A DNA stretch of 64,000 nt from Chlorobiaceae bacterium (GCA_013334865.1 JAAXWS010000006.1:69306-133305), one strand, 5' to 3'. Counted from the first letter of the stretch, positions 1 to 64,000 are shown. Notes: generated by a model not told the origin, from the letters alone. A program made the numbers and translations.

Positions 1-237
1 GTGCAGGGCTACGATGGCGGCCTGCGGCAATGCGAGGCAGAGATTCTCCACTTCACGGATGTAGTGGGGCTCGTTGGGCTCAAAGCCTGCCAGGAATACG
101 AAGTCGGGGTTTTGGGCGGTGAGTTGCCGCACCATGCTCCCCGCCCCGCCAATCAGTCGGGCCAACCGGCGCTGGCCCGATTCGATTTGTATATCCGGAA
201 CCTCCCATGGTTGGGGAGAGTAGGCGACAATGTTCAT
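1..237 (-). CDS. CpaE/TadZ-like pilus assembly protein, N-terminal 79 aa, truncated by window edge
   Basis: Not in ORF track. Reverse strand from ATG at 237 reads MNIVAYSPQPWEVPDIQIESGQRRLARLIGGAGSMVRQLTAQNPDFVFLAGFEPNEPHYIREVENLCLALPQAAIVALH, open to the edge; position in the tad operon fits CpaE/TadZ. Confidence 0.6.
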   Translation of the reverse strand, partial: MNIVAYSPQPWEVPDIQIESGQRRLARLIGGAGSMVRQLTAQNPDFVFLAGFEPNEPHYIREVENLCLALPQAAIVALH

Positions 238-244
238 GTGTTCC

Positions 245-1294
245 TTATTCGACCAGTATGGGTGGACTGTAAGCGCCGAGTGGCAGCCCGTTGCCGGAGC
301 CCGGATTGGTGGTGCCGGCTGGCAAGTTGTAGAGGAATTGACCTTCGATTTTGCTGTTGGCTCCTTTTCCCACGGTGCCGATAACATGAAAACCGGCAAT
401 CGCCACGATGGGTTGCCAGGAGTTGGTCACAATGCTGTTGACCACGAAAAGAGGAACATCCTTGTTGGCGGGTATGTAGTTGTACACGTCGGCTTTGACG
501 CCCGACGGAAGCCAGGTGAGGTCGCCGATGGACAGTTCGGTCGTGTTGCCCTGAGCGATGAGTTGCCGAAGGGTTTGGGAATCGTTATCCTGCGTGGCAA
601 AGGAGGTCCAGCCGCCCGAGACGGCGCTGAAGTAGCTGGAGCCGATGTCGAAAACATAGGGTTTGCCCGTGGCGGGATCCAGCTTGGGGGTGCGTGTGGC
701 CGTGTCCCAGTAATGGGTGAACATGGCCATGTTGATGACCACGGGGAACATGCCCGTACCGGCACCGGGCGGAGCTGTCACCGCCAGGGCCCTGGCCTGG
801 ATGTTCCTTTCGGCGATACCCAGAACGGGAGCGAAAAACAACTTCAGCGGGCCGTTGTTTTGGGTGCCGGAGATAGCGATCGTAGCGCGGACAGCGGCGA
901 CATCCCCTGCAACAGGCACGCCGGGTGTGCCGGGGGAACGCAGGCCGAGCGATGGGTCGTGGAGGTTCCAGTATCCCGTTTCAATGAGCGCATCCTGAAT
1001 ACGGACGCCATTGGCGACATTGCGTCGTGCCACATCGAGCGCCATGGCTGTGGCCGCCGACCAGTTACAGGGCTGGTCCGCCGCCACAGTCGACGGGTCG
1101 CTGAGTGAACGGACGCCGGCCAGGGCGGCAGCGTCGGCCGCATTCTGAAGTTCGACCCTCGTCAGGTTGAGGCGGGCAAGGTCAACCGCCAAAGCGGCAA
1201 AGCCCAGCATAACCGGCAGGCACAGGACGAACAGGATGGCTGCACCGCCACGCTGGCCCTGAAGAGGCTTCACGATGTGGGGCGGGCGTCCCAT
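245..1294 (-). CDS. TadG-like Flp pilus assembly protein
   Basis: N-terminal GGAAILFVLCLPVMLGFAALAVDLARLNLTRVELQNAADAAALAG, typical TadG/TadE-like motif; tad gene neighbourhood. Confidence 0.85.
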   Translation of the reverse strand: MGRPPHIVKPLQGQRGGAAILFVLCLPVMLGFAALAVDLARLNLTRVELQNAADAAALAGVRSLSDPSTVAADQPCNWSAATAMALDVARRNVANGVRIQDALIETGYWNLHDPSLGLRSPGTPGVPVAGDVAAVRATIAISGTQNNGPLKLFFAPVLGIAERNIQARALAVTAPPGAGTGMFPVVINMAMFTHYWDTATRTPKLDPATGKPYVFDIGSSYFSAVSGGWTSFATQDNDSQTLRQLIAQGNTTELSIGDLTWLPSGVKADVYNYIPANKDVPLFVVNSIVTNSWQPIVAIAGFHVIGTVGKGANSKIEGQFLYNLPAGTTNPGSGNGLPLGAYSPPILVE

Positions 1295-1296
1295 GG

Positions 1297-1740
1297 TTAC
1301 TCGAGTCTCATGCTGGTTTCGGCCGAGATCAGAAGGCCGGAAAAAATGAAGACTCCGGTATAGCTGACGCTGGCCGAGACGGTAAGGATGTCATCCTGGA
1401 TGACGGGAGGGGGTACGGTGCAGGCCATGCCGGGACCGAAGGAGATGAGATTGTGCTGACAGGCCTGCCGGGTGGCAGCCGTGGCGCTGCTCGTGATGAT
1501 GGCGCCGGTCCGGTTTGGAACGAACTTTGCACCGGCACGCGCTCCTTCCCGGGTGGCCATGGTGAGCACGGTTTTGTCGTACAGGGCTATGGAAAAAGTA
1601 ATCACCCCGAAGAGGAGCAGGAGAAAGACGGGCAGGATGAGCGCAAATTCGACCAGCACACTGCCCTTCCGGGATTGGTCGCGCTCCTTTGCCGGGGCCT
1701 GAAGCACGGCGTCATCTGCGCACATGGTGGTCATTTTCAC
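1297..1740 (-). CDS. TadE-like pilus assembly protein
   Basis: RKGSVLVEFALILPVFLLLLFGVITFSIALYDKTVLTMATREGARAG, TadE pseudopilin-like motif. Confidence 0.88.
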   Translation of the reverse strand: MKMTTMCADDAVLQAPAKERDQSRKGSVLVEFALILPVFLLLLFGVITFSIALYDKTVLTMATREGARAGAKFVPNRTGAIITSSATAATRQACQHNLISFGPGMACTVPPPVIQDDILTVSASVSYTGVFIFSGLLISAETSMRLE

Positions 1741-3206
1741 CGTGAACCTTGCAGTTTTCCGTCGATGAAAAGCTCTTTCCCGGTAGGCGGCACGAACCTG
1801 TCGGTAGGGAGCTCCGGCGCCGTGGCAGCGGCCTTGACCAGAGCAGGGCGAACGATAACCATGAGTTCGGTTGTTTCCGCGCTCTTCTCGGTGCGTCGGA
1901 ACAGCGCGCCGATAACCGGGATATCGCCCAAAAGGGGCACCGCCCGGATGACATTGTTGTGATTATCGCGCAGAAGCCCGCCGATGACCAGGTTCTCCCC
2001 CTCTTTCATCTGTACGGTCGTGGAGGCGTAACTGGTTTTAAAGGCGGGAAGCAACGTGCCGGTTGCCGTTGCTCCTGAAAAGATGGCTTCCTTGAGCGGC
2101 TCGGAGACCTCGGGTGCAACCTTGAGCGAAATGCGACCGGCATCCAGCACGACGGGCGTAAATCTCAACCCCACGCCGTAGGTGCGTTCGACGTAATCGA
2201 CGGCACCGTTGGTGCTGACGGTAGGGGTATAAATTTTACCGCCGACCAGGAAGTACCCTTCCTGACCACTCATGGTGACAATGGTGGGTTCAGCCAGGAT
2301 TTTGATCAAACTGGTTTTGCGCTCGGCCTCCACCTGGAGGCGGTTGCCAACCGTGGTATTTGGTGTCCGGTCAGTATTCAGGAGCAGGTTGAGCGTGGCG
2401 TTGCTGACAAACCCGGTCATGAGGCTGCCCTGGGGACTTCCCTTCCCTTGCGTCCAGCCGAGTCCCAAGCTTTCGATGTAGGACCTGGAAACTTCGGCAA
2501 TGCGGACTTCGAGGCGGACCTGTTGCTGGTCGCGGATTTTGAGGAGGTTGACCACGCCGGGTATGCCGGCAGATGCCGAAGCGCCAGGGGCCGGCGCACT
2601 GTTGATCGCGCCGGGCAGACCGGAAGGTGCTGCAGATGGGCTGTTGGCTGCGCCAAGCGTGCTGGCAGGCACCGAAGCGCCAGGGGCAGCGGCGCTGCCG
2701 AGGAGGGTGGATTCGGGGTTGCCTCCCGGCACCGTTCCGCCCAGATACGCTTTTACCAGGCGGTTGACGCTCTCCGCAGCCAATGCGTCGGACACAGAAC
2801 CGGCCAGTACGAGCGCCGGCCCCCAGGCGAAGATCCGGATGTCGGTCTCTTTCGGCAAGACGGCTTTCAGCAGGACCTGCAAGGGAACGACGTTGCGGCT
2901 GACCTGCAGCGGTGTGGAGGTAATGCCGCCACTACGGGTCCAGACGATCAGATTGGTCGCACCCGGTTTTTTCCCCAGCAGATAGAGCTCGGAGGGATTA
3001 AGGACGATAAAGTCGGCCACCTCGGGGTTGCCCACGGCAACGCGTTTAACGGGTTGTTCAAGCCGGTAGACCCTGGATTCGCCCATCGGCACAAGGTAAC
3101 TCGAGGGAGAGGCCACTGCGGCCGCGGGTACGGTGCCGGCAGCAAACGCCGCAAAAGCACTCATCGTGCAGGCCGGACGCTTCAGGCATGTCAAATTCAT
3201 GTGCAT
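1737..3206 (-). CDS. CpaC/RcpA-type secretin of the Flp pilus
   Basis: Secretin C-terminal signatures (VGLRFTPVVLDAGRISLKVAPEVSE, GENLVIGGLLRDN, PLLGDIPVIGALFR); Ala/Pro/Ser-rich linker in the middle. Confidence 0.92.
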   Translation of the reverse strand: MHMNLTCLKRPACTMSAFAAFAAGTVPAAAVASPSSYLVPMGESRVYRLEQPVKRVAVGNPEVADFIVLNPSELYLLGKKPGATNLIVWTRSGGITSTPLQVSRNVVPLQVLLKAVLPKETDIRIFAWGPALVLAGSVSDALAAESVNRLVKAYLGGTVPGGNPESTLLGSAAAPGASVPASTLGAANSPSAAPSGLPGAINSAPAPGASASAGIPGVVNLLKIRDQQQVRLEVRIAEVSRSYIESLGLGWTQGKGSPQGSLMTGFVSNATLNLLLNTDRTPNTTVGNRLQVEAERKTSLIKILAEPTIVTMSGQEGYFLVGGKIYTPTVSTNGAVDYVERTYGVGLRFTPVVLDAGRISLKVAPEVSEPLKEAIFSGATATGTLLPAFKTSYASTTVQMKEGENLVIGGLLRDNHNNVIRAVPLLGDIPVIGALFRRTEKSAETTELMVIVRPALVKAAATAPELPTDRFVPPTGKELFIDGKLQGSR

Positions 3207-3212
3207 GTTGGC

Positions 3213-4001
3213 TTAGGGGGTGGCAACAGGCTGGCGGCTCGTGCCATGGATTTCCTCCGTTCCACGGCTTTGACGCGAAGCTGCCGCTTGTGCCGACGGC
3301 GCAGAGGTTGCTGCTCGACTGTTCTGCGAACTCACGATATCGGGCAGACGTGCACCCGCGGAGTTTATTTCGCTGGTATCGAGCTCGTTGCGCAAAATCA
3401 GGGAAAGCACCCCGATGTTTCGGGCCAGGTCGAGCCTTTCGGATTCGTGCGGCGTCAGCTCGAGGGTTACGGCATTGACCACTTTTGGCTTGGCAGGGTC
3501 TGCAGCGGTTTCCTGGGCCACGGCCAGCACTTTGACGCGCGACAGCACGGTTCGGGAAAAAGGCTCATGGTCGGCGTCCTTGCCGCTCACCAGGACATCC
3601 ACAAAACTGCCCGGCAGGGCAAAACCGGCAACCGCAATCACCTCGTTCACCCGAACCGTAATGGCGCGCTTGCCCTCAGGGATGATCGAGGATAAACCGC
3701 CGGTCGAGTTTACCGGAGCCAATTTGCCAGGCAGAACAGGTTCGCCGGGGATCATGGGGACGCGTGCAATTCGACCCACTACATCGGCAGGGCGTGAGGA
3801 GGCATCGTGCGGAACGGCAGAACCGTGCCAATCGATGGCTTTGACCTGATCGGCCGAAATAGCTTTGCCGGCTTCGATGGGCTGCTGGACGATGACGACC
3901 CTGACCCCTGAAGGCTGTCCGTCGTTCATCCAACGGGCAGCGATGAAAGCTGCCATCGCCCCCAGGGTGAGTGCGATGGCAGCGAAGACTGGTAGTTTCA
4001 C
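3213..4001 (-). CDS. CpaB/RcpC-type Flp pilus assembly protein (SAF domain)
   Basis: VVIVQQPIEAGKAISADQVKAIDWHGSAVP and EGKRAITVRVNEVIAVAGFALPGSFVDVLVSG. Confidence 0.9.
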   Translation of the reverse strand: MKLPVFAAIALTLGAMAAFIAARWMNDGQPSGVRVVIVQQPIEAGKAISADQVKAIDWHGSAVPHDASSRPADVVGRIARVPMIPGEPVLPGKLAPVNSTGGLSSIIPEGKRAITVRVNEVIAVAGFALPGSFVDVLVSGKDADHEPFSRTVLSRVKVLAVAQETAADPAKPKVVNAVTLELTPHESERLDLARNIGVLSLILRNELDTSEINSAGARLPDIVSSQNSRAATSAPSAQAAASRQSRGTEEIHGTSRQPVATP

Positions 4002-4022
4002 TGCTTGAACTGTAACGGAGTT

Positions 4023-4211
4023 TTACGGAGTCGTAGTACTACCACCAGTTCCACTGAGGGCGGTTGCGATATCGGTAAAAATGGTGCTCAGATTACCGCC
4101 AAGGGTTGTAAGGGCTGTAATTGCAACGACAGCAACCAATGCAGCAATCAAGGCGTACTCGATCATGGTCACGCCTTTTTGTGATTCGATGGGGAAGAAT
4201 TGGTTCAACAT
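4023..4211 (-). CDS. Flp/Fap-type pilin
   Basis: 62 aa, QKGVTMIEYALIAALVAVVAITALTTLGGNL, canonical Flp pilin. Confidence 0.95.
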   Translation of the reverse strand: MLNQFFPIESQKGVTMIEYALIAALVAVVAITALTTLGGNLSTIFTDIATALSGTGGSTTTP

Positions 4212-4258
4212 GATTTCACCTCACAATTTTGTTGGCTAAATGTCAAACACGCCTGAAA

Positions 4259-4281
4259 CGCCCCGCCTTGTGAGCGGGGCG
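4259..4281 (-). promoter_or_regulatory. GC-rich hairpin just upstream of flp (possible 5' UTR structure)
   Basis: CGCCCCGC-7 nt-GCGGGGCG, 8-bp perfect stem, about 50 nt upstream of the flp ATG. Confidence 0.4.
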
Positions 4282-4605
4282 CCGCGTTACAACATCGAGC
4301 TGGTCGGAGGCAACTCATCGGTTCCGGGTGAAAATCGGGAGTATAGAAAATCGCATACATATCGCATGGATTATATTTTCCATATGAAAATAATAGCAAA
4401 AACCCGCACCACATCCTACTCTATAGTAAATTTATTTTACTCTATAATATTTTTTTTATTTACTATAGTAACAATTGTCACATCACGGATACGAACACAA
4501 ACGATGCCCGAAAAAGCCGTCAAACAGGCATTTTCGGGTACCATGGAACCGTTGCCGTGTTACATCGGAAAAATCACCACCAAGCCGACAGGCCACCATG
4601 CAATA

Positions 4606-4624
4606 AGCCCGCGTCATGCGGGCT
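4606..4624 (-). terminator. Hairpin downstream of nitroreductase
   Basis: AGCCCGC-GTCAT-GCGGGCT stem directly after the minus-strand gene ending at 4651; T-run weak. Confidence 0.45.
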
Positions 4625-4650
4625 CCCGTGTGTATGCGGTGCAGTGAACA

Positions 4651-5319
4651 TCAATAAAATCCCGTGAACGTCAGAATCTTTTCAAGCGGTTCACGAATGC
4701 TCCGTAAGCGATTGATCTGACATGCCGTATCGGCGTAACCAAGGCCGATGCCGACAACAATCCGCTCCTCTGCGGGAATGGGTAAATTCTGTCGTACGAT
4801 GTCAGGATAATGCGCCAGGGTAGCCTGGATGCACGTGCCCAACCCCTGGTCGGCAGCAGCAAGGCAAAGCGCGTTAATGAATGCGCCGGCATCCAGCAGG
4901 ACATACGGCGTCTGCCCTTCGGGCACGGTGACATACAGGAGTACCGGTGCGCCAAAAGCGTTCGCGTTGTTGGCCCGATGGGCGTTTCGCATCTGCTCGT
5001 CGTTCCTGTCGATGCCGAGCACGGCAAGCACGGATTTTCCGATATCGGCATAACGCGATTTGAGCTCCCCCTTAAACGTCAACGGCATGGGGATCTCAGG
5101 TATCGGAGGATTGCCAGAGAGCGCCCTGTCCACCAACCCTTGCCTGATGGCAATGGCCGCCGCTCCTCCGGCCACCCATATCCGCCACGGTTGGGTGTTG
5201 CCCCAGCTGGGCGAACGTTGCGCCATTTCGACCACGGATTCGATAGTTGCCGTATCAACCGGGGTGTCAAGGAAGCTGCGGCATGAGTGCCGCGAAGCGA
5301 TCGTCTGGCTGAATTCCAT
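4651..5319 (-). CDS. Nitroreductase family protein
   Basis: RHSCRSFLDTPVDTATIESVVEMAQRSPSWGNTQPWRIWVA, nitroreductase FMN-binding signature. Confidence 0.92.
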   Translation of the reverse strand: MEFSQTIASRHSCRSFLDTPVDTATIESVVEMAQRSPSWGNTQPWRIWVAGGAAAIAIRQGLVDRALSGNPPIPEIPMPLTFKGELKSRYADIGKSVLAVLGIDRNDEQMRNAHRANNANAFGAPVLLYVTVPEGQTPYVLLDAGAFINALCLAAADQGLGTCIQATLAHYPDIVRQNLPIPAEERIVVGIGLGYADTACQINRLRSIREPLEKILTFTGFY

Positions 5320-5448
5320 AAGTTGCTCTTTTTTGGTGATCGAATCGGGGGAGGCGGTTTGGTGGCATCATAATACCCGAATATGCCCGCTTATGCGAAA
5401 CGGGGTCTTTCGTAATCTGGTCCTGACGAAACCGTCCGTCGCCGTTGC

Positions 5449-6144
5449 CTACCTCGAACGGTATCCGCCGGCAAAATCCATGACGCACATGTCGCCGTAG
5501 ACGCGATGCGGGCCGACGTCGACTCCGACGGTCCGGAAACTGCCATTCAGCAGGTTTTTCCTGTGGCCGCGCGAAGCCACGCCGTCATCGATGAGCAGGG
5601 CGATGAGGATCTTCCTCGCGTCCCGGTATCCGTAGGAGATGTTCTCCCCTGCGGAAAGATCCCATTGCCCATAGCGTTCGATGCGGCTGGTGAGGGATGA
5701 GCCGTCACTGCCGGTGTGGCCGATCGTTCCTGTCGGCCCCTGGTCCTGCACATGGTCGCGGGCGGCCAGCGTGAGCCCCCTGCTGGCCGACAGGCCGGGA
5801 AGCGGTCCGGTGCGCTCCAGTTCCCGGAGGCACTCGTCGAGCGCAGACACCCCTTCGCGGGTTCTCATGGGAATCGATCCGGGATAGCAGAGCAAGCCCC
5901 CCTGATACAATTTCCTGAGGGGAAGCAGGTATTTTCTGCCATAGCCGGCAGGGTCGCTTCGCAACAGGTTGATCTCGGCAACGACGGCCCGGTCCATGGC
6001 GCCGGGATACCCTTCGCGGACGGATGCCTCGTCAGGACGGGCGGCATTGTCGGAGTGGCGGATAAATCGGGCGTCCGCACGGGCTGGAAAGAGGAGAAGG
6101 AGAAGCAGGAGTACGGGCAAACCGGTGAACGAAGTACTACGCAT
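5449..6144 (-). CDS. Secreted CAP (SCP/PR1-like) domain protein
   Basis: LLRSDPAGYG, GTIGHTGSDGSSLTSRIERYG, AGENISYG, SRGHRKNLLNGSFRTVGVDVG; signal peptide after Met at 6144. Confidence 0.88.
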   Translation of the reverse strand: MRSTSFTGLPVLLLLLLLFPARADARFIRHSDNAARPDEASVREGYPGAMDRAVVAEINLLRSDPAGYGRKYLLPLRKLYQGGLLCYPGSIPMRTREGVSALDECLRELERTGPLPGLSASRGLTLAARDHVQDQGPTGTIGHTGSDGSSLTSRIERYGQWDLSAGENISYGYRDARKILIALLIDDGVASRGHRKNLLNGSFRTVGVDVGPHRVYGDMCVMDFAGGYRSR

Positions 6145-6435
6145 GGGGCAGAGGGGGTTTATTTTACTTATTGCCGATCCCGCGGGGAGTACCCCTGAAA
6201 CAGGATCCACTGCTGAATCTAATCAAGCGGACATTAAAAAATAAAGCCCTATGCAAAAAAGACGAAGTATCACGAACGACACGCCGTTCGTCAGGGAAAC
6301 GGATATGGCCTGATCGAGGAGGCCGGGCCGATGCCCGGCGTACCCGGCCGGGAGATGGGGGAACCGTTGGGCGAAGTCCGGCGTTCAAAAGGAGATAGCC
6401 GGTATACTGATTGCAAGAACTCCTCATCGTCGAGC

Positions 6436-7695
6436 ATGGCTGCCTCCATCCTGAATAGCCTCAAGACCGGCGGCATGCGCCTGAAAATGCTCCTGGGGTT
6501 TCTCGGGCCGGGTTTCCTGGTGACGGTCGGCTTCATCGACCCGGGCAACTGGGCGACAAACATCGAGGGCGGTTCGAAATTCGGATATACCCTGCTCTGG
6601 GTGGTGACGCTCGGTACGGCCATGCTGGTCGTCATCCAGCATATGGCCGCAAGGCTCGGCATCGCCACAGGGAAGTCCCTTGCGGTAAACATCCGCGATT
6701 TTTTCCCGGCGCCGGTGGCGGCCTTCCTCGGCTTCACGGTCATCGCAGCCTGCATCGCCACCGATGTTGCGGAGCTGGTCGGCGGCGGCATCGGGTTCAA
6801 CCTCCTGTTCGGCATGCCGGTCTGGGCGGGAGCGCTGCTGACCGCGGCGCTCGAGGTGTTCCTGATTGTCAGCCAGCGTTACCACCGGATAGAAACGGTC
6901 ATCGTCGGTTTCCTTGGCGTCATCGCGCTCTGCTACATCATCGAGCTCTACCTGGTCGGTCCCGACTGGCATCAGGTGCTGCCGGCGATGGTCGTGCCGG
7001 TTACCGGTCGCGAAAGCATCTACGCGGCCATCGCCATCCTCGGCGCCGTTGTCATGCCCCACAACATCTTCCTGCATTCGAACGTCATCCACAGCAGGAC
7101 CTGGGGGATCTCCGACGAAGAGAAGTCCCGCCTGCTCCGCTACGAGAAGCTGGATACCCTGCTCGCCATGACGCTCGGGTGGATCGTGAACTCGGCCATG
7201 ATCATCGTGGCCGCCGCGGTGTTCTTCACGCATCGGGTGCCGGTTGAAAGCATCGAACAGGCATCGGCGACCCTCGCGCCGATTGCAGGGCCGCTTGCCG
7301 GCCTGCTCTTCGCGTTCGCCCTGGTGTTTTCTGGGGTTGGCTCGTCCGTCACTTCGTCGATGGCGGAAGCCAACGTCATCACGGGATTCCTGGGCAAACC
7401 CGAAGATCCTGGCACGATGCTCTACCGGGTATCGGTGTTCGCGACCGCCATTCCCTCTGCGCTCGTTTTTTTCTGGAACCCGGACACGTTCCGCATCCTG
7501 GTCTTCAGCCAGGTCGTCCTGTGCCTGCAGCTGCCCTTCACCCTGATCCCCCTCGTCATGCTCTGCAGGAGCGGAAAGGTCATGGGAGTGTTCAGGAGCG
7601 GCCCTGCGGAATTTTCGGCAGCCGTTGCCATCACCGTCGTGGTGACCGCGCTCAACGGCTACCTGGTTTATGCAACCCTGACGGGAGGATCATGA
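6436..7695 (+). CDS. NRAMP-family divalent metal transporter
   Basis: FLGPGFLVTVGFIDPGNWATNIEGGSKFGYTLLW (DPGN motif) and GAVVMPHNIFLHS (MPHN motif). Start chosen at internal Met; ORF opens at 6331. Confidence 0.93.
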   Translation: MAASILNSLKTGGMRLKMLLGFLGPGFLVTVGFIDPGNWATNIEGGSKFGYTLLWVVTLGTAMLVVIQHMAARLGIATGKSLAVNIRDFFPAPVAAFLGFTVIAACIATDVAELVGGGIGFNLLFGMPVWAGALLTAALEVFLIVSQRYHRIETVIVGFLGVIALCYIIELYLVGPDWHQVLPAMVVPVTGRESIYAAIAILGAVVMPHNIFLHSNVIHSRTWGISDEEKSRLLRYEKLDTLLAMTLGWIVNSAMIIVAAAVFFTHRVPVESIEQASATLAPIAGPLAGLLFAFALVFSGVGSSVTSSMAEANVITGFLGKPEDPGTMLYRVSVFATAIPSALVFFWNPDTFRILVFSQVVLCLQLPFTLIPLVMLCRSGKVMGVFRSGPAEFSAAVAITVVVTALNGYLVYATLTGGS

Positions 7696-7696
7696 C

Positions 7697-8104
7697 ATGG
7701 AGGGATACCGCGACATCCTGGTAGCGATCGACTGCTCGCCCGTAGACGAAACGTTGCTTGACCATGTGTCGGCATTGGCCGCGCCGCTCGGCGCGCGCGT
7801 GCACCTGCTGCACGTGGTACACTCCCACACCCTGGACCAGGAGCGCACCCTGCGGGAACAGGCCATGCAAGCCCTCGAACGCTACCGTACCACATTGACG
7901 CACGATGGCTTGGAGGTCGAGCTGCACATCAGGAGCGGTGAACCCGACCGGGAGATCCTGAAGGAGATCGGCGAGCAGCGCTACGACCTGCTGGCCCTGG
8001 CGGCTCATGGCCACGGGATGCTGGAAAGGGCTCTGTTCGGGAGCGTGTCGAGACGAATCCGCGACAAGGTAAGTATCCCGTTGCTGTTGGTCGGGGCGGG
8101 ATGA
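7697..8104 (+). CDS. Universal stress protein UspA family
   Basis: YRDILVAIDCSPVDETLLDHV and LAAHGHGMLERALFGSVSRRI. Confidence 0.93.
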   Translation: MEGYRDILVAIDCSPVDETLLDHVSALAAPLGARVHLLHVVHSHTLDQERTLREQAMQALERYRTTLTHDGLEVELHIRSGEPDREILKEIGEQRYDLLALAAHGHGMLERALFGSVSRRIRDKVSIPLLLVGAG

Positions 8105-8120
8105 ATTGGCGGATGAGAGC

Positions 8121-8173
8121 TACCCATATGCCGCCCCTACGGGGCTGGGGATCGGGACCGTAGGGCGACATGT
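8121..8173. repeat. REP-like palindromic repeat (composite, inverted)
   Basis: CATATGCCGCCCCTACGGGGCTGGGGATCGGGACCGTAGGGCGACATG; related copies at 8719-9182. Confidence 0.8.
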
Positions 8174-8183
8174 TTTGCGACCT

Positions 8184-8636
8184 TTATGTGAAGATGTAAC
8201 GGTCGTCGTATTCGATCTTGAACTCTTCGAGCATGGCACGGTACTCCTCGGCGAAGGTCCTCATGCCGTGGTGCTCTTTCTGGTTGCGGATATAATCGAT
8301 CACGTTGGGAACGGCATCCTTGCTGTAAGAAAATGCCCCATAGCCATCCTGCCATTCAAAACGTCCGGGCATGAACTGCCTGCTGTTCAGCCATTGGGCC
8401 GAAGAGGCCTTCATTTCCCTGACAAGATCCGAAATCGCCTGGGTGGGGCGCAACCCGATGAGAAGGTGGACATGGTCCGCCATGCCGTCGATGGCGAGAA
8501 GCTTGTGGCCGTAATTCTGGACGATCGTGCTCAGGTAACGGTACAGTTCCTGCCGAGCAGGGCCACGTAAGAGGTATTCCCGACCCTTGACGGCGAAAAC
8601 GACCTGGATATGGATTTGTGTGTAGGTGTTAGCCAT
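8184..8636 (-). mobile_element. REP-associated tyrosine transposase (RAYT/IS200-like Y1 transposase, TnpA_REP)
   Basis: MANTYTQIHIQVVFAVKGREYLL, HUH motif DHVHLLIGL, catalytic-Tyr region NVIDYIRNQKEHH; REP-like palindromes on both flanks. The track ORF starts further upstream at 8825. Confidence 0.92.
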
Positions 8637-8718
8637 ATCGATCCAGCATGCCTTGTCAGTATAACCGAATATATAAAATGGCGGGTTATATATAAATATG
8701 ATATTGCGCAATATTATG

Positions 8719-9182
8719 CATATGCCGCCCCTACGGGGCTGGGGATCGGCCCTGTAGGGGCCGCATATGGGTAGCGCGGGGTGAGCGCAGCGAACCCCAG
8801 GTGACCGGCAATATGATCGAATCATATTGGATTCAGCCCCGTAGGGGCGGCATGTTCGACGCGGCGCAGGGATTTTCGGAACGCCGACAGGCTACCCATA
8901 TGCCGCCCCTGCCGGGGCTGGGGACCGGCCCTGTAGGGGGCCGCATATGGGTAGCGCGTGGTGAGCGCAGCGAACCCCGGGTAACCGAAAATATAATCGA
9001 ATCATATTGGATTCAGCCCCGTAGGGGCGGCATGTTCGACGCGGCGCAGGGATTTTCGGAACGCCGACAGGCTACCCATATGCCGCCCCTACGGGGCTGG
9101 AAAATCATTTTCATGGCGATGGCCAGCTACCGATATGCCGCCCCTGACGGGGCTTGGAATCGGACCTGAAGGGTGGCATGTT
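8719..9182. repeat. REP-like palindrome array with ~180-bp tandem duplication
   Basis: ATCATATTGGATTCAGCCCCGTAGGGGCGGCATGTTCGACGCGGCGCAGGGATTTTCGGA is identical at 8821 and 9001 (offset exactly 180). TATGCCGCCCC(TAC)GGGGCTGG and its complement recur about six times. Confidence 0.9.
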
Positions 9183-9206
9183 GTCCGCGTGGAGAAGGGC
9201 CTCGGG

Positions 9207-9947
9207 TTAAAGGGAGAGGCGCTTGAACACTTTCACTGGCAGGTGGATGATGCCCATCATGACGAACCTCCAGTACCAGGGAGTATAGAGCACATCCTGC
9301 TTCCTGCGTATCGCCTCGACGATGTCCCGCGCTACCTCTTCCGGCTTGGCGAGGAGCGCGGCGGGAAGTTCCATCCCTTCGGTCATGGGTGAATCCACCA
9401 TGCCGGGCTTGACGGTCAGGACATGCACCCCTTTCCTGTAGAGCCTGGAACGCAGCCCCTCGCAGAATGCGGTCACGGCGGCCTTTGACGCACCGTAGAC
9501 GTAGTTGGCCGGCCGGCCACGGTCGCCGGCGACCGAGCTGATGACCGCCAGGGTTCCGCTCCCCTGGCGCTCCATGATGTTGGCGAGCCTGGAGAGCAGG
9601 CTGACGGTGCTCATGGCGTTGGTCTGCAGTTCGCGCAGCGCTTCGTCAGGATCCGCTTCGCACTTTTTCTGGTCGCCGAGGGTGCCGTAGGCGACGAGGA
9701 CCACGTCGAACCGGCCCATCGACGTATACGCGGCATCGAGCGCCGCCTGGTGGGCGTCGATATCATTTGCATCGAGACTGGCGGTCCTGACCGATCCGGC
9801 GCCACGTACCTTCAGGTCCCCGGCGATGCCGGAGAGGCGCTCCTGGCTCCGCGCCATCAGGAACATGTTCGCCCCTTGCGCGGCGAACAGCCTGGCCGTA
9901 GCTTCGGCGATGGCCGATGCGGCCCCGATGATAAGGATGTTCTGCAT
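9207..9947 (-). CDS. SDR, decaprenylphosphoryl-2-keto-ribose reductase-like (DprE2-like)
   Basis: MQNILIIGAASAIAEATARLFAAQGA...VVLVAYGTLGDQ...ANYVYGASKAAVTAFCEGL...RFVMMGIIHLPVKVFKRL resembles Rv3791; adjacent to the DprE1-like gene. True start at 9947, not the track ORF start. Confidence 0.85.
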   Translation of the reverse strand: MQNILIIGAASAIAEATARLFAAQGANMFLMARSQERLSGIAGDLKVRGAGSVRTASLDANDIDAHQAALDAAYTSMGRFDVVLVAYGTLGDQKKCEADPDEALRELQTNAMSTVSLLSRLANIMERQGSGTLAVISSVAGDRGRPANYVYGASKAAVTAFCEGLRSRLYRKGVHVLTVKPGMVDSPMTEGMELPAALLAKPEEVARDIVEAIRRKQDVLYTPWYWRFVMMGIIHLPVKVFKRLSL

Positions 9948-11254
9948 CAATCCAGCCCCACTCTTTTTGATTGTTGTGATATGAACCGGCCCTTCGCGCC
10001 ATACGCCTCCCTGACCGCCTGGAACCGCTCCCAGTCGGGATAGCCGCGCCTGAAGCTCTCCGCGCTCATGCGGGAGTCCTTGGTGAGGTAGAGCCGTCCT
10101 CCGTACCCGAGCACCATGGCGTCGAGCCGGTCCAGCAAGGGGAAAAGCTCCTTCTCGACCTTGAAATCGAGGGCAAGGGTGAATCCCTCCACAGGGAAGC
10201 TGAGCAGGTTGGCGTTCCGCCTGCCGAAGGCTTTCAGGACGGCCAGGAAGGAGCCCCTCCCGGAGGCGACGATCTCCTTCAGGATGGCGTCCATCGCCGG
10301 ATAGCCGCCCTCTTTCGGGACGACAAACTGGTACTGCGTGAAGCCGTTGCTTCCGTACATGCGGTTCCACCCGCCGATGCTGTCGAGCGGATAGAAGAAC
10401 GGCTCGTAGTACAGGCGGCTTACGACAGACTTCGCCCTGATCCTGTGGTAGTAGAGGGTGTTGAAGGCCTTGATCGAGTAACGGTTCAGCAGTGCGGAAG
10501 GCAGGTCGACCGGCAGGTCGATCCGCGACGTGCGGCTCCCTTTTTCCGGCTCCCCTTCCGGAGCATGGTCGCCGGTCATCAGCAGTGAGCGCCCCAGCGA
10601 CTCACCTCCCGAAATGCAGTCGATCCAGGCGACCGAATAGGGGCTTGATTCATGGAGGGCGAAAAGCTCGAGGCTCTCCCTGAGGTTCGGGGACTTGTAG
10701 GTGACCTGGTCGATGAGGAGGCTGCCTACCGGCTTCAGGCGGATCGACGCGGAGCGGATGATCCCGGTGAGGCCCATGCCGCCGCAGGTCGCCCTGAAGA
10801 GTTCAGGATTCTCGTGCGGCGAACAGCGGAGCGTGCGCCCGGGCTCCAGGGCCAGGTCGATAAACCCGACATGGTCGCAGAAGCAGCCCGCCACATGGTG
10901 GTTCTTGCCGTGCACGTCGCTGGCGATGGCCCCGCCGACCGTCACGAATCGGGTGCCTGGAGTGACCGGCAGGAACCACCCCCTGGGGGCGAACACCTCG
11001 AGGATCCCGTTCAGGGTGACCCCGGCTTCGCAATGCAGCAGCCCGGTCTCCTCGTCGAACGCGAGCATATGGTCCAGCCACCGGGTGCTGATCATGTTCC
11101 CGCCGAGCGAGCTGTCCCCATAGCTCCTCCCGAGCCCCCGGGCGATCGCCCCCTCCGGGCACGCCCGAAGGGCGTCGTCGAGCCCTCCGGGCGTCTTCGG
11201 ATAGGCGACCTGGGCATCAACGACCGGATACCGCCCCCATCCGGATATCTTCAT
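9947..11254 (-). CDS. FAD-linked oxidoreductase, decaprenylphosphoryl-ribose oxidase-like (DprE1-like)
   Basis: IARGLGRSYGDSSLGGN, VTPGTRFVTVGGAIASDVHGKNHHVAGCF, GWNRMYGSNGFTQYQFVVP, YGGRLYLTKDSR; parallels Rv3790. Confidence 0.88.
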   Translation of the reverse strand: MKISGWGRYPVVDAQVAYPKTPGGLDDALRACPEGAIARGLGRSYGDSSLGGNMISTRWLDHMLAFDEETGLLHCEAGVTLNGILEVFAPRGWFLPVTPGTRFVTVGGAIASDVHGKNHHVAGCFCDHVGFIDLALEPGRTLRCSPHENPELFRATCGGMGLTGIIRSASIRLKPVGSLLIDQVTYKSPNLRESLELFALHESSPYSVAWIDCISGGESLGRSLLMTGDHAPEGEPEKGSRTSRIDLPVDLPSALLNRYSIKAFNTLYYHRIRAKSVVSRLYYEPFFYPLDSIGGWNRMYGSNGFTQYQFVVPKEGGYPAMDAILKEIVASGRGSFLAVLKAFGRRNANLLSFPVEGFTLALDFKVEKELFPLLDRLDAMVLGYGGRLYLTKDSRMSAESFRRGYPDWERFQAVREAYGAKGRFISQQSKRVGLD

Positions 11255-11655
11255 GATTCCGCTCCCTGTTGAAACACGAATTGTTTGTCAAGATGGTACT
11301 TCGACAGGTACCCTATCGCCAGGCCGATCACTCCGCCAAGATACCGCAGTTCCTTCGAATGGAAAAGATGGTTGAACCCGAACTCGAATCCCCAGAAGAT
11401 GGCTGTGGTCACGACGCCCATCAGCGAATAGAGGACGAAGGTCCTTCCGTCGTGGACGGCGTCTTTCGCAGTGAAACGGAAGATGTACCGCTTGTCGAGT
11501 AGGTACTTGACGACGAGTCCCGCCAGCGTTCCCGAGGCAACGGAGAAGAGGATGGGGTACATGCCGGCGTAGAGCCTCGTGGCGACATCCTGCACACCGA
11601 TGTTCACGGCGGTGGCGACGACGGCAAACGCGGTGTAAGCTAACGTTCGTTGCAT
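11251..11655 (-). CDS. GtrA-like membrane protein
   Basis: 134 aa, four hydrophobic segments, GLVVKYLLDKRYIFRF and SKYHLDKQFVF GtrA motifs. Confidence 0.88.
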   Translation of the reverse strand: MQRTLAYTAFAVVATAVNIGVQDVATRLYAGMYPILFSVASGTLAGLVVKYLLDKRYIFRFTAKDAVHDGRTFVLYSLMGVVTTAIFWGFEFGFNHLFHSKELRYLGGVIGLAIGYLSKYHLDKQFVFQQGAES

Positions 11656-11666
11656 CGGTCACCCGG

Positions 11667-12548
11667 TCAGAACAGGATGGCAAGAATGAACACTGCGGCG
11701 AACATCCCGCCCGCCAGCAGGCTTACCTTATCCGTAACGGCGAACAGCACTGGATCTTCGTGCATCAGCCCACGATGCGCGATCAGCCATACCCGGCTTA
11801 TCCAGAACAGCAGGATCGGGCACGCCAGCCAGATGAGCTCGTGGGTCCGGTAGATCTGCACGGTCCTGGCATCCTGGATATACAGGGCAAGGACCAGGAC
11901 GGACAGGTAGCCGGAAGAGGCGCCGAGGTTGGCGATGATCTCGAGGTCTGAGGGGAAATACCCACGGCCTCCCGCCCGTTCTCGCATGCCGTTCGACCTT
12001 GCGTCGAGCAGTTCGGCATAGCGTTTCACCAGAGCCAGGCTGAGGAAGAGAAACATCGAAAAAGCGAGAATCCAGAAGGTGGGAACCAGGCCGCAGGCGA
12101 AGGCACCGGCAATGATGCGTACCGTGTACAGCCCCGCCAGCACGATGGTATCGACGCCCATCATCCGCTTCAGGAAGCGCGAGTAGGCGATCGAAAGCAG
12201 GAAGTAGCAGACGAGCGCGACACTGAAAAGCGGAGGCAGCAGGGCAACGGAAAGGGAGACGGCAATACCGGATAGCAGGATAGCCGAAACGACGGCCGAC
12301 CGGAGTGGAAGGCGTCCGGCTGCGAGCGGCCGGTGCCGCTTGGTTGGATGCCGACGGTCATGCTCGAGATCGAGCAGGTCGTTGATGAGGTAGCCGCCCG
12401 ATGCCGCAAGGCAGAACAGGCAGTACGCAAGGAGCGCCCCGGCTATCATGGCGCCGTTGAAGAACTGGTGCGCCGCGAGCAGCGGGATGAATACGAGCAG
12501 GTTTTTCAGCCACTGGTGCGGGCGAAGCGCCCTGATCCATGATTTCAC
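11667..12548 (-). CDS. UbiA-family decaprenyl-phosphate phosphoribosyltransferase-like protein
   Basis: RALRPHQWLKNLLVFIPLLA and NDLLDLEHDRRHPTKRHRPLAAG (UbiA Asp-rich motif); GTG start at 12548 with AGGAGG upstream. Confidence 0.86.
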   Translation of the reverse strand: MKSWIRALRPHQWLKNLLVFIPLLAAHQFFNGAMIAGALLAYCLFCLAASGGYLINDLLDLEHDRRHPTKRHRPLAAGRLPLRSAVVSAILLSGIAVSLSVALLPPLFSVALVCYFLLSIAYSRFLKRMMGVDTIVLAGLYTVRIIAGAFACGLVPTFWILAFSMFLFLSLALVKRYAELLDARSNGMRERAGGRGYFPSDLEIIANLGASSGYLSVLVLALYIQDARTVQIYRTHELIWLACPILLFWISRVWLIAHRGLMHEDPVLFAVTDKVSLLAGGMFAAVFILAILF

Positions 12549-12592
12549 TCTTCGAGTCCTCCTGACGGACAAATGGGAAGCAAGCCATGACG

Positions 12593-12637
12593 GCTGCCAA
12601 GTACAAGTGCGGTAATATAGCACTTGTACTTGGCAGC
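12593..12637. promoter_or_regulatory. Perfect 18-bp inverted repeat upstream of the ubiA-gtrA-dprE1-dprE2 cassette
   Basis: GCTGCCAAGTACAAGTGC-GGTAATATA-GCACTTGTACTTGGCAGC. Confidence 0.8.
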
Positions 12638-12806
12638 TTCACCTTCCCTCGGCCAGCATTGCGGATCCAGCCATGGTTCTTCAGCGGATATTTCGTATCA
12701 TACATACCCTTACCCGGTATAGGTAATAAGCACAAAGAAGAGGATGGATTACCACATCCGGAGTGAACAGGTTACAAGCATACAAAACGGTCTACTGGAG
12801 CACACC

Positions 12807-13172
12807 ATGAGCAAGGTAAAAGATATCAACCCCGCCACCGCCTGGTCCATGGCGAAAAAAGGGGCGCTGCTCGTCGATGTCAGGGAAACCCGCGAGGTGG
12901 AACGGATGGCGTTCGACGTCCCTAACGTCATGACGGTACCATTGAGCAAGTTCGAAAGCAGGATCTCCGAAATCCCGTCGGACCGGAAGGTCGTCGTCGC
13001 CTGCCACAGCGGGAGCCGCAGCGTGATGGCCGCCCGCATGCTGGCCAGCCGCGGCTACAGCCAGGTGCTCAACCTGCAGCACGGCATCGCCAGCTGGTCA
13101 AGGGAGGGATTACCGGTAAAGCGTGCACCGAAACAACCGCCATTCGCGTGGCTGCGTCGTCTTTTTACGTGA
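12807..13172 (+). CDS. Rhodanese-like domain protein
   Basis: GALLVDVRETREVERMAFDVPNVMTVPLS and VVACHSGSRSVMAARMLASRGYSQVLNLQHGIASW, catalytic Cys present. Confidence 0.93.
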   Translation: MSKVKDINPATAWSMAKKGALLVDVRETREVERMAFDVPNVMTVPLSKFESRISEIPSDRKVVVACHSGSRSVMAARMLASRGYSQVLNLQHGIASWSREGLPVKRAPKQPPFAWLRRLFT

Positions 13173-13188
13173 CGCGCAGCACGTGAAT

Positions 13189-13247
13189 AAAGGGGACGAC
13201 ATTCATTCTTTGCACTTAAAGTGTAAAGAATGAATGTCGTCCCCTTT
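13189..13247. repeat. 59-nt near-perfect palindrome between convergent genes (bidirectional terminator or REP/MITE-like)
   Basis: AAAGGGGACGACATTCATTCTTTGCACTT-A-AAGTGTAAAGAATGAATGTCGTCCCCTTT; 29-bp arms with one G-T pair. Confidence 0.85.
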
Positions 13248-13252
13248 TCGTC

Positions 13253-14470
13253 CTACTCGAGATGGCGGAGGTCCAGGCGGCGGAGCTTCGGGGCCAGGAT
13301 GGCCGTCGAGGCCACGACGGCGAGTGTCATCACCCCGCCGAAAACGACCGATGGCACCAGCCCCAGGAACCTTGCCGCCACTCCCGACTCGAAAGCCCCC
13401 AGTTCGTTGGATGATCCGATGAAGATGCCGTTGATGGCGGCAACCCTTCCCCGTATTTCGTCAGGGGTCGCCAACTGCATGATGGTCGTCCGGGTAACCA
13501 CGGAAACCCCGTCGCAAACCCCCGAAAGCAGGAGGAAGATCGCTGCGGCCAGGAAATCCCGGGACAGGGCGAAGGAGATGATGCAGATGCCGAAGCCGGC
13601 CACCGCGAAGAGCAGCCACCGGCCGTTGTTGACCTTCAGGGGCCGGCGGGCAAGGAACAGCGCGGTAACAAGGGAACCGGCCGCCGGCGCCGAGCGCAGG
13701 AGGCCGAGACCTTCGGGGCCTGCATGGAAGAGATCGTTGACGAATGCCGGCAGGAGCGAGGTCGCACCCCCGAACAGGACGGCGAACATGTCGAGGGACT
13801 GCGCACCGAACACGATCTGGTTCCCGAACACGAACCTGAACCCTTCGGCGATGCTCCGAAAGATCGGGGCGCTCTCGGCGGCCGGCGCCTTGCCAACCCT
13901 GATGGAGAAAAGCGCTCCGGCGGCGAGAAGGGAGAAAAGCGCCGCCACGGCATAGGCAGCGGTCTTGCCGAAACCCGCCAGCACGATACCACCGACGGCG
14001 GGGCCGGAGATCAGTCCGAGCTGGAACACCGAACTCCCGAGCCCTGAGGCCCTGGCGTACAGCTCGCGAGGCAGGATCAGGGCGAATATGGCGCTGTACG
14101 ACGGACTGATGAACGCACGGGCGACCCCGCCGACGGCGATCGCCCCATAGATCCATGCGGTCGGGTTGGCCCTGATCGCCCCGGAAGAGACAGCAGCAAG
14201 CGTGAGGGAGTTGAGCACCAGCAGAATGCAGGCGGCGACCCCGAACAGTTTCCTCGAGTAGTGGTCGATGGCATAGCCGGCGAACAGGGCGAACGAAAAA
14301 TAGGGTACGACCTCCGCAAGGCCGATCAGCCCTAGGGCCAGGGCATCATGGGTCAGCTGGTAGAGGTGCCAGCCCGCGACGACCGCCGTAACCTGGTAGG
14401 CCATGACGATCATGATGCGGAAAAGCAGCAGCATGGAGAACGATCGGTTGCCGTCGAACAGTCGCTTCAT
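13253..14470 (-). CDS. MFS transporter
   Basis: 405 aa with about 12 TM segments; AGYAIDHYSRKLFG in loop 2-3. Confidence 0.88.
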   Translation of the reverse strand: MKRLFDGNRSFSMLLLFRIMIVMAYQVTAVVAGWHLYQLTHDALALGLIGLAEVVPYFSFALFAGYAIDHYSRKLFGVAACILLVLNSLTLAAVSSGAIRANPTAWIYGAIAVGGVARAFISPSYSAIFALILPRELYARASGLGSSVFQLGLISGPAVGGIVLAGFGKTAAYAVAALFSLLAAGALFSIRVGKAPAAESAPIFRSIAEGFRFVFGNQIVFGAQSLDMFAVLFGGATSLLPAFVNDLFHAGPEGLGLLRSAPAAGSLVTALFLARRPLKVNNGRWLLFAVAGFGICIISFALSRDFLAAAIFLLLSGVCDGVSVVTRTTIMQLATPDEIRGRVAAINGIFIGSSNELGAFESGVAARFLGLVPSVVFGGVMTLAVVASTAILAPKLRRLDLRHLE

Positions 14471-14646
14471 TGACAGTCAGGTTGCTGTGGACAGAAAAAT
14501 TAACGGATATTCAACGCTTCGGATCACTCAAGTATGTTATTTTCATGGGATATTTTAGATAATTAAAGAAACTTACAGCATTTTGGGCAACAAGGGAACC
14601 CGGGCCGATTGAACCCTGTTCGGTTACAAGGACATCGAAAAAGGCC

Positions 14647-16182
14647 ATGGCCATGCTGAAATTCAAACATAACGGAGTCATCATCGACAGAATCATAGAC
14701 ATAACCGAACTCGCCCTCCGCGACGCACACCAGAGCCTGATCGCCACGAGGCTGGGCATAGACGACATGACCGGCGCCTGCGAGGAGCTCGACACGGCAG
14801 GATACTGGTCGATCGAGTGCTGGGGCGGCGCCACCTACGACGCCTGCATCCGGTACCTGAACGAGGATCCCTGGGAGCGGTTGCGCACCTTCAAGAAGCT
14901 CATGCCCAAGACCCCGCTGCAGATGCTCCTGCGCGGCCAGAACCTCCTCGGCTACCGCCATTACCAGGACGAGGTGGTCGAACGCTTCTGCCGGAAGTCG
15001 GCGGAGAACGGCATCGACGTCTTCCGCATCTTCGACGCATTGAACGACCTGCGAAACATCGAGACCTCGGTGCGTGCGGTCAAGGCTGCCGGTGGGCATG
15101 CGCAGGGCACCATCTCCTACACCGTCAGCCCCATCCATACCACCGCGCTGTTCGTGGACCAGGCAAGGCGACTGCAGGAGATGGGGGTCGACTCCATCTG
15201 CATCAAGGACATGGCGGCCCTGATCAAGCCCCAGGCGGCCTACGACCTGGTGAAGGGCATAAAGGAGGCCTGCGGCCCTGAATTACGGGTGCACCTCCAC
15301 GTGCACGCCACCACCGGCGTGACGCTGGTGAGCCTGATGAAGGCGGTGGAAGCCGGTATCGACTGCGTCGACACGGCCATCAGCACCATGAGCCTCGGCC
15401 CCGGCCACAATCCGACGGAGAGCTTCATCGAGATGCTCGAGGGCACCGGCTTCTCCACCCGCGTTGACATGGAGAAGGTGCTTCGGGTCAAGTCCTATTT
15501 CACCAACGTGCTCGGCCGCTACCACGAGTTCCAGTCGCAGGTCACCGGCGTCGAGACCGAGATCTTCAAGAGCCAGATCCCCGGCGGCATGCTCTCGAAC
15601 ATGGAGAGCCAGCTGCGCCAGCAGGGCGCCGGCGACCGGATGAAGGAGGTGCTCGAGGAGATCCCTATCGTCCGGAAGGATACCGGGTATGTGCCGCTGG
15701 TCACGCCCAGCAGCCAGATCGTCGGCACCCAGGCGGTGCTGAACGTGCTGATGGGCCGGTACAAGGTGCTGACCGGCGAATTCGCCGACCTCATGCTCGG
15801 CTACTATGGCGAAGGCCCCGGGGAGAAAAACCGGGAGGTGGTGGAGATGTCCCGCGCCCATGCAAAGAAAGAGCCGATCACCTGCCGCCCTGCGGACCTC
15901 CTGAAGCCCGAGTGGGACAAGCTGAGGGCAGAAGCCCTCGCCCTGCCGGGATGCAACGGGACGGACGAGGATGTCCTGACCTACGCCATGTTCCCGCAGG
16001 TTGCGCCAAAATTCTTCGCCGACCGGCACGAAGGGCCGAGGAACCTCGGCAAGGACCCGGTAACCGGGGTATCGGAGACGACGCCGGCCGAAGGCCACCA
16101 GGGCGCGATCACCGGACCGATCACCTACTCGGTGACCCTGAGCGGGCACCATCATAAAGTCACGGTCGCACCGTACCAGTAA
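14647..16182 (+). CDS. Pyruvate/oxaloacetate carboxyltransferase (5S / OadA-like, no biotin domain)
   Basis: ITELALRDAHQSLIATR, LLRGQNLLGYRHY, VFRIFDALND, VHLHVHATTG; ends before a biotinyl domain. Confidence 0.92.
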   Translation: MAMLKFKHNGVIIDRIIDITELALRDAHQSLIATRLGIDDMTGACEELDTAGYWSIECWGGATYDACIRYLNEDPWERLRTFKKLMPKTPLQMLLRGQNLLGYRHYQDEVVERFCRKSAENGIDVFRIFDALNDLRNIETSVRAVKAAGGHAQGTISYTVSPIHTTALFVDQARRLQEMGVDSICIKDMAALIKPQAAYDLVKGIKEACGPELRVHLHVHATTGVTLVSLMKAVEAGIDCVDTAISTMSLGPGHNPTESFIEMLEGTGFSTRVDMEKVLRVKSYFTNVLGRYHEFQSQVTGVETEIFKSQIPGGMLSNMESQLRQQGAGDRMKEVLEEIPIVRKDTGYVPLVTPSSQIVGTQAVLNVLMGRYKVLTGEFADLMLGYYGEGPGEKNREVVEMSRAHAKKEPITCRPADLLKPEWDKLRAEALALPGCNGTDEDVLTYAMFPQVAPKFFADRHEGPRNLGKDPVTGVSETTPAEGHQGAITGPITYSVTLSGHHHKVTVAPYQ

Positions 16183-16209
16183 ACGAAACCCGACCCAACC
16201 CCACAGCAT

Positions 16210-17760
16210 ATGGCAAGGAATATAGAAGAGATCATACAGGCACTGAACGACAGGAAAGACGAGCTCCAGCTCGGCGGCGGACAGGAGAGGATCGACCGGC
16301 AGCACGAGGCGGGAGGCCTGACGGCCAGGGAGCGCATCACAGCGCTCGTCGACCAGGACAGCTTCCAGGAATCGGGAATGTTCGCCGAGCACCGGTGCAA
16401 CCTGTTCGGCATGGAAGGCAAGAAAATGCCGGCTGACGGCGTCGTCACCGGTGCGGGAAGCGTCGATGGCCGGCTGGTGCACCTGGCGAGCCAGGACTTC
16501 ACCGTTGGCGGCGGCGCGGCGGGGGAACTCCACTGCACGAAGATCGTCGGCATGATGCAGGCGTCGCTGAAGACCGGTTCGCCGTTTGTCTTCATCAACG
16601 ACTCCGGTGGAGCCCGAATCCAGGAGGGCATCGACAGCCTCTCCGGTTACGGCAAGATCTTCTACAACAACGTCATGCTCTCCGGCGTGGTGCCCCAGGT
16701 TTCGATCATCTGCGGCCCGTGCGCGGGTGGCGCGGCCTACAGCCCGGCGCTGACCGACTTCATCATCCAGACCCGGCAGGCCCGCATGTTCATCACCGGG
16801 CCCTCCGTCATCAAGGCGGTGACCGGCGAAGCGGTGAGCGCTGAGGAGCTTGGCGGCCCCGCTGCCCAGATGAACAACTCCGGAGTGGTCCACTTCATCG
16901 CAGAGGATGACCTCGAAGCGATCGCCATCTGCAAGCGCCTGCTCTCCTTCCTCCCCTCCAACAACCTCGAGGACCCGCCCCTGCGGGAGGCCGACGAGGT
17001 AATCCTGCCGGACAAACGCCTGAACAGCGTGGTGCCGGTGGACCCGAAACAGGCCTACGACGTCCGGGAGGTCATCGGCCACATCATGGACGGAGGCGAC
17101 TTCATGGAGGTGCAGGAGTCGTTCGCCCCGAACATCGTCATCGGCTTTGCCAGGATACAGGGCAGATCGGTAGGCATCGTGGCCAACCAGCCCTGCGTCA
17201 TGGCCGGCGTGCTCGACATCGACGCATCGGACAAGGCGGCCCGCTTCATCCGCTTCTGCAACGCCTTCAACATACCGATCGTCACCCTGGTCGACGTTCC
17301 CGGCTTCCTGCCGGGAGTCCAGCAGGAGTACGGCGGCATCATCCGCCACGGCGCGAAGATGCTGTTCGCTTACTCCGCGGCGACCGTCCCGAAAATCACC
17401 GTCGTCCTGCGGAAGGCCTACGGCGGCGCCTACCTTGCCATGTGCAGCAAGGACCTCGACGCCGACCGCGTCATCTGCTGGCCTACGGCCGAGATCGCGG
17501 TCATGGGTGCGGACGGGGCCGTCGACATCATCTTCAGAGAGGAGATGCGCAAGGCCGACGACCCGGCAACCCGCCGCAAGGAGCTGGTCGAGGAGTACCG
17601 GAACACCTTCGCGACGCCCTATGCGGCAGCGGCCCGCCTGCAGGTCGACGACATCATCGAGCCTGCGGAGACGCGACGCTACCTGGCCATGGCGCTCGAC
17701 GTGCTGCACTCCAAGCGTGAGTTCAGGCCGCAGAAAAAGCACGGCCTGATCCCGCTGTAA
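16210..17760 (+). CDS. Carboxyl transferase, methylmalonyl-CoA decarboxylase alpha / propionyl-CoA carboxylase beta / 12S transcarboxylase type
   Basis: FINDSGGARIQEGIDSLSGYGKIF, GPCAGGAAYSPALTDFI, VDVPGFLPGVQQEYGGIIRHGAKML. Confidence 0.94.
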   Translation: MARNIEEIIQALNDRKDELQLGGGQERIDRQHEAGGLTARERITALVDQDSFQESGMFAEHRCNLFGMEGKKMPADGVVTGAGSVDGRLVHLASQDFTVGGGAAGELHCTKIVGMMQASLKTGSPFVFINDSGGARIQEGIDSLSGYGKIFYNNVMLSGVVPQVSIICGPCAGGAAYSPALTDFIIQTRQARMFITGPSVIKAVTGEAVSAEELGGPAAQMNNSGVVHFIAEDDLEAIAICKRLLSFLPSNNLEDPPLREADEVILPDKRLNSVVPVDPKQAYDVREVIGHIMDGGDFMEVQESFAPNIVIGFARIQGRSVGIVANQPCVMAGVLDIDASDKAARFIRFCNAFNIPIVTLVDVPGFLPGVQQEYGGIIRHGAKMLFAYSAATVPKITVVLRKAYGGAYLAMCSKDLDADRVICWPTAEIAVMGADGAVDIIFREEMRKADDPATRRKELVEEYRNTFATPYAAAARLQVDDIIEPAETRRYLAMALDVLHSKREFRPQKKHGLIPL

Positions 17761-17780
17761 CCTATTTTCACCGAAGCACC

Positions 17781-17963
17781 ATGCCAGAAAACGAAATCAC
17801 CCCGGAACTCCTGATGATCATGTCGGCGGCCATCGCCGCGTACCTCGGCAAGAACGTAAGGATCCGGAGAGCCCGATTCATCAGCGAACAGGGGCCGAGC
17901 TCATGGTCCCAGCAGGGACGTGTCTCGATCCAGTCCTCGCACGCCATCAGCACCAACAAATAA
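17781..17963 (+). CDS. Small conserved protein of the acyl-CoA carboxylase/transcarboxylase operon
   Basis: 60 aa, LLMIMSAAIAAYLGKNVRIRRARFI...WSQQGRVSIQSSH; sits between the carboxyltransferase and biotin-carrier genes. Confidence 0.7.
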   Translation: MPENEITPELLMIMSAAIAAYLGKNVRIRRARFISEQGPSSWSQQGRVSIQSSHAISTNK

Positions 17964-17975
17964 GGAGACGACCCC

Positions 17976-18374
17976 GTGCAGCTTACCCTGACGATAGACG
18001 GAAAAAAATACATAGTTGACGTCGACGTGGTGGAGGGAGAGGAGGTCCGGATGCCACCGGCCACCCCTTCGGCGACCCCCGCCACCATACGCTCGGGCCA
18101 GGCCGTCGAACCTCCCGCCCGGCCCCAGGCAGCGCCTCCGGCAGCGGACGGGCTGCCCGACGACAAGGTGTGCCGCAGCCCCATCGCCGGCATCGTCCAG
18201 CGGATCAACGTCCAGCCCGGCCAGCAGCTCCAGGTCAACGACCTGCTGGTGGTGCTCGAGGCGATGAAAATGGAGACGAACATCACGGCGCATGTCGAAG
18301 GGAAGGTCAAGAGGATCCTCGCATCGGTCGGCGAAGCCGTAAAGAGCGGGCAGGCCCTGATCGAGTTCGAGTAA
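17976..18374 (+). CDS. Biotin carboxyl carrier protein (1.3S / MmdC-like)
   Basis: Biotinylation motif VLEAMKMETNITAHVEGKV; Pro/Ala linker. Confidence 0.94.
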   Translation: MQLTLTIDGKKYIVDVDVVEGEEVRMPPATPSATPATIRSGQAVEPPARPQAAPPAADGLPDDKVCRSPIAGIVQRINVQPGQQLQVNDLLVVLEAMKMETNITAHVEGKVKRILASVGEAVKSGQALIEFE

Positions 18375-18396
18375 ATACGAAAACGGAAGTCCGAGG

Positions 18397-19533
18397 TTGA
18401 AAGGCATCTTCAGAATTGCCCTCAAGCTGCTGATGAACGACAAGAGCAAGTTCACCGCGCTCCTTGTCGGCATCACCTTCGCCGTATTCCTGATGGTGAT
18501 GATGATGTCGATGTTCACCGGAATCCTGGCCAAGTCCTGCGCCCCCGTCTACAACATCGGCGCCAGGATCTGGGTCATGGACCCGGCGGTGAACAACACC
18601 ATCAGCAGCATCCCCATGCCTGATTACGTGCTCTCGACCGCCCGCAGCATCGAAGGGGTCAAGTACGCCGTGCCGCTCTATTACGGCGGTGCGCAGGTCA
18701 AGCTCAAGGATGGCACCTACCAGAGCGTGACGGTCATCGGCCTCGACGACTCCACCCTCTTCGGCAGGCCGGAGCTGGTCGAGGGCAGGATCGAGGACAT
18801 CTTCGCAGAGAACGCGTTCCTGGTGGTGAAGGATGCAGAGTACGCCAAGCTTGAAAGCCCGAAGGTTGGCACCGAATTCGAAATCAACGACAACCGCGGC
18901 ACGATCGTCGGCCTCGCCAGGGTCGCCTCGTCCGGGCTCTTCGGCGTTCCGACCCTTTACACCACGTTCAACCGTGCGATCACCTACATCCCGTCGTCGA
19001 GGTTCACGACCTCGTACGTGCTGATCGAACCGAAACGGGAGTCGGATATCCCCCGCATCCAGCGGGAGATCGCCAAGATCGGCTACGACGCCCTCACCAG
19101 CGAGCAGTTCGTCAGGAAGATCTCCGACTTCTATACCTTCAAGACCGGCATGGGAATGAACATCATGCTCATGACGGCCATCAGCTTCATCGTGGGCCTC
19201 TCCATCTCAGGGCAGACCTTCTACACCTTCATCCTCGAGAACATCGACAAGTTCGGAGCCATGAAGGCAATCGGCGCCAAGGGGCGGGAACTGGTCTCGA
19301 TGATCCTCTTCCAGTCCTTCTTCACCTCGCTGGTCGGCTACGGGCTCGGCGTCGGAGCGGCATCGACATTCATGACGCTGGCCAAGTTGCGACTGCCGGA
19401 GTATGCTGCGCAGACAACCTTCGCGATCCTCGGCTTCGCGTTGCTGATGGTGGTGGTCATCGCCGGGATATCGAGCTACATCGGCGTGCGCAAGGTGCTC
19501 CAGATCCAACCGTTCGATATCTTCAGGGGGTGA
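18397..19533 (+). CDS. ABC transporter permease (DevC/FtsX-like)
   Basis: MacB/DevC topology: one N-terminal TM, large periplasmic domain, three C-terminal TMs; next to an ATPase gene. Confidence 0.86.
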   Translation: MKGIFRIALKLLMNDKSKFTALLVGITFAVFLMVMMMSMFTGILAKSCAPVYNIGARIWVMDPAVNNTISSIPMPDYVLSTARSIEGVKYAVPLYYGGAQVKLKDGTYQSVTVIGLDDSTLFGRPELVEGRIEDIFAENAFLVVKDAEYAKLESPKVGTEFEINDNRGTIVGLARVASSGLFGVPTLYTTFNRAITYIPSSRFTTSYVLIEPKRESDIPRIQREIAKIGYDALTSEQFVRKISDFYTFKTGMGMNIMLMTAISFIVGLSISGQTFYTFILENIDKFGAMKAIGAKGRELVSMILFQSFFTSLVGYGLGVGAASTFMTLAKLRLPEYAAQTTFAILGFALLMVVVIAGISSYIGVRKVLQIQPFDIFRG

Positions 19534-19534
19534 T

Positions 19535-20239
19535 ATGGGCGAGAGTCTGATCAGGGCCGACAACCTGGCGAAGTGGTTCGGCGAAGGCGCGTCTCGCACC
19601 ATGGCGGTGCGAGACGCCTGCTTCGAAGTGAGGCATGGCGAGATGCTCTATATCGTCGGCCCCTCGGGAAGCGGCAAGACCACCCTGCTCAGCATGGTTT
19701 CGGGCATCCTGAAGCCGAACGGCGGCAACGTCACGGTCGAGGGGCGGGACCTGTGGAGCATGGGTGACGACGAACTCGCCGACCTCAGGCTGAACAAGAT
19801 CGGCTTCGTCTTCCAGGACTACCACCTCTTCCCCCGCCTGACCACCCTCGAAAACGTGGCCATCCCGCTGATCCTGAAGAAGGTGGAGTGGGACGAGGCG
19901 CTCCGGCGTTCGATGGAGTACCTCGAGATCGTTGGCCTCAAAGACCGGGCAAACCTGCAGCCGGTCAAGCTGAGTGGCGGCGAGCAGCAGCGCGTGGCTA
20001 TTGCCCGGGCGATCGTCGGCCAGCCCGACATCCTGATCTTCGACGAACCGACCGCCTCGCTCGACGGCGACACGGGCAGGAAGATCGTGGAGTTCGTCAA
20101 GAAGAGGATCCTCGACGAGAATCGATGCATCATCATCGTGACCCACGACAGCAGGATCTACGAATACGCCGACACGATCCTGAAGATGGAGGACGGAAAA
20201 ATCACCGGAGTCGAAAAAAACCACCTGCATGAGAAATAA
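19535..20239 (+). CDS. ABC transporter ATP-binding protein (LolD/DevA-like)
   Basis: Walker A GPSGSGKTT, signature LSGGEQQRVAIARAI, Walker B ILIFDEPT. Confidence 0.95.
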   Translation: MGESLIRADNLAKWFGEGASRTMAVRDACFEVRHGEMLYIVGPSGSGKTTLLSMVSGILKPNGGNVTVEGRDLWSMGDDELADLRLNKIGFVFQDYHLFPRLTTLENVAIPLILKKVEWDEALRRSMEYLEIVGLKDRANLQPVKLSGGEQQRVAIARAIVGQPDILIFDEPTASLDGDTGRKIVEFVKKRILDENRCIIIVTHDSRIYEYADTILKMEDGKITGVEKNHLHEK

Positions 20240-21173
20240 AATCCTGATAGGGCTTGCAGTCCTCGGCGTCCTGTTCGGACTCGGCAACGCGTTCTTCATG
20301 AAGATACGCCCGAACCCGCAGCCACCCGCCTTCAAGCCGGCATCGAACCCCTACCCGAAGGGCATCTATGCCAACGGCATCATCGAGAGCGCGCAGTCGA
20401 GCGGTTCCAACGTCAACATCTACCCCGAAGTTGCGGGTACAGTGCTCCGCGTCCTGGTGGCCGAAGGCCAGAAGGTCAACGCGGGCACGCCGCTGCTCGA
20501 ACTCGACGACCGGGTGCAGCGTGCAACGGCCGAATCGGCGAAGGCGCAGGTAGAGGTGGCCTCAGCCAGCCTGGCGACCGTAGAGGCGCAATACGAGAAG
20601 CTGAAGGCTTCATGGGATCTCGACCAGAGGTCGGTAAGCCGGGACGCCCTCGACACCTCGGCGAATGCGGTCAAGGCGGCAAGGGCGGGGCTCGAACTCG
20701 CTCGGAAGCAGTCCAAGGCATCCGAGGCCCTGCTTTCGAAATACCTCATCAGGGCGGTCGCCGACGGCACGATCCTGTCGGTCAACACCTCAGCGGGAAG
20801 CTACATCTCGAGCCAGGGAAGCTACAGCACCTACTCCAGCGGGTTTGCCCCGGTAATCGTGATGGGAAGCCTGAACGGCGACCTTGCGGTCCGCTGCTAC
20901 GTCGACGAAATCCTCATCCAGCGCCTGCCTGAGCCGTCGAAGATGCATGCCCGCATGTCGATCCGGGGAACGAGCGTCACGGTTCCGCTTAAGTTTGTCA
21001 GGTTCCAGCCTAACGTCACGCCGAAAATCGAGCTTTCAAGCCAGAGGACGGAACGGGTCGACGTCAGGGTGCTCCCGCTCCTCTTCAGCTTCGTCAAACC
21101 AGAAGGCCTCAACCTCTATCCCGGTCAACTTGTCGACATATACATCGGAGAAGATGCAGCGAACCGTAAATAA
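20229..21173 (+). CDS. HlyD/DevB-like membrane fusion protein
   Basis: NVNIYPEVAGTVLRVLVAEGQKVNAGTPLLELDDR and a downstream beta-barrel region. Confidence 0.88.
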   Translation: MRNKILIGLAVLGVLFGLGNAFFMKIRPNPQPPAFKPASNPYPKGIYANGIIESAQSSGSNVNIYPEVAGTVLRVLVAEGQKVNAGTPLLELDDRVQRATAESAKAQVEVASASLATVEAQYEKLKASWDLDQRSVSRDALDTSANAVKAARAGLELARKQSKASEALLSKYLIRAVADGTILSVNTSAGSYISSQGSYSTYSSGFAPVIVMGSLNGDLAVRCYVDEILIQRLPEPSKMHARMSIRGTSVTVPLKFVRFQPNVTPKIELSSQRTERVDVRVLPLLFSFVKPEGLNLYPGQLVDIYIGEDAANRK

Positions 21174-22671
21174 GCACATGGCGATGCCGTCGACATCATG
21201 CCTGGCAGCTTTCCTCGGCGTCGGCCTGCTGTCACTGTCCGGATGCGCGGCCGGGCCCGATTTCGTCAGGCCCGACGCTCCGGCCGTCTCGGCCTTCGAC
21301 CGGCCCGAGATCCCGTCGAAGCACACCTCGAAGGAGTTTGCCGCGCCCCGGTTCGACGAGGGCGTCGGCCCTGCGGCGAACTGGTGGCATTCGTTCGGAT
21401 CGGGCGGGATCGACTCGGTGGTTGCCGCCGGCCTTGCCGGCAATCCGGGCCTGCAGGCGGCACAGGCAAGCCTCAGCCAAAGCCGTGAAAACCTCCGCGC
21501 CGGGGCGGGCATCTTCTTCCCGCAGGTCGGCGCGGCCTTCAACCAGTCCAGGGGGAACCTCCCTTCGGCCGCAGGAGGAAGCTCCCGTCAGGGCTCTGTC
21601 TTCAACCTCTCGACCCTTTCGGCTTCGGTCAGCTATGCCCTCGACATTTTCGGCGGGCAGCGCCGTGCCATCGAAGGCCTCGGGGCGCAGGTCGACCAGC
21701 AACAGGCAGAGACCATCGGCACCTACATGATGCTCTCCGGCAACATCGTCAACACCTGCATCGCCATCGCCGCCTACCGAGAAGAGATCGACGAGATCGA
21801 ACAGCTGATCGCGATCCAGCAGCAACAGCTCTCCATCGCCGAAACACAGCACCGCTCGGGCATCGCGACCTTCGGCGCCGTGCTCGCCCTGCAGGGGCAG
21901 TTGACCGCCCTCGAAGCAAGCCTGCCGCCGGTCCGTCAGCAGCTGAGCCAGTCGGAGCACCTCCTTGCGGCTCTCGTCGGAAAGACTCCTGCCGAATGGC
22001 AGGCCCCGGACCTTCGGCTGTCCGGCATCTCGCTGCCCGAACGGCTGCCGCTTTCGCTGCCTTCGGAGCTTGTCCGCCAGCGCCCCGACATCCTTGCCGC
22101 CGAAGCCCGCCTCCATGCGTCGAACGCCGCCATCGGCGTGGCCACGGCGGCCATGTTCCCGAGCTTCACCCTCAACGGCACTTACGAACGCTCGGGCAAC
22201 AGCTTGAGCGCCCTGCCCGACGGAGGAAACGGTTTCTGGGGAATCGGGGCCGGCATCACGCAGCCGCTCTTCAACGGGGGCACGCTCAACGCGAAGCGGC
22301 GTGCCGCCATCGATGCAAGGGATCAGAGCCAGGCCCTCTACCGGCAGGTAGTACTCGGCGCTTTCGCGCAGGTAGCCGACATCGTCAGGGCACTCGGACA
22401 CGATGCCGAACTTGCGGATGCCCAGTCGAGGGCTGTCAGGGACACGAAGCTGTCGCTTGACCTCGTCCAGGCCAATTACCGCTCCGGGCTGGTCGGTTAC
22501 GTGCAGGTGATCCTTGCCGACATCCAGTACCGGCAGGCACGGATCGGGCTGCTCCAGGCACGGGCCCGTCAGCTGCAGGATGCCGCAGCACTGTACGTGG
22601 CCCTGGGCGGGGGGTGGCAGCAGGATGCCGAAGCGAAGAAGAAGGCGGGGCTACCTGTATCTCACCCCTGA
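21154..22671 (+). CDS. TolC/NodT-like outer membrane efflux lipoprotein
   Basis: LSLSGCAAGPDFVRPDAPAV lipobox and NodT-type helices (LPSELVRQRPDILAAEARLHASNAAIGVATAAMFPSFTLNG). Start at 21154 or 21178. Confidence 0.9.
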   Translation: MQRTVNKHMAMPSTSCLAAFLGVGLLSLSGCAAGPDFVRPDAPAVSAFDRPEIPSKHTSKEFAAPRFDEGVGPAANWWHSFGSGGIDSVVAAGLAGNPGLQAAQASLSQSRENLRAGAGIFFPQVGAAFNQSRGNLPSAAGGSSRQGSVFNLSTLSASVSYALDIFGGQRRAIEGLGAQVDQQQAETIGTYMMLSGNIVNTCIAIAAYREEIDEIEQLIAIQQQQLSIAETQHRSGIATFGAVLALQGQLTALEASLPPVRQQLSQSEHLLAALVGKTPAEWQAPDLRLSGISLPERLPLSLPSELVRQRPDILAAEARLHASNAAIGVATAAMFPSFTLNGTYERSGNSLSALPDGGNGFWGIGAGITQPLFNGGTLNAKRRAAIDARDQSQALYRQVVLGAFAQVADIVRALGHDAELADAQSRAVRDTKLSLDLVQANYRSGLVGYVQVILADIQYRQARIGLLQARARQLQDAAALYVALGGGWQQDAEAKKKAGLPVSHP

Positions 22672-22756
22672 CGGGTCGCATTTCTCCAGAACCCGGGGGG
22701 ATGGTGAAGCAAACCCAGCGAGAGGTGCGGAACATGAAACAACCATCGCGAGCACA

Positions 22757-23512
22757 TCACGACAACACGACCGACGAGGACAGGCAGTAGCCTATACCAC
22801 GATAAGTTTTTATAGGGAAACCGCATCCAGTCTCCTCGGTCTTCTTCCTGAGCCGGTAAATCAGGGATTCCAGAGCCCGGTTCCCCTTGTCGTCAGGCTG
22901 ATATGCGAGAATCTTGAGGATGTACTGACGGGTCACGATCGCCGTGCTCTGCAACACCAGCGTGAGCATGAACTCGTACTCTTTGGCCGTCAGGGAAACC
23001 ACGTCTCCTTTTGGCGTCCGGAGGGACCAGTCGTTCCTGTAAAGCTTCCATGGTTCGGCACTATCCCCTGCCCCCGTTTCCCCGGTCGCAGGCGTTGCCT
23101 CGGTTTTGGACCGGAACCGCTCCATACGATCCGCGAGGTTGTCGACCAGGGCCATAAGTTCACGGGTGTCGACGGATTTGACCAGGCAGGCATCCGCTCC
23201 GGATGCATATCCGGCAAGACGGGTTTCGACATCGGAAGCCGGACAGAGCATGATGATGCATGCCCCGGTGTTTTTCCGCACATACTCGCTCAAGACAAGC
23301 CCGCTTTGGTCCCCCAGGCTGGAATTCAAGATCACCAGATCGCAAAGTTCCGACAGGATGTACTGATAAAAATCTCCGGATGATCCAAAACCTGAGGCCC
23401 GATACCCCCGGAGGTTCAGATAATCTACGATGGCGTCACGATACTCCTGATCGACGTCGACAATGGACACACTGATATCGACTGCTGTGCGCGGTTGCTG
23501 CTGTTGGGTCAT
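22757..23512 (-). CDS. OmpR-type response regulator (REC + winged helix)
   Basis: VSIVDVDQEYRDAIVDYLNLRGY...LVILNSSLG and a wHTH C-terminus LESLIYRLRKKTEETGCGFPIKTYRGIGYCL. The usual phospho-acceptor Asp region reads CDLVILNSSLGDQ. Confidence 0.82.
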   Translation of the reverse strand: MTQQQQPRTAVDISVSIVDVDQEYRDAIVDYLNLRGYRASGFGSSGDFYQYILSELCDLVILNSSLGDQSGLVLSEYVRKNTGACIIMLCPASDVETRLAGYASGADACLVKSVDTRELMALVDNLADRMERFRSKTEATPATGETGAGDSAEPWKLYRNDWSLRTPKGDVVSLTAKEYEFMLTLVLQSTAIVTRQYILKILAYQPDDKGNRALESLIYRLRKKTEETGCGFPIKTYRGIGYCLSSSVVLS

Positions 23513-24475
23513 GTCTTTTCCCCAGGTCCTGTATTTTCGGGTTTGAGAGACCTCCCCCATCCCGTCCGGACAACCGCCTGAATAAGGACGGTAGCCGGAA
23601 ATTTGATTGAACCTTTCGCGACAAGCACATGCACCGGCATTACGGAGCGGGAAACGACCGCCATGCAAGGCAACTGCAGCATGGCAGCCCGGACTTCATG
23701 ACCGATTCCCCCTTGATAACACGCAGAACACATCACCAACCACGAACAGGCGTAACATTCATTAGCTCAAAGCATACCGGACCATCGAAGCTAAACCGGC
23801 ATGGCTTACAGGTTTGCCAAGGGCAGCCTCGACAGGCCGATCGCATTGCCATGACAGACCGGATCAAACAAGGGCAAAGCTGCGCGGCTTGAAAGCGCTC
23901 CGTGAATGTCAGGGATTCATACGAAAGAGCTCCCTTGTGAGGGATAAGGGGGGGGAACCAATAAAATACACTGGCGTATATTTACTACATATTTTGCGAA
24001 TTAAATAGAAAAAAGAGACAATTCTCCAATTACCACTTACACCAAGCTGAAGAAAACAGTCAGAACCGGCATATCGTTCCTCAGGATGAGCCGAGGACAT
24101 AAACCGAAGAGCTATGGGGAACCAAAGAGGTTGCCGCCTCCCTTTCCGACTATTTTTCATACTTTTTATACAGATATTTTTATATATTCTTAATATACAT
24201 ACAGCATTATCGACAACTACGGAATATGAACGCATGTTCATGGATTCATACCGGTCATCATGATCAGCCGAAAGCCAGTAGAGATCGGGTTTGCCGTAAT
24301 GTATATTCATGTTCTATGAGCTGATGTGGAAAAGAGTACCTGAATCACGTCCAATGAGCAGAAATGCAAACCATGAGTTGCGTTTTCTTACTCTCCCGCA
24401 TAATTCACTTGCCACATCCGGCCATGAGCATCTATCTTTCATAAGATCGTCTTCCCAACACTCCGCTCCCCTGCC

Positions 24476-25213
24476 ATGAGCGACAAAGTGCTGATCGTGC
24501 AGAACATTTCTCATGAAGGTCCGGGGCTCCTCCTCGACATTCTGCACGAATATTCCATCGGTTTCGACTGCTGCGACCTGTCGAAGGGTGCGCTAATCCC
24601 GGACCCCTGCAGCTACGCCTGCGTCGTGGTGCTTGGCGGTCCGCAGAGCGCCAACGACAGGACACAGGCCATGGACCACGAGCTCCGGCGCGTCGGAGAA
24701 ACGCTTGACGCCGGGATCCCCTGCCTCGGCATCTGCCTCGGCCTGCAGGTGATGGTGAAAGCCGCAGGTGGTGCCGTGATAACAGCACCCGTTAAAGAGA
24801 CTGGATTCCATGAACCCGACGGAACCCCCTACCAGGTCACCCTCACTCCCGAAGGCCGCAGCGACCTCCTGTTCAGAGGCCTTCAGGAGCAGTTGCGCGT
24901 ATTCCAGCTCCATGGTGAAACGGTCGTAACGGCTGCAGGAATGACCCTCCTCGGCACGGGGAAGGGATGCAGGAACCAGGTCGTTCGGTTCGGTGAACGC
25001 GCCTGGGGATTGCAGTGCCATTTCGAAATGACTCGCGGGATGTTCGAAACCTGGACGCATATCGACCCTGACCTCAGGAGAATGGACCGGAAAGCGCTGC
25101 TGGCAGGGTTCGACCTTATCCGGGACGACTACACGCAGACCGGGCGAAAACTGCTGCTTAACTTCCTCAATACCGCAGGGCTTGCGGCAGGCGCGCGGGA
25201 GGCCCTGCAATGA
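24476..25213 (+). CDS. Class I glutamine amidotransferase-like protein
   Basis: GIPCLGICLGLQVMVKAAGGAV (nucleophile Cys) and VFQLHGETV, GLQCHFEMT. Confidence 0.9.
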   Translation: MSDKVLIVQNISHEGPGLLLDILHEYSIGFDCCDLSKGALIPDPCSYACVVVLGGPQSANDRTQAMDHELRRVGETLDAGIPCLGICLGLQVMVKAAGGAVITAPVKETGFHEPDGTPYQVTLTPEGRSDLLFRGLQEQLRVFQLHGETVVTAAGMTLLGTGKGCRNQVVRFGERAWGLQCHFEMTRGMFETWTHIDPDLRRMDRKALLAGFDLIRDDYTQTGRKLLLNFLNTAGLAAGAREALQ

Positions 25214-26616
25214 GCGGCAACCCGGGAATAGTGGATCCAAGGCGTATCAGGCGTCTGAACTCCTGTGAAGGCCGCGTTGGCCCGGTGATCTACTGGATGT
25301 CGCGAGACCAGCGCGTACGGCACAACTGGGCGCTTTTATACGCATGCGGCAAAGCAAACGAAATCGGCAGCTCCCTGGAGGTCGTCTTCACGCTCGCCCC
25401 CTCCTTCCTCGGCGCCCCATGGCGTCATTACGACTTCATGCTCAGGGGGTTGATGGAGGTCGAAGCTTCCCTCAGGGCTATCGGCATCCCGATGGCCGTG
25501 CTCTCTGGAGACCCGGCAGCAGAACTTGCCGGACACGCCCTCAGGATCGGAGCCGGAGCCGTCGTGACCGACTTCTCCCCCCTGCGGCTGCCGAGAAGCT
25601 GGAAAGATAAGGCTTCCAGACAGCTGTCCTGTCCATTCTACGAGGTCGATGCCCACAACATCGTCCCCTGCTGGCTCGCCTCGACGAAACAGGAGTTCGC
25701 CGCAAGGACGATCCGGCCGAAACTCAACGCCCTGGCCGGTTCGTTCCTGAAACCCTATCCGGAACCGGACCCCCGCTTCCAGCCCTCCGGCATCCGGCAA
25801 ACATGCATCAGTTGGGAATCGCTGGCCTCAAAGGTAGATGCCAACCATTCCATCGGGCCTGTCGACCATCTGCAGCCGGGAGAGAACGCAGCTGAAAAGC
25901 AGTTGCGGCGCTTCATCGACCATGCACTGCACTGCTATGCGGAATCGGGGCACGATCCGAACGCAGGGTGCGTCTCGGGGCTTTCGCCCTACCTCCATTT
26001 CGGTCAGATCAGCGCGCAGCATGCCGCGCTCTCGGCTCTGGAGAGTGGGGCCGGGGCACAAAACCTCGAGGCATTCGTCGAGGAGCTCTTCATCCGGCGG
26101 GAGCTAGCGGAAAACTACTGCTACCGCAACGAACGCTACGACGCATTCGATGGCATCCCCGGATGGGCCAAAGCCACGCTGGCCGCCCATGCGGACGACC
26201 GTCGGGAATACTGCTACTCAGCGGACGCTTTCGAGTGTGCCGTCACGCACGATCCCCTCTGGAACGCCGCGCAGTCCCAACTCGTGAAAACGGGCACCAT
26301 CCACGGCTACATGCGGATGTACTGGGCGAAAAAAATTCTCGAGTGGAGCGATTCCCCGGCAGCCGCATTCGACATCGCCGTCATGCTGAACGACAGGTAC
26401 GCCCTCGACGGGCGGGACCCGAACGGCTATACCGGCATCGCCTGGTCCATCGGCGGCCTTCACGACCGTCCCTGGTTCGAGCGACCGGTCTACGGGAAGA
26501 TCCGCTATATGAACGCGGCAGGGAGCGCCCGCAAGTTCGACGTCGAACGATACATCCGTTCAGTCACGTCCGGCAATGCAATATGGCCGGCCGTCAATGG
26601 GAGCGACAGGCCATGA
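25210..26616 (+). CDS. Class II-like deoxyribodipyrimidine photolyase
   Basis: GPVIYWMSRDQRVRHNWALLYA, VDAHNIVPCW, GYMRMYWAKKILEWS, DGRDPNGYTGIAWSIGGLHDRPW. Confidence 0.92.
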   Translation: MSGNPGIVDPRRIRRLNSCEGRVGPVIYWMSRDQRVRHNWALLYACGKANEIGSSLEVVFTLAPSFLGAPWRHYDFMLRGLMEVEASLRAIGIPMAVLSGDPAAELAGHALRIGAGAVVTDFSPLRLPRSWKDKASRQLSCPFYEVDAHNIVPCWLASTKQEFAARTIRPKLNALAGSFLKPYPEPDPRFQPSGIRQTCISWESLASKVDANHSIGPVDHLQPGENAAEKQLRRFIDHALHCYAESGHDPNAGCVSGLSPYLHFGQISAQHAALSALESGAGAQNLEAFVEELFIRRELAENYCYRNERYDAFDGIPGWAKATLAAHADDRREYCYSADAFECAVTHDPLWNAAQSQLVKTGTIHGYMRMYWAKKILEWSDSPAAAFDIAVMLNDRYALDGRDPNGYTGIAWSIGGLHDRPWFERPVYGKIRYMNAAGSARKFDVERYIRSVTSGNAIWPAVNGSDRP

Positions 26617-29180
26617 TCATCAGGGAAAAATTCCTTCTCCCCCTCAAACGCAGGGCAGAGGCGACTGTCGACTACATGGAGCCCTATATCGTCACGATAA
26701 CCGCCTTCGGTATCTTCTGGTATATTGCCTTCCATTTCCTGCTGCTGCTCTTCGGCCCCAAATACGGCTACCGGTCATTCTTTGAACTGCGGATCGTCGA
26801 GGTTGCGCTCGCCCTGCCGTTCCTTTTCCATAAACAGTTGCATACCCGACTCAGGAAATTCCTGCCTCCCTACTTCATCTCGTACGTCTTGCTCTTCCTT
26901 CCGTTCTTTTTGTTCTACACCATGATGAAAAACGAGTGGGAGACGAACTGGCTGCTGGCATGCCTTTCAGGCCTGACGCTCAGCATACTGATCGTCTCCG
27001 ATGCCGTGCTCGTCTCCATTTTCTTCCCGCTGGCGTTCGCCCTGTCCTACCTTGCCGTCGTCCTTCAGGATGGAGCCGTGAGTTACCGGTATTTCAATGC
27101 TTTTTCCATCACGATCTTCGTGTTCGGATTAAGCGGAAGCCTCATTATCAGCCGTTGGATGCGTGCCAGGCATGAAATCAGGATTTCCATCATGAAAAAC
27201 CTTGGCGGGGCCATCGCCCATGAGATGCGGGAACCCCTCAACTCGGTTGCGATGACCATTGAGATCATCAGGAATACGCTTCCGCCGCTTGCCGACTCAC
27301 TGAACGGAACCGCCTCGATCAAGGCGGAGGAACTGGCCACCCTCTACGAAAGGATCGACAACGGGACGGAAACGATTGCCAAAGGAAACCGGATCATCGA
27401 CTCGATCCTGGCAAGCATCAGTAACAGGGAGATCGCTCGTAACGATTTCAGCTACTGCAGCGCAAGGGCATCCATTGAGGAGACTCTCGAAACCCATCAT
27501 TTCGACGGTCCGGATGAGCGACGCCTCGTGCATTTCGACGGAACCGACGATTTCAATTTTTTCGGAGACAAGGACCTTTTCGGGCACCTGCTTGCCAACC
27601 TCCTGAAAAACGCCCTCTTCTACCAGTACGACAAGCCTGGCTTCAGGATAGACATCTCCATCTCCCGTTCGCCACGCTCCAACAGGATCGTGGTCAGGGA
27701 CAATGGGCCGGGCATCCCTGCGGGCCGGATCGATGAGGTGTTCAAGCCCTTCTACACCTTCGGCAAGCCGTTCGGCAATGGTCTCGGCCTTTCATTCTGC
27801 CAGAAAATCGCCGAGGCCTTCGGAGGCGGCATCTCCTGCCGTTCGTCCGCAGGCGAATGGACCGAATTCACGATTGAATTCCCTCCCGACGATTCAGGGT
27901 CCACCCGGGAGCCGGAAACAGAATCTGTGATAATGCCGGGAATGCGGCAGGCCCTGGTGGTAGACGATCAGCCAATGAACCACACCATGATCTCCAGGAT
28001 GGTCAGCGGCCTCGGCTACCACTGCGACACGGCGGAAAACGGCAGGGAGGCCATCGGGATGGCCGCGAAAAAACGTTACGACCTGATCCTCCTGGACATC
28101 GAAATGCCGGTCATGGGAGGCGATGAGGCATGTCGGAGGCTGAAGTCCGGTATCGACATCGATTCGGAGACCCACCGTCATTACCGGGACATACCTATCA
28201 TCGCCGTCACAGGGCTGGACGAGGCCGAAGCGGAACGCAGGTCGTCCCGGGCCGGGATGGACGGGGTGCTTCTCAAGCCCCTCGACATCCGCAGGCTGAG
28301 GGAAATGATTGCACTGCACACTTTACGATGTCGACCGGATTGGCAGGAGGATGTAGGCCAGCAACAGGATGCACCGGCAAGGAAACGGACCGTGATGATC
28401 GTCGATGACGATGCGACATCCCTGAAGCTCATGAAGACCATGATCGAATCGGCAGGGTACCGTGCCGTCTGCGCCAAGCATGGCGGAGAGGCCATCGAGA
28501 TGCTTGAGCAGTACGATGCAGACCTGATACTGATGGATCTCAACATGCCGGTCATGGACGGATTCGCCACCGTTACAGCCATCAGGGACGGACGCATGTC
28601 ACGACAGTTCAGGCACGATGCCGACATCCCGGTGATCGCACTGACAGGTGCCGGCAAAGATGTCGCCCAAAAGGCCCTGGACGCCGGATTCAACGCGTTC
28701 CTCACCAAGCCGGTCCGGCACCGCAAGCTGCTCGACACGATCTCCGCATGGCTGGAGCTTCCGGAGGATGCGGTTCAGATGAAACAGGATGACGATGCCG
28801 TGGCTGGATCACGATGGGAGGAACTCGAGTCGCTCGAACTCTTCGACCCTGAAGTCCTGCGCGACATTTTGAGCCTGTCGAAGGAAGGATTAATGGAAGA
28901 GCTGGCAGAACTCTTCACTAAAGACGCCCAGAAACTTATCTCGGAACTCGGTATCGCCTCCACCGCAATGGATATCGAAAAAGCCCGTCGGACCATCCAT
29001 ACCCTGAAGGGTTCGGCGGCAAGCATCGGGGCAAGGCGCCTGCAGGCAACGGCGAGCAACATCAACGAGATGTTGAAACGGGGGCACTTTCCTATAGCGA
29101 CGGAATGGCTCGACTACATCGGGCGAGTCTACAGGGAGAGCGTCGAGCAGCTGTCGGGTTTCGTTGCAAAAGGCAGCTAA
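26613..29180 (+). CDS. Hybrid sensor histidine kinase (multi-TM input, HisKA, HATPase, REC, REC, HPt), CqsS/LqsS-like
   Basis: N-terminal TM block with MEPYIVTITAFGIFWYIAFHF; H-box GGAIAHEMREPLNS; FKPFYTFGKPFGNGLGLSFCQKIAEAFGGGISCRSSAGEWTEFTIEFP; two REC domains; HPt motif IHTLKGSAASIGA. Start reassigned to 26613; the track ORF starts inside the photolyase gene. Confidence 0.88.
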   Translation: MIIREKFLLPLKRRAEATVDYMEPYIVTITAFGIFWYIAFHFLLLLFGPKYGYRSFFELRIVEVALALPFLFHKQLHTRLRKFLPPYFISYVLLFLPFFLFYTMMKNEWETNWLLACLSGLTLSILIVSDAVLVSIFFPLAFALSYLAVVLQDGAVSYRYFNAFSITIFVFGLSGSLIISRWMRARHEIRISIMKNLGGAIAHEMREPLNSVAMTIEIIRNTLPPLADSLNGTASIKAEELATLYERIDNGTETIAKGNRIIDSILASISNREIARNDFSYCSARASIEETLETHHFDGPDERRLVHFDGTDDFNFFGDKDLFGHLLANLLKNALFYQYDKPGFRIDISISRSPRSNRIVVRDNGPGIPAGRIDEVFKPFYTFGKPFGNGLGLSFCQKIAEAFGGGISCRSSAGEWTEFTIEFPPDDSGSTREPETESVIMPGMRQALVVDDQPMNHTMISRMVSGLGYHCDTAENGREAIGMAAKKRYDLILLDIEMPVMGGDEACRRLKSGIDIDSETHRHYRDIPIIAVTGLDEAEAERRSSRAGMDGVLLKPLDIRRLREMIALHTLRCRPDWQEDVGQQQDAPARKRTVMIVDDDATSLKLMKTMIESAGYRAVCAKHGGEAIEMLEQYDADLILMDLNMPVMDGFATVTAIRDGRMSRQFRHDADIPVIALTGAGKDVAQKALDAGFNAFLTKPVRHRKLLDTISAWLELPEDAVQMKQDDDAVAGSRWEELESLELFDPEVLRDILSLSKEGLMEELAELFTKDAQKLISELGIASTAMDIEKARRTIHTLKGSAASIGARRLQATASNINEMLKRGHFPIATEWLDYIGRVYRESVEQLSGFVAKGS

Positions 29181-29233
29181 AGAGGCCGGCTATAAGAGGG
29201 GCAAGGCAAGAACAGAGCGCGAGTCCTGACCCA

Positions 29234-29267
29234 TAAAAAAAGCCGGGCCTGCAAAGCAGACCCGGCC
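29234..29267 (-). terminator. Rho-independent terminator of rnr
   Basis: Minus strand GCCGGGTCTGC-TTT-GCAGGCCCGGC followed by a T7 run. Confidence 0.85.
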
Positions 29268-29297
29268 TGGAAACCTTCTCCCTGCAGGAACTCTTCG

Positions 29298-31757
29298 TCA
29301 GGCGAGCGTCAGGTCGATGGTGCGCCTCGTCATGTCGACCTCGTGCACCGTCACCTTGACGCGCTGACCGATCTGGAGGCGACGCTTCCTGCGCTTGCCG
29401 ACCAGGGAGTAGGTCGACTCGTCATATTCGTAGTAGTCGTCCTTCAGGTTGCGCATGTGCACCAGTCCCTCGATGGCGAAATCCACCATCCTGACATAGA
29501 TGCCGTACTCGGTCGCGCCGGAGATGACGCCGGGATAGACCTTGCCGATGTGGGTCGACATGTACTCGACCTGCTTCAGCTTCACCGATTCGCGCTCCGC
29601 CTCCACGGCAATCTTCTCACGCTCGTTCGAGACCTGGCAGACAGCGCTGATGCGGCTGGCGATCTCAGAGAGCCGCTGTGGAGAGATCTTCTTGCGGCTT
29701 TTCCTGGCGGCCTCGTACTCGAAGAGCAGGCGGTGCACGATGAGGTCCGGATAGCGCCTGATCGGCGAGGTGAAGTGGGTGTAGTGCTCGAAACCAAGGC
29801 CGAAATGGCCGACGTTATCGCCGGTATAGACAGCCTTCGACATGGAGCGGAGCACCAGTTCGTTGACCAGGAACTCGACGTTGGTGCCGTGGACCTTCTG
29901 GAGCAGTTCGCGCAGGGCCTTGGAGGAGACCGTCGCGCTCTCCTTGCCTTTGCGGTCGAGTTTCAGGTCGAAACCGATCTTCCTGACGAAATTGGACAGG
30001 ACCTGGACCCGCTCCATCTGCGGCGCGCCGTGGATTCGGTAGATGACCGGATGCGGAGCCTTTCCGTTCTCGGCGAAGGTCGCCGTCAGGTATTCGGCAA
30101 CCTTGCGGTTCGCGAGCAGCATGAACTCCTCGATGAGCCGGTGGCTGCCGAGGCGCTCTTTCTTGATCACCTCGATCGGTTCACCTTTGCTGCCGAGCTT
30201 GAAGCGGACCTCCTCTGTCTCGAAATCGAGCCCGCCGTGGCCGAAACGCTGCTCCCGCAGGGCGGTGCTGATGGTGTCGAGCAGCTTCAGCTCCTTGGCG
30301 TAATCGCCTTTGCCGGATTTCAGGATGCCCTCGACGTCCTCATAGGTGAAGCGGCGCTTCGAGTGGATGACCGTCTTGTGGAACTCGTGCTTCTGGACCT
30401 CGCCTTTTGCCGTAAGGGTGAAGAAGATCGAGAAGGCCATGCGGTCGACGCCGGGATTGAGGCTGCACACCGTCTCGGAGAGGCGGGAAGGAAGCATCGG
30501 GATGACCCTGTCGACCAGGTAGACCGAGGTGGCACGCTTGAGCGCCTCCTTGTCAAGGTCGGAGTTCTCGGGAACATAGTGCGAAACGTCGGCGATATGC
30601 ACGCCGATCCTGTAGAGGCCCTTGGGGAGCTTCTCGATCGACAGGGCGTCGTCGAAGTCCTTCGCATCGACCGGGTCGATGGTGAACACGACCTTGTCGC
30701 GGATATCGAGGCGGCCTTCGAGATCGGCCCCGGTGATCTCCTCGCGGACGCCGGAGGCGAACTTGAGGATCTTCTCGTCGAAGGTCTCGTCGATGCCAAG
30801 CCCCCTGGCGATGGCGCTCACCTCGACGGAGGAGTCTCCTGCCGCGCCGATGATCTCGACGACTTTGGCCTGGACGGTACCGTTCTTCAGGAACTCGAGG
30901 TCGCCGACCAGGACCTTGTCCCCCGCCTTGGCCTTGCCCGCAGCCTTGATCGGCACATGGATCACCGGAATGATCTTGCGCTGGTCGGGTTTGAGCAGGA
31001 ATCGGCGGTTCTCGCGATGCAGCGTCCCGACGATGGTCGTGAGCCTGCGGGTCATCACCGCGGTGATGATGCCCTCGCATCGCTGGTGCGGGGACTGACG
31101 GGAGACGTAGGTTTCCGGAACCTTCGTCACCAGCACCTCCACCTCGTCGCCGTGCAGGGACTCGCCAAGGTTGTCGGCGCTGATGAAGATGTCGTCATCG
31201 AAGCCTTCCACGTCGACGAATCCGTAGCCGTTCGGGTGGGTGATGAGCTTGCCGGTGTAACTCTTGTCGACCTTGTAGCGCTCCTTTGCGGGATCAGCAA
31301 AGGGCTTTTCCTGTACAAGGTGCTCCTCATAGGTATCGGCCTCGAAACCTGCCCAGCCGTAGCAGCGATCGGAATCCTTGTCCACGACGCCGTCCTCCTG
31401 CAGCTTGTGCAGGACGTACCAGAAGCCGGGAAGCTGGCGGGACTCGCCGTATCCCATGCGCCTGGCCAGTTCGACGGAGCGGAACCGCTCGCCGTCATGG
31501 TCGGTGAGGAACGTGATGATCTCAGCGGCAAGGGAGCTTTCGCCGCGCTTGAAGAGGAATTCGTTGATCAGGATATGATCGTTCGCCCGTACTTTTTCGG
31601 TGCCCTGCTGGCTTGCCGGCCTGTTTCTCTTTCTTTTCGGGGATCTTGTCTTGTCAGTCTTTCGCTGTCTTGCCACTCGAGTGCTGTTGAATAGGTTACA
31701 TAGTCGATCATGGCAATCTGACGGAGATGCAGACGTGCCAAAAGGGCGTACTCTCAC
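29298..31757 (-). CDS. rnr: Ribonuclease R (RNB family exoribonuclease)
   Basis: [41 protein letters not shown]-terminal S1 domain. Start may be internal. Confidence 0.95.
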
Positions 31758-31856
31758 ATGTACGGCTTGAAATTTACGAATTTTTCCAGTGATTGCCGCA
31801 CCTATTTATCAAGCGCTTTATGCTTCAGGGCGGGAAGGACAGCCCCCTCAGGCCGG

Positions 31857-33521
31857 TCATTCTTTCGGCACCTTCGCCGGATTGACATACAGGGAAAAGT
31901 TGTCGGTCGACTCCTGCAGACGCCAGCCATTTATCACCTGCATGGTCGCATCCGAGCCGAACTTCCCCGGGAGGTCGGGACGCGGCGAGGCTTTTCTGTA
32001 CACGATGGCGTAATCGACCTCCGAATCGAGGCGACGGCCGACCTCCTTCCGGTACGAGCCCACCTCGGTATTCAGGACCCAGTCGATGCCGAGAGGATTG
32101 GGCGTGCCCGAAAGCAGATGCGCGAACGTGATATCCGGCAGGACGGCATAGGGCCGGCTTCCCGCACGCCCGACCAGCCGCATCAGCTCAACATAGAGCC
32201 GGTATTGCTCCGGCGTCCCCCGGACCCCCCTGAGCGCGGGGCTGATCCCGCCCATGTCCGCCGTCATCCCGGTCCGCCTGACCGGCCCCTCGAGCGAATA
32301 GAACAGCCTATGCCCCTGCCAGAAGACAGCGAGCGCCAAAGGAAACACCGTCAATGCCGCCATCCTGAAACCTCCTGAACGCCGGCAACAGGGTTCAAGG
32401 ACAGCGGCGACGGTCAGCACCGACGGCGCCGAATACAGCACCGGAGTCAGGTATCCCCAGGAGATCGAGGCGCACCAGGCGATTGCATGCATCGCGACAA
32501 GCAGCAGCCACGAATCGGCCCGGGACTTCGCAAGCATGACCAGGCTATAGAACAGCGTGGCGACAAAAAGCGAATTGAAGAGCTCGAGCGGCTGGAACGA
32601 ATCCGCTGAAGCACGATAAAACAGTGCAAGGCAGGCAAGGAACATGCCGACGGCCCCGATCAGAGCGGCACCAGGCGCCCATCGGCAGGCACTGCTGCGG
32701 AAGAGTGAGAGAGGCAGGATCGCCAGCAATGGCCAGGCCCCGTAGCGGCACCCCTCATGGGACAGGCTGCGCGCATAGTTCTCAAAACCGGCAAACAGCA
32801 GATCCCGAGCCGTAGTCTGGGACGAGATGGCGGCCCAGAACAGCAGGCTGGAACCGAATCGTTCCAGGATAAGGGAAAACAGCAGAACGGAACCAAGCAA
32901 GGAGAGCGCATAGATCGCCACCGGGCGCCATCGCCTCTCCATGAAGATCAGCATGAACAGCAGCATGACGGGAACAAGGAGAAATGGCTGCTTCGAGCCG
33001 GCGGCCAGGATTCCAAACCATGCGGAAAGCACCAGGAATCCCCGGTGCCCCTGCAAGCCAGCCATCATCGAGCCCAGGGCAAGCACGGAAAAGAAGATAC
33101 CGTCGATGGTGTGCCATGCCATGGGGGGGAAGACATGGGCTGAAAAAACGAATGCAAGCGCGGCAGCCACCGAGGTAAAACTGTCAGACCATGAGAAACA
33201 CCGTTTGGCGAGCACCGCCGAAAGGGCGCTGTAGAGCGCCATCTGCAGGAAAACGAAAATCCTGTCGACCAGAACCGGGGCGAAGGAAAACGGCCAGGAG
33301 AACACGAAGCTGTGCAGGATCGGGGTGACGGGCGGTCGGACATAGACGATGTGCTCGTAGAGACGGGCACCAAGGGAAACCTGGTGCGCCAGTCCCAGAA
33401 CGAAGCCGGTGTCGTTGTTGTCGATCCCGTAGGGGGCGTAAAGCCATATGTAAAGCCCGACCACGAGGGGGAACACCAACCAGGAAGTCGGGAATGCCGG
33501 ATACGTCCTGTTACCGTTCAT
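31857..33521 (-). CDS. GT-C-like polytopic membrane protein (putative lipid-linked sugar glycosyltransferase)
   Basis: About 11 hydrophobic segments, first-loop acidic motif YGIDNNDTGFVLGLAHQ, YEHIVYVRPPVTP; C-terminal soluble part. Confidence 0.6.
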   Translation of the reverse strand: MNGNRTYPAFPTSWLVFPLVVGLYIWLYAPYGIDNNDTGFVLGLAHQVSLGARLYEHIVYVRPPVTPILHSFVFSWPFSFAPVLVDRIFVFLQMALYSALSAVLAKRCFSWSDSFTSVAAALAFVFSAHVFPPMAWHTIDGIFFSVLALGSMMAGLQGHRGFLVLSAWFGILAAGSKQPFLLVPVMLLFMLIFMERRWRPVAIYALSLLGSVLLFSLILERFGSSLLFWAAISSQTTARDLLFAGFENYARSLSHEGCRYGAWPLLAILPLSLFRSSACRWAPGAALIGAVGMFLACLALFYRASADSFQPLELFNSLFVATLFYSLVMLAKSRADSWLLLVAMHAIAWCASISWGYLTPVLYSAPSVLTVAAVLEPCCRRSGGFRMAALTVFPLALAVFWQGHRLFYSLEGPVRRTGMTADMGGISPALRGVRGTPEQYRLYVELMRLVGRAGSRPYAVLPDITFAHLLSGTPNPLGIDWVLNTEVGSYRKEVGRRLDSEVDYAIVYRKASPRPDLPGKFGSDATMQVINGWRLQESTDNFSLYVNPAKVPKE

Positions 33522-33668
33522 CGATCTGTGTACCACGATAAATATCAACCAAAGGTGCCTGAAACTCCCTTCATGGAGCAGCAAACTCCCATCAGTCAGA
33601 GGAAGCGCCTACGAAACAATCTGAAAACTGCTCAAATATAGGTGCTTGCCCGACATTAAAAAAAGCCG

Positions 33669-34160
33669 TCACAGCAACCGCTTCGAGGAGTGGATGCCGT
33701 CCACAAGATGCTGCACATCGATGATATCCTGCGGACGCCCCGCTGCAAGCTTGGCCTCGATGAGATGGCGCCGGCTGATGAAGAAAAAACAGACTCCGTC
33801 GATGAACATCGACTCCCGCTCTTTCCAGGCATCATCGAAAGGGACCCCGAAAAGACCCGGCATGTCGTCGATCCTCAACGGTGGCCGGCCCATCTGGTAG
33901 AAAAAACCCGGTTGCGTGAAATCGTCATGAGAGAGGCTGGCAAGAGGCGCCCCGTACTCCTTCAGGGCATCGAAAACCGACTTCGCGTTCGAAGAACACC
34001 GGTCTGTCCAGATATCGATGTTCCTGGTATATCGGTTCCCTGAATACCACATGACCGCACAGCCTCCAATAATGAGGTATCTGACGCCATGGCTGGCAAA
34101 CATGCCAAGAATCTCCTTCACCTCCGCTGTCGCAAGAATCGACTGGTTGAAATCTTTCAT
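33669..34160 (-). CDS. Nucleotidyltransferase-fold protein (DUF6036/AbiEii-like)
   Basis: GVRYLIIGGCAVMWYSGNRYTRNIDIWTD (GG...x...DxD-like) and ISRRHLIEAKLAAGRPQDIIDVQHL. Confidence 0.75.
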   Translation of the reverse strand: MKDFNQSILATAEVKEILGMFASHGVRYLIIGGCAVMWYSGNRYTRNIDIWTDRCSSNAKSVFDALKEYGAPLASLSHDDFTQPGFFYQMGRPPLRIDDMPGLFGVPFDDAWKERESMFIDGVCFFFISRRHLIEAKLAAGRPQDIIDVQHLVDGIHSSKRLL

Positions 34161-34990
34161 ACGCGTCATCGCGGTTCGGCCAGAAGCGTCCGGACATTGC
34201 TGCATGTCCGCAGGCATTCCTGGAATTCATGAATGAAAACAGTGGACGAAAGGAAGCACCGCAAGCTCTCAAACGACGAGGGGAAAAAACTTAACGGACG
34301 CACGAAGATCGGATCCCGGGAAGGAAAAGAATACCAAAGCCAGTCAATAAAACATCAAGCGCTCCTGGTCGCTCATCCCCCTGGATTTCGTGAGGTGTGC
34401 GACGCTTCTTAAAACTATGCCAAACGCCACGAAAGGGACAATCAGGCCAAGAAGGGGAAAGAGCCCCTTAACGTATTGTTTCTTCATAATCTCTTATTCA
34501 TGGTGATCAACGTACCATTTTGCTGCCGGCAGAGCTTCTCTCCGACCCGCTTACTTCATGCAAGAGATATGCCAGCACGCCATATTCAATCCATAAATCA
34601 TCTAAATCCATCTGAATCAAGAGCTTATAAGCCTTCAGACAACATGCGAACCCGACAACGCCCCTGAAAAGGTTCACGTTGACGTCTCACGTTGAGATGA
34701 CTGCGTCACAAAACGAAAGCACAGGGAAATCCATGTTTTTCGGGGAAACCCATACATGCCCGGCCGCGGATCCCGGATCAATGGCCTCCAATGCCGTTTT
34801 GACGGGGGCCACGGCGAACAGGCCGTGTGTCCGCTGATATTTCTTCGGATCCCGGGATATCGCATTTCCCCAGGGGGATGCATGTAACTGTTCATGCCCT
34901 GATGGATGCTGCCGTTCCATTCCTCAAGGCCCACCAAGGACAGCACCGCCGGCGATGAAGGCTACTTGCCAGTCATCGTTTCCGCCATGC

Positions 34991-35018
34991 AAAAAACCCC
35001 GGAATATTTCCGGGGCTT
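34991..35018 (-). terminator. Rho-independent terminator of kup
   Basis: Minus strand CCCCGGAAATATTCCGGGG-TTTTTT. Confidence 0.88.
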
Positions 35019-35089
35019 TGTTACCCACCGAAGCGGAGTCATTGCACGGCCAGCATCGCCACGATAATCGGAGCAATCGCATGCATCAT

Positions 35090-37003
35090 TCAAATCTGCA
35101 CCTGAACGCCGATTTCGATAACCTGCCCTGACGGGATATCGTAGTACGTCGTAGCACTGACGGCGTTGCGGGCCATCAGCGCAAAAAGCTTCTTCTGCCA
35201 GAGCATCATCTTCGTCTTCATCCTGGCAACGATCTTTTCCCGGTTCAGGAAAAAGCTGATCGCCTCAGGCCGGAAATGCAACCCCTGACGGTTCGCCAGA
35301 TCAAACACCTGCCTGACGTTAGGATACTCCATGAAACCGAATCGCGCAACAACCTTGTTCAAGCCGTTGCCCAGGTGCGTAACCTCGACCTTGCTGCTGT
35401 CCGGCACCCTGGGCACACGCTCAACCGAAAAGTGGCACAGGCAAATCTCGGAATGCAGGGACTTGTTATGTCTCATGTTGTGCAACAGGGCGACCGGCAC
35501 GATATCGGGATTGGCGGTGAGGTAGACCGCCTGCCCCTTTACCCGCAGCGGCTCCTGCAGGGCAAGGCTCTGGACAAATTCGTCGACGGTCAGCGTCCTG
35601 TCCTGTATCTGCTTCAAGAGCAGGGCCCGCCCCTCCTTCCAGGTAATCATCATCATGAAGGCGGCAAGGCCGATGACGAGCGGGAACCAGGCACCGTGGA
35701 AGAGCTTGCTGGCGCTGGCACCGAAAAACGAGGTATCGATGAGCATGAAAAAGGCGAACAGCAGATTGACGGCCACAGGATTCCATTTCCAGATTTCACG
35801 GGCGACATAGAAAAACAGGATGGTTGAAATCAGCATGGTGGCCGTCACCGCAACGCCGTAAGCCGCCGCAAGCTTGCTTGACGACCCGAACCCTGCGACC
35901 AGGGCGATCGTGGCGAACATGAGCGACCAGTTTGCCGACGGCACGTAAATCTGGCCGATATGGCTGGCCGATGTATGCCTGATCGTCAACCGGGGCAGGT
36001 AACCGAGCTGTATCGCCTGCTGCGTGAGCGAGAAGACTCCGGTGATGAGGGCCTGTGAAGCGATAATCGTGGCGAGCGTGGCGAGAATGACCATCGGAAT
36101 CTGCGCCCAGACCGGCACAAGCGCATAAAACGGGTTTTCAGACGCCTGGGGATCGGCAAGCAGATATGCCCCCTGCCCGAAATAGTTCAGGAGCAGGGCC
36201 GGCAACACCAGCAACATCCAGGTCAGGCGGATCGGACGGCGCCCGAAATGGCCCATGTCGGCATAAAGCGCCTCGGCTCCGGTCACGGAGAGAAAAACGC
36301 CTCCCAGCACGAGGAAACCGTGGAGGTGGTTATTGAGCAGGAATTCGATTCCGTACCAGGGGGAGACCGCCGCAAGGATCTGCGGGCACTTTTCGATGCC
36401 GATGAAACCGAAAATGCCGAGGGCCAGGAACCAGACAAGGATAATCGGTCCGAAAAGGGCCCCGACACGGGCTGTGCCGTGATACTGGAACAGGAACAGG
36501 CCCGCAAGGATCACGATGGTCGCGGGAATCACGAGCGGCCCGGCGGCAGGAGCAATGATCTGCACCCCCTCGACGGCACTCATCACGGATATGGCCGGAG
36601 TAATCATGCCATCGCCGTACAGCAGCGCCGAGCCAAAAAGGCCTATGGCGACAAGAAACGCGCTGTTGCGCTGATTTTTCCTGCCGTACGAAATGATCAG
36701 GGCGGTCAGGGCAAGAATGCCCCCCTCCCCATCGTTGTCGGCGGTCATGATGAGGGCCAGGTACTTGATGGTGACGATGAGGATGATCGACCAGATCAGT
36801 AGCGACAGTACCCCGAGCACATTGCCCGAAGTGACCGGGATGCCGTAGTCGCCATGGAAACACTCCCGCATGGCGTAGAGCGGGCTCGTGCCGATATCGC
36901 CGAAGACAACGCCCAACGCCGCAATGGAAAGCGTTGCCAGGTGTTTCAGGTCTGTGCTGGATGACGTGGAAGTCACATGGAGCTCTTCTGGTATCAGTTC
37001 CAT
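35090..37003 (-). CDS. kup: KUP-family potassium uptake protein
   Basis: LGVVFGDIGTSPLYAMRECF, YGDGMITPAISVMSAVEGV, LVLPALLLNYFGQGAYLL. Confidence 0.96.
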   Translation of the reverse strand: MELIPEELHVTSTSSSTDLKHLATLSIAALGVVFGDIGTSPLYAMRECFHGDYGIPVTSGNVLGVLSLLIWSIILIVTIKYLALIMTADNDGEGGILALTALIISYGRKNQRNSAFLVAIGLFGSALLYGDGMITPAISVMSAVEGVQIIAPAAGPLVIPATIVILAGLFLFQYHGTARVGALFGPIILVWFLALGIFGFIGIEKCPQILAAVSPWYGIEFLLNNHLHGFLVLGGVFLSVTGAEALYADMGHFGRRPIRLTWMLLVLPALLLNYFGQGAYLLADPQASENPFYALVPVWAQIPMVILATLATIIASQALITGVFSLTQQAIQLGYLPRLTIRHTSASHIGQIYVPSANWSLMFATIALVAGFGSSSKLAAAYGVAVTATMLISTILFFYVAREIWKWNPVAVNLLFAFFMLIDTSFFGASASKLFHGAWFPLVIGLAAFMMMITWKEGRALLLKQIQDRTLTVDEFVQSLALQEPLRVKGQAVYLTANPDIVPVALLHNMRHNKSLHSEICLCHFSVERVPRVPDSSKVEVTHLGNGLNKVVARFGFMEYPNVRQVFDLANRQGLHFRPEAISFFLNREKIVARMKTKMMLWQKKLFALMARNAVSATTYYDIPSGQVIEIGVQVQI

Positions 37004-37436
37004 AAATAATTGAGCTGATTCTTGAGTTTGAATGACCGACCCGGCAGATCTTGCCAGAGTGGCGACATACGCCGCACCCGCACACGGAAAAGCTCCATGC
37101 GAAGCGGTTTCGGGTTTTCAATCGATGCTTCGCCTTATCCGGGACAGCGTCTCGATCGGCAGCGCACGGCATTAAATAATTTATCGAACAAAAGAACGAT
37201 ACGGTAAAAAAATACAATTCTGTGTTGTTTTACCTAAATTTTTTTGCTTAAATTTGAGTTATGCCTTAGGAATGCAAGGGCGCGAGTTGTAACAGCATCA
37301 TTGAGGCGACAATGTATCGGACAGAATTTTTCTTGTTTTTCCATCAACCATCAACAACCCTCAAAAACGATCAGCAATGAAATCAGTAGCAACAAGCCCT
37401 GGACAGGGGCACTATTTTTCCCGAATAAGGGAAAAC

Positions 37437-38918
37437 ATGGCCAAGCCGATCAACTGGAAGCTAGGTTTGAGCATTTTTTCAGGGAAGATCATCGGTCTTC
37501 TCCTGGTGCTTGGAGCCATGAACATGCTGGGCGGCGTCATCGGCGTCCCGGCAATGGCCGCCATCACCTACACCCCGGCCGAAACGAACATGATCAATGC
37601 GCTCAACACCGTATGGACGCTGGTCGCAGCAGCCCTGGTCTTCGGTATGCAGGCCGGCTTCGTCATGCTCGAAGCGGGTTTTGCAAGAAAGCGTGAAAGC
37701 GTCAACGTGCTTATCGAATGCGCCCTCGATACGGCCATCTGCGGCATCTCGTTCTGGGCGATCGGCTACGCCTTCATGTTCAGCGAAGGCAACGGCTTCA
37801 TCGGTCAGAAGTGGTTCTTCCTGCAGGGAGCTCCGGAGACCTACGGCACGACCGGCGTCGCACTGCTTGCCCACTGGGTGTTCCAGTTCGCCTTCGCCGA
37901 TACCGCGTCGACGATCACCTCCGGTGCCATGATCGGCCGCACCAGCTTCCGAGGCGACATCCTCTACAGCATCTTCGTGACGGCATTCATCTACCCGATC
38001 ATCGGCCACTGGGCATGGGGTCCGGACGGATTCCTCGTCACCATGGGCACCCCCGGCCACTTCCTGCCGCAGCTTGGCAATCCTTTCAGGGATTTCGCAG
38101 GCTCGACGGTCGTGCACACCATCGGCGGCGTCGTTTCGCTTGCCGGCGCCATCGTGCTCGGCCCCCGCATCGGCCGTATCTTCCTGAGGGATGACAAGGA
38201 GCGTGGCGGCCTTCCGGCGGCCCACAACCTGCCGCTTGCCGTGACCGGCGCCTTCCTGCTCTGGTTCGGATGGTACGGCTTCAACCCCGGCAGCACCCTG
38301 TCGGCGATGGATGCAGCCGGTATCGGCCGTGTCGCCGCCAACACCACGCTGGCTGCCTGTGCAGGCGCGCTGAGCGCAATGGCCCTGGCATTCTACGTCG
38401 GCCCCTTCAAGGGCAAGTTCGACGTCGGATTCACGGTGAACGGACTGCTCGGCGGTCTGGTGGCCATCACCGCTCCCTGTTACTGGGTTTCTCCTGAGGG
38501 ATCGATCATCATCGGCCTGATTGCCGGTGCCATCGTCTTCGGCGGCATCTACCTGCTCGAGTACCTGCGCATCGATGACCCGGTTGGCGCGTTCCCGGTC
38601 CATGGCCTGAACGGTATCTTCGGCACGTGGGCCATCGGCCTCTTCGCCTGCGGCAAGTACGGCGCCTCGACCCCGCTCGGCCCGGACAATGCGGCCCCTG
38701 TCGCCGGGCTCTTCTACGGCGGAGGCTGGAACGTCTTCCTGGCTCAGGTGGTCGGAAATGCCATTGTCACCGGAACCACGCTCGTCGTGGCCCTGGTCAT
38801 CATGTACGCGATCAACGCCCTGCCCTATCCCTTCAAGCTGCGTGTCGAGCCCGAGGGCGAGACCGGCCCCGGCGGCCTCGACGTGTTCGAGCACGGCGCC
38901 GAAGCTTACAACAACTGA
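37437..38918 (+). CDS. amt: Ammonium transporter
   Basis: VFGMQAGFVMLEAGFARKRESVNVL, DFAGSTVVHTIGGVVSLAGAIVLGPRIGR, HNLPLAVTGAFLLWFGWYGFNPGS. Confidence 0.96.
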   Translation: MAKPINWKLGLSIFSGKIIGLLLVLGAMNMLGGVIGVPAMAAITYTPAETNMINALNTVWTLVAAALVFGMQAGFVMLEAGFARKRESVNVLIECALDTAICGISFWAIGYAFMFSEGNGFIGQKWFFLQGAPETYGTTGVALLAHWVFQFAFADTASTITSGAMIGRTSFRGDILYSIFVTAFIYPIIGHWAWGPDGFLVTMGTPGHFLPQLGNPFRDFAGSTVVHTIGGVVSLAGAIVLGPRIGRIFLRDDKERGGLPAAHNLPLAVTGAFLLWFGWYGFNPGSTLSAMDAAGIGRVAANTTLAACAGALSAMALAFYVGPFKGKFDVGFTVNGLLGGLVAITAPCYWVSPEGSIIIGLIAGAIVFGGIYLLEYLRIDDPVGAFPVHGLNGIFGTWAIGLFACGKYGASTPLGPDNAAPVAGLFYGGGWNVFLAQVVGNAIVTGTTLVVALVIMYAINALPYPFKLRVEPEGETGPGGLDVFEHGAEAYNN

Positions 38919-38944
38919 GGAGGGTAACCGTCGTCAGGAACAGG

Positions 38945-39001
38945 CATGGACAGCCGCGGCCCCGATACTTCGTACATTGAAGTGAGGCGCGGGCGTCCAT
39001 G
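38945..39001 (+). promoter_or_regulatory. Imperfect inverted repeat between amt and the PII gene
   Basis: CATGGACagCCGCG ... CGCGGgcGTCCATG, 12 of 14 paired. Confidence 0.4.
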
Positions 39002-39039
39002 TCCATGAAATCAACCACATCAATAAAACCGTATCGATC

Positions 39040-39387
39040 ATGAAAAAAATAGAGGCGATCATCAGACGCTCAAAATTCGAGGAGGTCAAACAGGCCCTCC
39101 ATAGCATCGACATCGACTTCTTCTCCTATACCGAGTGCTACGGCGTCGGCAACGAGAAAAAAACGAAAGGCGTGTTCCGCAGCTCGCACGAAACCGATTT
39201 CATCCAGCGGGTCGAGCTCTCCATCGTTGTCCGCGACGTCAACCTCCGCAAGACGGTGGACTGCCTGCTGAACACCGCCTATACCGGGGAAACCGGCGAC
39301 GGCAAGATCTTCGTGTGGACGATCGAAGAGTCCTACCGCATCCGGACCCGGGAGAGCGGTGACGACTCCATGTACAACAAGGACTGA
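39040..39387 (+). CDS. PII-family nitrogen regulatory protein (Amt-linked, GlnK/GlnB-like)
   Basis: MKKIEAIIRRSKFEEVKQALHSI and TAYTGETGDGKIFVWTIEESYRIRTRE; adjacent to amt. Confidence 0.92.
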   Translation: MKKIEAIIRRSKFEEVKQALHSIDIDFFSYTECYGVGNEKKTKGVFRSSHETDFIQRVELSIVVRDVNLRKTVDCLLNTAYTGETGDGKIFVWTIEESYRIRTRESGDDSMYNKD

Positions 39388-39408
39388 CGCCAGCAACCAT
39401 CCCAAGCG

Positions 39409-39440
39409 CAAAAGCCGCCCTTCTGAAGAGGCGGCTTTTC
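39409..39440 (+). terminator. Rho-independent terminator after the PII gene
   Basis: AAAAGCCGCC-CTTCTGAAGA-GGCGGCTTTTCC. Confidence 0.85.
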
Positions 39441-39495
39441 CTTACGCACCATACCATCCCGCTAACCATCAGCCTCCAGGCGACAGGGCAAGATT

Positions 39496-40230
39496 ATGGC
39501 TATAGACTTGGCAGACTATCAGGTAAAGACAAAGGATTCGATACGTGCTTTCTGGGGAAACAGGGACGCCGCCCTGCAGAAACACCTCGAGGCCGGCAAT
39601 GCCGAACAGGAATGGCGGAACACCAGGCCTGGCAAAAACATGGTCGGGTTTATTGCATTGATGATCGACATCGTCAAGGCCAACGGTCTTGAAGCTGCCG
39701 AAATCCACACAAAAAGCGGCTCGCTGGCATTACCGGGATACTTCCGCCCCACAAAATTCTGGGATCTCCTGGTATTCTTCAAGGGCCGGCTCATCGCGGC
39801 GCTTGAAATCAAAAGCCAGACAGGCCCATCTTTTGGAAATAATTTCAACAGCCGGATCGAACAGACCGTAGGAAGTGCGCACGACTTCTGGACAGCATAC
39901 CGGGAAGGCTATTTCGGCAACCGGTCCCGGCCATTCCTCGGCTGGCTGATGCTGGTGGAAGACGCGCCCGAGTCCCACTCATCCATAAAGGAAAAATCCC
40001 CTCACGTCCCCATATCCGAAGAGTTCAAGGGGGTTTCTTACATCAAGCGCTACGACCTGCTCTGCCAGAAACTGATCAGGGAGCAGCTCTTCTCGGCGGC
40101 GACGGTCATCGCCAGTCCGAAACATGCGATCAATACCGGCGAGTATTCGAGTATTTCCAACACGACCAGCCTGACCATGTTCGTCACCCTGTTTGCCGAA
40201 CACATCGCCACCACGGCAGCCACGCTCTGA
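39496..40230 (+). CDS. Type II restriction endonuclease, PaeR7I/XhoI family (predicted CTCGAG)
   Basis: RAFWGNRDAALQKHLEAG, GYFRPTKFWDLLVFFKGRLIAALEIKSQTGPSFGNNFNSRIEQTVGSAHDFWTAYREG, WLMLVEDAPESHSSIKEKSPHVPI. Matches recalled PaeR7I sequence; PD-(D/E)xK residues (D...EIK) retained. Confidence 0.9.
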   Translation: MAIDLADYQVKTKDSIRAFWGNRDAALQKHLEAGNAEQEWRNTRPGKNMVGFIALMIDIVKANGLEAAEIHTKSGSLALPGYFRPTKFWDLLVFFKGRLIAALEIKSQTGPSFGNNFNSRIEQTVGSAHDFWTAYREGYFGNRSRPFLGWLMLVEDAPESHSSIKEKSPHVPISEEFKGVSYIKRYDLLCQKLIREQLFSAATVIASPKHAINTGEYSSISNTTSLTMFVTLFAEHIATTAATL

Positions 40231-40360
40231 TGAACGTTGCGGGAAGGCATCAGCCATAAGGCAGAAGCCCGTGATACCTCGCAGCTGAACCCTCATAAGG
40301 TAGAGTTCTTATTCCATCTTATATTGATTTTGCATCGGTCAACAGATACTGCGATTTGGT

Positions 40361-41701
40361 ATGGTGAAGCTGAAAATCCTCATCGTCGATGACGAGGCGA
40401 ACATACGGAAAACCCTTGCCGTCTTCATGGAGTCACGAGGCCATACCGTTACAGCCGTGGATAGCTTCCGGGGCGCCTTTGAAGAGGCCCGGCTGAACCG
40501 ATACGACCTCGCCCTGGTAGACCTTCGTCTCGGCACCGAGAGCGGGCTCGATCTTGTCAAACCGATGGCAACATCCTGCCCGGGGATAAAGATCGTGGTC
40601 ATCACTGCCTACGCGTCGATAGATACGGCCGTCGAAGCGATGAAACGCGGGGCCTCCGACTACCTGACAAAGCCGTTCACGCCGGCGCAGCTCGAACTGG
40701 TGACCGAACACGTCTCCACGCTTTGCGAAAGGGAGAGGCAGACCGAAAAGCAGAACAATATTCCTGCATCACCGACCCCGGCAATGGCCCTCGCCTCGAA
40801 GGAGCCCGCAATGCAGCGGACCTTCGAGCTGGCATCGCAGGTCGCCGCCTCCGAGGCGCCGGTTCTGCTGCAGGGGGAGAGCGGTACCGGGAAAACCGAG
40901 CTGGCCCGAGCCATTCATCTCATGAGCGGACGTTCGCAGAAGCCCTTCGGCGTGATCTCATGCCCCTCGTTCAGCCACGAGCTGTTCGAAAGCGAGCTTT
41001 TCGGGCATGTGAAAGGCGCCTTCACCGGCGCTATCAAGGACAGTTCGGGCAAAGTGTCCGCATGCGAGGGCGGCACGCTCTTCCTCGACGAAATCGGGGA
41101 CATGCCGCCTTCCATCCAGCCGAAGCTCCTCCGCTTCATCCAGGAAAGGGAGTACGAACGCGTCGGCGACCATATCCCCCGTAAAGCAGACGTCCGGATC
41201 ATCGCAGCCACCAACATAGATCTCCGCAAGGCAGTCGCGGAAGGCTCGTTCAGGGAGGACCTCTATTACCGGCTGAACGTCGTGCAGATCGACCTCCCTT
41301 CGCTGGCAGAACGCCCGAACGACATCGTGCCGCTGGCGGAAAACATGCTCGCATCGTTCAATGCGGCGAACAGCAAGAGAATCACCGGCTTTACCGACGA
41401 GGTGTTGAGCATTTTCAGAGAGTACCCGTGGCCAGGCAACATCCGTGAGCTGCGCAATGTGATTGAACGGGCGGTCATCCTCAGTGGGGACGAACCGATC
41501 GGGGTCGGACTCCTCCCGGAACACATGGGCGCGAAAAAATACCGCATCAGAATCGGTGACCCGGTCTCCCTCGAGGTCATCGAGGAGCAGCATATCCGCC
41601 GGGTGCTCGAGGAAACCAGCTCGCTGCAGAGCGCGGCAGAGATCCTCGGCATCGACCAGGCGACGCTCTGGCGGAAACGCAAGCAGCTTGGAATTCGATA
41701 G
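40361..41701 (+). CDS. Sigma-54-dependent NtrC-family response regulator (AlgB-like)
   Basis: REC with DLALVDLRLGTESGLDLV; AAA+ GESGTGKTELARAIH, GAFTGA, LFLDEIGDMPPSIQPKLLRFIQE; C-terminal Fis-type HTH. Confidence 0.92.
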   Translation: MVKLKILIVDDEANIRKTLAVFMESRGHTVTAVDSFRGAFEEARLNRYDLALVDLRLGTESGLDLVKPMATSCPGIKIVVITAYASIDTAVEAMKRGASDYLTKPFTPAQLELVTEHVSTLCERERQTEKQNNIPASPTPAMALASKEPAMQRTFELASQVAASEAPVLLQGESGTGKTELARAIHLMSGRSQKPFGVISCPSFSHELFESELFGHVKGAFTGAIKDSSGKVSACEGGTLFLDEIGDMPPSIQPKLLRFIQEREYERVGDHIPRKADVRIIAATNIDLRKAVAEGSFREDLYYRLNVVQIDLPSLAERPNDIVPLAENMLASFNAANSKRITGFTDEVLSIFREYPWPGNIRELRNVIERAVILSGDEPIGVGLLPEHMGAKKYRIRIGDPVSLEVIEEQHIRRVLEETSSLQSAAEILGIDQATLWRKRKQLGIR

Positions 41702-41930
41702 ACCCGCCACCTCTCCTTGCATTTTGCAAAGATCGTCGCCGACCACCTTGTAGAATGCAATAGCAGCACCCCGTTCCCGGCTCCTCCCCAGCCCTCCATA
41801 CCACCAAATACGTGCGTTTGCAGCAACTACGGGATTATGGCCCGGTTTTTGATTCGTCATTCGAAAAACCGGAACCATCCGCATGTCGGCGGGCGGGGCC
41901 GAATACCAAAAACCTGACAACGACGCAAGC

Positions 41931-42158
41931 ATGTCACAGGAAAGAATCGTCATCGAATGGGACGGAAACGCCGAGCCCGCACGCTGGAATGTCGAAATGC
42001 TCCAGGAAGACCGCCAGGGCCGCGAGATGGTCATCCTCAGCAGTTCCAGTCCTGACTTCCCGGTCAATGTCGAAGAGTTCGGCCCCATGGAAGAGGATGC
42101 CCTGATCGACTCGATCAAGGCATCCTTTCCCGGAGCCCATATCAACATCAGGTTCTGA
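41931..42158 (+). CDS. Conserved small hypothetical protein (75 aa)
   Basis: MSQERIVIEWDGNAEPARWNVEMLQEDRQGREMVILSSSSPDFPVNVEEFGPMEEDALIDSIKASFPGAHINIRF. Confidence 0.6.
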   Translation: MSQERIVIEWDGNAEPARWNVEMLQEDRQGREMVILSSSSPDFPVNVEEFGPMEEDALIDSIKASFPGAHINIRF

Positions 42159-42243
42159 GCACCGCATCTCGTCGGCCCCATGAACGCCTGCGAACGCGAC
42201 GAATCCTCAAGACCCGCTTTTTTTTCAACGAAAACATTCCTCG

Positions 42244-44226
42244 ATGAGCATCAGTAAAGGACTCAGACAAGCGAAAAAATTCCTGATCGGCGGATCCCGG
42301 GACTTCAGGGACAGCCGTATCTTCCACTCCATCTCCCTGACGGCATTCCTGGCATGGGTCGGGCTTGGCTCCGACGGCCTCTCATCATCCTGCTACGGCC
42401 CGGCGGAGGCCTTCAAGGCCCTGCAGGGGCACCCGACCCTCGGCATCTTCGTGGCCATCGCAACCGGCCTGACCATCCTCATCATCGCATCGAGCTACTC
42501 CCACATCATCGAGCTCTTCCCTTCCGGCGGCGGAGGCTACCTCGTGGCAAGCAAGCTTCTCAGCCCCGAGATCGGCCTGGTCTCCGGCAGCGCCCTCCTG
42601 ATCGATTATGTCCTGACGATCACCATCTCCGTGGCCAGTGGTGCTGACGCCATCTTCAGCTTCCTGCCCCGGACGTTCCTTCCCTACAAGCTCTGGTTCG
42701 GCATCGTCGGCGTCGTCATCCTGCTGATCCTTAACCTCAGGGGCATAAAAGAGGCGGTGATGCCCCTCGTCCCGGTCTTCCTGCTCTTCGTCTTCACCCA
42801 TTTGGCCGCGATCATCTATGCCGTCGGGACGCACCTGATGAACGCCGGCACCGTTTACCACGAAACCGCTGCCGAGCTTGACCGCTCCTTCAGCACCCTC
42901 GGCATGTTCGGGGTGCTCTTCCTGATCCTGAAGGCCTACAGCCTCGGCGCCGGTACCTTCACCGGCATCGAGGCCGTCAGCAACGGCCTTCCCGTGCTTC
43001 GAGAGCCGAAGGTCCAGACAGCAGGGAAAACCATGCGCTACATGGCGTGGTCGCTCTCCATCACCGTCATGGGCCTCATGGTCGCCTACATCCTCCTGGA
43101 TGTCAGGGAAACCCCCGGCAAGACCCTCAACGCCGTGCTCTTCGACTCGATCACCGCTTCGTGGGGAGGGGTGGCCGGGCACTCCTTCGTCTGGGTCACC
43201 CTGCTGTCCGAGGCCGTCCTGCTCTTCATCGCCGCCCAGACCGGCTTCCTCGACGGCCCCAGGGTCCTGGCGAACATGGCGATCGACAACTGGCTCCCCA
43301 AGAAATTCGCCACCCTGAGCGACCGGCTGGTCACCGAACGCGGCATCCTTGTCATGGGATTCGCCTCCCTGGCGATGATGATCGCATCGAACGGATCGGT
43401 CGACTTCCTCATCGTGCTCTACAGCATCAACGTCTTCATCACCTTCACCCTCTCCCAGCTCGGCATGGTGAAGCACTGGTGGCAGGAACGGAAAACGGAG
43501 CCGAGGTGGGCCAGAAAAATGCTGGTCAACGGCATCGGCCTTATCCTGACCACCTTCATCCTCATCTCGGTGATCCTGCTCAAGTTCAACGAGGGAGGAT
43601 GGATCACCATCGTCATCACCGGGGCGCTGGTCATGGCCGCGTTTTTCATCAAGTCCCATTACAACAGGACCTACGAGACCCTGAAGCGCCTCGACATCAT
43701 CGTCGAAGCCGCCGTCATGTCCGGCGGTGACGTCGCCGGCAAGGAGCAGCCCGAGCCGGCCTGCAACCCGAAAGCAAAAACCGCCGCCATCCTCGTCAAC
43801 GGGTTCAACGGACTCGGCCTCCATACGCTCTTCAGCATCTCACGGCTCTTCAGCGGAATCTACAAGAACTTCGTCTTCGTCCAGATCGGACCGGTCGACG
43901 CGGGAAATTTCAAGGGTGCAGACGAGATAAATCACCTGAACGAGTATGTCGAAACGGAAAGCGGGAAGTATGTCAGGTACATGAAGGAGCACGGCTACCA
44001 TGCCGAGGCGTTCACCTCCATCGGCACCGACGTGGTCGACGAGATCAACAAACTCGTCCCGAAGATCACCGAAAAATTCCCTGACATCGTATTTTTCGGT
44101 GGACAGCTGGTATTCACGAACGAATCCCTGCTGGACCGCTGGTTGCACAACTACACCGTCTTCGCCGTGCAGCAGAACCTCTACAACCAGGGGATACCGT
44201 TCCTCATCCTGCCGATACGCGTATGA
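42244..44226 (+). CDS. APC-superfamily permease (KimA-like potassium or amino acid transporter) with C-terminal cytosolic domain
   Basis: AWVGLGSDGLSSSCYGPAEAF, IELFPSGGGGYLVASKLLSPEIGLVSGSALLIDYVLTITISVASG. Confidence 0.87.
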   Translation: MSISKGLRQAKKFLIGGSRDFRDSRIFHSISLTAFLAWVGLGSDGLSSSCYGPAEAFKALQGHPTLGIFVAIATGLTILIIASSYSHIIELFPSGGGGYLVASKLLSPEIGLVSGSALLIDYVLTITISVASGADAIFSFLPRTFLPYKLWFGIVGVVILLILNLRGIKEAVMPLVPVFLLFVFTHLAAIIYAVGTHLMNAGTVYHETAAELDRSFSTLGMFGVLFLILKAYSLGAGTFTGIEAVSNGLPVLREPKVQTAGKTMRYMAWSLSITVMGLMVAYILLDVRETPGKTLNAVLFDSITASWGGVAGHSFVWVTLLSEAVLLFIAAQTGFLDGPRVLANMAIDNWLPKKFATLSDRLVTERGILVMGFASLAMMIASNGSVDFLIVLYSINVFITFTLSQLGMVKHWWQERKTEPRWARKMLVNGIGLILTTFILISVILLKFNEGGWITIVITGALVMAAFFIKSHYNRTYETLKRLDIIVEAAVMSGGDVAGKEQPEPACNPKAKTAAILVNGFNGLGLHTLFSISRLFSGIYKNFVFVQIGPVDAGNFKGADEINHLNEYVETESGKYVRYMKEHGYHAEAFTSIGTDVVDEINKLVPKITEKFPDIVFFGGQLVFTNESLLDRWLHNYTVFAVQQNLYNQGIPFLILPIRV

Positions 44227-44270
44227 AGCACGACGGACCGGGGACATCGTCAACATCAGGAGCCTGAGCG

Positions 44271-46085
44271 ATGATCAGCCTCCGACACAAGCTTGCCCTC
44301 GGCTTCGGCAGCCTTCTGGCCGTCATCGCCGTCATGGCGTTGCTGACGGTCCAGCAGATCGACCGGCTGGGCAACGCCGTCGACGATATCCTCAAACAGA
44401 ACTACCGGAGCGTTACGGCGAGCCAGTCGATGAAAGAGGCGCTCGAGAAGATGGACAGCGACATCCTCTTCTCCTTTACCGGCCGCCATGAGGCGAGCCT
44501 GCACAACATCAGCGAAAGCGAACGCAAGTTCAGGGAAGCCCTGTCGGTAGAGCTGGGCAACATCACCCTGCCGGGAGAGAAGGAGAAGGCCGAGCGGATA
44601 TCGGAACTGTTCGACCGGTATTCCATGGCAATGCACAGCATCATGGATGGCTCCGTAACGCCCCAAAAACGCCGGGAGACCTACTTCACGACCCTCCTGC
44701 CGCTCCTGACCGAAATCGGTATGCTCGCCCAGCAGATCCTCGACATGAACCAGGCGAACATGGACAAGGCGAACGAGGCGGCAAGGGTCATGGCCTCGTC
44801 AGCCCATAACCGGATACTTGTCGCAATCATCGCCTGCGCCGCGGTCACCATCATCTTCAGCTACCAGTCGCGCCGATGGATCCTGAACCCCATCCGCAGG
44901 CTGATCAATTCGGCGAACGAGATCAGGAACGGCAACCTGGAACTGGTGATCGAACAGGAATCGAACGATGAGATCGGGCAGCTTTCCGAGGCGTTCAACG
45001 AGATGGCTGCGACGTTGAGGAATGCCCGCAGGCGGGACGACGAAAATCTTTACCGTACCCGCAGGGCGACGCAGGAGGTGATGAACATCCTCCCGACACC
45101 GATAGCAATCTTCGACCGGGAAGGCCGGGTCGAAGTCGCCACACAATCGGCGGCAAGGATATTCGGCCTGAAGCCGGGAACCGGAGCCGGCTGCCTCGAC
45201 TACCCGTGGCTGCCCGGACTGCTTCAGCGGGCCGCAATCGATGGACGGGCGGTAGAATCCGGGGAGAACGGGTACATCCAGAAATTCATCGACAACCGGG
45301 AATACTTTTTCATGCCGGCGGCTGTACCGATCCCGCCCCTTCCCGATGCGGATGGATCGACTGGCACGGTACTGCTCCTCTACGACATGACGCAGGTCCA
45401 TGAACAGAAAGAGCTGAAGCGGGATGTCGTCGCTACAGTCTCGCACCAGCTGCGCACGCCGCTTACCTCCATGAGGATGGCCATCCACCTGCTGCTCGAA
45501 CAACGGATCGGCCCGCTGAACGACAAACAGCGGGAGCTCCTCCGCGCAGCCGGGGAGGAGAGCGACCGACTTGCCGACATCCTTGACGACCTGCTCGACC
45601 TGAACCGCATCGAATCGGGAAGAGGCCGCCTGAAACGCCAGCAATGCCAGCCCGAAGCGCTGATCAGCGCCGGGATCGAACATTTCATTCCCGAAGCGAA
45701 GGCAAAGGGCATCGGGCTCATCGTCGATGTGCCGTCAGAGCTCCCGACGGTCACCGCCGACACGGCAAGCATAGGGTACGTCTTCACGAACCTCCTGTCG
45801 AACGCACTCCGCTATTCGCATGAAGGCGGGCGGATTACCGTCAGGGCGGAAGCTGAACTTTCAGGCATCAGGTTCTCCGTGGAGGACACTGGCGAAGGCA
45901 TCCCGCCGGAACACCTGAAGCGCATCTTCGACCAGTTCTACCGTGTTCCCGGCCAGGATGAGAAATCGGGTATCGGGCTGGGGCTTTCGATCGTCAGGGA
46001 GATCGTCAAGGCCCACGGGGGCACCGTCGGTGTCGAAAGCACACGAGGAAAGGGCTCCGTATTCCATTTCACGCTTCCGGCATGA
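44271..46085 (+). CDS. Sensor histidine kinase (KinB-like: sensor, HAMP, PAS, HisKA, HATPase)
   Basis: MISLRHKLALGFGSLLAVIAVMALLTV, HAMP RRWILNPIRRLINSANEI, VVATVSHQLRTPLTSMRMAIHLLLEQ, GTGEGIPPEH...SGIGLGLSIVREIVKAHGG. Confidence 0.92.
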   Translation: MISLRHKLALGFGSLLAVIAVMALLTVQQIDRLGNAVDDILKQNYRSVTASQSMKEALEKMDSDILFSFTGRHEASLHNISESERKFREALSVELGNITLPGEKEKAERISELFDRYSMAMHSIMDGSVTPQKRRETYFTTLLPLLTEIGMLAQQILDMNQANMDKANEAARVMASSAHNRILVAIIACAAVTIIFSYQSRRWILNPIRRLINSANEIRNGNLELVIEQESNDEIGQLSEAFNEMAATLRNARRRDDENLYRTRRATQEVMNILPTPIAIFDREGRVEVATQSAARIFGLKPGTGAGCLDYPWLPGLLQRAAIDGRAVESGENGYIQKFIDNREYFFMPAAVPIPPLPDADGSTGTVLLLYDMTQVHEQKELKRDVVATVSHQLRTPLTSMRMAIHLLLEQRIGPLNDKQRELLRAAGEESDRLADILDDLLDLNRIESGRGRLKRQQCQPEALISAGIEHFIPEAKAKGIGLIVDVPSELPTVTADTASIGYVFTNLLSNALRYSHEGGRITVRAEAELSGIRFSVEDTGEGIPPEHLKRIFDQFYRVPGQDEKSGIGLGLSIVREIVKAHGGTVGVESTRGKGSVFHFTLPA

Positions 46086-46098
46086 ACATGCATACCGG

Positions 46099-47265
46099 TC
46101 AATCGTCATCGCCATGGCCCTTTCGCTGACCGCCACGGTGTTCGCCGCGATCTTCACCGCTGCCGCTCCGATGGCACCGGATGCAGTTCTGGTAATTGCC
46201 GATCCCCTCTTCCCGATGCTCGGCGGCGATCCTTGACGGCGAATGCTCATGGCAACCGTAGCAGGTGTATTTCCTGTAGTCTGCCGGATCTGTGTGGCAG
46301 GTCCGGCAGCTTGCCCGGTGTTCACCTTGCAAGGGGAAATAGCGGTTATGGTCGAATGTCGCCGGCGTCCACCGGTTCGTACCGTGGCATGTCCCGCAGC
46401 CGGCCCGGGAAACACGATGCAGTTCGTCCGAAGGCTGATCCTTGCCATGACAGCTCACGCATTGCTTCCCTGATGCCGATACCTTCGTATGGTCGAATGT
46501 TGCCGGTTTCCAGCGATTCGTGGCGTGGCACTCCCCGCATCCGGTTTGAGAAACACGATGCAGGTTGTCCGAAGGCCGATCCTGTCCATGGCAGCTCACG
46601 CATTGCTTCCCTGATGCCGATACCTTCGTATGATCGAACGTCGCAGGCTTCCAGCGGTTCGTACCATGACACTCCCCGCAACCCGACTGGCTCCGGTGGA
46701 TCTCGTCACCCGGCCTGTCGTCACGATGGCAGGTTACGCAGTTTGCCGACTGTCCCGCCTCCAGCATACCATGGTTGAACAGCACCGACGACCACTTTTC
46801 GGTGTCATGGCACTGGGCACACCGCCCGGTGACGCTGCGGTGCAGGGCATCGGCAGGCTTCTGCCTTTCATGGCAGGCATTGCAGTTGTTGCGAAGCGAA
46901 GAGGAGATAGCTTCGTGCCGGAACGCCCTGATCGCCTTCCTGGCATCGGCCCCTTTGTGATCGGTATGACATTCGGTGCATGAACCGGCCGGAAGCCCGC
47001 GATGCAGGGTAGATCCCGGCGTATTCCGGTTCAGTGGGCGTCCCGAAACCGTAAGGAGTCCGATGGTTTCCGGACGGTGGCAGCCGACGCACTGCTCGGC
47101 CCGCACGCCCCTGAAGGGAATATGGCAGCTGAGACACGACCGGGTCAGATGCCGGTGACCGCCCATGAGCGGCCCGGGATTGACCAGGATATCCGGATAG
47201 GCGAGCATGAGGGCGGCAAGGATGATCGAGAATGCCGCAAGGATGGCGAATGTCGTTTTTTTCAT
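46099..47265 (-). CDS. Multiheme c-type cytochrome (14 CXXCH motifs)
   Basis: N-terminal membrane/signal segment and 14 CXXCH motifs counted in the translation; three near-identical 47-aa repeats (GCGECHGTNRWKPATFDHTKVSASGKQCVSCHG). Confidence 0.93.
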   Translation of the reverse strand: MKKTTFAILAAFSIILAALMLAYPDILVNPGPLMGGHRHLTRSCLSCHIPFRGVRAEQCVGCHRPETIGLLTVSGRPLNRNTPGSTLHRGLPAGSCTECHTDHKGADARKAIRAFRHEAISSSLRNNCNACHERQKPADALHRSVTGRCAQCHDTEKWSSVLFNHGMLEAGQSANCVTCHRDDRPGDEIHRSQSGCGECHGTNRWKPATFDHTKVSASGKQCVSCHGQDRPSDNLHRVSQTGCGECHATNRWKPATFDHTKVSASGKQCVSCHGKDQPSDELHRVSRAGCGTCHGTNRWTPATFDHNRYFPLQGEHRASCRTCHTDPADYRKYTCYGCHEHSPSRIAAEHREEGIGNYQNCIRCHRSGSGEDRGEHRGGQRKGHGDDD

Positions 47266-47269
47266 ACCG

Positions 47270-47884
47270 TCATCTCCAGTTCAGGAAAAATGCTACCGAG
47301 AGCATGTGGGCAAGGGTCAGCACCACCAGGAACGAAACCAGAGGCATGTGGATGGCCCGCCACTGCTCAAGAGCTCTGACCGTCATCGAGTCCAGGATGT
47401 GCCGGATATCCGCAAGGTACTCTTCAGCCTCTACGGTATCGGGCATAGCCGACTGCTTTTTTTTCAATGCAACCTCCTCCCTGAACTTCCGGATCAGGTA
47501 CTGGCCGATGTGGCCGCTGGCGGTCACGACCATCATGAGACCGGTCGCGGCCCAGGGAAGCAGTGCGTTGAAATGGACCCCGGAATGCACCAGAACCATC
47601 AGCGTCCCCAGCCAGCCGGAGTTGCAGTGCATGCGAAGGAACGCCTTGAGCGTCCCGCTCCTGACCACCTTGTGCTTGCGGGCGGAGTATCCGAACGAGA
47701 AAATGATGAACGCGGTACCGATAGGTCCGAGGTACCTGCCGATCCACGAAAGTCCTGCGACGTGAAGGAGGTAGTCAAGCGAAAGCGATGCAACGATGAG
47801 CAGAAGGTAGGAGATCGAAAGGGGAAGGGCTCGCTGGATCAGCACGGATTGCCACATGGTCGATATCTTGTTCATTTTGATCAA
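47270..47884 (-). CDS. Cytochrome b-like/DUF4405-type membrane protein
   Basis: About 5 TM segments with intramembrane His (FLRMHCNSGWLGTLMVLVHSGVHF; HMPLVSFLVVLTLAHMLSV); 4 bp from the multiheme cytochrome gene. Confidence 0.72.
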   Translation of the reverse strand: MIKMNKISTMWQSVLIQRALPLSISYLLLIVASLSLDYLLHVAGLSWIGRYLGPIGTAFIIFSFGYSARKHKVVRSGTLKAFLRMHCNSGWLGTLMVLVHSGVHFNALLPWAATGLMMVVTASGHIGQYLIRKFREEVALKKKQSAMPDTVEAEEYLADIRHILDSMTVRALEQWRAIHMPLVSFLVVLTLAHMLSVAFFLNWR

Positions 47885-47908
47885 TCAAAGCAAAAAGATA
47901 TCAGTGCA

Positions 47909-47951
47909 GGCTTAAACGAGCCTGAAACGGAGATTAAAAAACGCTTAATTA
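47909..47951 (-). promoter_or_regulatory. Four 11-bp-phased TTAAA boxes (site A)
   Basis: Cores start at 47912 TTAAA, 47923 TGAAA, 47934 TTAAA, 47945 TTAAT; spacing 11/11/11. Confidence 0.8.
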
Positions 47952-49369
47952 TTCGCAGGCGGAAAGGTCATCAGGAAAGTGGTGCCATGGCATTCACGGC
48001 TCCTGACCGAGACGGTGATCCCCTGCAGGTCGGCGAGCTTCCTGACGATCGAAAGTCCCAGTCCGAACCCCCCGGTATTCGAACTCCTCGATTCGTCAAC
48101 CCGGTAGAACCGATCGAACACATAGTGAAGCTTCTCAGCGGGGATGCCGATTCCGTAGTCCGTAATGGCACAGACCGGGTGACCGTCCCTGCTGCCGCAC
48201 CATATCTCAACGACCGAACCTTCCGGAGAGTATTTTATCGCGTTGGAGATCAGGTTCTCGAGCATGATCTCAAGCATGGCGGGGTTCACCGCGACCGATC
48301 CGGAAGCCATGCGCTCTATCCTGAGCGTAATGTTCCTGGCGACGGCCATCGGTTCCATCCGATCGATGAGGGACTGCAGTATGCCGGCCAGCCCGATCTG
48401 AGCGATCTGAGGGTTCACATTATCGTTTTCGTAACGCGCCAGCATCAGCAACTGGTCGATAAGGCGCGCCATCCGGTTCAGTTCATCAAGGCAGTAGCGG
48501 ATCCGCTCTTCGTAATGGGCCACATCACGCGGCTTGCGCACCAGAACGTCGAGAGTCCCCTTCACGACGGCAAGCGGGGTCTTGAGCTCATGGGAAGCGT
48601 CGGCGGTGAACTGTTTTTCACGCCGGAAAGCATACTGGAGACGGTCGAGCAGGCCGTTGATCGTCGAGCCGAGCCGGTACAACTCGTCACGTTGGCGAGG
48701 CAGGAGAAGGCGACGGTCAAGGCTCTCCTGGGTAATGGTCTCAGCCATCGAGATGACCTCTTCGACCGGCTGGATGCTCCGCCCCGCGATGAGGCGGGTA
48801 AGTCCGAACAGGATGACGATGATGACCGGGAACGAGACTATGACGATGTACTTGAGGTCCCGGAGCACGATCATGGCGCTTTTGAGGGGCACGGCCACGA
48901 TCAGGTACCCCTCGATGGTTCCCTTGCGGTCGACCAGCGGCACCTGCACCTGTCGCATCGTCGATGCGCCGAGGGTGGTGTTGAAAAAACGGACGCCGGA
49001 ATAGGATGGTTCGAACGAAAGGACGTTCCGTGCGAGGTTCGTCGTCTTGCTGACGACCTGCCCCGTGCTGTCCACCAGCTGGACGAATTCCGGATCGATA
49101 TCGGCAATTTTCCTGATCCTGTGCGTTTCACTCCGGCGATCGCCTCTTGCCTCGTCGAGGCCGATCTCCTTGAGGCTGGTGAACTCGCAGACATCATGGC
49201 TCTTGACATGGGCGTCAGAGAGCGTTTCGGTGACCTCATGGCGAAGCTCCTCGTCGAAATGTCGGTAGACGACTCTGTCGACCGTGACGAAAATAACGAC
49301 GAACACAAGGGCCATGAGCACCGCCGTTGCGCCGGTATAGTAGAGCGCCATGCGGTTGCGCAGGCTCAT
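47945..49369 (-). CDS. Sensor histidine kinase (HAMP, HisKA, HATPase)
   Basis: FTADASHELKTPLAVVKGTLDVL, NAIKYSPEGSVVEI, GFGLGLSIVRKLADLQG. Start at internal Met 49369. Confidence 0.93.
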   Translation of the reverse strand: MSLRNRMALYYTGATAVLMALVFVVIFVTVDRVVYRHFDEELRHEVTETLSDAHVKSHDVCEFTSLKEIGLDEARGDRRSETHRIRKIADIDPEFVQLVDSTGQVVSKTTNLARNVLSFEPSYSGVRFFNTTLGASTMRQVQVPLVDRKGTIEGYLIVAVPLKSAMIVLRDLKYIVIVSFPVIIVILFGLTRLIAGRSIQPVEEVISMAETITQESLDRRLLLPRQRDELYRLGSTINGLLDRLQYAFRREKQFTADASHELKTPLAVVKGTLDVLVRKPRDVAHYEERIRYCLDELNRMARLIDQLLMLARYENDNVNPQIAQIGLAGILQSLIDRMEPMAVARNITLRIERMASGSVAVNPAMLEIMLENLISNAIKYSPEGSVVEIWCGSRDGHPVCAITDYGIGIPAEKLHYVFDRFYRVDESRSSNTGGFGLGLSIVRKLADLQGITVSVRSRECHGTTFLMTFPPANN

Positions 49370-49428
49370 GGAAGGAAACGGGGCCGACTGTGTTCTTCCT
49401 GCCACCCCTGCCTTGTCATAACGATTGA

Positions 49429-50112
49429 TCACTCGGCGCTTTTGGCTGCATCCCGCACGATATAGCCGATCCCCCTGATCGTCTGGATCAGGTTGTCGCA
49501 CCCTGCGGCCTCTAGCTTCCTGCGGAGGAAATTGATGTAGACGTCGATGACCGATGTATCGGAATAGAACTGGATGTCCCAGACATGTTCGATGATGCGG
49601 CTTCTGGAACAGGGACGGTCCTTGTTGCGGACAAGGTACTCGAGCAGGGCGAACTCCTTTGGCGTGAGCGTCAGCTCGTTGCCGTTGCAGACCGCCTGGT
49701 GGGTCACAGGATTGATGGAAAGCGGCCCTGCGGAGACGGAATCGCCGTCATGACTGGCGCCCCTGAGCTGCACCCTGATTCTGGCGAGGACCTCCTCGAA
49801 TTCGAACGGCTTCCTGATATAATCGTTGGCACCGCTCTCAAGCCCGAAAACGACGTCTTCGAGCGTGTCACGGGCCGTCAGGAAAATTACGGGGACATTG
49901 CCACCCGCCTGCCGGATGTGACGGCATACCTCGATGCCGCTCAGCGCCGGGACCATCCAGTCGATCAGGATGAGGTCATATTCGTTGGTCATGGCCATGT
50001 CCAGTCCGATCCTGCCGTCGTAAGCCACGTCAACGGCAAAACACTCCTCTTCGAGCCCCTCCTTGAGAAACCTGGCAATCCCGGGCTCGTCTTCTATAAT
50101 GAGTAATCTCAT
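49429..50112 (-). CDS. OmpR/PhoB-family response regulator
   Basis: MRLLIIEDEPGIARFLKEGLEEE, LILIDWMVPALSG, DYIRKPFEFEEVLARI, wHTH DVYINFLRRKLEAAGCDNLIQTIRGIGYIV. Confidence 0.95.
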   Translation of the reverse strand: MRLLIIEDEPGIARFLKEGLEEECFAVDVAYDGRIGLDMAMTNEYDLILIDWMVPALSGIEVCRHIRQAGGNVPVIFLTARDTLEDVVFGLESGANDYIRKPFEFEEVLARIRVQLRGASHDGDSVSAGPLSINPVTHQAVCNGNELTLTPKEFALLEYLVRNKDRPCSRSRIIEHVWDIQFYSDTSVIDVYINFLRRKLEAAGCDNLIQTIRGIGYIVRDAAKSAE

Positions 50113-50123
50113 ACAGCATCGGG

Positions 50124-50651
50124 TTAATGAGCTTCAGCATCCTCACCCTGTCCGCCAAGAACTGCGCCGAGTACCTCGCCGCCCTCCTTGCCGTTCATCC
50201 GGGCGATTTCCGCAATGCTCCGGGACGGGTCTTCGACCTTGATGCCTCGTGCCCCAAGGCGTGCGACCAGCTCTGCGGACGGCGCCTTCACCACGAGGGC
50301 CACGGTCGCAAGCGGTGCGGACTCGAGGGCATGGGCAGCCGCCTTGCCGGCCCGCTTGCCCCCTGCCTCTTCATCTTCGCCGAACACCGGCAGCATGGAC
50401 GCTACGGCGACGGCCAGAGCCAGCCCCATCACGGCCAGGGCAGGTTTCCTGGAAAAATATGCGGTAAATGGCTTCCTGTTCGACAGCGCATGCAGGGTGA
50501 TGCCGCCAAGGAGCAGCCAGCTGAGCCAGCGGTGCACCGGCTCTACTGCACCGATTTCAATATCAAAAAAAATCAGGATACCTGTGACTGCAGAAATCAC
50601 AAAAGATCCGATGGCAATCGGTGTCGCCCACGTTTTCAGGGATGTGCTCAT
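50124..50651 (-). CDS. DUF4405-like membrane protein
   Basis: TPIAIGSFVISAVTGILIFFDIEIGAVEPVHRWLSWLLLGGITLHALSN. Confidence 0.75.
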   Translation of the reverse strand: MSTSLKTWATPIAIGSFVISAVTGILIFFDIEIGAVEPVHRWLSWLLLGGITLHALSNRKPFTAYFSRKPALAVMGLALAVAVASMLPVFGEDEEAGGKRAGKAAAHALESAPLATVALVVKAPSAELVARLGARGIKVEDPSRSIAEIARMNGKEGGEVLGAVLGGQGEDAEAH

Positions 50652-50712
50652 AGTGTCCGGGAGTTATTTTGAAGCAATACGTTTCTTGCAACAGATAAAG
50701 TAGTCCCGTAAC

Positions 50713-50754
50713 GATTAAACAAAGCTTAGCCGCGGATTAAATTTCGGTTAAAAT
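50713..50754 (-). promoter_or_regulatory. Four 11-bp-phased TTAAA boxes (site B)
   Basis: Cores start at 50715 TTAAA, 50726 TTAGC, 50737 TTAAA, 50748 TTAAA; spacing 11/11/11; 64 nt upstream of the ATG at 50651. Confidence 0.8.
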
Positions 50755-50870
50755 TCCATATCGATACGTGTTCCGGATCCGACAAAAGTTCCCGACGATT
50801 TGGACTGGAAAGATCGACGGGAGGTATCGGACCCTGGGATACGAAACCATCCCGTTGCTCTTCTCCCCCG

Positions 50871-51398
50871 TCAAAATGTCCTGACCGGGCGAACGTTGTT
50901 GTACTCGAGTTTGTAGCCGAGATTGTGGTTCCCGGTGCGGAAGCTAAGGTCCCAGGCATCGTTCCTGTCGCTTTCAGTGGAAGACCAGTAGTAGTGGCGT
51001 TCCTTGAAACCACCGATAGCAAACCTGTTCTCATAAAACCTGTCAAGCTCATCCTTGCTCGGAAGCCTCCAGTCATCGTGTCCGCCCCCACGATACTCCG
51101 TGCAGGACTTGACGGCTTTTGCCCAACTGGCTGGAGCGATATCCTCTCCGGCAGCGATGAGCCCATGGACCTGGCCGGCCACATAACCGCGGTCGCTTTT
51201 CCTGAAGATGTAGGCAACCTTTCCCCCGCCATAAGTATCGCCGACATTGAGTGTGGCCTGCGAACCGGCACCCGCAGCCACCGCATCGGCAGCGTAAGCT
51301 GAGGAGATACCGAACGGGACGATGACTGAGCAGAAGAGCGCGAATCCGGCAAGTGCCTTTCGTGCTCGGGATACTGAAAGGTTTTTCGATCTTTGCAT
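50871..51398 (-). CDS. Secreted DUF1566/FISUMP-like (C-type-lectin-fold-like) protein
   Basis: Signal peptide; ASWAKAVKSCTEYRGGGHDDWRLPSKDELDRFYENR...YYWSSTESDRNDAWDLSFRTGN. Confidence 0.82.
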   Translation of the reverse strand: MQRSKNLSVSRARKALAGFALFCSVIVPFGISSAYAADAVAAGAGSQATLNVGDTYGGGKVAYIFRKSDRGYVAGQVHGLIAAGEDIAPASWAKAVKSCTEYRGGGHDDWRLPSKDELDRFYENRFAIGGFKERHYYWSSTESDRNDAWDLSFRTGNHNLGYKLEYNNVRPVRTF

Positions 51399-51583
51399 GA
51401 GATTTCTCCTTTTGTGAAGTTTAAGGTTATGAACATCCGGTGAAGTTAACGGCCGCATCGGCGGCCATCTCGCAGCACAACGCGGGCTGGTCGTTGCTGA
51501 AACGACCATGCATCACTTCCGACAGCTGATTCGGCCGATCATTGATGCATTCCAGGCCTGCTTCAACAATAATAGCAAGCCTC

Positions 51584-51623
51584 TCTTAAACCCGTCTTAA
51601 CGATCGTTAAAACTTTCCTTAAA
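51584..51623 (-). promoter_or_regulatory. 11-bp-phased TTAAA boxes (site C)
   Basis: At 11-bp steps: 51586 TTAAA, 51597 TTAAC, 51608 TAAAA, 51619 TTAAA; TATTAT -10-like element about 12 bp downstream on the minus strand. Confidence 0.65.
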
Positions 51624-51649
51624 AAAGAATCCGGACCATATCCGGATTC
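51621..51649 (-). terminator. Rho-independent terminator of the ECF sigma operon
   Basis: Minus strand GAATCCGGA-TATGG-TCCGGATTC-TTTTTT. Confidence 0.85.
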
Positions 51650-51798
51650 AACAAAAGGGTATCCCCTGCTCCCAACGGGTTTTCTCGTGAAAGCGACCAT
51701 CGGCATCCCGGGGGAGGCCGGGGGGAGCATACGAAGAGGGGCTGTTACTGGCGGAGGTGCGCTGGCGGTCCGGGAACTTGAAGCAGCATAAGCAGTCG

Positions 51799-52602
51799 CT
51801 ATCGCGACAGGGCCGGAACATCCTTGCGGACGGTGTCGGCAGAGGTTGCCGCTGCGCCTGCCGCAGGAACAAGACGCTTGTTGAACTTCTTTTCCCAAGC
51901 CTGGATCGAAGATGCCCTGAACTCGAGCTGACCGGTCTTCAAGCCGGTGATCTTGATGTACTTGCCCGGGAGTATCCGGGTACCCGGATTTACGTCGGTA
52001 TCGGCGATGTCAACCGACCATATCCGCTTCTTGTAGTCCATCACGACCAGAACATTCCGGGACCCGTCAAGGCGGATCACCTTCCCCCCGAGCCATCCCT
52101 TGCGGGCCTGGGTCCACCGCTGCTCGTTCGCATAAACCAGATGGTCGTAACCCCGGACATTCTCGATGAGGTAGCGGTGGATGATCTGGCCGACATCGAA
52201 GAGGTTCATGAAACCACTGAGGGCAAGGCTGAGCAACAGCGAACCGCCGATCACCCGAAGCGTCGGATAGCGATACCCTTTCCTGGTGTGCCTGACCCCG
52301 TAGTAAGCGACGAGTGTAAAGAGCAGGAGGGCGGTTAACCAGAGGTACGGGATGCTGTCTATGATATCTTCAACAAGAGGCTGCTGGGCGAGGAAGCGGG
52401 TTATCCTTGCCTGATCGACCAGGAAATCATGGTCGAGGAACACGTACATGGCGGTAGCCATGGAAAGGCTTCCGGTGATGACCGATATGACGGCCAGGGT
52501 CCAGAAAACACCACGCCTCAGAAGGAAGTGCCAACGGGGGATCGGGACAACCTTTCTCTTTTCGATTTCATCGAGTATCAAATCAGGACTGAACTGTACC
52601 AT
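51799..52602 (-). CDS. Hypothetical membrane protein (possible ECF anti-sigma partner)
   Basis: About 3 TM segments, C-terminal soluble beta-rich domain; directly follows the sigma factor gene. Confidence 0.5.
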   Translation of the reverse strand: MVQFSPDLILDEIEKRKVVPIPRWHFLLRRGVFWTLAVISVITGSLSMATAMYVFLDHDFLVDQARITRFLAQQPLVEDIIDSIPYLWLTALLLFTLVAYYGVRHTRKGYRYPTLRVIGGSLLLSLALSGFMNLFDVGQIIHRYLIENVRGYDHLVYANEQRWTQARKGWLGGKVIRLDGSRNVLVVMDYKKRIWSVDIADTDVNPGTRILPGKYIKITGLKTGQLEFRASSIQAWEKKFNKRLVPAAGAAATSADTVRKDVPALSR

Positions 52603-52613
52603 TCGTGCTACTG

Positions 52614-53207
52614 CTATGCCTTTTCCAGGATGCTTTTCATCTTCTTTTTCGCGCGGTTGATCAACGTCGCAACGGTTCCCTCCGGCATCAGCAGGATGTC
52701 GGATATCTCTTCGTAGGATTTCCCTTCGAAAAACTTCAGGACGATCACTTCCCTGTATTTCGAGTCGAGCGCTTCCACAGCTCCCTGAACCTCCTCTGGA
52801 CTATGCCTTTGGTGTTCGGTACCGTCGACACCGAGGTCGGCGACCAGGGTTTCCAGCAGGAACAGGTCTCCCTCCCTGTCTAATACGGCCGGACGCACCT
52901 TTTCCTTTCGAAAAAAACTGATTATTTCGTTGTGGGCAATACGGTAGATCCAGGAAGAGAACGGAAATGAGTGGTCGTAATCGTTCAGATGAAGGTAGGT
53001 CTTGATGAAGATCTCCTGGAGAAGGTCCTGTGCCGAAGCGTTGCTCCGGCATCCGAGCCTGGAGACATAACGCATGAGCGGCGCCTCATACCGGCGCACG
53101 ATCGCCGCAAACCCTTGCCTGTCCTCAAGGGCACGTGCAACCAGCTCCTGGTCGCTGACGGGAGGTTTTACCTGATGTCCGGAGTCTCTGGGCATAGCCG
53201 CAAACAA
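52614..53207 (-). CDS. ECF RNA polymerase sigma factor
   Basis: DLLQEIFIKTYLHLNDYDHSFPFSSWIYRIAHNEIISFFRKEK and YREVIVLKFFEGKSYEEISDILLMPEGTVATLINRAKKKMK. Confidence 0.94.
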   Translation of the reverse strand: MFAAMPRDSGHQVKPPVSDQELVARALEDRQGFAAIVRRYEAPLMRYVSRLGCRSNASAQDLLQEIFIKTYLHLNDYDHSFPFSSWIYRIAHNEIISFFRKEKVRPAVLDREGDLFLLETLVADLGVDGTEHQRHSPEEVQGAVEALDSKYREVIVLKFFEGKSYEEISDILLMPEGTVATLINRAKKKMKSILEKA

Positions 53208-53235
53208 AATACCGAAATTGCATCAAAGGCGTGCA

Positions 53236-53721
53236 TCATGCCCCACCCTCTTTGATGAGGCGGCGGGCACTCCTTTTTTTTATGAGCACATAGGCGACGT
53301 AGAGCACGATCACAAGGTTCAGCGACAAGAACCCGACCTTGATCCAGGAAAAGCCTTTGGCGAGTTCGTAAAACTCTATCGGGAGGTAGACGCTGCAGCT
53401 CACCAGAGCGAACCACTCGGCCCAGGTCCTGGCATACCACAATCCGTAGGCTTCAATGAACCTCATGGCCGAATAGAGTGCCGCCAGCATGGCCAGCAGA
53501 TGGAACTGGCCGGCGGTGATGCCCGATGCGATAAAAGCAAAGACTTTCGGAAAGTGCGCGGCAAGGCCGGACGGTAGCTGGCCGACAAGCTGGCCGGGCG
53601 TCACCGCTGCACCACCATGGAAAAGGGCCAGGAGTGAAAGCAGGATCGCCACCACAAGGAGCCCTTTGGCCGTCTCCAGCATAGCTATGGCCCGCAGGCC
53701 TCCGGTCGTGGTATTCATCAA
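53236..53721 (-). CDS. DUF2127-like membrane protein
   Basis: AMLETAKGLLVVAILLSLLAL, AMRFIEAYGLWYARTWAEWFALVSCSVYLPIEFYEL. Confidence 0.78.
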   Translation of the reverse strand: MMNTTTGGLRAIAMLETAKGLLVVAILLSLLALFHGGAAVTPGQLVGQLPSGLAAHFPKVFAFIASGITAGQFHLLAMLAALYSAMRFIEAYGLWYARTWAEWFALVSCSVYLPIEFYELAKGFSWIKVGFLSLNLVIVLYVAYVLIKKRSARRLIKEGGA

Positions 53722-54015
53722 TGAAGATTGCAGTTAAGGAAATTTCCGGAGTACCGGCGGAAGATGCCGGCACGTTAGGCAGGAGCTCCACGGACGACGC
53801 TATACGATACACCGGGTCCGGAAACATCTCAATCCAAATATAGTGAAGTGAGACGCAATTTTCCCGTCGCCGCTCCCTTTCCCGCGTTCCATAGCCTCCA
53901 GGCAAAGCCGGCAACCACTCTACGGCGATGGAATCATGCGGGTTTGCATGAATAAAAAAAACCGTTTCATTATACCTTACGAGGCAAACGACAACATCTT
54001 ACCAGGAGTACCGAC

Positions 54016-55203
54016 ATGAAATTCACCTTCCATAACCCGACTGATCTCATCTTCGGCGCCGGAATGCTATCGGAGCTCGGCAAGACTGTCGCAGCATATG
54101 GAAAGAAAGCCCTGCTCGTCACCGGCGGGGGCAGTGTAAAACAGAACGGCACCTTCGACCGGGCCGTAAAAAGCCTGAGCGAAGCCGGCGTCTCGATAGC
54201 CGAATGCTCCGGCGTTGAGCCCAACCCCCGGCTTTCGACGGTAGAGAGGGGGGCCGGGATCGCCCGTCGTGAAGGATGCGACGTCGTCGTCGCGCTGGGC
54301 GGAGGAAGCACCATGGATGCAGCCAAGATCATGGCCGCGGCACTCTTCTACGATGGCGACCTGTGGAACATGTTCCTCCATGGCCAGAAGAACCGCCGCC
54401 TCCCGGAGCGTGCGCTCCCGATCGTGACTGTGCCGACCCTTGCCGCAACCGGTTCCGAGATGAACTGCGGATCGGTCATCACCAACGAAGAGACCACCAT
54501 CAAGTCGTTCGTCACCGCCCCTTGCCTCTACCCGAAAGTCGCCATCGTCGACCCGGAACTGACGGTGAGCGTCCCGAAGCACCAGACCGCATTCGGCGTG
54601 TGCGACCTCATCACCCACGTCACCGAATCCTACTTCAACGGCGTCGACGGTACGCCGCTCCAGGACCGCTTCGCCGAAGGGGTAATCCTGACCGCCATGG
54701 AATGGGGCCCCAAAGCCGTGACCGACGGCAACGACCTTGAAGCCCGGGCGCAGGTGCAATGGGCCTCGGTCGTCGCCCTGAACGGATGGGTACAGGTCGG
54801 CACCTTCGGTCCCTACCCGGTGCACATGATCGAGCACGTGCTCTCCGCCCACCACGACATCGCGCACGGCGCCGGGCTTGCCATCGTCAACCCGGCCTGG
54901 ATGAGGTTCGCCGCCAGGACCCGGCCATCACGCTTCGTCCAGTTCGCCGAGCGGATCTTCGGAATCACCCCGAAACATCCCGAAGACCCCGACGCCATCG
55001 CCGAAGGCATCGACCGCTTCGAGGAGTTCCTCCGCTCGATCGGCTGCCCGACCCGCCTGTTCGAGGCCGGCATCGGCGACGCCCTGCTCGCCCGTTATGC
55101 CGAGGACACGGTCATCGTCGCCCACGACGACCAGGGCCGCCTCCCCGGCCGTCCCGCCATGACGCAGGCGGACATCGTCGAGGTTCTCCGCTCTGCGTTG
55201 TAA
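54016..55203 (+). CDS. Iron-containing alcohol dehydrogenase
   Basis: VALGGGSTMDAAKIMAAALFYDGD, IEHVLSAHHDIAHGAGLAIVNPAWM (BdhA/YqhD-like). Confidence 0.94.
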   Translation: MKFTFHNPTDLIFGAGMLSELGKTVAAYGKKALLVTGGGSVKQNGTFDRAVKSLSEAGVSIAECSGVEPNPRLSTVERGAGIARREGCDVVVALGGGSTMDAAKIMAAALFYDGDLWNMFLHGQKNRRLPERALPIVTVPTLAATGSEMNCGSVITNEETTIKSFVTAPCLYPKVAIVDPELTVSVPKHQTAFGVCDLITHVTESYFNGVDGTPLQDRFAEGVILTAMEWGPKAVTDGNDLEARAQVQWASVVALNGWVQVGTFGPYPVHMIEHVLSAHHDIAHGAGLAIVNPAWMRFAARTRPSRFVQFAERIFGITPKHPEDPDAIAEGIDRFEEFLRSIGCPTRLFEAGIGDALLARYAEDTVIVAHDDQGRLPGRPAMTQADIVEVLRSAL

Positions 55204-55281
55204 GGCTGGAAAGAAACCATCAGCCGGCCTTGGCCGTTGTTCTTTCTTCGAACGACAACCAGCATCAACAGGAGGCCGGCC

Positions 55282-55629
55282 ATGGGCACACGACAACTGA
55301 TCGATCGCTATCATCGGGCCTGGACGGCCGGCGATTTCACAACGGCACGCGAATGCCTTGCCGACAACCTCGATTTTCGGGGCAGCATTGACACCTTTTC
55401 GACCGCCGATGCGTTCATCGAGGCACTCAGGGGATTCCGGCAGATGCTGCGCGGCGTTACGCTTCTCCAGGGCTATCATGACCGCCAGGGGGCAGCCCTT
55501 CTCTACGACTGCGATACGGCAAGCCCGGCGGGAATCCTCCGCACCGCTGAATTCTTCAGGGTATCGAACGGAAAAATCGAGTCGATCCGCCTGGTCTTCG
55601 ATGCATCGGAACTCAGGAAAGCCAAGTAG
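55282..55629 (+). CDS. SnoaL/NTF2-like protein
   Basis: LIDRYHRAWTAGDFTTARECLADNLDFRGSIDTF...FFRVSNGKIESIRLVFD. Confidence 0.82.
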   Translation: MGTRQLIDRYHRAWTAGDFTTARECLADNLDFRGSIDTFSTADAFIEALRGFRQMLRGVTLLQGYHDRQGAALLYDCDTASPAGILRTAEFFRVSNGKIESIRLVFDASELRKAK

Positions 55630-55754
55630 CCACGAGTCGCCGGGGAAGCACAATAAAATTCTCCATGCGCAAGCAGCCCGGTTTTTCGGGCTCCGGTCAT
55701 CCTGGTGAGTATCGAGAAACTCAACCTGAAGAGGTGATGCCAATCTGAATCACC

Positions 55755-56183
55755 TTATTCAACAGCACTGTTACCATTTCCGATTTTAGACAATACCATG
55801 AGCTTTGCCGCCTCAAGACCGTCTGCAATAGAGCCACTGATGTCTCCTGCAGAAAACCTTGCCGTCGCTCTGCCTGAATAGGCTGCCACCGATTTCGGGT
55901 CAAGCACAATGGCTCTTGTAAAGTCCTCAATTGCTCCTTTCTGATCACCCAGTGCGCACTTCAAGCTTCCGTTAGCAACAAATCCTTTCGAAGATTTTTG
56001 ATCAAGTTCGACCGCTTTTGCCCAATCAACGACAGAGCCCTGAATTGAACGAGCATCAACGGCGGCACCTGTCATCAATAACGATTTATCAGGAGGCGTA
56101 TCCGTCGTGTTCTTACACGCAGACATACCTGTAATCGTGATGACCACAAGCGGAATTGAGAGAAATCGAATCGGTAGTTTCAT
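55755..56183 (-). CDS. TPR-repeat lipoprotein-like
   Basis: MKLPIRFLSIPLVVITITGMSAC lipobox; FVANGSLKCALGDQKGAIEDFTRAIVLDPKSVAAYSGRATARF TPR. Confidence 0.75.
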   Translation of the reverse strand: MKLPIRFLSIPLVVITITGMSACKNTTDTPPDKSLLMTGAAVDARSIQGSVVDWAKAVELDQKSSKGFVANGSLKCALGDQKGAIEDFTRAIVLDPKSVAAYSGRATARFSAGDISGSIADGLEAAKLMVLSKIGNGNSAVE

Positions 56184-57232
56184 GACATCTTGCGTTTTAA
56201 TTCAGACAAATCAAATCCATCTTCACACTCAGCATCATCCTTGTCATCAACATATTTGTGTTTATGGTTTTCTGATATGTTCATAACGCTCCATTCAATC
56301 GAGCGCTTGAACGCACCCTTTCTGACGGGGCACTCCCGCCTGTCGCAGATTTCGCATGAGTAGTCGAGGCACCCGTCCGTATGGACAAACATTTCGATGC
56401 TTTCTCCGAAATGGTTATTGACCAGATAATTGAGTTTGTCGATCTCCGCGTGGGACTCATGGACATTGAAATACCAGGGAATGGTGAGATGGCAGTCCAG
56501 ATGCAGGGTACTGCCGTATTTGATAATCCGGGCATTATGGAGGTCGATCCAGTTTTCATCCCTGTTTGCCTGCAATAATCCGACCATTTTCTTCAGCAGC
56601 TCTTCGTCGGCCTCGTCCATAATGCCGCTGAGGGAATCCCGCACAATCCTGTACCCCGTAGAGACAATCAGCAAAGCGAAAACAAGAGCCACGGCGCTGT
56701 CGAGCCAGGCAAGCCCTGTGAAAAACAGCAGTATCAGCCCAACAAGAATGCCAATCGTCGAGTAAGTGTCAGACTGCAGGTGCTTTCCGCTCGCAACAAG
56801 TGCAAGCGAGTTGTTTTTCCTGCCTTTCCTGATTGCAACCGCACCTACCAGATAATTGATCATGGCCGTTATGCTGATCAGGATGATTCCATAATCAAGT
56901 TTTGCCACGGGATGGGGATTCCCGAGGTTTTTGGCCGCCTCGAAGATAATGAGCACGCCTGCAGCGGAAATCAAGGTCCCCTCAACTGCCGCCGAAACGA
57001 ACTCGACCTTGCCATGACCGTAAGGATGCCGGCGATCCCTCGGTTTTGCTGAAACATAAAGACTGTAAAGACCGATAAAACCGCTGGCCACATTCACCGT
57101 GCTTTCAAGGGCATCGGTCAGAATTGCTACCGAATGAGTGATATACCAGGCTATGAGTTTGACGATAAACAGGAAGACACCTGTTATGACCACAAGCTTC
57201 TGGAAATTATAGTTTTGTTTTGCCGCTGTCAT
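56180..57232 (-). CDS. Cation diffusion facilitator transporter
   Basis: HSVAILTDALESTVNVASG, DRRHPYGHGKVEF, SDTYSTIGILVGLILLFFTGLAWLDS. Confidence 0.94.
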   Translation of the reverse strand: MTAAKQNYNFQKLVVITGVFLFIVKLIAWYITHSVAILTDALESTVNVASGFIGLYSLYVSAKPRDRRHPYGHGKVEFVSAAVEGTLISAAGVLIIFEAAKNLGNPHPVAKLDYGIILISITAMINYLVGAVAIRKGRKNNSLALVASGKHLQSDTYSTIGILVGLILLFFTGLAWLDSAVALVFALLIVSTGYRIVRDSLSGIMDEADEELLKKMVGLLQANRDENWIDLHNARIIKYGSTLHLDCHLTIPWYFNVHESHAEIDKLNYLVNNHFGESIEMFVHTDGCLDYSCEICDRRECPVRKGAFKRSIEWSVMNISENHKHKYVDDKDDAECEDGFDLSELKRKMS

Positions 57233-57272
57233 GGCAGTACCGTAGCTCCTTGTTAATAATTACAACGCCGAC

Positions 57273-59837
57273 TCAATCAAGACTGAACTTGCCGATGCAC
57301 TTCACTCCTTCAAACCAAAGAACGCTTCCAATTCCTGCAGCGACACAAACAAGCAGTTCAAGGTGATTCAGGGGGGAGAACCTGAAAAGAGTTCCAAATA
57401 CCGGCACATAAAGAACAATTCCTAAAAACAGTATCGCCCCGGCCGCCACAGGCATCAATGCCTTGTTCGGAAGACGAAGGGTAGCAATGATCGTACGGCT
57501 CCAGGATCGATTGGTCAGAATCAGTCCGAGATTTGCTACGATCAGCGTGGTAAAGGTCAGCGCCCGGACTTTCTGTTCGCTCATGCCCAGGGAGAGGGAA
57601 AAGCCGAAAACACCCAGCACGGCGGCAAGCACGATCACCCCCTGCATGATGCTGATCAAAAGAGTCTTGCGCTCGAACAGCGCCTGGCGAGAACTCCGGG
57701 GAGGACGGTTCATGACCAACGTCTCTTCCCTTTCGGCCTCAAAAACTATTGAGCAGGCGGGATCGATAATCAACTGCAGAAAAGCGATATGCGCCGGAAG
57801 CAGTACCATCGGCCAATGAAACAGCACCGGGATGAGCGACATGCCGGCAATGGGGACATGAATCGCCAGGATGTAGGCGATGGCCTTCCGGATATTGTCG
57901 AATACCCGGCGTCCAAGCCTGACGGCCTGGACAATCGAGGCAAAATCATCATCAAGCAGCACCAGGTCTGCCGATTCACGGGCGACATCGGTCCCCCGCC
58001 CACCCATTGCTATTCCGATATTCGCCGCCTTCAGGGCCGGTGCGTCATTAACGCCGTCCCCGGTCATGGCCACTATCTCCCCGTTGGCTTTAAGCGCGTT
58101 GACAATTCGCAGTTTCTGTTCCGGAACAACACGGGCAAAAATATTGACGGACTTGATCCGTTCCTGCAACTCCGCATCGCTCATGTGCTGCAACTCGGAT
58201 CCGGTGATAACCGACCCGGGGTCTTTAAGTCCGATCTGCTGCGCGATAGTACAGGCGGTGCCGGCATAATCACCAGTGACCATGACAATCCGGATACCGG
58301 CCTGATAGCATTCGGCCAGAGCGGCGGGTACTGAAGGCCGCACCGGATCGGAAAGACCGATCAGGCCAAGGAATTCAAACCCGAAATCGTGCTGTTTGGC
58401 AGGCAGGTCCGGAGCCGCACAATAGGCCCTTGCCACCCCCAGAACCCGCAACCCTTCGGAAGCCATGACATTGATATGGTTTGAAATCAGGGTGACCTGC
58501 CGATCATCAAAATGGCAAAGATCGAAGATTGCTTCGGGAGCGCCCTTGGCAGCAATGATATAGTGATCGCCCTGAGGGGACTTCCAGACACGGGAAAGCG
58601 ACAGGAGCTCTTTGGAGATCGGATACTCTTGCAAAAAGTCCCAATCATGATGCAGAAGGGAGTGATTGTCGACATGATCGGCCGCCAGTGCCCTGATGGC
58701 TTTTTCCATCGGGTCAAAGGGGTCGAGCTGGCTTGCAAGAATACCGACTTCGACAAGAGCCCTGGATTCATCCGGCAAGGCATCAGGAAAAGCCGGGTCA
58801 ACCGCCACATATCCCTGTCCTGAAAACAGCTTTCTGACCGACATGCGGTTCATGGTCAAGGTACCGGTCTTATCAACGCAGAGCACCGTCGCCGCCCCCA
58901 GTGTTTCGATGGTCGGCATACGACGGGTAAGCACCTGTTTTTTTGAAATGCGCCATGCTCCCATCGCCAGAAAGATGACCAGCACAACCGGGAGCTCTTC
59001 AGGCAAAACCGCCATAGCAAGGGTTATGCCTGCGAGCACCCCGTTGAGCCAATCGCCATGGGTAAGGCTGTAGAAAACGATCACCAAAATGCAAAAAGAG
59101 AGCCCGACCAGAGAGAGCCTGCGCACCCAAGCCCCGGTCTCTTTCTGCAGAAGCGTCTCCTCCTGCTGGACTGTTTGCAATACCTTGCCGATCTTACCCA
59201 GCTCGGTTTGCCCCCCGGTTTCCGTCACTTTTGCAATTCCCTGGCCTTGAACTACCATAGTGCCCGAGTAGATGTAGGGAAGGTCGTCGCCTCCGGGCCT
59301 CACCACGATGTCATCCATTTTCCGATCACTCTTCCTTACCGGGAGTGATTCGCCGGTCAGAAGTGATTCGTCAACCAGGAGATTCAGGCTTGCCAGAATT
59401 TCAGCGTCTGCCGGAATCCGGTCCCCTTCATTCACGATCAGGATATCGCCACGCACCACCTCGCGGCCGGCGATCCTCCGTTCAGAACCCTCCCTGACGA
59501 CCAGTGCACGGGGACTGGAAAGCTCCCTTAACGACTCCAGCGCATTTTCCGTCTTCCGTTTCTGATAAAAGGTGAGTGCCATGACAAAAATGACAAAAGC
59601 AAGCAGCATGAGCGCTTCCTGACCATCACCAAGCACCAGATAGACTGCTCCGCAAGCAGCCAGGAGCAGAAACATCGGTTCACGCACGATATCCAGTGCA
59701 GTGGACAGAATGCCTCGACGCCCTGCGGCGGCAAGTTCATTGTATCCATCCGCTGACAGCCTGATGGCAACCTCAGCATCCGAAAGGCCTGAGTATTCTC
59801 CAGGTTTCAATTCTTTGTTCATGGCCGGAGGCAACAA
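57273..59837 (-). CDS. P2-type cation-transporting ATPase
   Basis: CVDKTGTLTMN, AVLPEELPVVLVIFLAMGAWRISKKQVLTR, MTGDGVNDAPALKAANIGIAMG. Confidence 0.94.
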   Translation of the reverse strand: MLPPAMNKELKPGEYSGLSDAEVAIRLSADGYNELAAAGRRGILSTALDIVREPMFLLLAACGAVYLVLGDGQEALMLLAFVIFVMALTFYQKRKTENALESLRELSSPRALVVREGSERRIAGREVVRGDILIVNEGDRIPADAEILASLNLLVDESLLTGESLPVRKSDRKMDDIVVRPGGDDLPYIYSGTMVVQGQGIAKVTETGGQTELGKIGKVLQTVQQEETLLQKETGAWVRRLSLVGLSFCILVIVFYSLTHGDWLNGVLAGITLAMAVLPEELPVVLVIFLAMGAWRISKKQVLTRRMPTIETLGAATVLCVDKTGTLTMNRMSVRKLFSGQGYVAVDPAFPDALPDESRALVEVGILASQLDPFDPMEKAIRALAADHVDNHSLLHHDWDFLQEYPISKELLSLSRVWKSPQGDHYIIAAKGAPEAIFDLCHFDDRQVTLISNHINVMASEGLRVLGVARAYCAAPDLPAKQHDFGFEFLGLIGLSDPVRPSVPAALAECYQAGIRIVMVTGDYAGTACTIAQQIGLKDPGSVITGSELQHMSDAELQERIKSVNIFARVVPEQKLRIVNALKANGEIVAMTGDGVNDAPALKAANIGIAMGGRGTDVARESADLVLLDDDFASIVQAVRLGRRVFDNIRKAIAYILAIHVPIAGMSLIPVLFHWPMVLLPAHIAFLQLIIDPACSIVFEAEREETLVMNRPPRSSRQALFERKTLLISIMQGVIVLAAVLGVFGFSLSLGMSEQKVRALTFTTLIVANLGLILTNRSWSRTIIATLRLPNKALMPVAAGAILFLGIVLYVPVFGTLFRFSPLNHLELLVCVAAGIGSVLWFEGVKCIGKFSLD

Positions 59838-59864
59838 CGTTGACCCAAGCCACGACGGATGTGC

Positions 59865-60953
59865 CTATACATCGGATCGCCCCTCTTTGATACCTGCCAG
59901 ATAGCCTCCGAACGACTCCTCGTACATCTCCCAGACGGTCATGAAAAGCGCCGAAATGATAGGGCCGACAAATATTCCGAAAATGCCGAACATCCCGATT
60001 CCGCCAAGCGTACCAAAAAAAATAAGGAGTTCGTGCAACTGCGTGTCTCGTCCCACCAGTATTGGCCGAACGATATTGTCGATAGGGTGCACAACGATAC
60101 TTAAAAACAGAAAAACACTCACAGCCTGAAGGTGCTGGCCCGTGACGACCAGATAGATAATTGCCGGCACCCAGACAAAAATCCAGGTCAGCGGTGGGCC
60201 AAGAATCGGGAACATCAGGAGTACGGACATGACCGCGCCCCAGAAAATGGCGTTGTCAATACCGGCAAAATGAAATGCCAGACCCGAAAGCGTACCTTGT
60301 AAAACACCAAGGGCCAGGCACCCCTTGAGGGTTGCCCGGGTCACTGAAAGAAATTTGTCGAGCAACCGGTGAGAATCCGCCACTGAGAGCGGAAGATAGG
60401 AAAGTCCCGTTTCCAGCAGCTGTCTGCCGTCCCGGATCAGGAAGAACATGGTGTAGAGGAAAACAAACAGCAGGAGCAGATCATTGATCGCCGTAAAGGT
60501 AAAAGATGAGAGGGTATCAAAAAGAATCGAGCCGGTTTTTCCCGCTACGTCACCAGCTTTCCGGAGAATCTCCTCACGATAAAGTTCAAGTTCACGATAA
60601 AATGGAACTGAACGCAGCTGCAGGTCCAAGGCGGCCGGATCCTGGAGTTGCTGCCTGACCCATGGCACGGCAACCCCGCTGATCTTGACCGCCTGCTGCA
60701 AAACAACGCCGATCAACAATGCCAGAGGAACAATGAGCATGACCAACATGGTGAACATGGTCATTGCCGCACTCAGGCTTTTGCTACCCCGCAACCATTT
60801 CATGAAACGATTGTTTATCGGAGAAGCAAGAGCCGAAAAGATCGCAGCCATGACAATCGCCATGAAAAAATACCGGATCATGGCAAGAAATATCGCAGAA
60901 ATGAACAGGACCACCAGGAGAAGAATAATCTGATCCGGCTTAAATCGGTTCAT
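59865..60953 (-). CDS. AI-2E family transporter
   Basis: FALLIGVVLQ, FPILGPPLTWIFVWVPAIIYLVVTG, GRDTQLHELLIFFGTLGGIGMFGIFGIFVGPII. Confidence 0.9.
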   Translation of the reverse strand: MNRFKPDQIILLLVVLFISAIFLAMIRYFFMAIVMAAIFSALASPINNRFMKWLRGSKSLSAAMTMFTMLVMLIVPLALLIGVVLQQAVKISGVAVPWVRQQLQDPAALDLQLRSVPFYRELELYREEILRKAGDVAGKTGSILFDTLSSFTFTAINDLLLLFVFLYTMFFLIRDGRQLLETGLSYLPLSVADSHRLLDKFLSVTRATLKGCLALGVLQGTLSGLAFHFAGIDNAIFWGAVMSVLLMFPILGPPLTWIFVWVPAIIYLVVTGQHLQAVSVFLFLSIVVHPIDNIVRPILVGRDTQLHELLIFFGTLGGIGMFGIFGIFVGPIISALFMTVWEMYEESFGGYLAGIKEGRSDV

Positions 60954-61138
60954 AATTCATGGCACATTATGGCTATCGCACTCTTTTCCATTCATCAGCA
61001 TCACGACAACATCCTCATCGAAGGAATCAAATTATACCAATAGTCAACTATCCATATCATACTTACGACAAACCCCAGAAATCAACCATAATGTTTGCCG
61101 TCATACTTCTTGCGCATGATACCGGCGACCAACGAAAC

Positions 61139-61831
61139 TCAATCCAGAACACATCGAACCGACATGCCGTCCCGCTTCTCTTCAGCACTGTTTATGATTG
61201 AAGGCACATGGTAATTAATCAACCTGTAGCGAGCCATTGTAAGATTGTATTCTGTTGAAGACCAGAAATAGGCACTTTTGTTGAGAAAATATGAATCACC
61301 ATTTATACCGCGAAGTCCACCGGGAAGGGCGCTGAACTCGCTCTTGGTCTCGGCACCTGAGTTTGGTTTTTCCCATAGCAGATCATTTACATCTTTCATT
61401 TTTCCACCAGCAAGCGCCTCACCGCCAAGTTGTTCGGTCAAAACCGACCACTCTTTGTCGCTCGGAACATGTGAACCTTTAGGAGTCAGGCCACGAGGGT
61501 CATTCACCGCATACCAGTTATAGAGTCGGCCATACTTTTTACCATTACCCGGGTCGTTATTGTAGAAGGTCCAGGCACCCTCACCCTTTTGGGCAGCATC
61601 GTACCACTCTTCAGCAGTTTTTGCGTACCGGACAGGATCACCATTGCGATAATGAGTAACATTCAAGTTTGTCTGAGTCCAAACCTGACTTCCGATAGCC
61701 ACTGCCTTATATCGATTTCCATCAATATCGGCTATCTCATTCGGAGTTGCGTTAACAAGTCCCGGGATCGACATCATAATTGTCATTGCCAGGGCAAAAA
61801 GGCCATAGACGAATCTGTATTTCATTCTCAT
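61139..61831 (-). CDS. FISUMP (Fibrobacter succinogenes major paralogous domain) protein
   Basis: YKAVAIGSQVWTQTNLNVTHYRNGDPV, KKYGRLYNWYAVNDPRGLTPKGSHVPSDKEWSVL, SAYFWSSTEYN. Confidence 0.92.
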   Translation of the reverse strand: MRMKYRFVYGLFALAMTIMMSIPGLVNATPNEIADIDGNRYKAVAIGSQVWTQTNLNVTHYRNGDPVRYAKTAEEWYDAAQKGEGAWTFYNNDPGNGKKYGRLYNWYAVNDPRGLTPKGSHVPSDKEWSVLTEQLGGEALAGGKMKDVNDLLWEKPNSGAETKSEFSALPGGLRGINGDSYFLNKSAYFWSSTEYNLTMARYRLINYHVPSIINSAEEKRDGMSVRCVLD

Positions 61832-61864
61832 CGTTTTCCACATTTTCGTTATCACACGAATGCA

Positions 61865-61891
61865 TAATGTATTATCCTTACAGCACAACCA
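61865..61891 (-). repeat. 27-bp repeat copy 1 (upstream of FISUMP gene)
   Basis: TAATGTATTATCCTTACAGCACAACCA; 25/27 identical to 62918-62944. Confidence 0.8.
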
Positions 61892-61899
61892 TAACTTTC

Positions 61900-62202
61900 T
61901 CAATCAAACAGTTCGCCGAGGAAACCGAGCGGCCCACCATGTTTTTTCCTTTTTCCAGTTCTCGGGTCTATATAATATCCATGTCCTTCATGCTCATGGT
62001 CATGATGCCCATGATGGGATTCCATGTTTCGAGAATCACTCCGATATTCATTGGAGACACTTCCAACAGAAGAGCGTTCAATGATTTTGTCAAGTTCTCC
62101 TTTGTCAAGCCAAACCCCACGGCACTCCGGACAGTAATCAATTTCAATTCCTTGTCGCTCAGTGATCAGAAGATCAACGCTTTTGCATTCAGGGCATTTC
62201 AT
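61900..62202 (-). CDS. zf-TFIIB-type zinc ribbon protein
   Basis: MKCPECKSVDLLITERQGIEIDYCPECRGVWLDKGELDKIIER. Confidence 0.9.
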   Translation of the reverse strand: MKCPECKSVDLLITERQGIEIDYCPECRGVWLDKGELDKIIERSSVGSVSNEYRSDSRNMESHHGHHDHEHEGHGYYIDPRTGKRKKHGGPLGFLGELFD

Positions 62203-62328
62203 CAGGCTCTCCTTTTATATTTCATTAATACAATCACTTAACATCAACCAGACACATCATCAAGAACAAGTGAAATCTATTGACCTCTATTTCCAGATAT
62301 GACTTCTACAACAAGAATAACCCCGGAA

Positions 62329-62368
62329 ACTTAAACAGGTCTAAATGGAAGATTAAATAATGCTTAAA
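62329..62368 (-). promoter_or_regulatory. Four 11-bp-phased TTAAA boxes (site D)
   Basis: Cores start at 62331 TTAAA, 62342 TAAAT, 62353 TTAAA, 62364 TTAAA; spacing 11/11/11; upstream of zinc ribbon and FISUMP genes. Confidence 0.78.
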
Positions 62369-62564
62369 TCATGGGGACGTGCCCGAACGTGCCCTCATAT
62401 ACTGAAAAAGGAAAAGTACGATCTTCTCGAAACGCGGACTATGGACGGGCTTGAACGGGGTCGAAGGGGATTTCCAAAATGATAAACGCCTTTTGGAGTG
62501 GGCGGAGCAAAAAATCGGACAAGCTCACAGGTTTACGGTGATTCTCGAGGCTCCATTTATGAAA

Positions 62565-62903
62565 TCATTGTGACTCATCATCAAAATCTGACAATAGCTG
62601 CTGACTTACCTTATCAAGGTATTTCTTGTGTCGTGCCATTCTGAAGATGTCCAGCCCGAAGTTTGAGGTAGGTACCAGACTGATTATTGTGCTTCGATTA
62701 TCAATCTTTTTGAGAGCGAGGTTGATATGCTCCTCCGATAATGGGGGTTCTCCCCCCAAGTTCGCCATGATTTTTCCAGCCGTTTTATCAGCACTCCGTA
62801 TAGACATGCCAAAATGAAGCATCGTACTGATCAGCCCATTAAATACCTGCTCATAGGGATATTCAATTATTCGCTGATTTCGCTTATGATAGTCGCCCTC
62901 CAT
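62565..62903 (-). CDS. Hypothetical protein (112 aa)
   Basis: YEQVFNGLISTMLHFGMSIRSADKTAGKIMANLGGE...ISLVPTSNFGLDIFRMARHKKYLDKVSQQLL. Confidence 0.6.
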   Translation of the reverse strand: MEGDYHKRNQRIIEYPYEQVFNGLISTMLHFGMSIRSADKTAGKIMANLGGEPPLSEEHINLALKKIDNRSTIISLVPTSNFGLDIFRMARHKKYLDKVSQQLLSDFDDESQ

Positions 62904-62917
62904 AAGTGATATCCTAA

Positions 62918-62944
62918 TAATGTCTTATCCCTACAGCACAACCA
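62918..62944 (-). repeat. 27-bp repeat copy 2 (upstream of hypothetical gene)
   Basis: TAATGTCTTATCCCTACAGCACAACCA. Confidence 0.8.
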
Positions 62945-62963
62945 CTGGTCATGAGGACTATGG

Positions 62964-64000
62964 TCAGTCCATGCGAGGTTTTACGCCCTTGATATGATGC
63001 AGGGAGACAACACCCAGCAGGCTGTCTTTTTCGTCAACTACCGGTATGGCTCTGAAAGTATATCGTGAAAACAGTTCAATGGCGTCACTCAATGTGTCAT
63101 CCTGACTCAACGTGATCAGGTTATCAGTCATGATTTCAGAGAGTTGCTCCGCAGGGCCGGCGTTCAGCAGGTCCCTGAGATCCACGACACCCCGAACAAG
63201 ATCGTTTTCCATTACATAAACGTACATGATGACGTCCATGTTCGCGGCGATGTCGTGGTAATTGTTGATGATCTCCTTTGCGAGGGTATCCGGCGACCGC
63301 TTGATGACATCCTGCGTCACATAGAGCATAATGTTCTCGTCATCCTGCTCAATGATTTGCTGAACTTTCGCCTTGCTTTCCTGGTCCACAAGCTCGATGA
63401 TCTCTTCTGCGTCAGAAGTGGGAAGGGCTGAAAGGATATCCGCCGCTTTAGCCGGACTCATCTCATTGAGCAGCTCAGCAGCCTTGTCTTTCTCCATCGA
63501 TCCGATCAGTTCCCTCTGCACCCTGGGCTCGACCTCTTCGAGTGTATCCGAGGCCAGTTCCGGATCCAGTGCGTTGAATACCGCCATGCGCTGCCCCCTG
63601 TCGAGTTCTTCCAATATGTCGGCCAGGTCAACAGGATGGATGTCGCTGATATTTTCCTTGAGGATATTGAGCTTGACATTGCCCTTGAAGCTGTCGATGG
63701 TCTCCGGCAGGGACTGCACGTAAACCCAAGAGATAGAAGAGTCTTCGGTATACCTTGCAAGAAGGTCCGCAAGCTTTGTCATGCCCATGCGTCGAAGAAT
63801 GCGAAAACGGTTGAAATCAACCTCACTTGCAAAAAGTCGGCCGTTCTGGCAGCTAAGCTTGACATCGTAGACCACCTCAACCTCATGATCCTCCATATCG
63901 AGGATTTTCTTGTCGAGGATATAGTCTTTCAGAAAAATATGGTTCTCTTCAGGATTCAGCTTATGCTCATCCGGATCGCTAATGTCGGAGATGATTTCGG
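62964..64000 (-). CDS. MgtE intracellular N-domain/CBS-domain protein with PRC-barrel-like N-terminus, truncated at window edge
   Basis: LADILEELDRGQRMAVFNALDPELASDTLEEVEP and CBS region. The frame stays open upstream of the track ATG: EIISDISDPDEHKLNPEENHIFLKDYILDKKILD-M, to the window edge. Confidence 0.85.
   Translation of the reverse strand, partial: EIISDISDPDEHKLNPEENHIFLKDYILDKKILDMEDHEVEVVYDVKLSCQNGRLFASEVDFNRFRILRRMGMTKLADLLARYTEDSSISWVYVQSLPETIDSFKGNVKLNILKENISDIHPVDLADILEELDRGQRMAVFNALDPELASDTLEEVEPRVQRELIGSMEKDKAAELLNEMSPAKAADILSALPTSDAEEIIELVDQESKAKVQQIIEQDDENIMLYVTQDVIKRSPDTLAKEIINNYHDIAANMDVIMYVYVMENDLVRGVVDLRDLLNAGPAEQLSEIMTDNLITLSQDDTLSDAIELFSRYTFRAIPVVDEKDSLLGVVSLHHIKGVKPRMD

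Follow-up and report, generated by a model that had tools for sequence, protein, structure and literature searches.

D-Arabinose is a building block of the tuberculosis cell wall, and the mycobacterial decaprenyl-phosphoryl-arabinose (DPA) pathway comprises Rv3806c, Rv3807c, Rv3789, DprE1 (Rv3790) and DprE2 (Rv3791). Both the pathway and its occurrence in Gram-negative bacteria have already been published (PMC11127046, PMC12369383, PMC5080398). In Pseudomonas paraeruginosa, PSPA7_6245-6251 is a D-arabinofuranose synthesis cluster that includes ubiA (PMC12369383); the system modifies type IV pilin with alpha-1,5 D-Araf and includes the pilin-linked GT-C TfpW as well as a separate phosphatase, PA7_6246 (PMC11127046). 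The rhizobial noeC(N)HOP operon serves the D-arabinosylation of Nod factors, with noeC, noeH and noeO covering three of the DPA steps, noeP as the operon's own transferase, and noeN as a phosphatase candidate whose deletion only reduces arabinosylation (PMC5080398). In the three-component pentofuranose systems of Citrobacter youngae O1/O2, with GT136 (Kelly et al., 2024, PMC11127046), a UbiA-family polyprenyl-phosphate 5-phosphoribosyltransferase (PPPRS) leads to a polyprenyl-P-pentofuranose donor, followed by a flippase and a GT-C, and DprE1/E2 are listed for Araf-containing glycans (PMC11127046).

We analyzed a 64,000-nucleotide stretch of a Chlorobiaceae genome, here referred to as the window, in which four consecutive minus-strand genes fill positions 9207-12548. 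These are ubiA (11667-12548, 293 aa), gtrA (11251-11655), a dprE1-like gene (9947-11254) and a dprE2-like gene (9207-9947). The genes are arranged as one tight operon, with a gap of 11 bp between ubiA and gtrA, an overlap of 4 bp between gtrA and dprE1, and an overlap of 1 bp between dprE1 and dprE2. A Shine-Dalgarno sequence, AGGAGG (12558-12563, minus strand), fixes the GTG start of ubiA at 12548. An earlier note on this DNA had described four consecutive genes on one strand with overlapping ends and no adjacent arabinosyltransferase; the order and strand are as described and the operon contains no arabinosyltransferase or other GT-C pentosyltransferase, but only the two downstream junctions overlap. 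A GT-C-fold candidate, which the note had passed over, sits 19 kb away in the same window.

The cassette shares the same four enzyme and transport functions with the mycobacterial DPA pathway, including conserved Rv3806c and DprE1 active sites, but it has no Rv3807c-type phosphatase gene, no Emb or Aft nearby and an alanine in place of DprE1 Cys387, and its host is Gram-negative. A ubiA-containing cluster is shared with P. paraeruginosa, although neither a counterpart of PA7_6246 nor one of TfpW was found in the window system. The three noeC, noeH and noeO steps are likewise shared with rhizobia, whose dedicated transferase, phosphatase candidate and Nod-factor target set their operon apart. 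The C. youngae systems resemble the window cassette in the UbiA-family PPPRS donor route, followed there by a flippase and a GT-C; they have a HAD phosphatase fused to UbiA, a MATE-type flippase and GT136 within the locus, whereas the window cassette lacks a HAD, has a GtrA-type flippase candidate and has a GT-C candidate only at an unlinked site.

The window UbiA is Rv3806c/NoeC-like and lacks an N-terminal HAD phosphatase domain. It scored 402 bits against NF006088 (cut-off 351), with the match limited to the UbiA half of that model (187-480 of 482), and 181 bits against decaprenyl-phosphate phosphoribosyltransferase models, below the NCBI cut-off of 207. Its best PDB match was 8j8j, the M. 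tuberculosis phosphoribosyltransferase Rv3806c (E = 1e-29). When compared with 14 active-site residues listed for Rv3806c (PMC13299623), 11 were identical in the window protein, as was D77 (R22, K28, Y70, N73, D77, K87, R90, Y131, Y138, K143, R160 and K191), and three were changed (Q135S, V153L and A156L). The UbiA fold, the NDxxDxxxDxxHPTKR motif and the PRPP-binding residues of Rv3806c are all present, and the assignment as a polyprenyl-phosphate 5-phosphoribosyltransferase (DPPRS/PPPRS) with predicted PRPP-dependent activity is thus well supported by homology. Ubi-297 (PMC9235831) was considered and set aside, as it belongs to a different UbiA group.

For the remaining three proteins, family and structure matches also point to the DPA pathway. 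GtrA matched PF04138 (E = 8.5e-9) and NF037976 (184.7 bits, cut-off 50), and is a candidate flippase or anchor of the Rv3789 type for a lipid-linked pentose, flipping being predicted from the family. The DprE1-like FAD oxidase (polyprenylphosphoryl-ribose 2'-oxidase) matched mycobacterial DprE1 in the PDB at E = 2e-80 and retains the catalytic residues H132, K134, Q334, Q336, K367 and K418; over its full length it scored 406.7 bits against NF053785 (DprE1), under the cut-off of 500, and is therefore not a mycobacterial DprE1 equivalog by that rule. The DprE2-like short-chain reductase carries the SDR serine and YxxxK motif (ISS...YGASK) and scored 339.7 bits against NF005489 (cut-off 267) and 209.6 bits against NF053786 (DprE2; cut-off 250). 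In the PDB it matched the DprE2 subunit in the DprE1-DprE2 complex best (E = 1e-33), the next SDR following at 3e-19, so that an FAD oxidase with the DprE1 catalytic residues is adjacent to an SDR most like DprE2, as in a 2'-epimerase pair. Scores of DprE1, DprE2 and the decaprenyl-phosphate phosphoribosyltransferase below the NCBI equivalog cut-offs are as expected for non-mycobacterial members. In M. tuberculosis, benzothiazinones target Cys387 of DprE1; the corresponding residue here is alanine, which predicts insensitivity to covalent benzothiazinones.

The parallel that the earlier note had drawn with Rv3806c, Rv3789, Rv3790 and Rv3791 is thus upheld by family and PDB matches together with the conserved catalytic residues. 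Its further proposal, polyprenyl-P-arabinofuranose (or a related ribose epimer) for a surface glycan, stands as far as the pathway is concerned: homology, the conserved catalytic residues and the arrangement of the operon give good support to a route from polyprenyl-P-ribose to polyprenyl-P-arabinose, while the product and the glycan are predictions. UbiA would move 5-phosphoribose from PRPP onto polyprenyl phosphate, giving lipid-P-ribose-5-P; a phosphatase presumably encoded elsewhere, since the fused HAD domain of the sister lineages has been lost, would take off the 5'-phosphate; DprE1 would oxidize and DprE2 reduce C2, converting ribose to arabinose; and GtrA may assist in moving the lipid-linked sugar across to the periplasmic face of the membrane. 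We consider it quite likely that these four steps yield polyprenyl-phosphate-D-arabinofuranose at the inner membrane. The four genes very probably make a lipid-carried furanose, predicted to be D-arabinose, and the cassette suggests that green sulfur bacteria have D-arabinofuranose in their envelope. In a fifth step, a GT-C would pass the arabinofuranose to an envelope glycan. C. tepidum has a lipooligosaccharide without O antigen (PMC12285230), and the acceptor may therefore be the lipooligosaccharide core, an exopolysaccharide or a protein.

The UbiA step could be read differently. The enzyme might prenylate or phosphoribosylate another acceptor, such as a quinone, a pigment or a carotenoid lipid, with the DprE pair acting on the product; UbiA proteins are versatile, and green sulfur bacteria have many UbiA-family enzymes in pigment synthesis. 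With the PRPP-binding residues of Rv3806c conserved, the best-matching models of DPPRS type and the grouping with DprE1, DprE2 and a phosphatase gene seen again in non-phototrophs, we regard such a role as very improbable.

The distribution of DprE1 is patchy: 17 of the 61 related genomes have a genuine orthologue, as do 9 of 37 in the family. A scan of public genomes confirmed at least 581 relatives, the best 80 of which came from Pseudomonadota, Bacteroidota, Campylobacterota and others, and this DprE1 is encoded on hundreds of Gram-negative contigs. In most of 96 further loci dprE1 is accompanied by the same genes, and the gene grouping is therefore not a matter of chance. The closest named relative among the matches listed was a Chlorobiaceae genome (locus L049), and in the DprE1 tree the window protein fell among those of other Chlorobiaceae (SH-aLRT 99), in the neighbourhood of proteobacterial cassettes. 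A "mycobacterial-type" label, as previously given to the cassette, accordingly describes the pathway and the best solved relatives but not the kinship, while homologous sets do, as the note stated, exist in Gram-negatives: they are common there, and the pathway is published for the Pseudomonas pilin, the rhizobial Nod factor and the Citrobacter O antigen. Horizontal transfer of the Chlorobiaceae cassette is not claimed, as monophyly with same-order cassettes was not rejected (AU p = 0.57). Two variants were encountered among the other loci. DprE1 and DprE2 are fused into one 832-aa protein on a Cloacimonadota contig (L082 9560-12058), and two contigs labelled as Klebsiella pneumoniae MAG (L062 and L094) carry cassettes very unlike each other and are probably misassigned bins.

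The cassettes differ in how the 5'-phosphatase is provided. Among 82 loci in which ubiA lies close to dprE1, 27 had a HAD phosphatase fused to the UbiA N terminus and about 28 had a separate HAD gene, usually directly downstream of dprE2; about 10, including L059, had a DUF212 (divergent PAP2) gene next to ubiA. About 16 had no recognised phosphatase, several of these lying on short contigs. Three unrelated phosphatase solutions thus recur next to the same core. Every other Chlorobiaceae copy with an intact ubiA has the fused HAD (L033, L034, L036-L039 and L049), whereas it is missing from the window UbiA and from that of the sister genome (G018, locus L032). The window and L032 sequences group together inside the fused-HAD clade, and the domain was therefore lost once. 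As a separate observation, the protein encoded beside dprE1 in a Leptolyngbya locus (L110 4491-6116) joins a HAD phosphatase to an LPG_synthase_TM domain and is a possible phosphatase-flippase fusion.

No 5'-phosphatase of the Rv3807c-like PAP2, HAD or DUF212 type was found in the window cassette, a gap that the earlier note had passed over, and targeted searches of the genome recovered neither a relative of the fused HAD nor a DUF212 phosphatase. These absences would also fit a decaying cassette that has lost its phosphatase domain and no longer makes the sugar donor, and decay does occur in the genus: in G006 (L035 1-3900) gtrA, dprE1 and dprE2 are kept beside a ubiA reduced to a C-terminal remnant (39% over 78 aa). 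In the window, however, all four frames are intact, and the cassette genes are under purifying selection between the two HAD-less species where this is testable, with dN/dS of about 0.13 for UbiA (dN 0.107, dS 0.814), about 0.18 for GtrA (dN 0.108, dS 0.584) and 0.14-0.20 for DprE1, compared in two parts (dN 0.107, dS 0.545 and dN 0.074, dS 0.541). We therefore consider decay improbable. Removal of the 5'-phosphate by a phosphatase encoded in trans is plausible, because Rv3807c is not essential in the mycobacterial case. Family searches of the genome returned HAD proteins of SerB-like and Gph-like types and three generic PAP2 proteins, which are possible stand-ins. A small PAP2 on contig C31 of the window genome (G000) was rejected for this role, as it looks exported and is common to cassette-free relatives. 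The locus represents a natural case in which a dedicated 5'-phosphatase was lost while the remaining pathway stayed under selection, and the HAD-less cassette allows the question of which phosphatase performs this step, a question that mycobacteria pose as well, to be put directly.

The best candidate for the final transfer is an orphan membrane protein of about 554 aa encoded at 31857-33521 on the minus strand, adjoining rnr. It had no Pfam or NCBIfam match. When a profile of its family was searched against 103 multi-spanning proteins from around cassettes and from controls, the six top-ranking hits were all the members of a single cassette-adjacent family. In L044 the gene of this family is placed between ubiA and dprE1, and in L085, L088, L099 and L104 it adjoins the cassette. 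Profile-profile comparison of the window family with this Bacteroidota family gave 96% (E = 3e-9 over 436 columns); the real score of 78.5 compared with a maximum of 41.6 for block-shuffled profiles and 21 for the reversed profile. An AlphaFold2 model built from the joint alignment, of sufficient confidence for use here (pLDDT 74, pTM 0.80), had as its best Foldseek matches in the PDB STT3 of oligosaccharyltransferase, EmbA/EmbB/EmbC, PMT and ALG6. The model and profiles indicate a GT-C fold and remote homology to the cassette-adjacent GT-Cs of Bacteroidota. Between the window and sister genomes the gene is under purifying selection (dN 0.241, dS 0.866).

Whether this protein handles the sugar of the cassette is a separate matter. 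Of the 61 relatives, G000 and G018 alone carry it, and these are exactly the genomes with the HAD-less cassette; the family match is also specific. The two genomes are sisters, however, and the co-occurrence counts as one event. The gene lies apart from the cassette, as do its distant relatives in five other Bacteroidota genomes, none of which adjoins one, and it is missing from the other cassette-bearing Chlorobiaceae, which must therefore use another transferase; other cassettes adjoin GT-Cs of unrelated families, one of them in G022 and L049. On this evidence we lean slightly towards a cassette that makes the lipid-linked pentose for another, unrecognised GT-C, with the orphan protein unrelated to it. 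That the orphan GT-C is the transferase for the cassette's sugar is an appreciable but tentative possibility. A wider reading, held more tentatively still, would join it with the cassette-adjacent Bacteroidota proteins in a new GT-C family of D-arabinofuranosyltransferases, here decorating lipooligosaccharide, exopolysaccharide or a surface protein, with the phosphatase in trans; such a family, if true, would lengthen the short list of arabinosyltransferases.

Other transferase candidates were rejected. A single PMT_2/GT83-like protein occurs in almost every relative, whether cassette-bearing or not, and the GT-C family that adjoins the cassette in G022 and L049 is missing from the window genome and also occurs in cassette-free relatives. 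An unclassified Chlorobiaceae GT-C-like family (L187 6491-7954, L039 7220-8692 and L049 12050-13678) lies beside the cassette in two genomes and elsewhere in a cassette-free sugar-nucleotide cluster.

In a limited literature search we found no earlier report of the pathway in Chlorobiaceae or of envelope D-arabinofuranose in green sulfur bacteria. The locus has two variant features, the lost phosphatase and the transferase candidate in trans.

The surroundings of the cassette were also inspected. A divergent rhodanese gene lies upstream of ubiA and an IS200-like (REP-associated) tyrosine transposase gene (8184-8825, minus strand) lies downstream, and the cassette therefore stands alone. Beside the transposase gene, between usp and the cassette, is a REP-like repeat array (8050-9210) with a 41-nt unit present five times, a 160-nt direct repeat at 8757 and 8937, and several perfect 20-nt inverted pairs. 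The window contains no detected Rfam family, and a search for a sigma-70-like promoter of the operon gave none. Upstream of ubiA, the intergenic region holds a perfect 18-bp inverted repeat, GCTGCCAAGTACAAGTGC, with a 9-nt loop (12593-12637), which has no counterpart at the corresponding place in L032. A dyad-like motif in the same rhodanese-ubiA region is conserved in both species (TACCGGGTAAGGGTA at about 12706-12728 in the window and TACCCGGTACGGGTA at about 10750-10775 in L032) and is possibly a regulator site.
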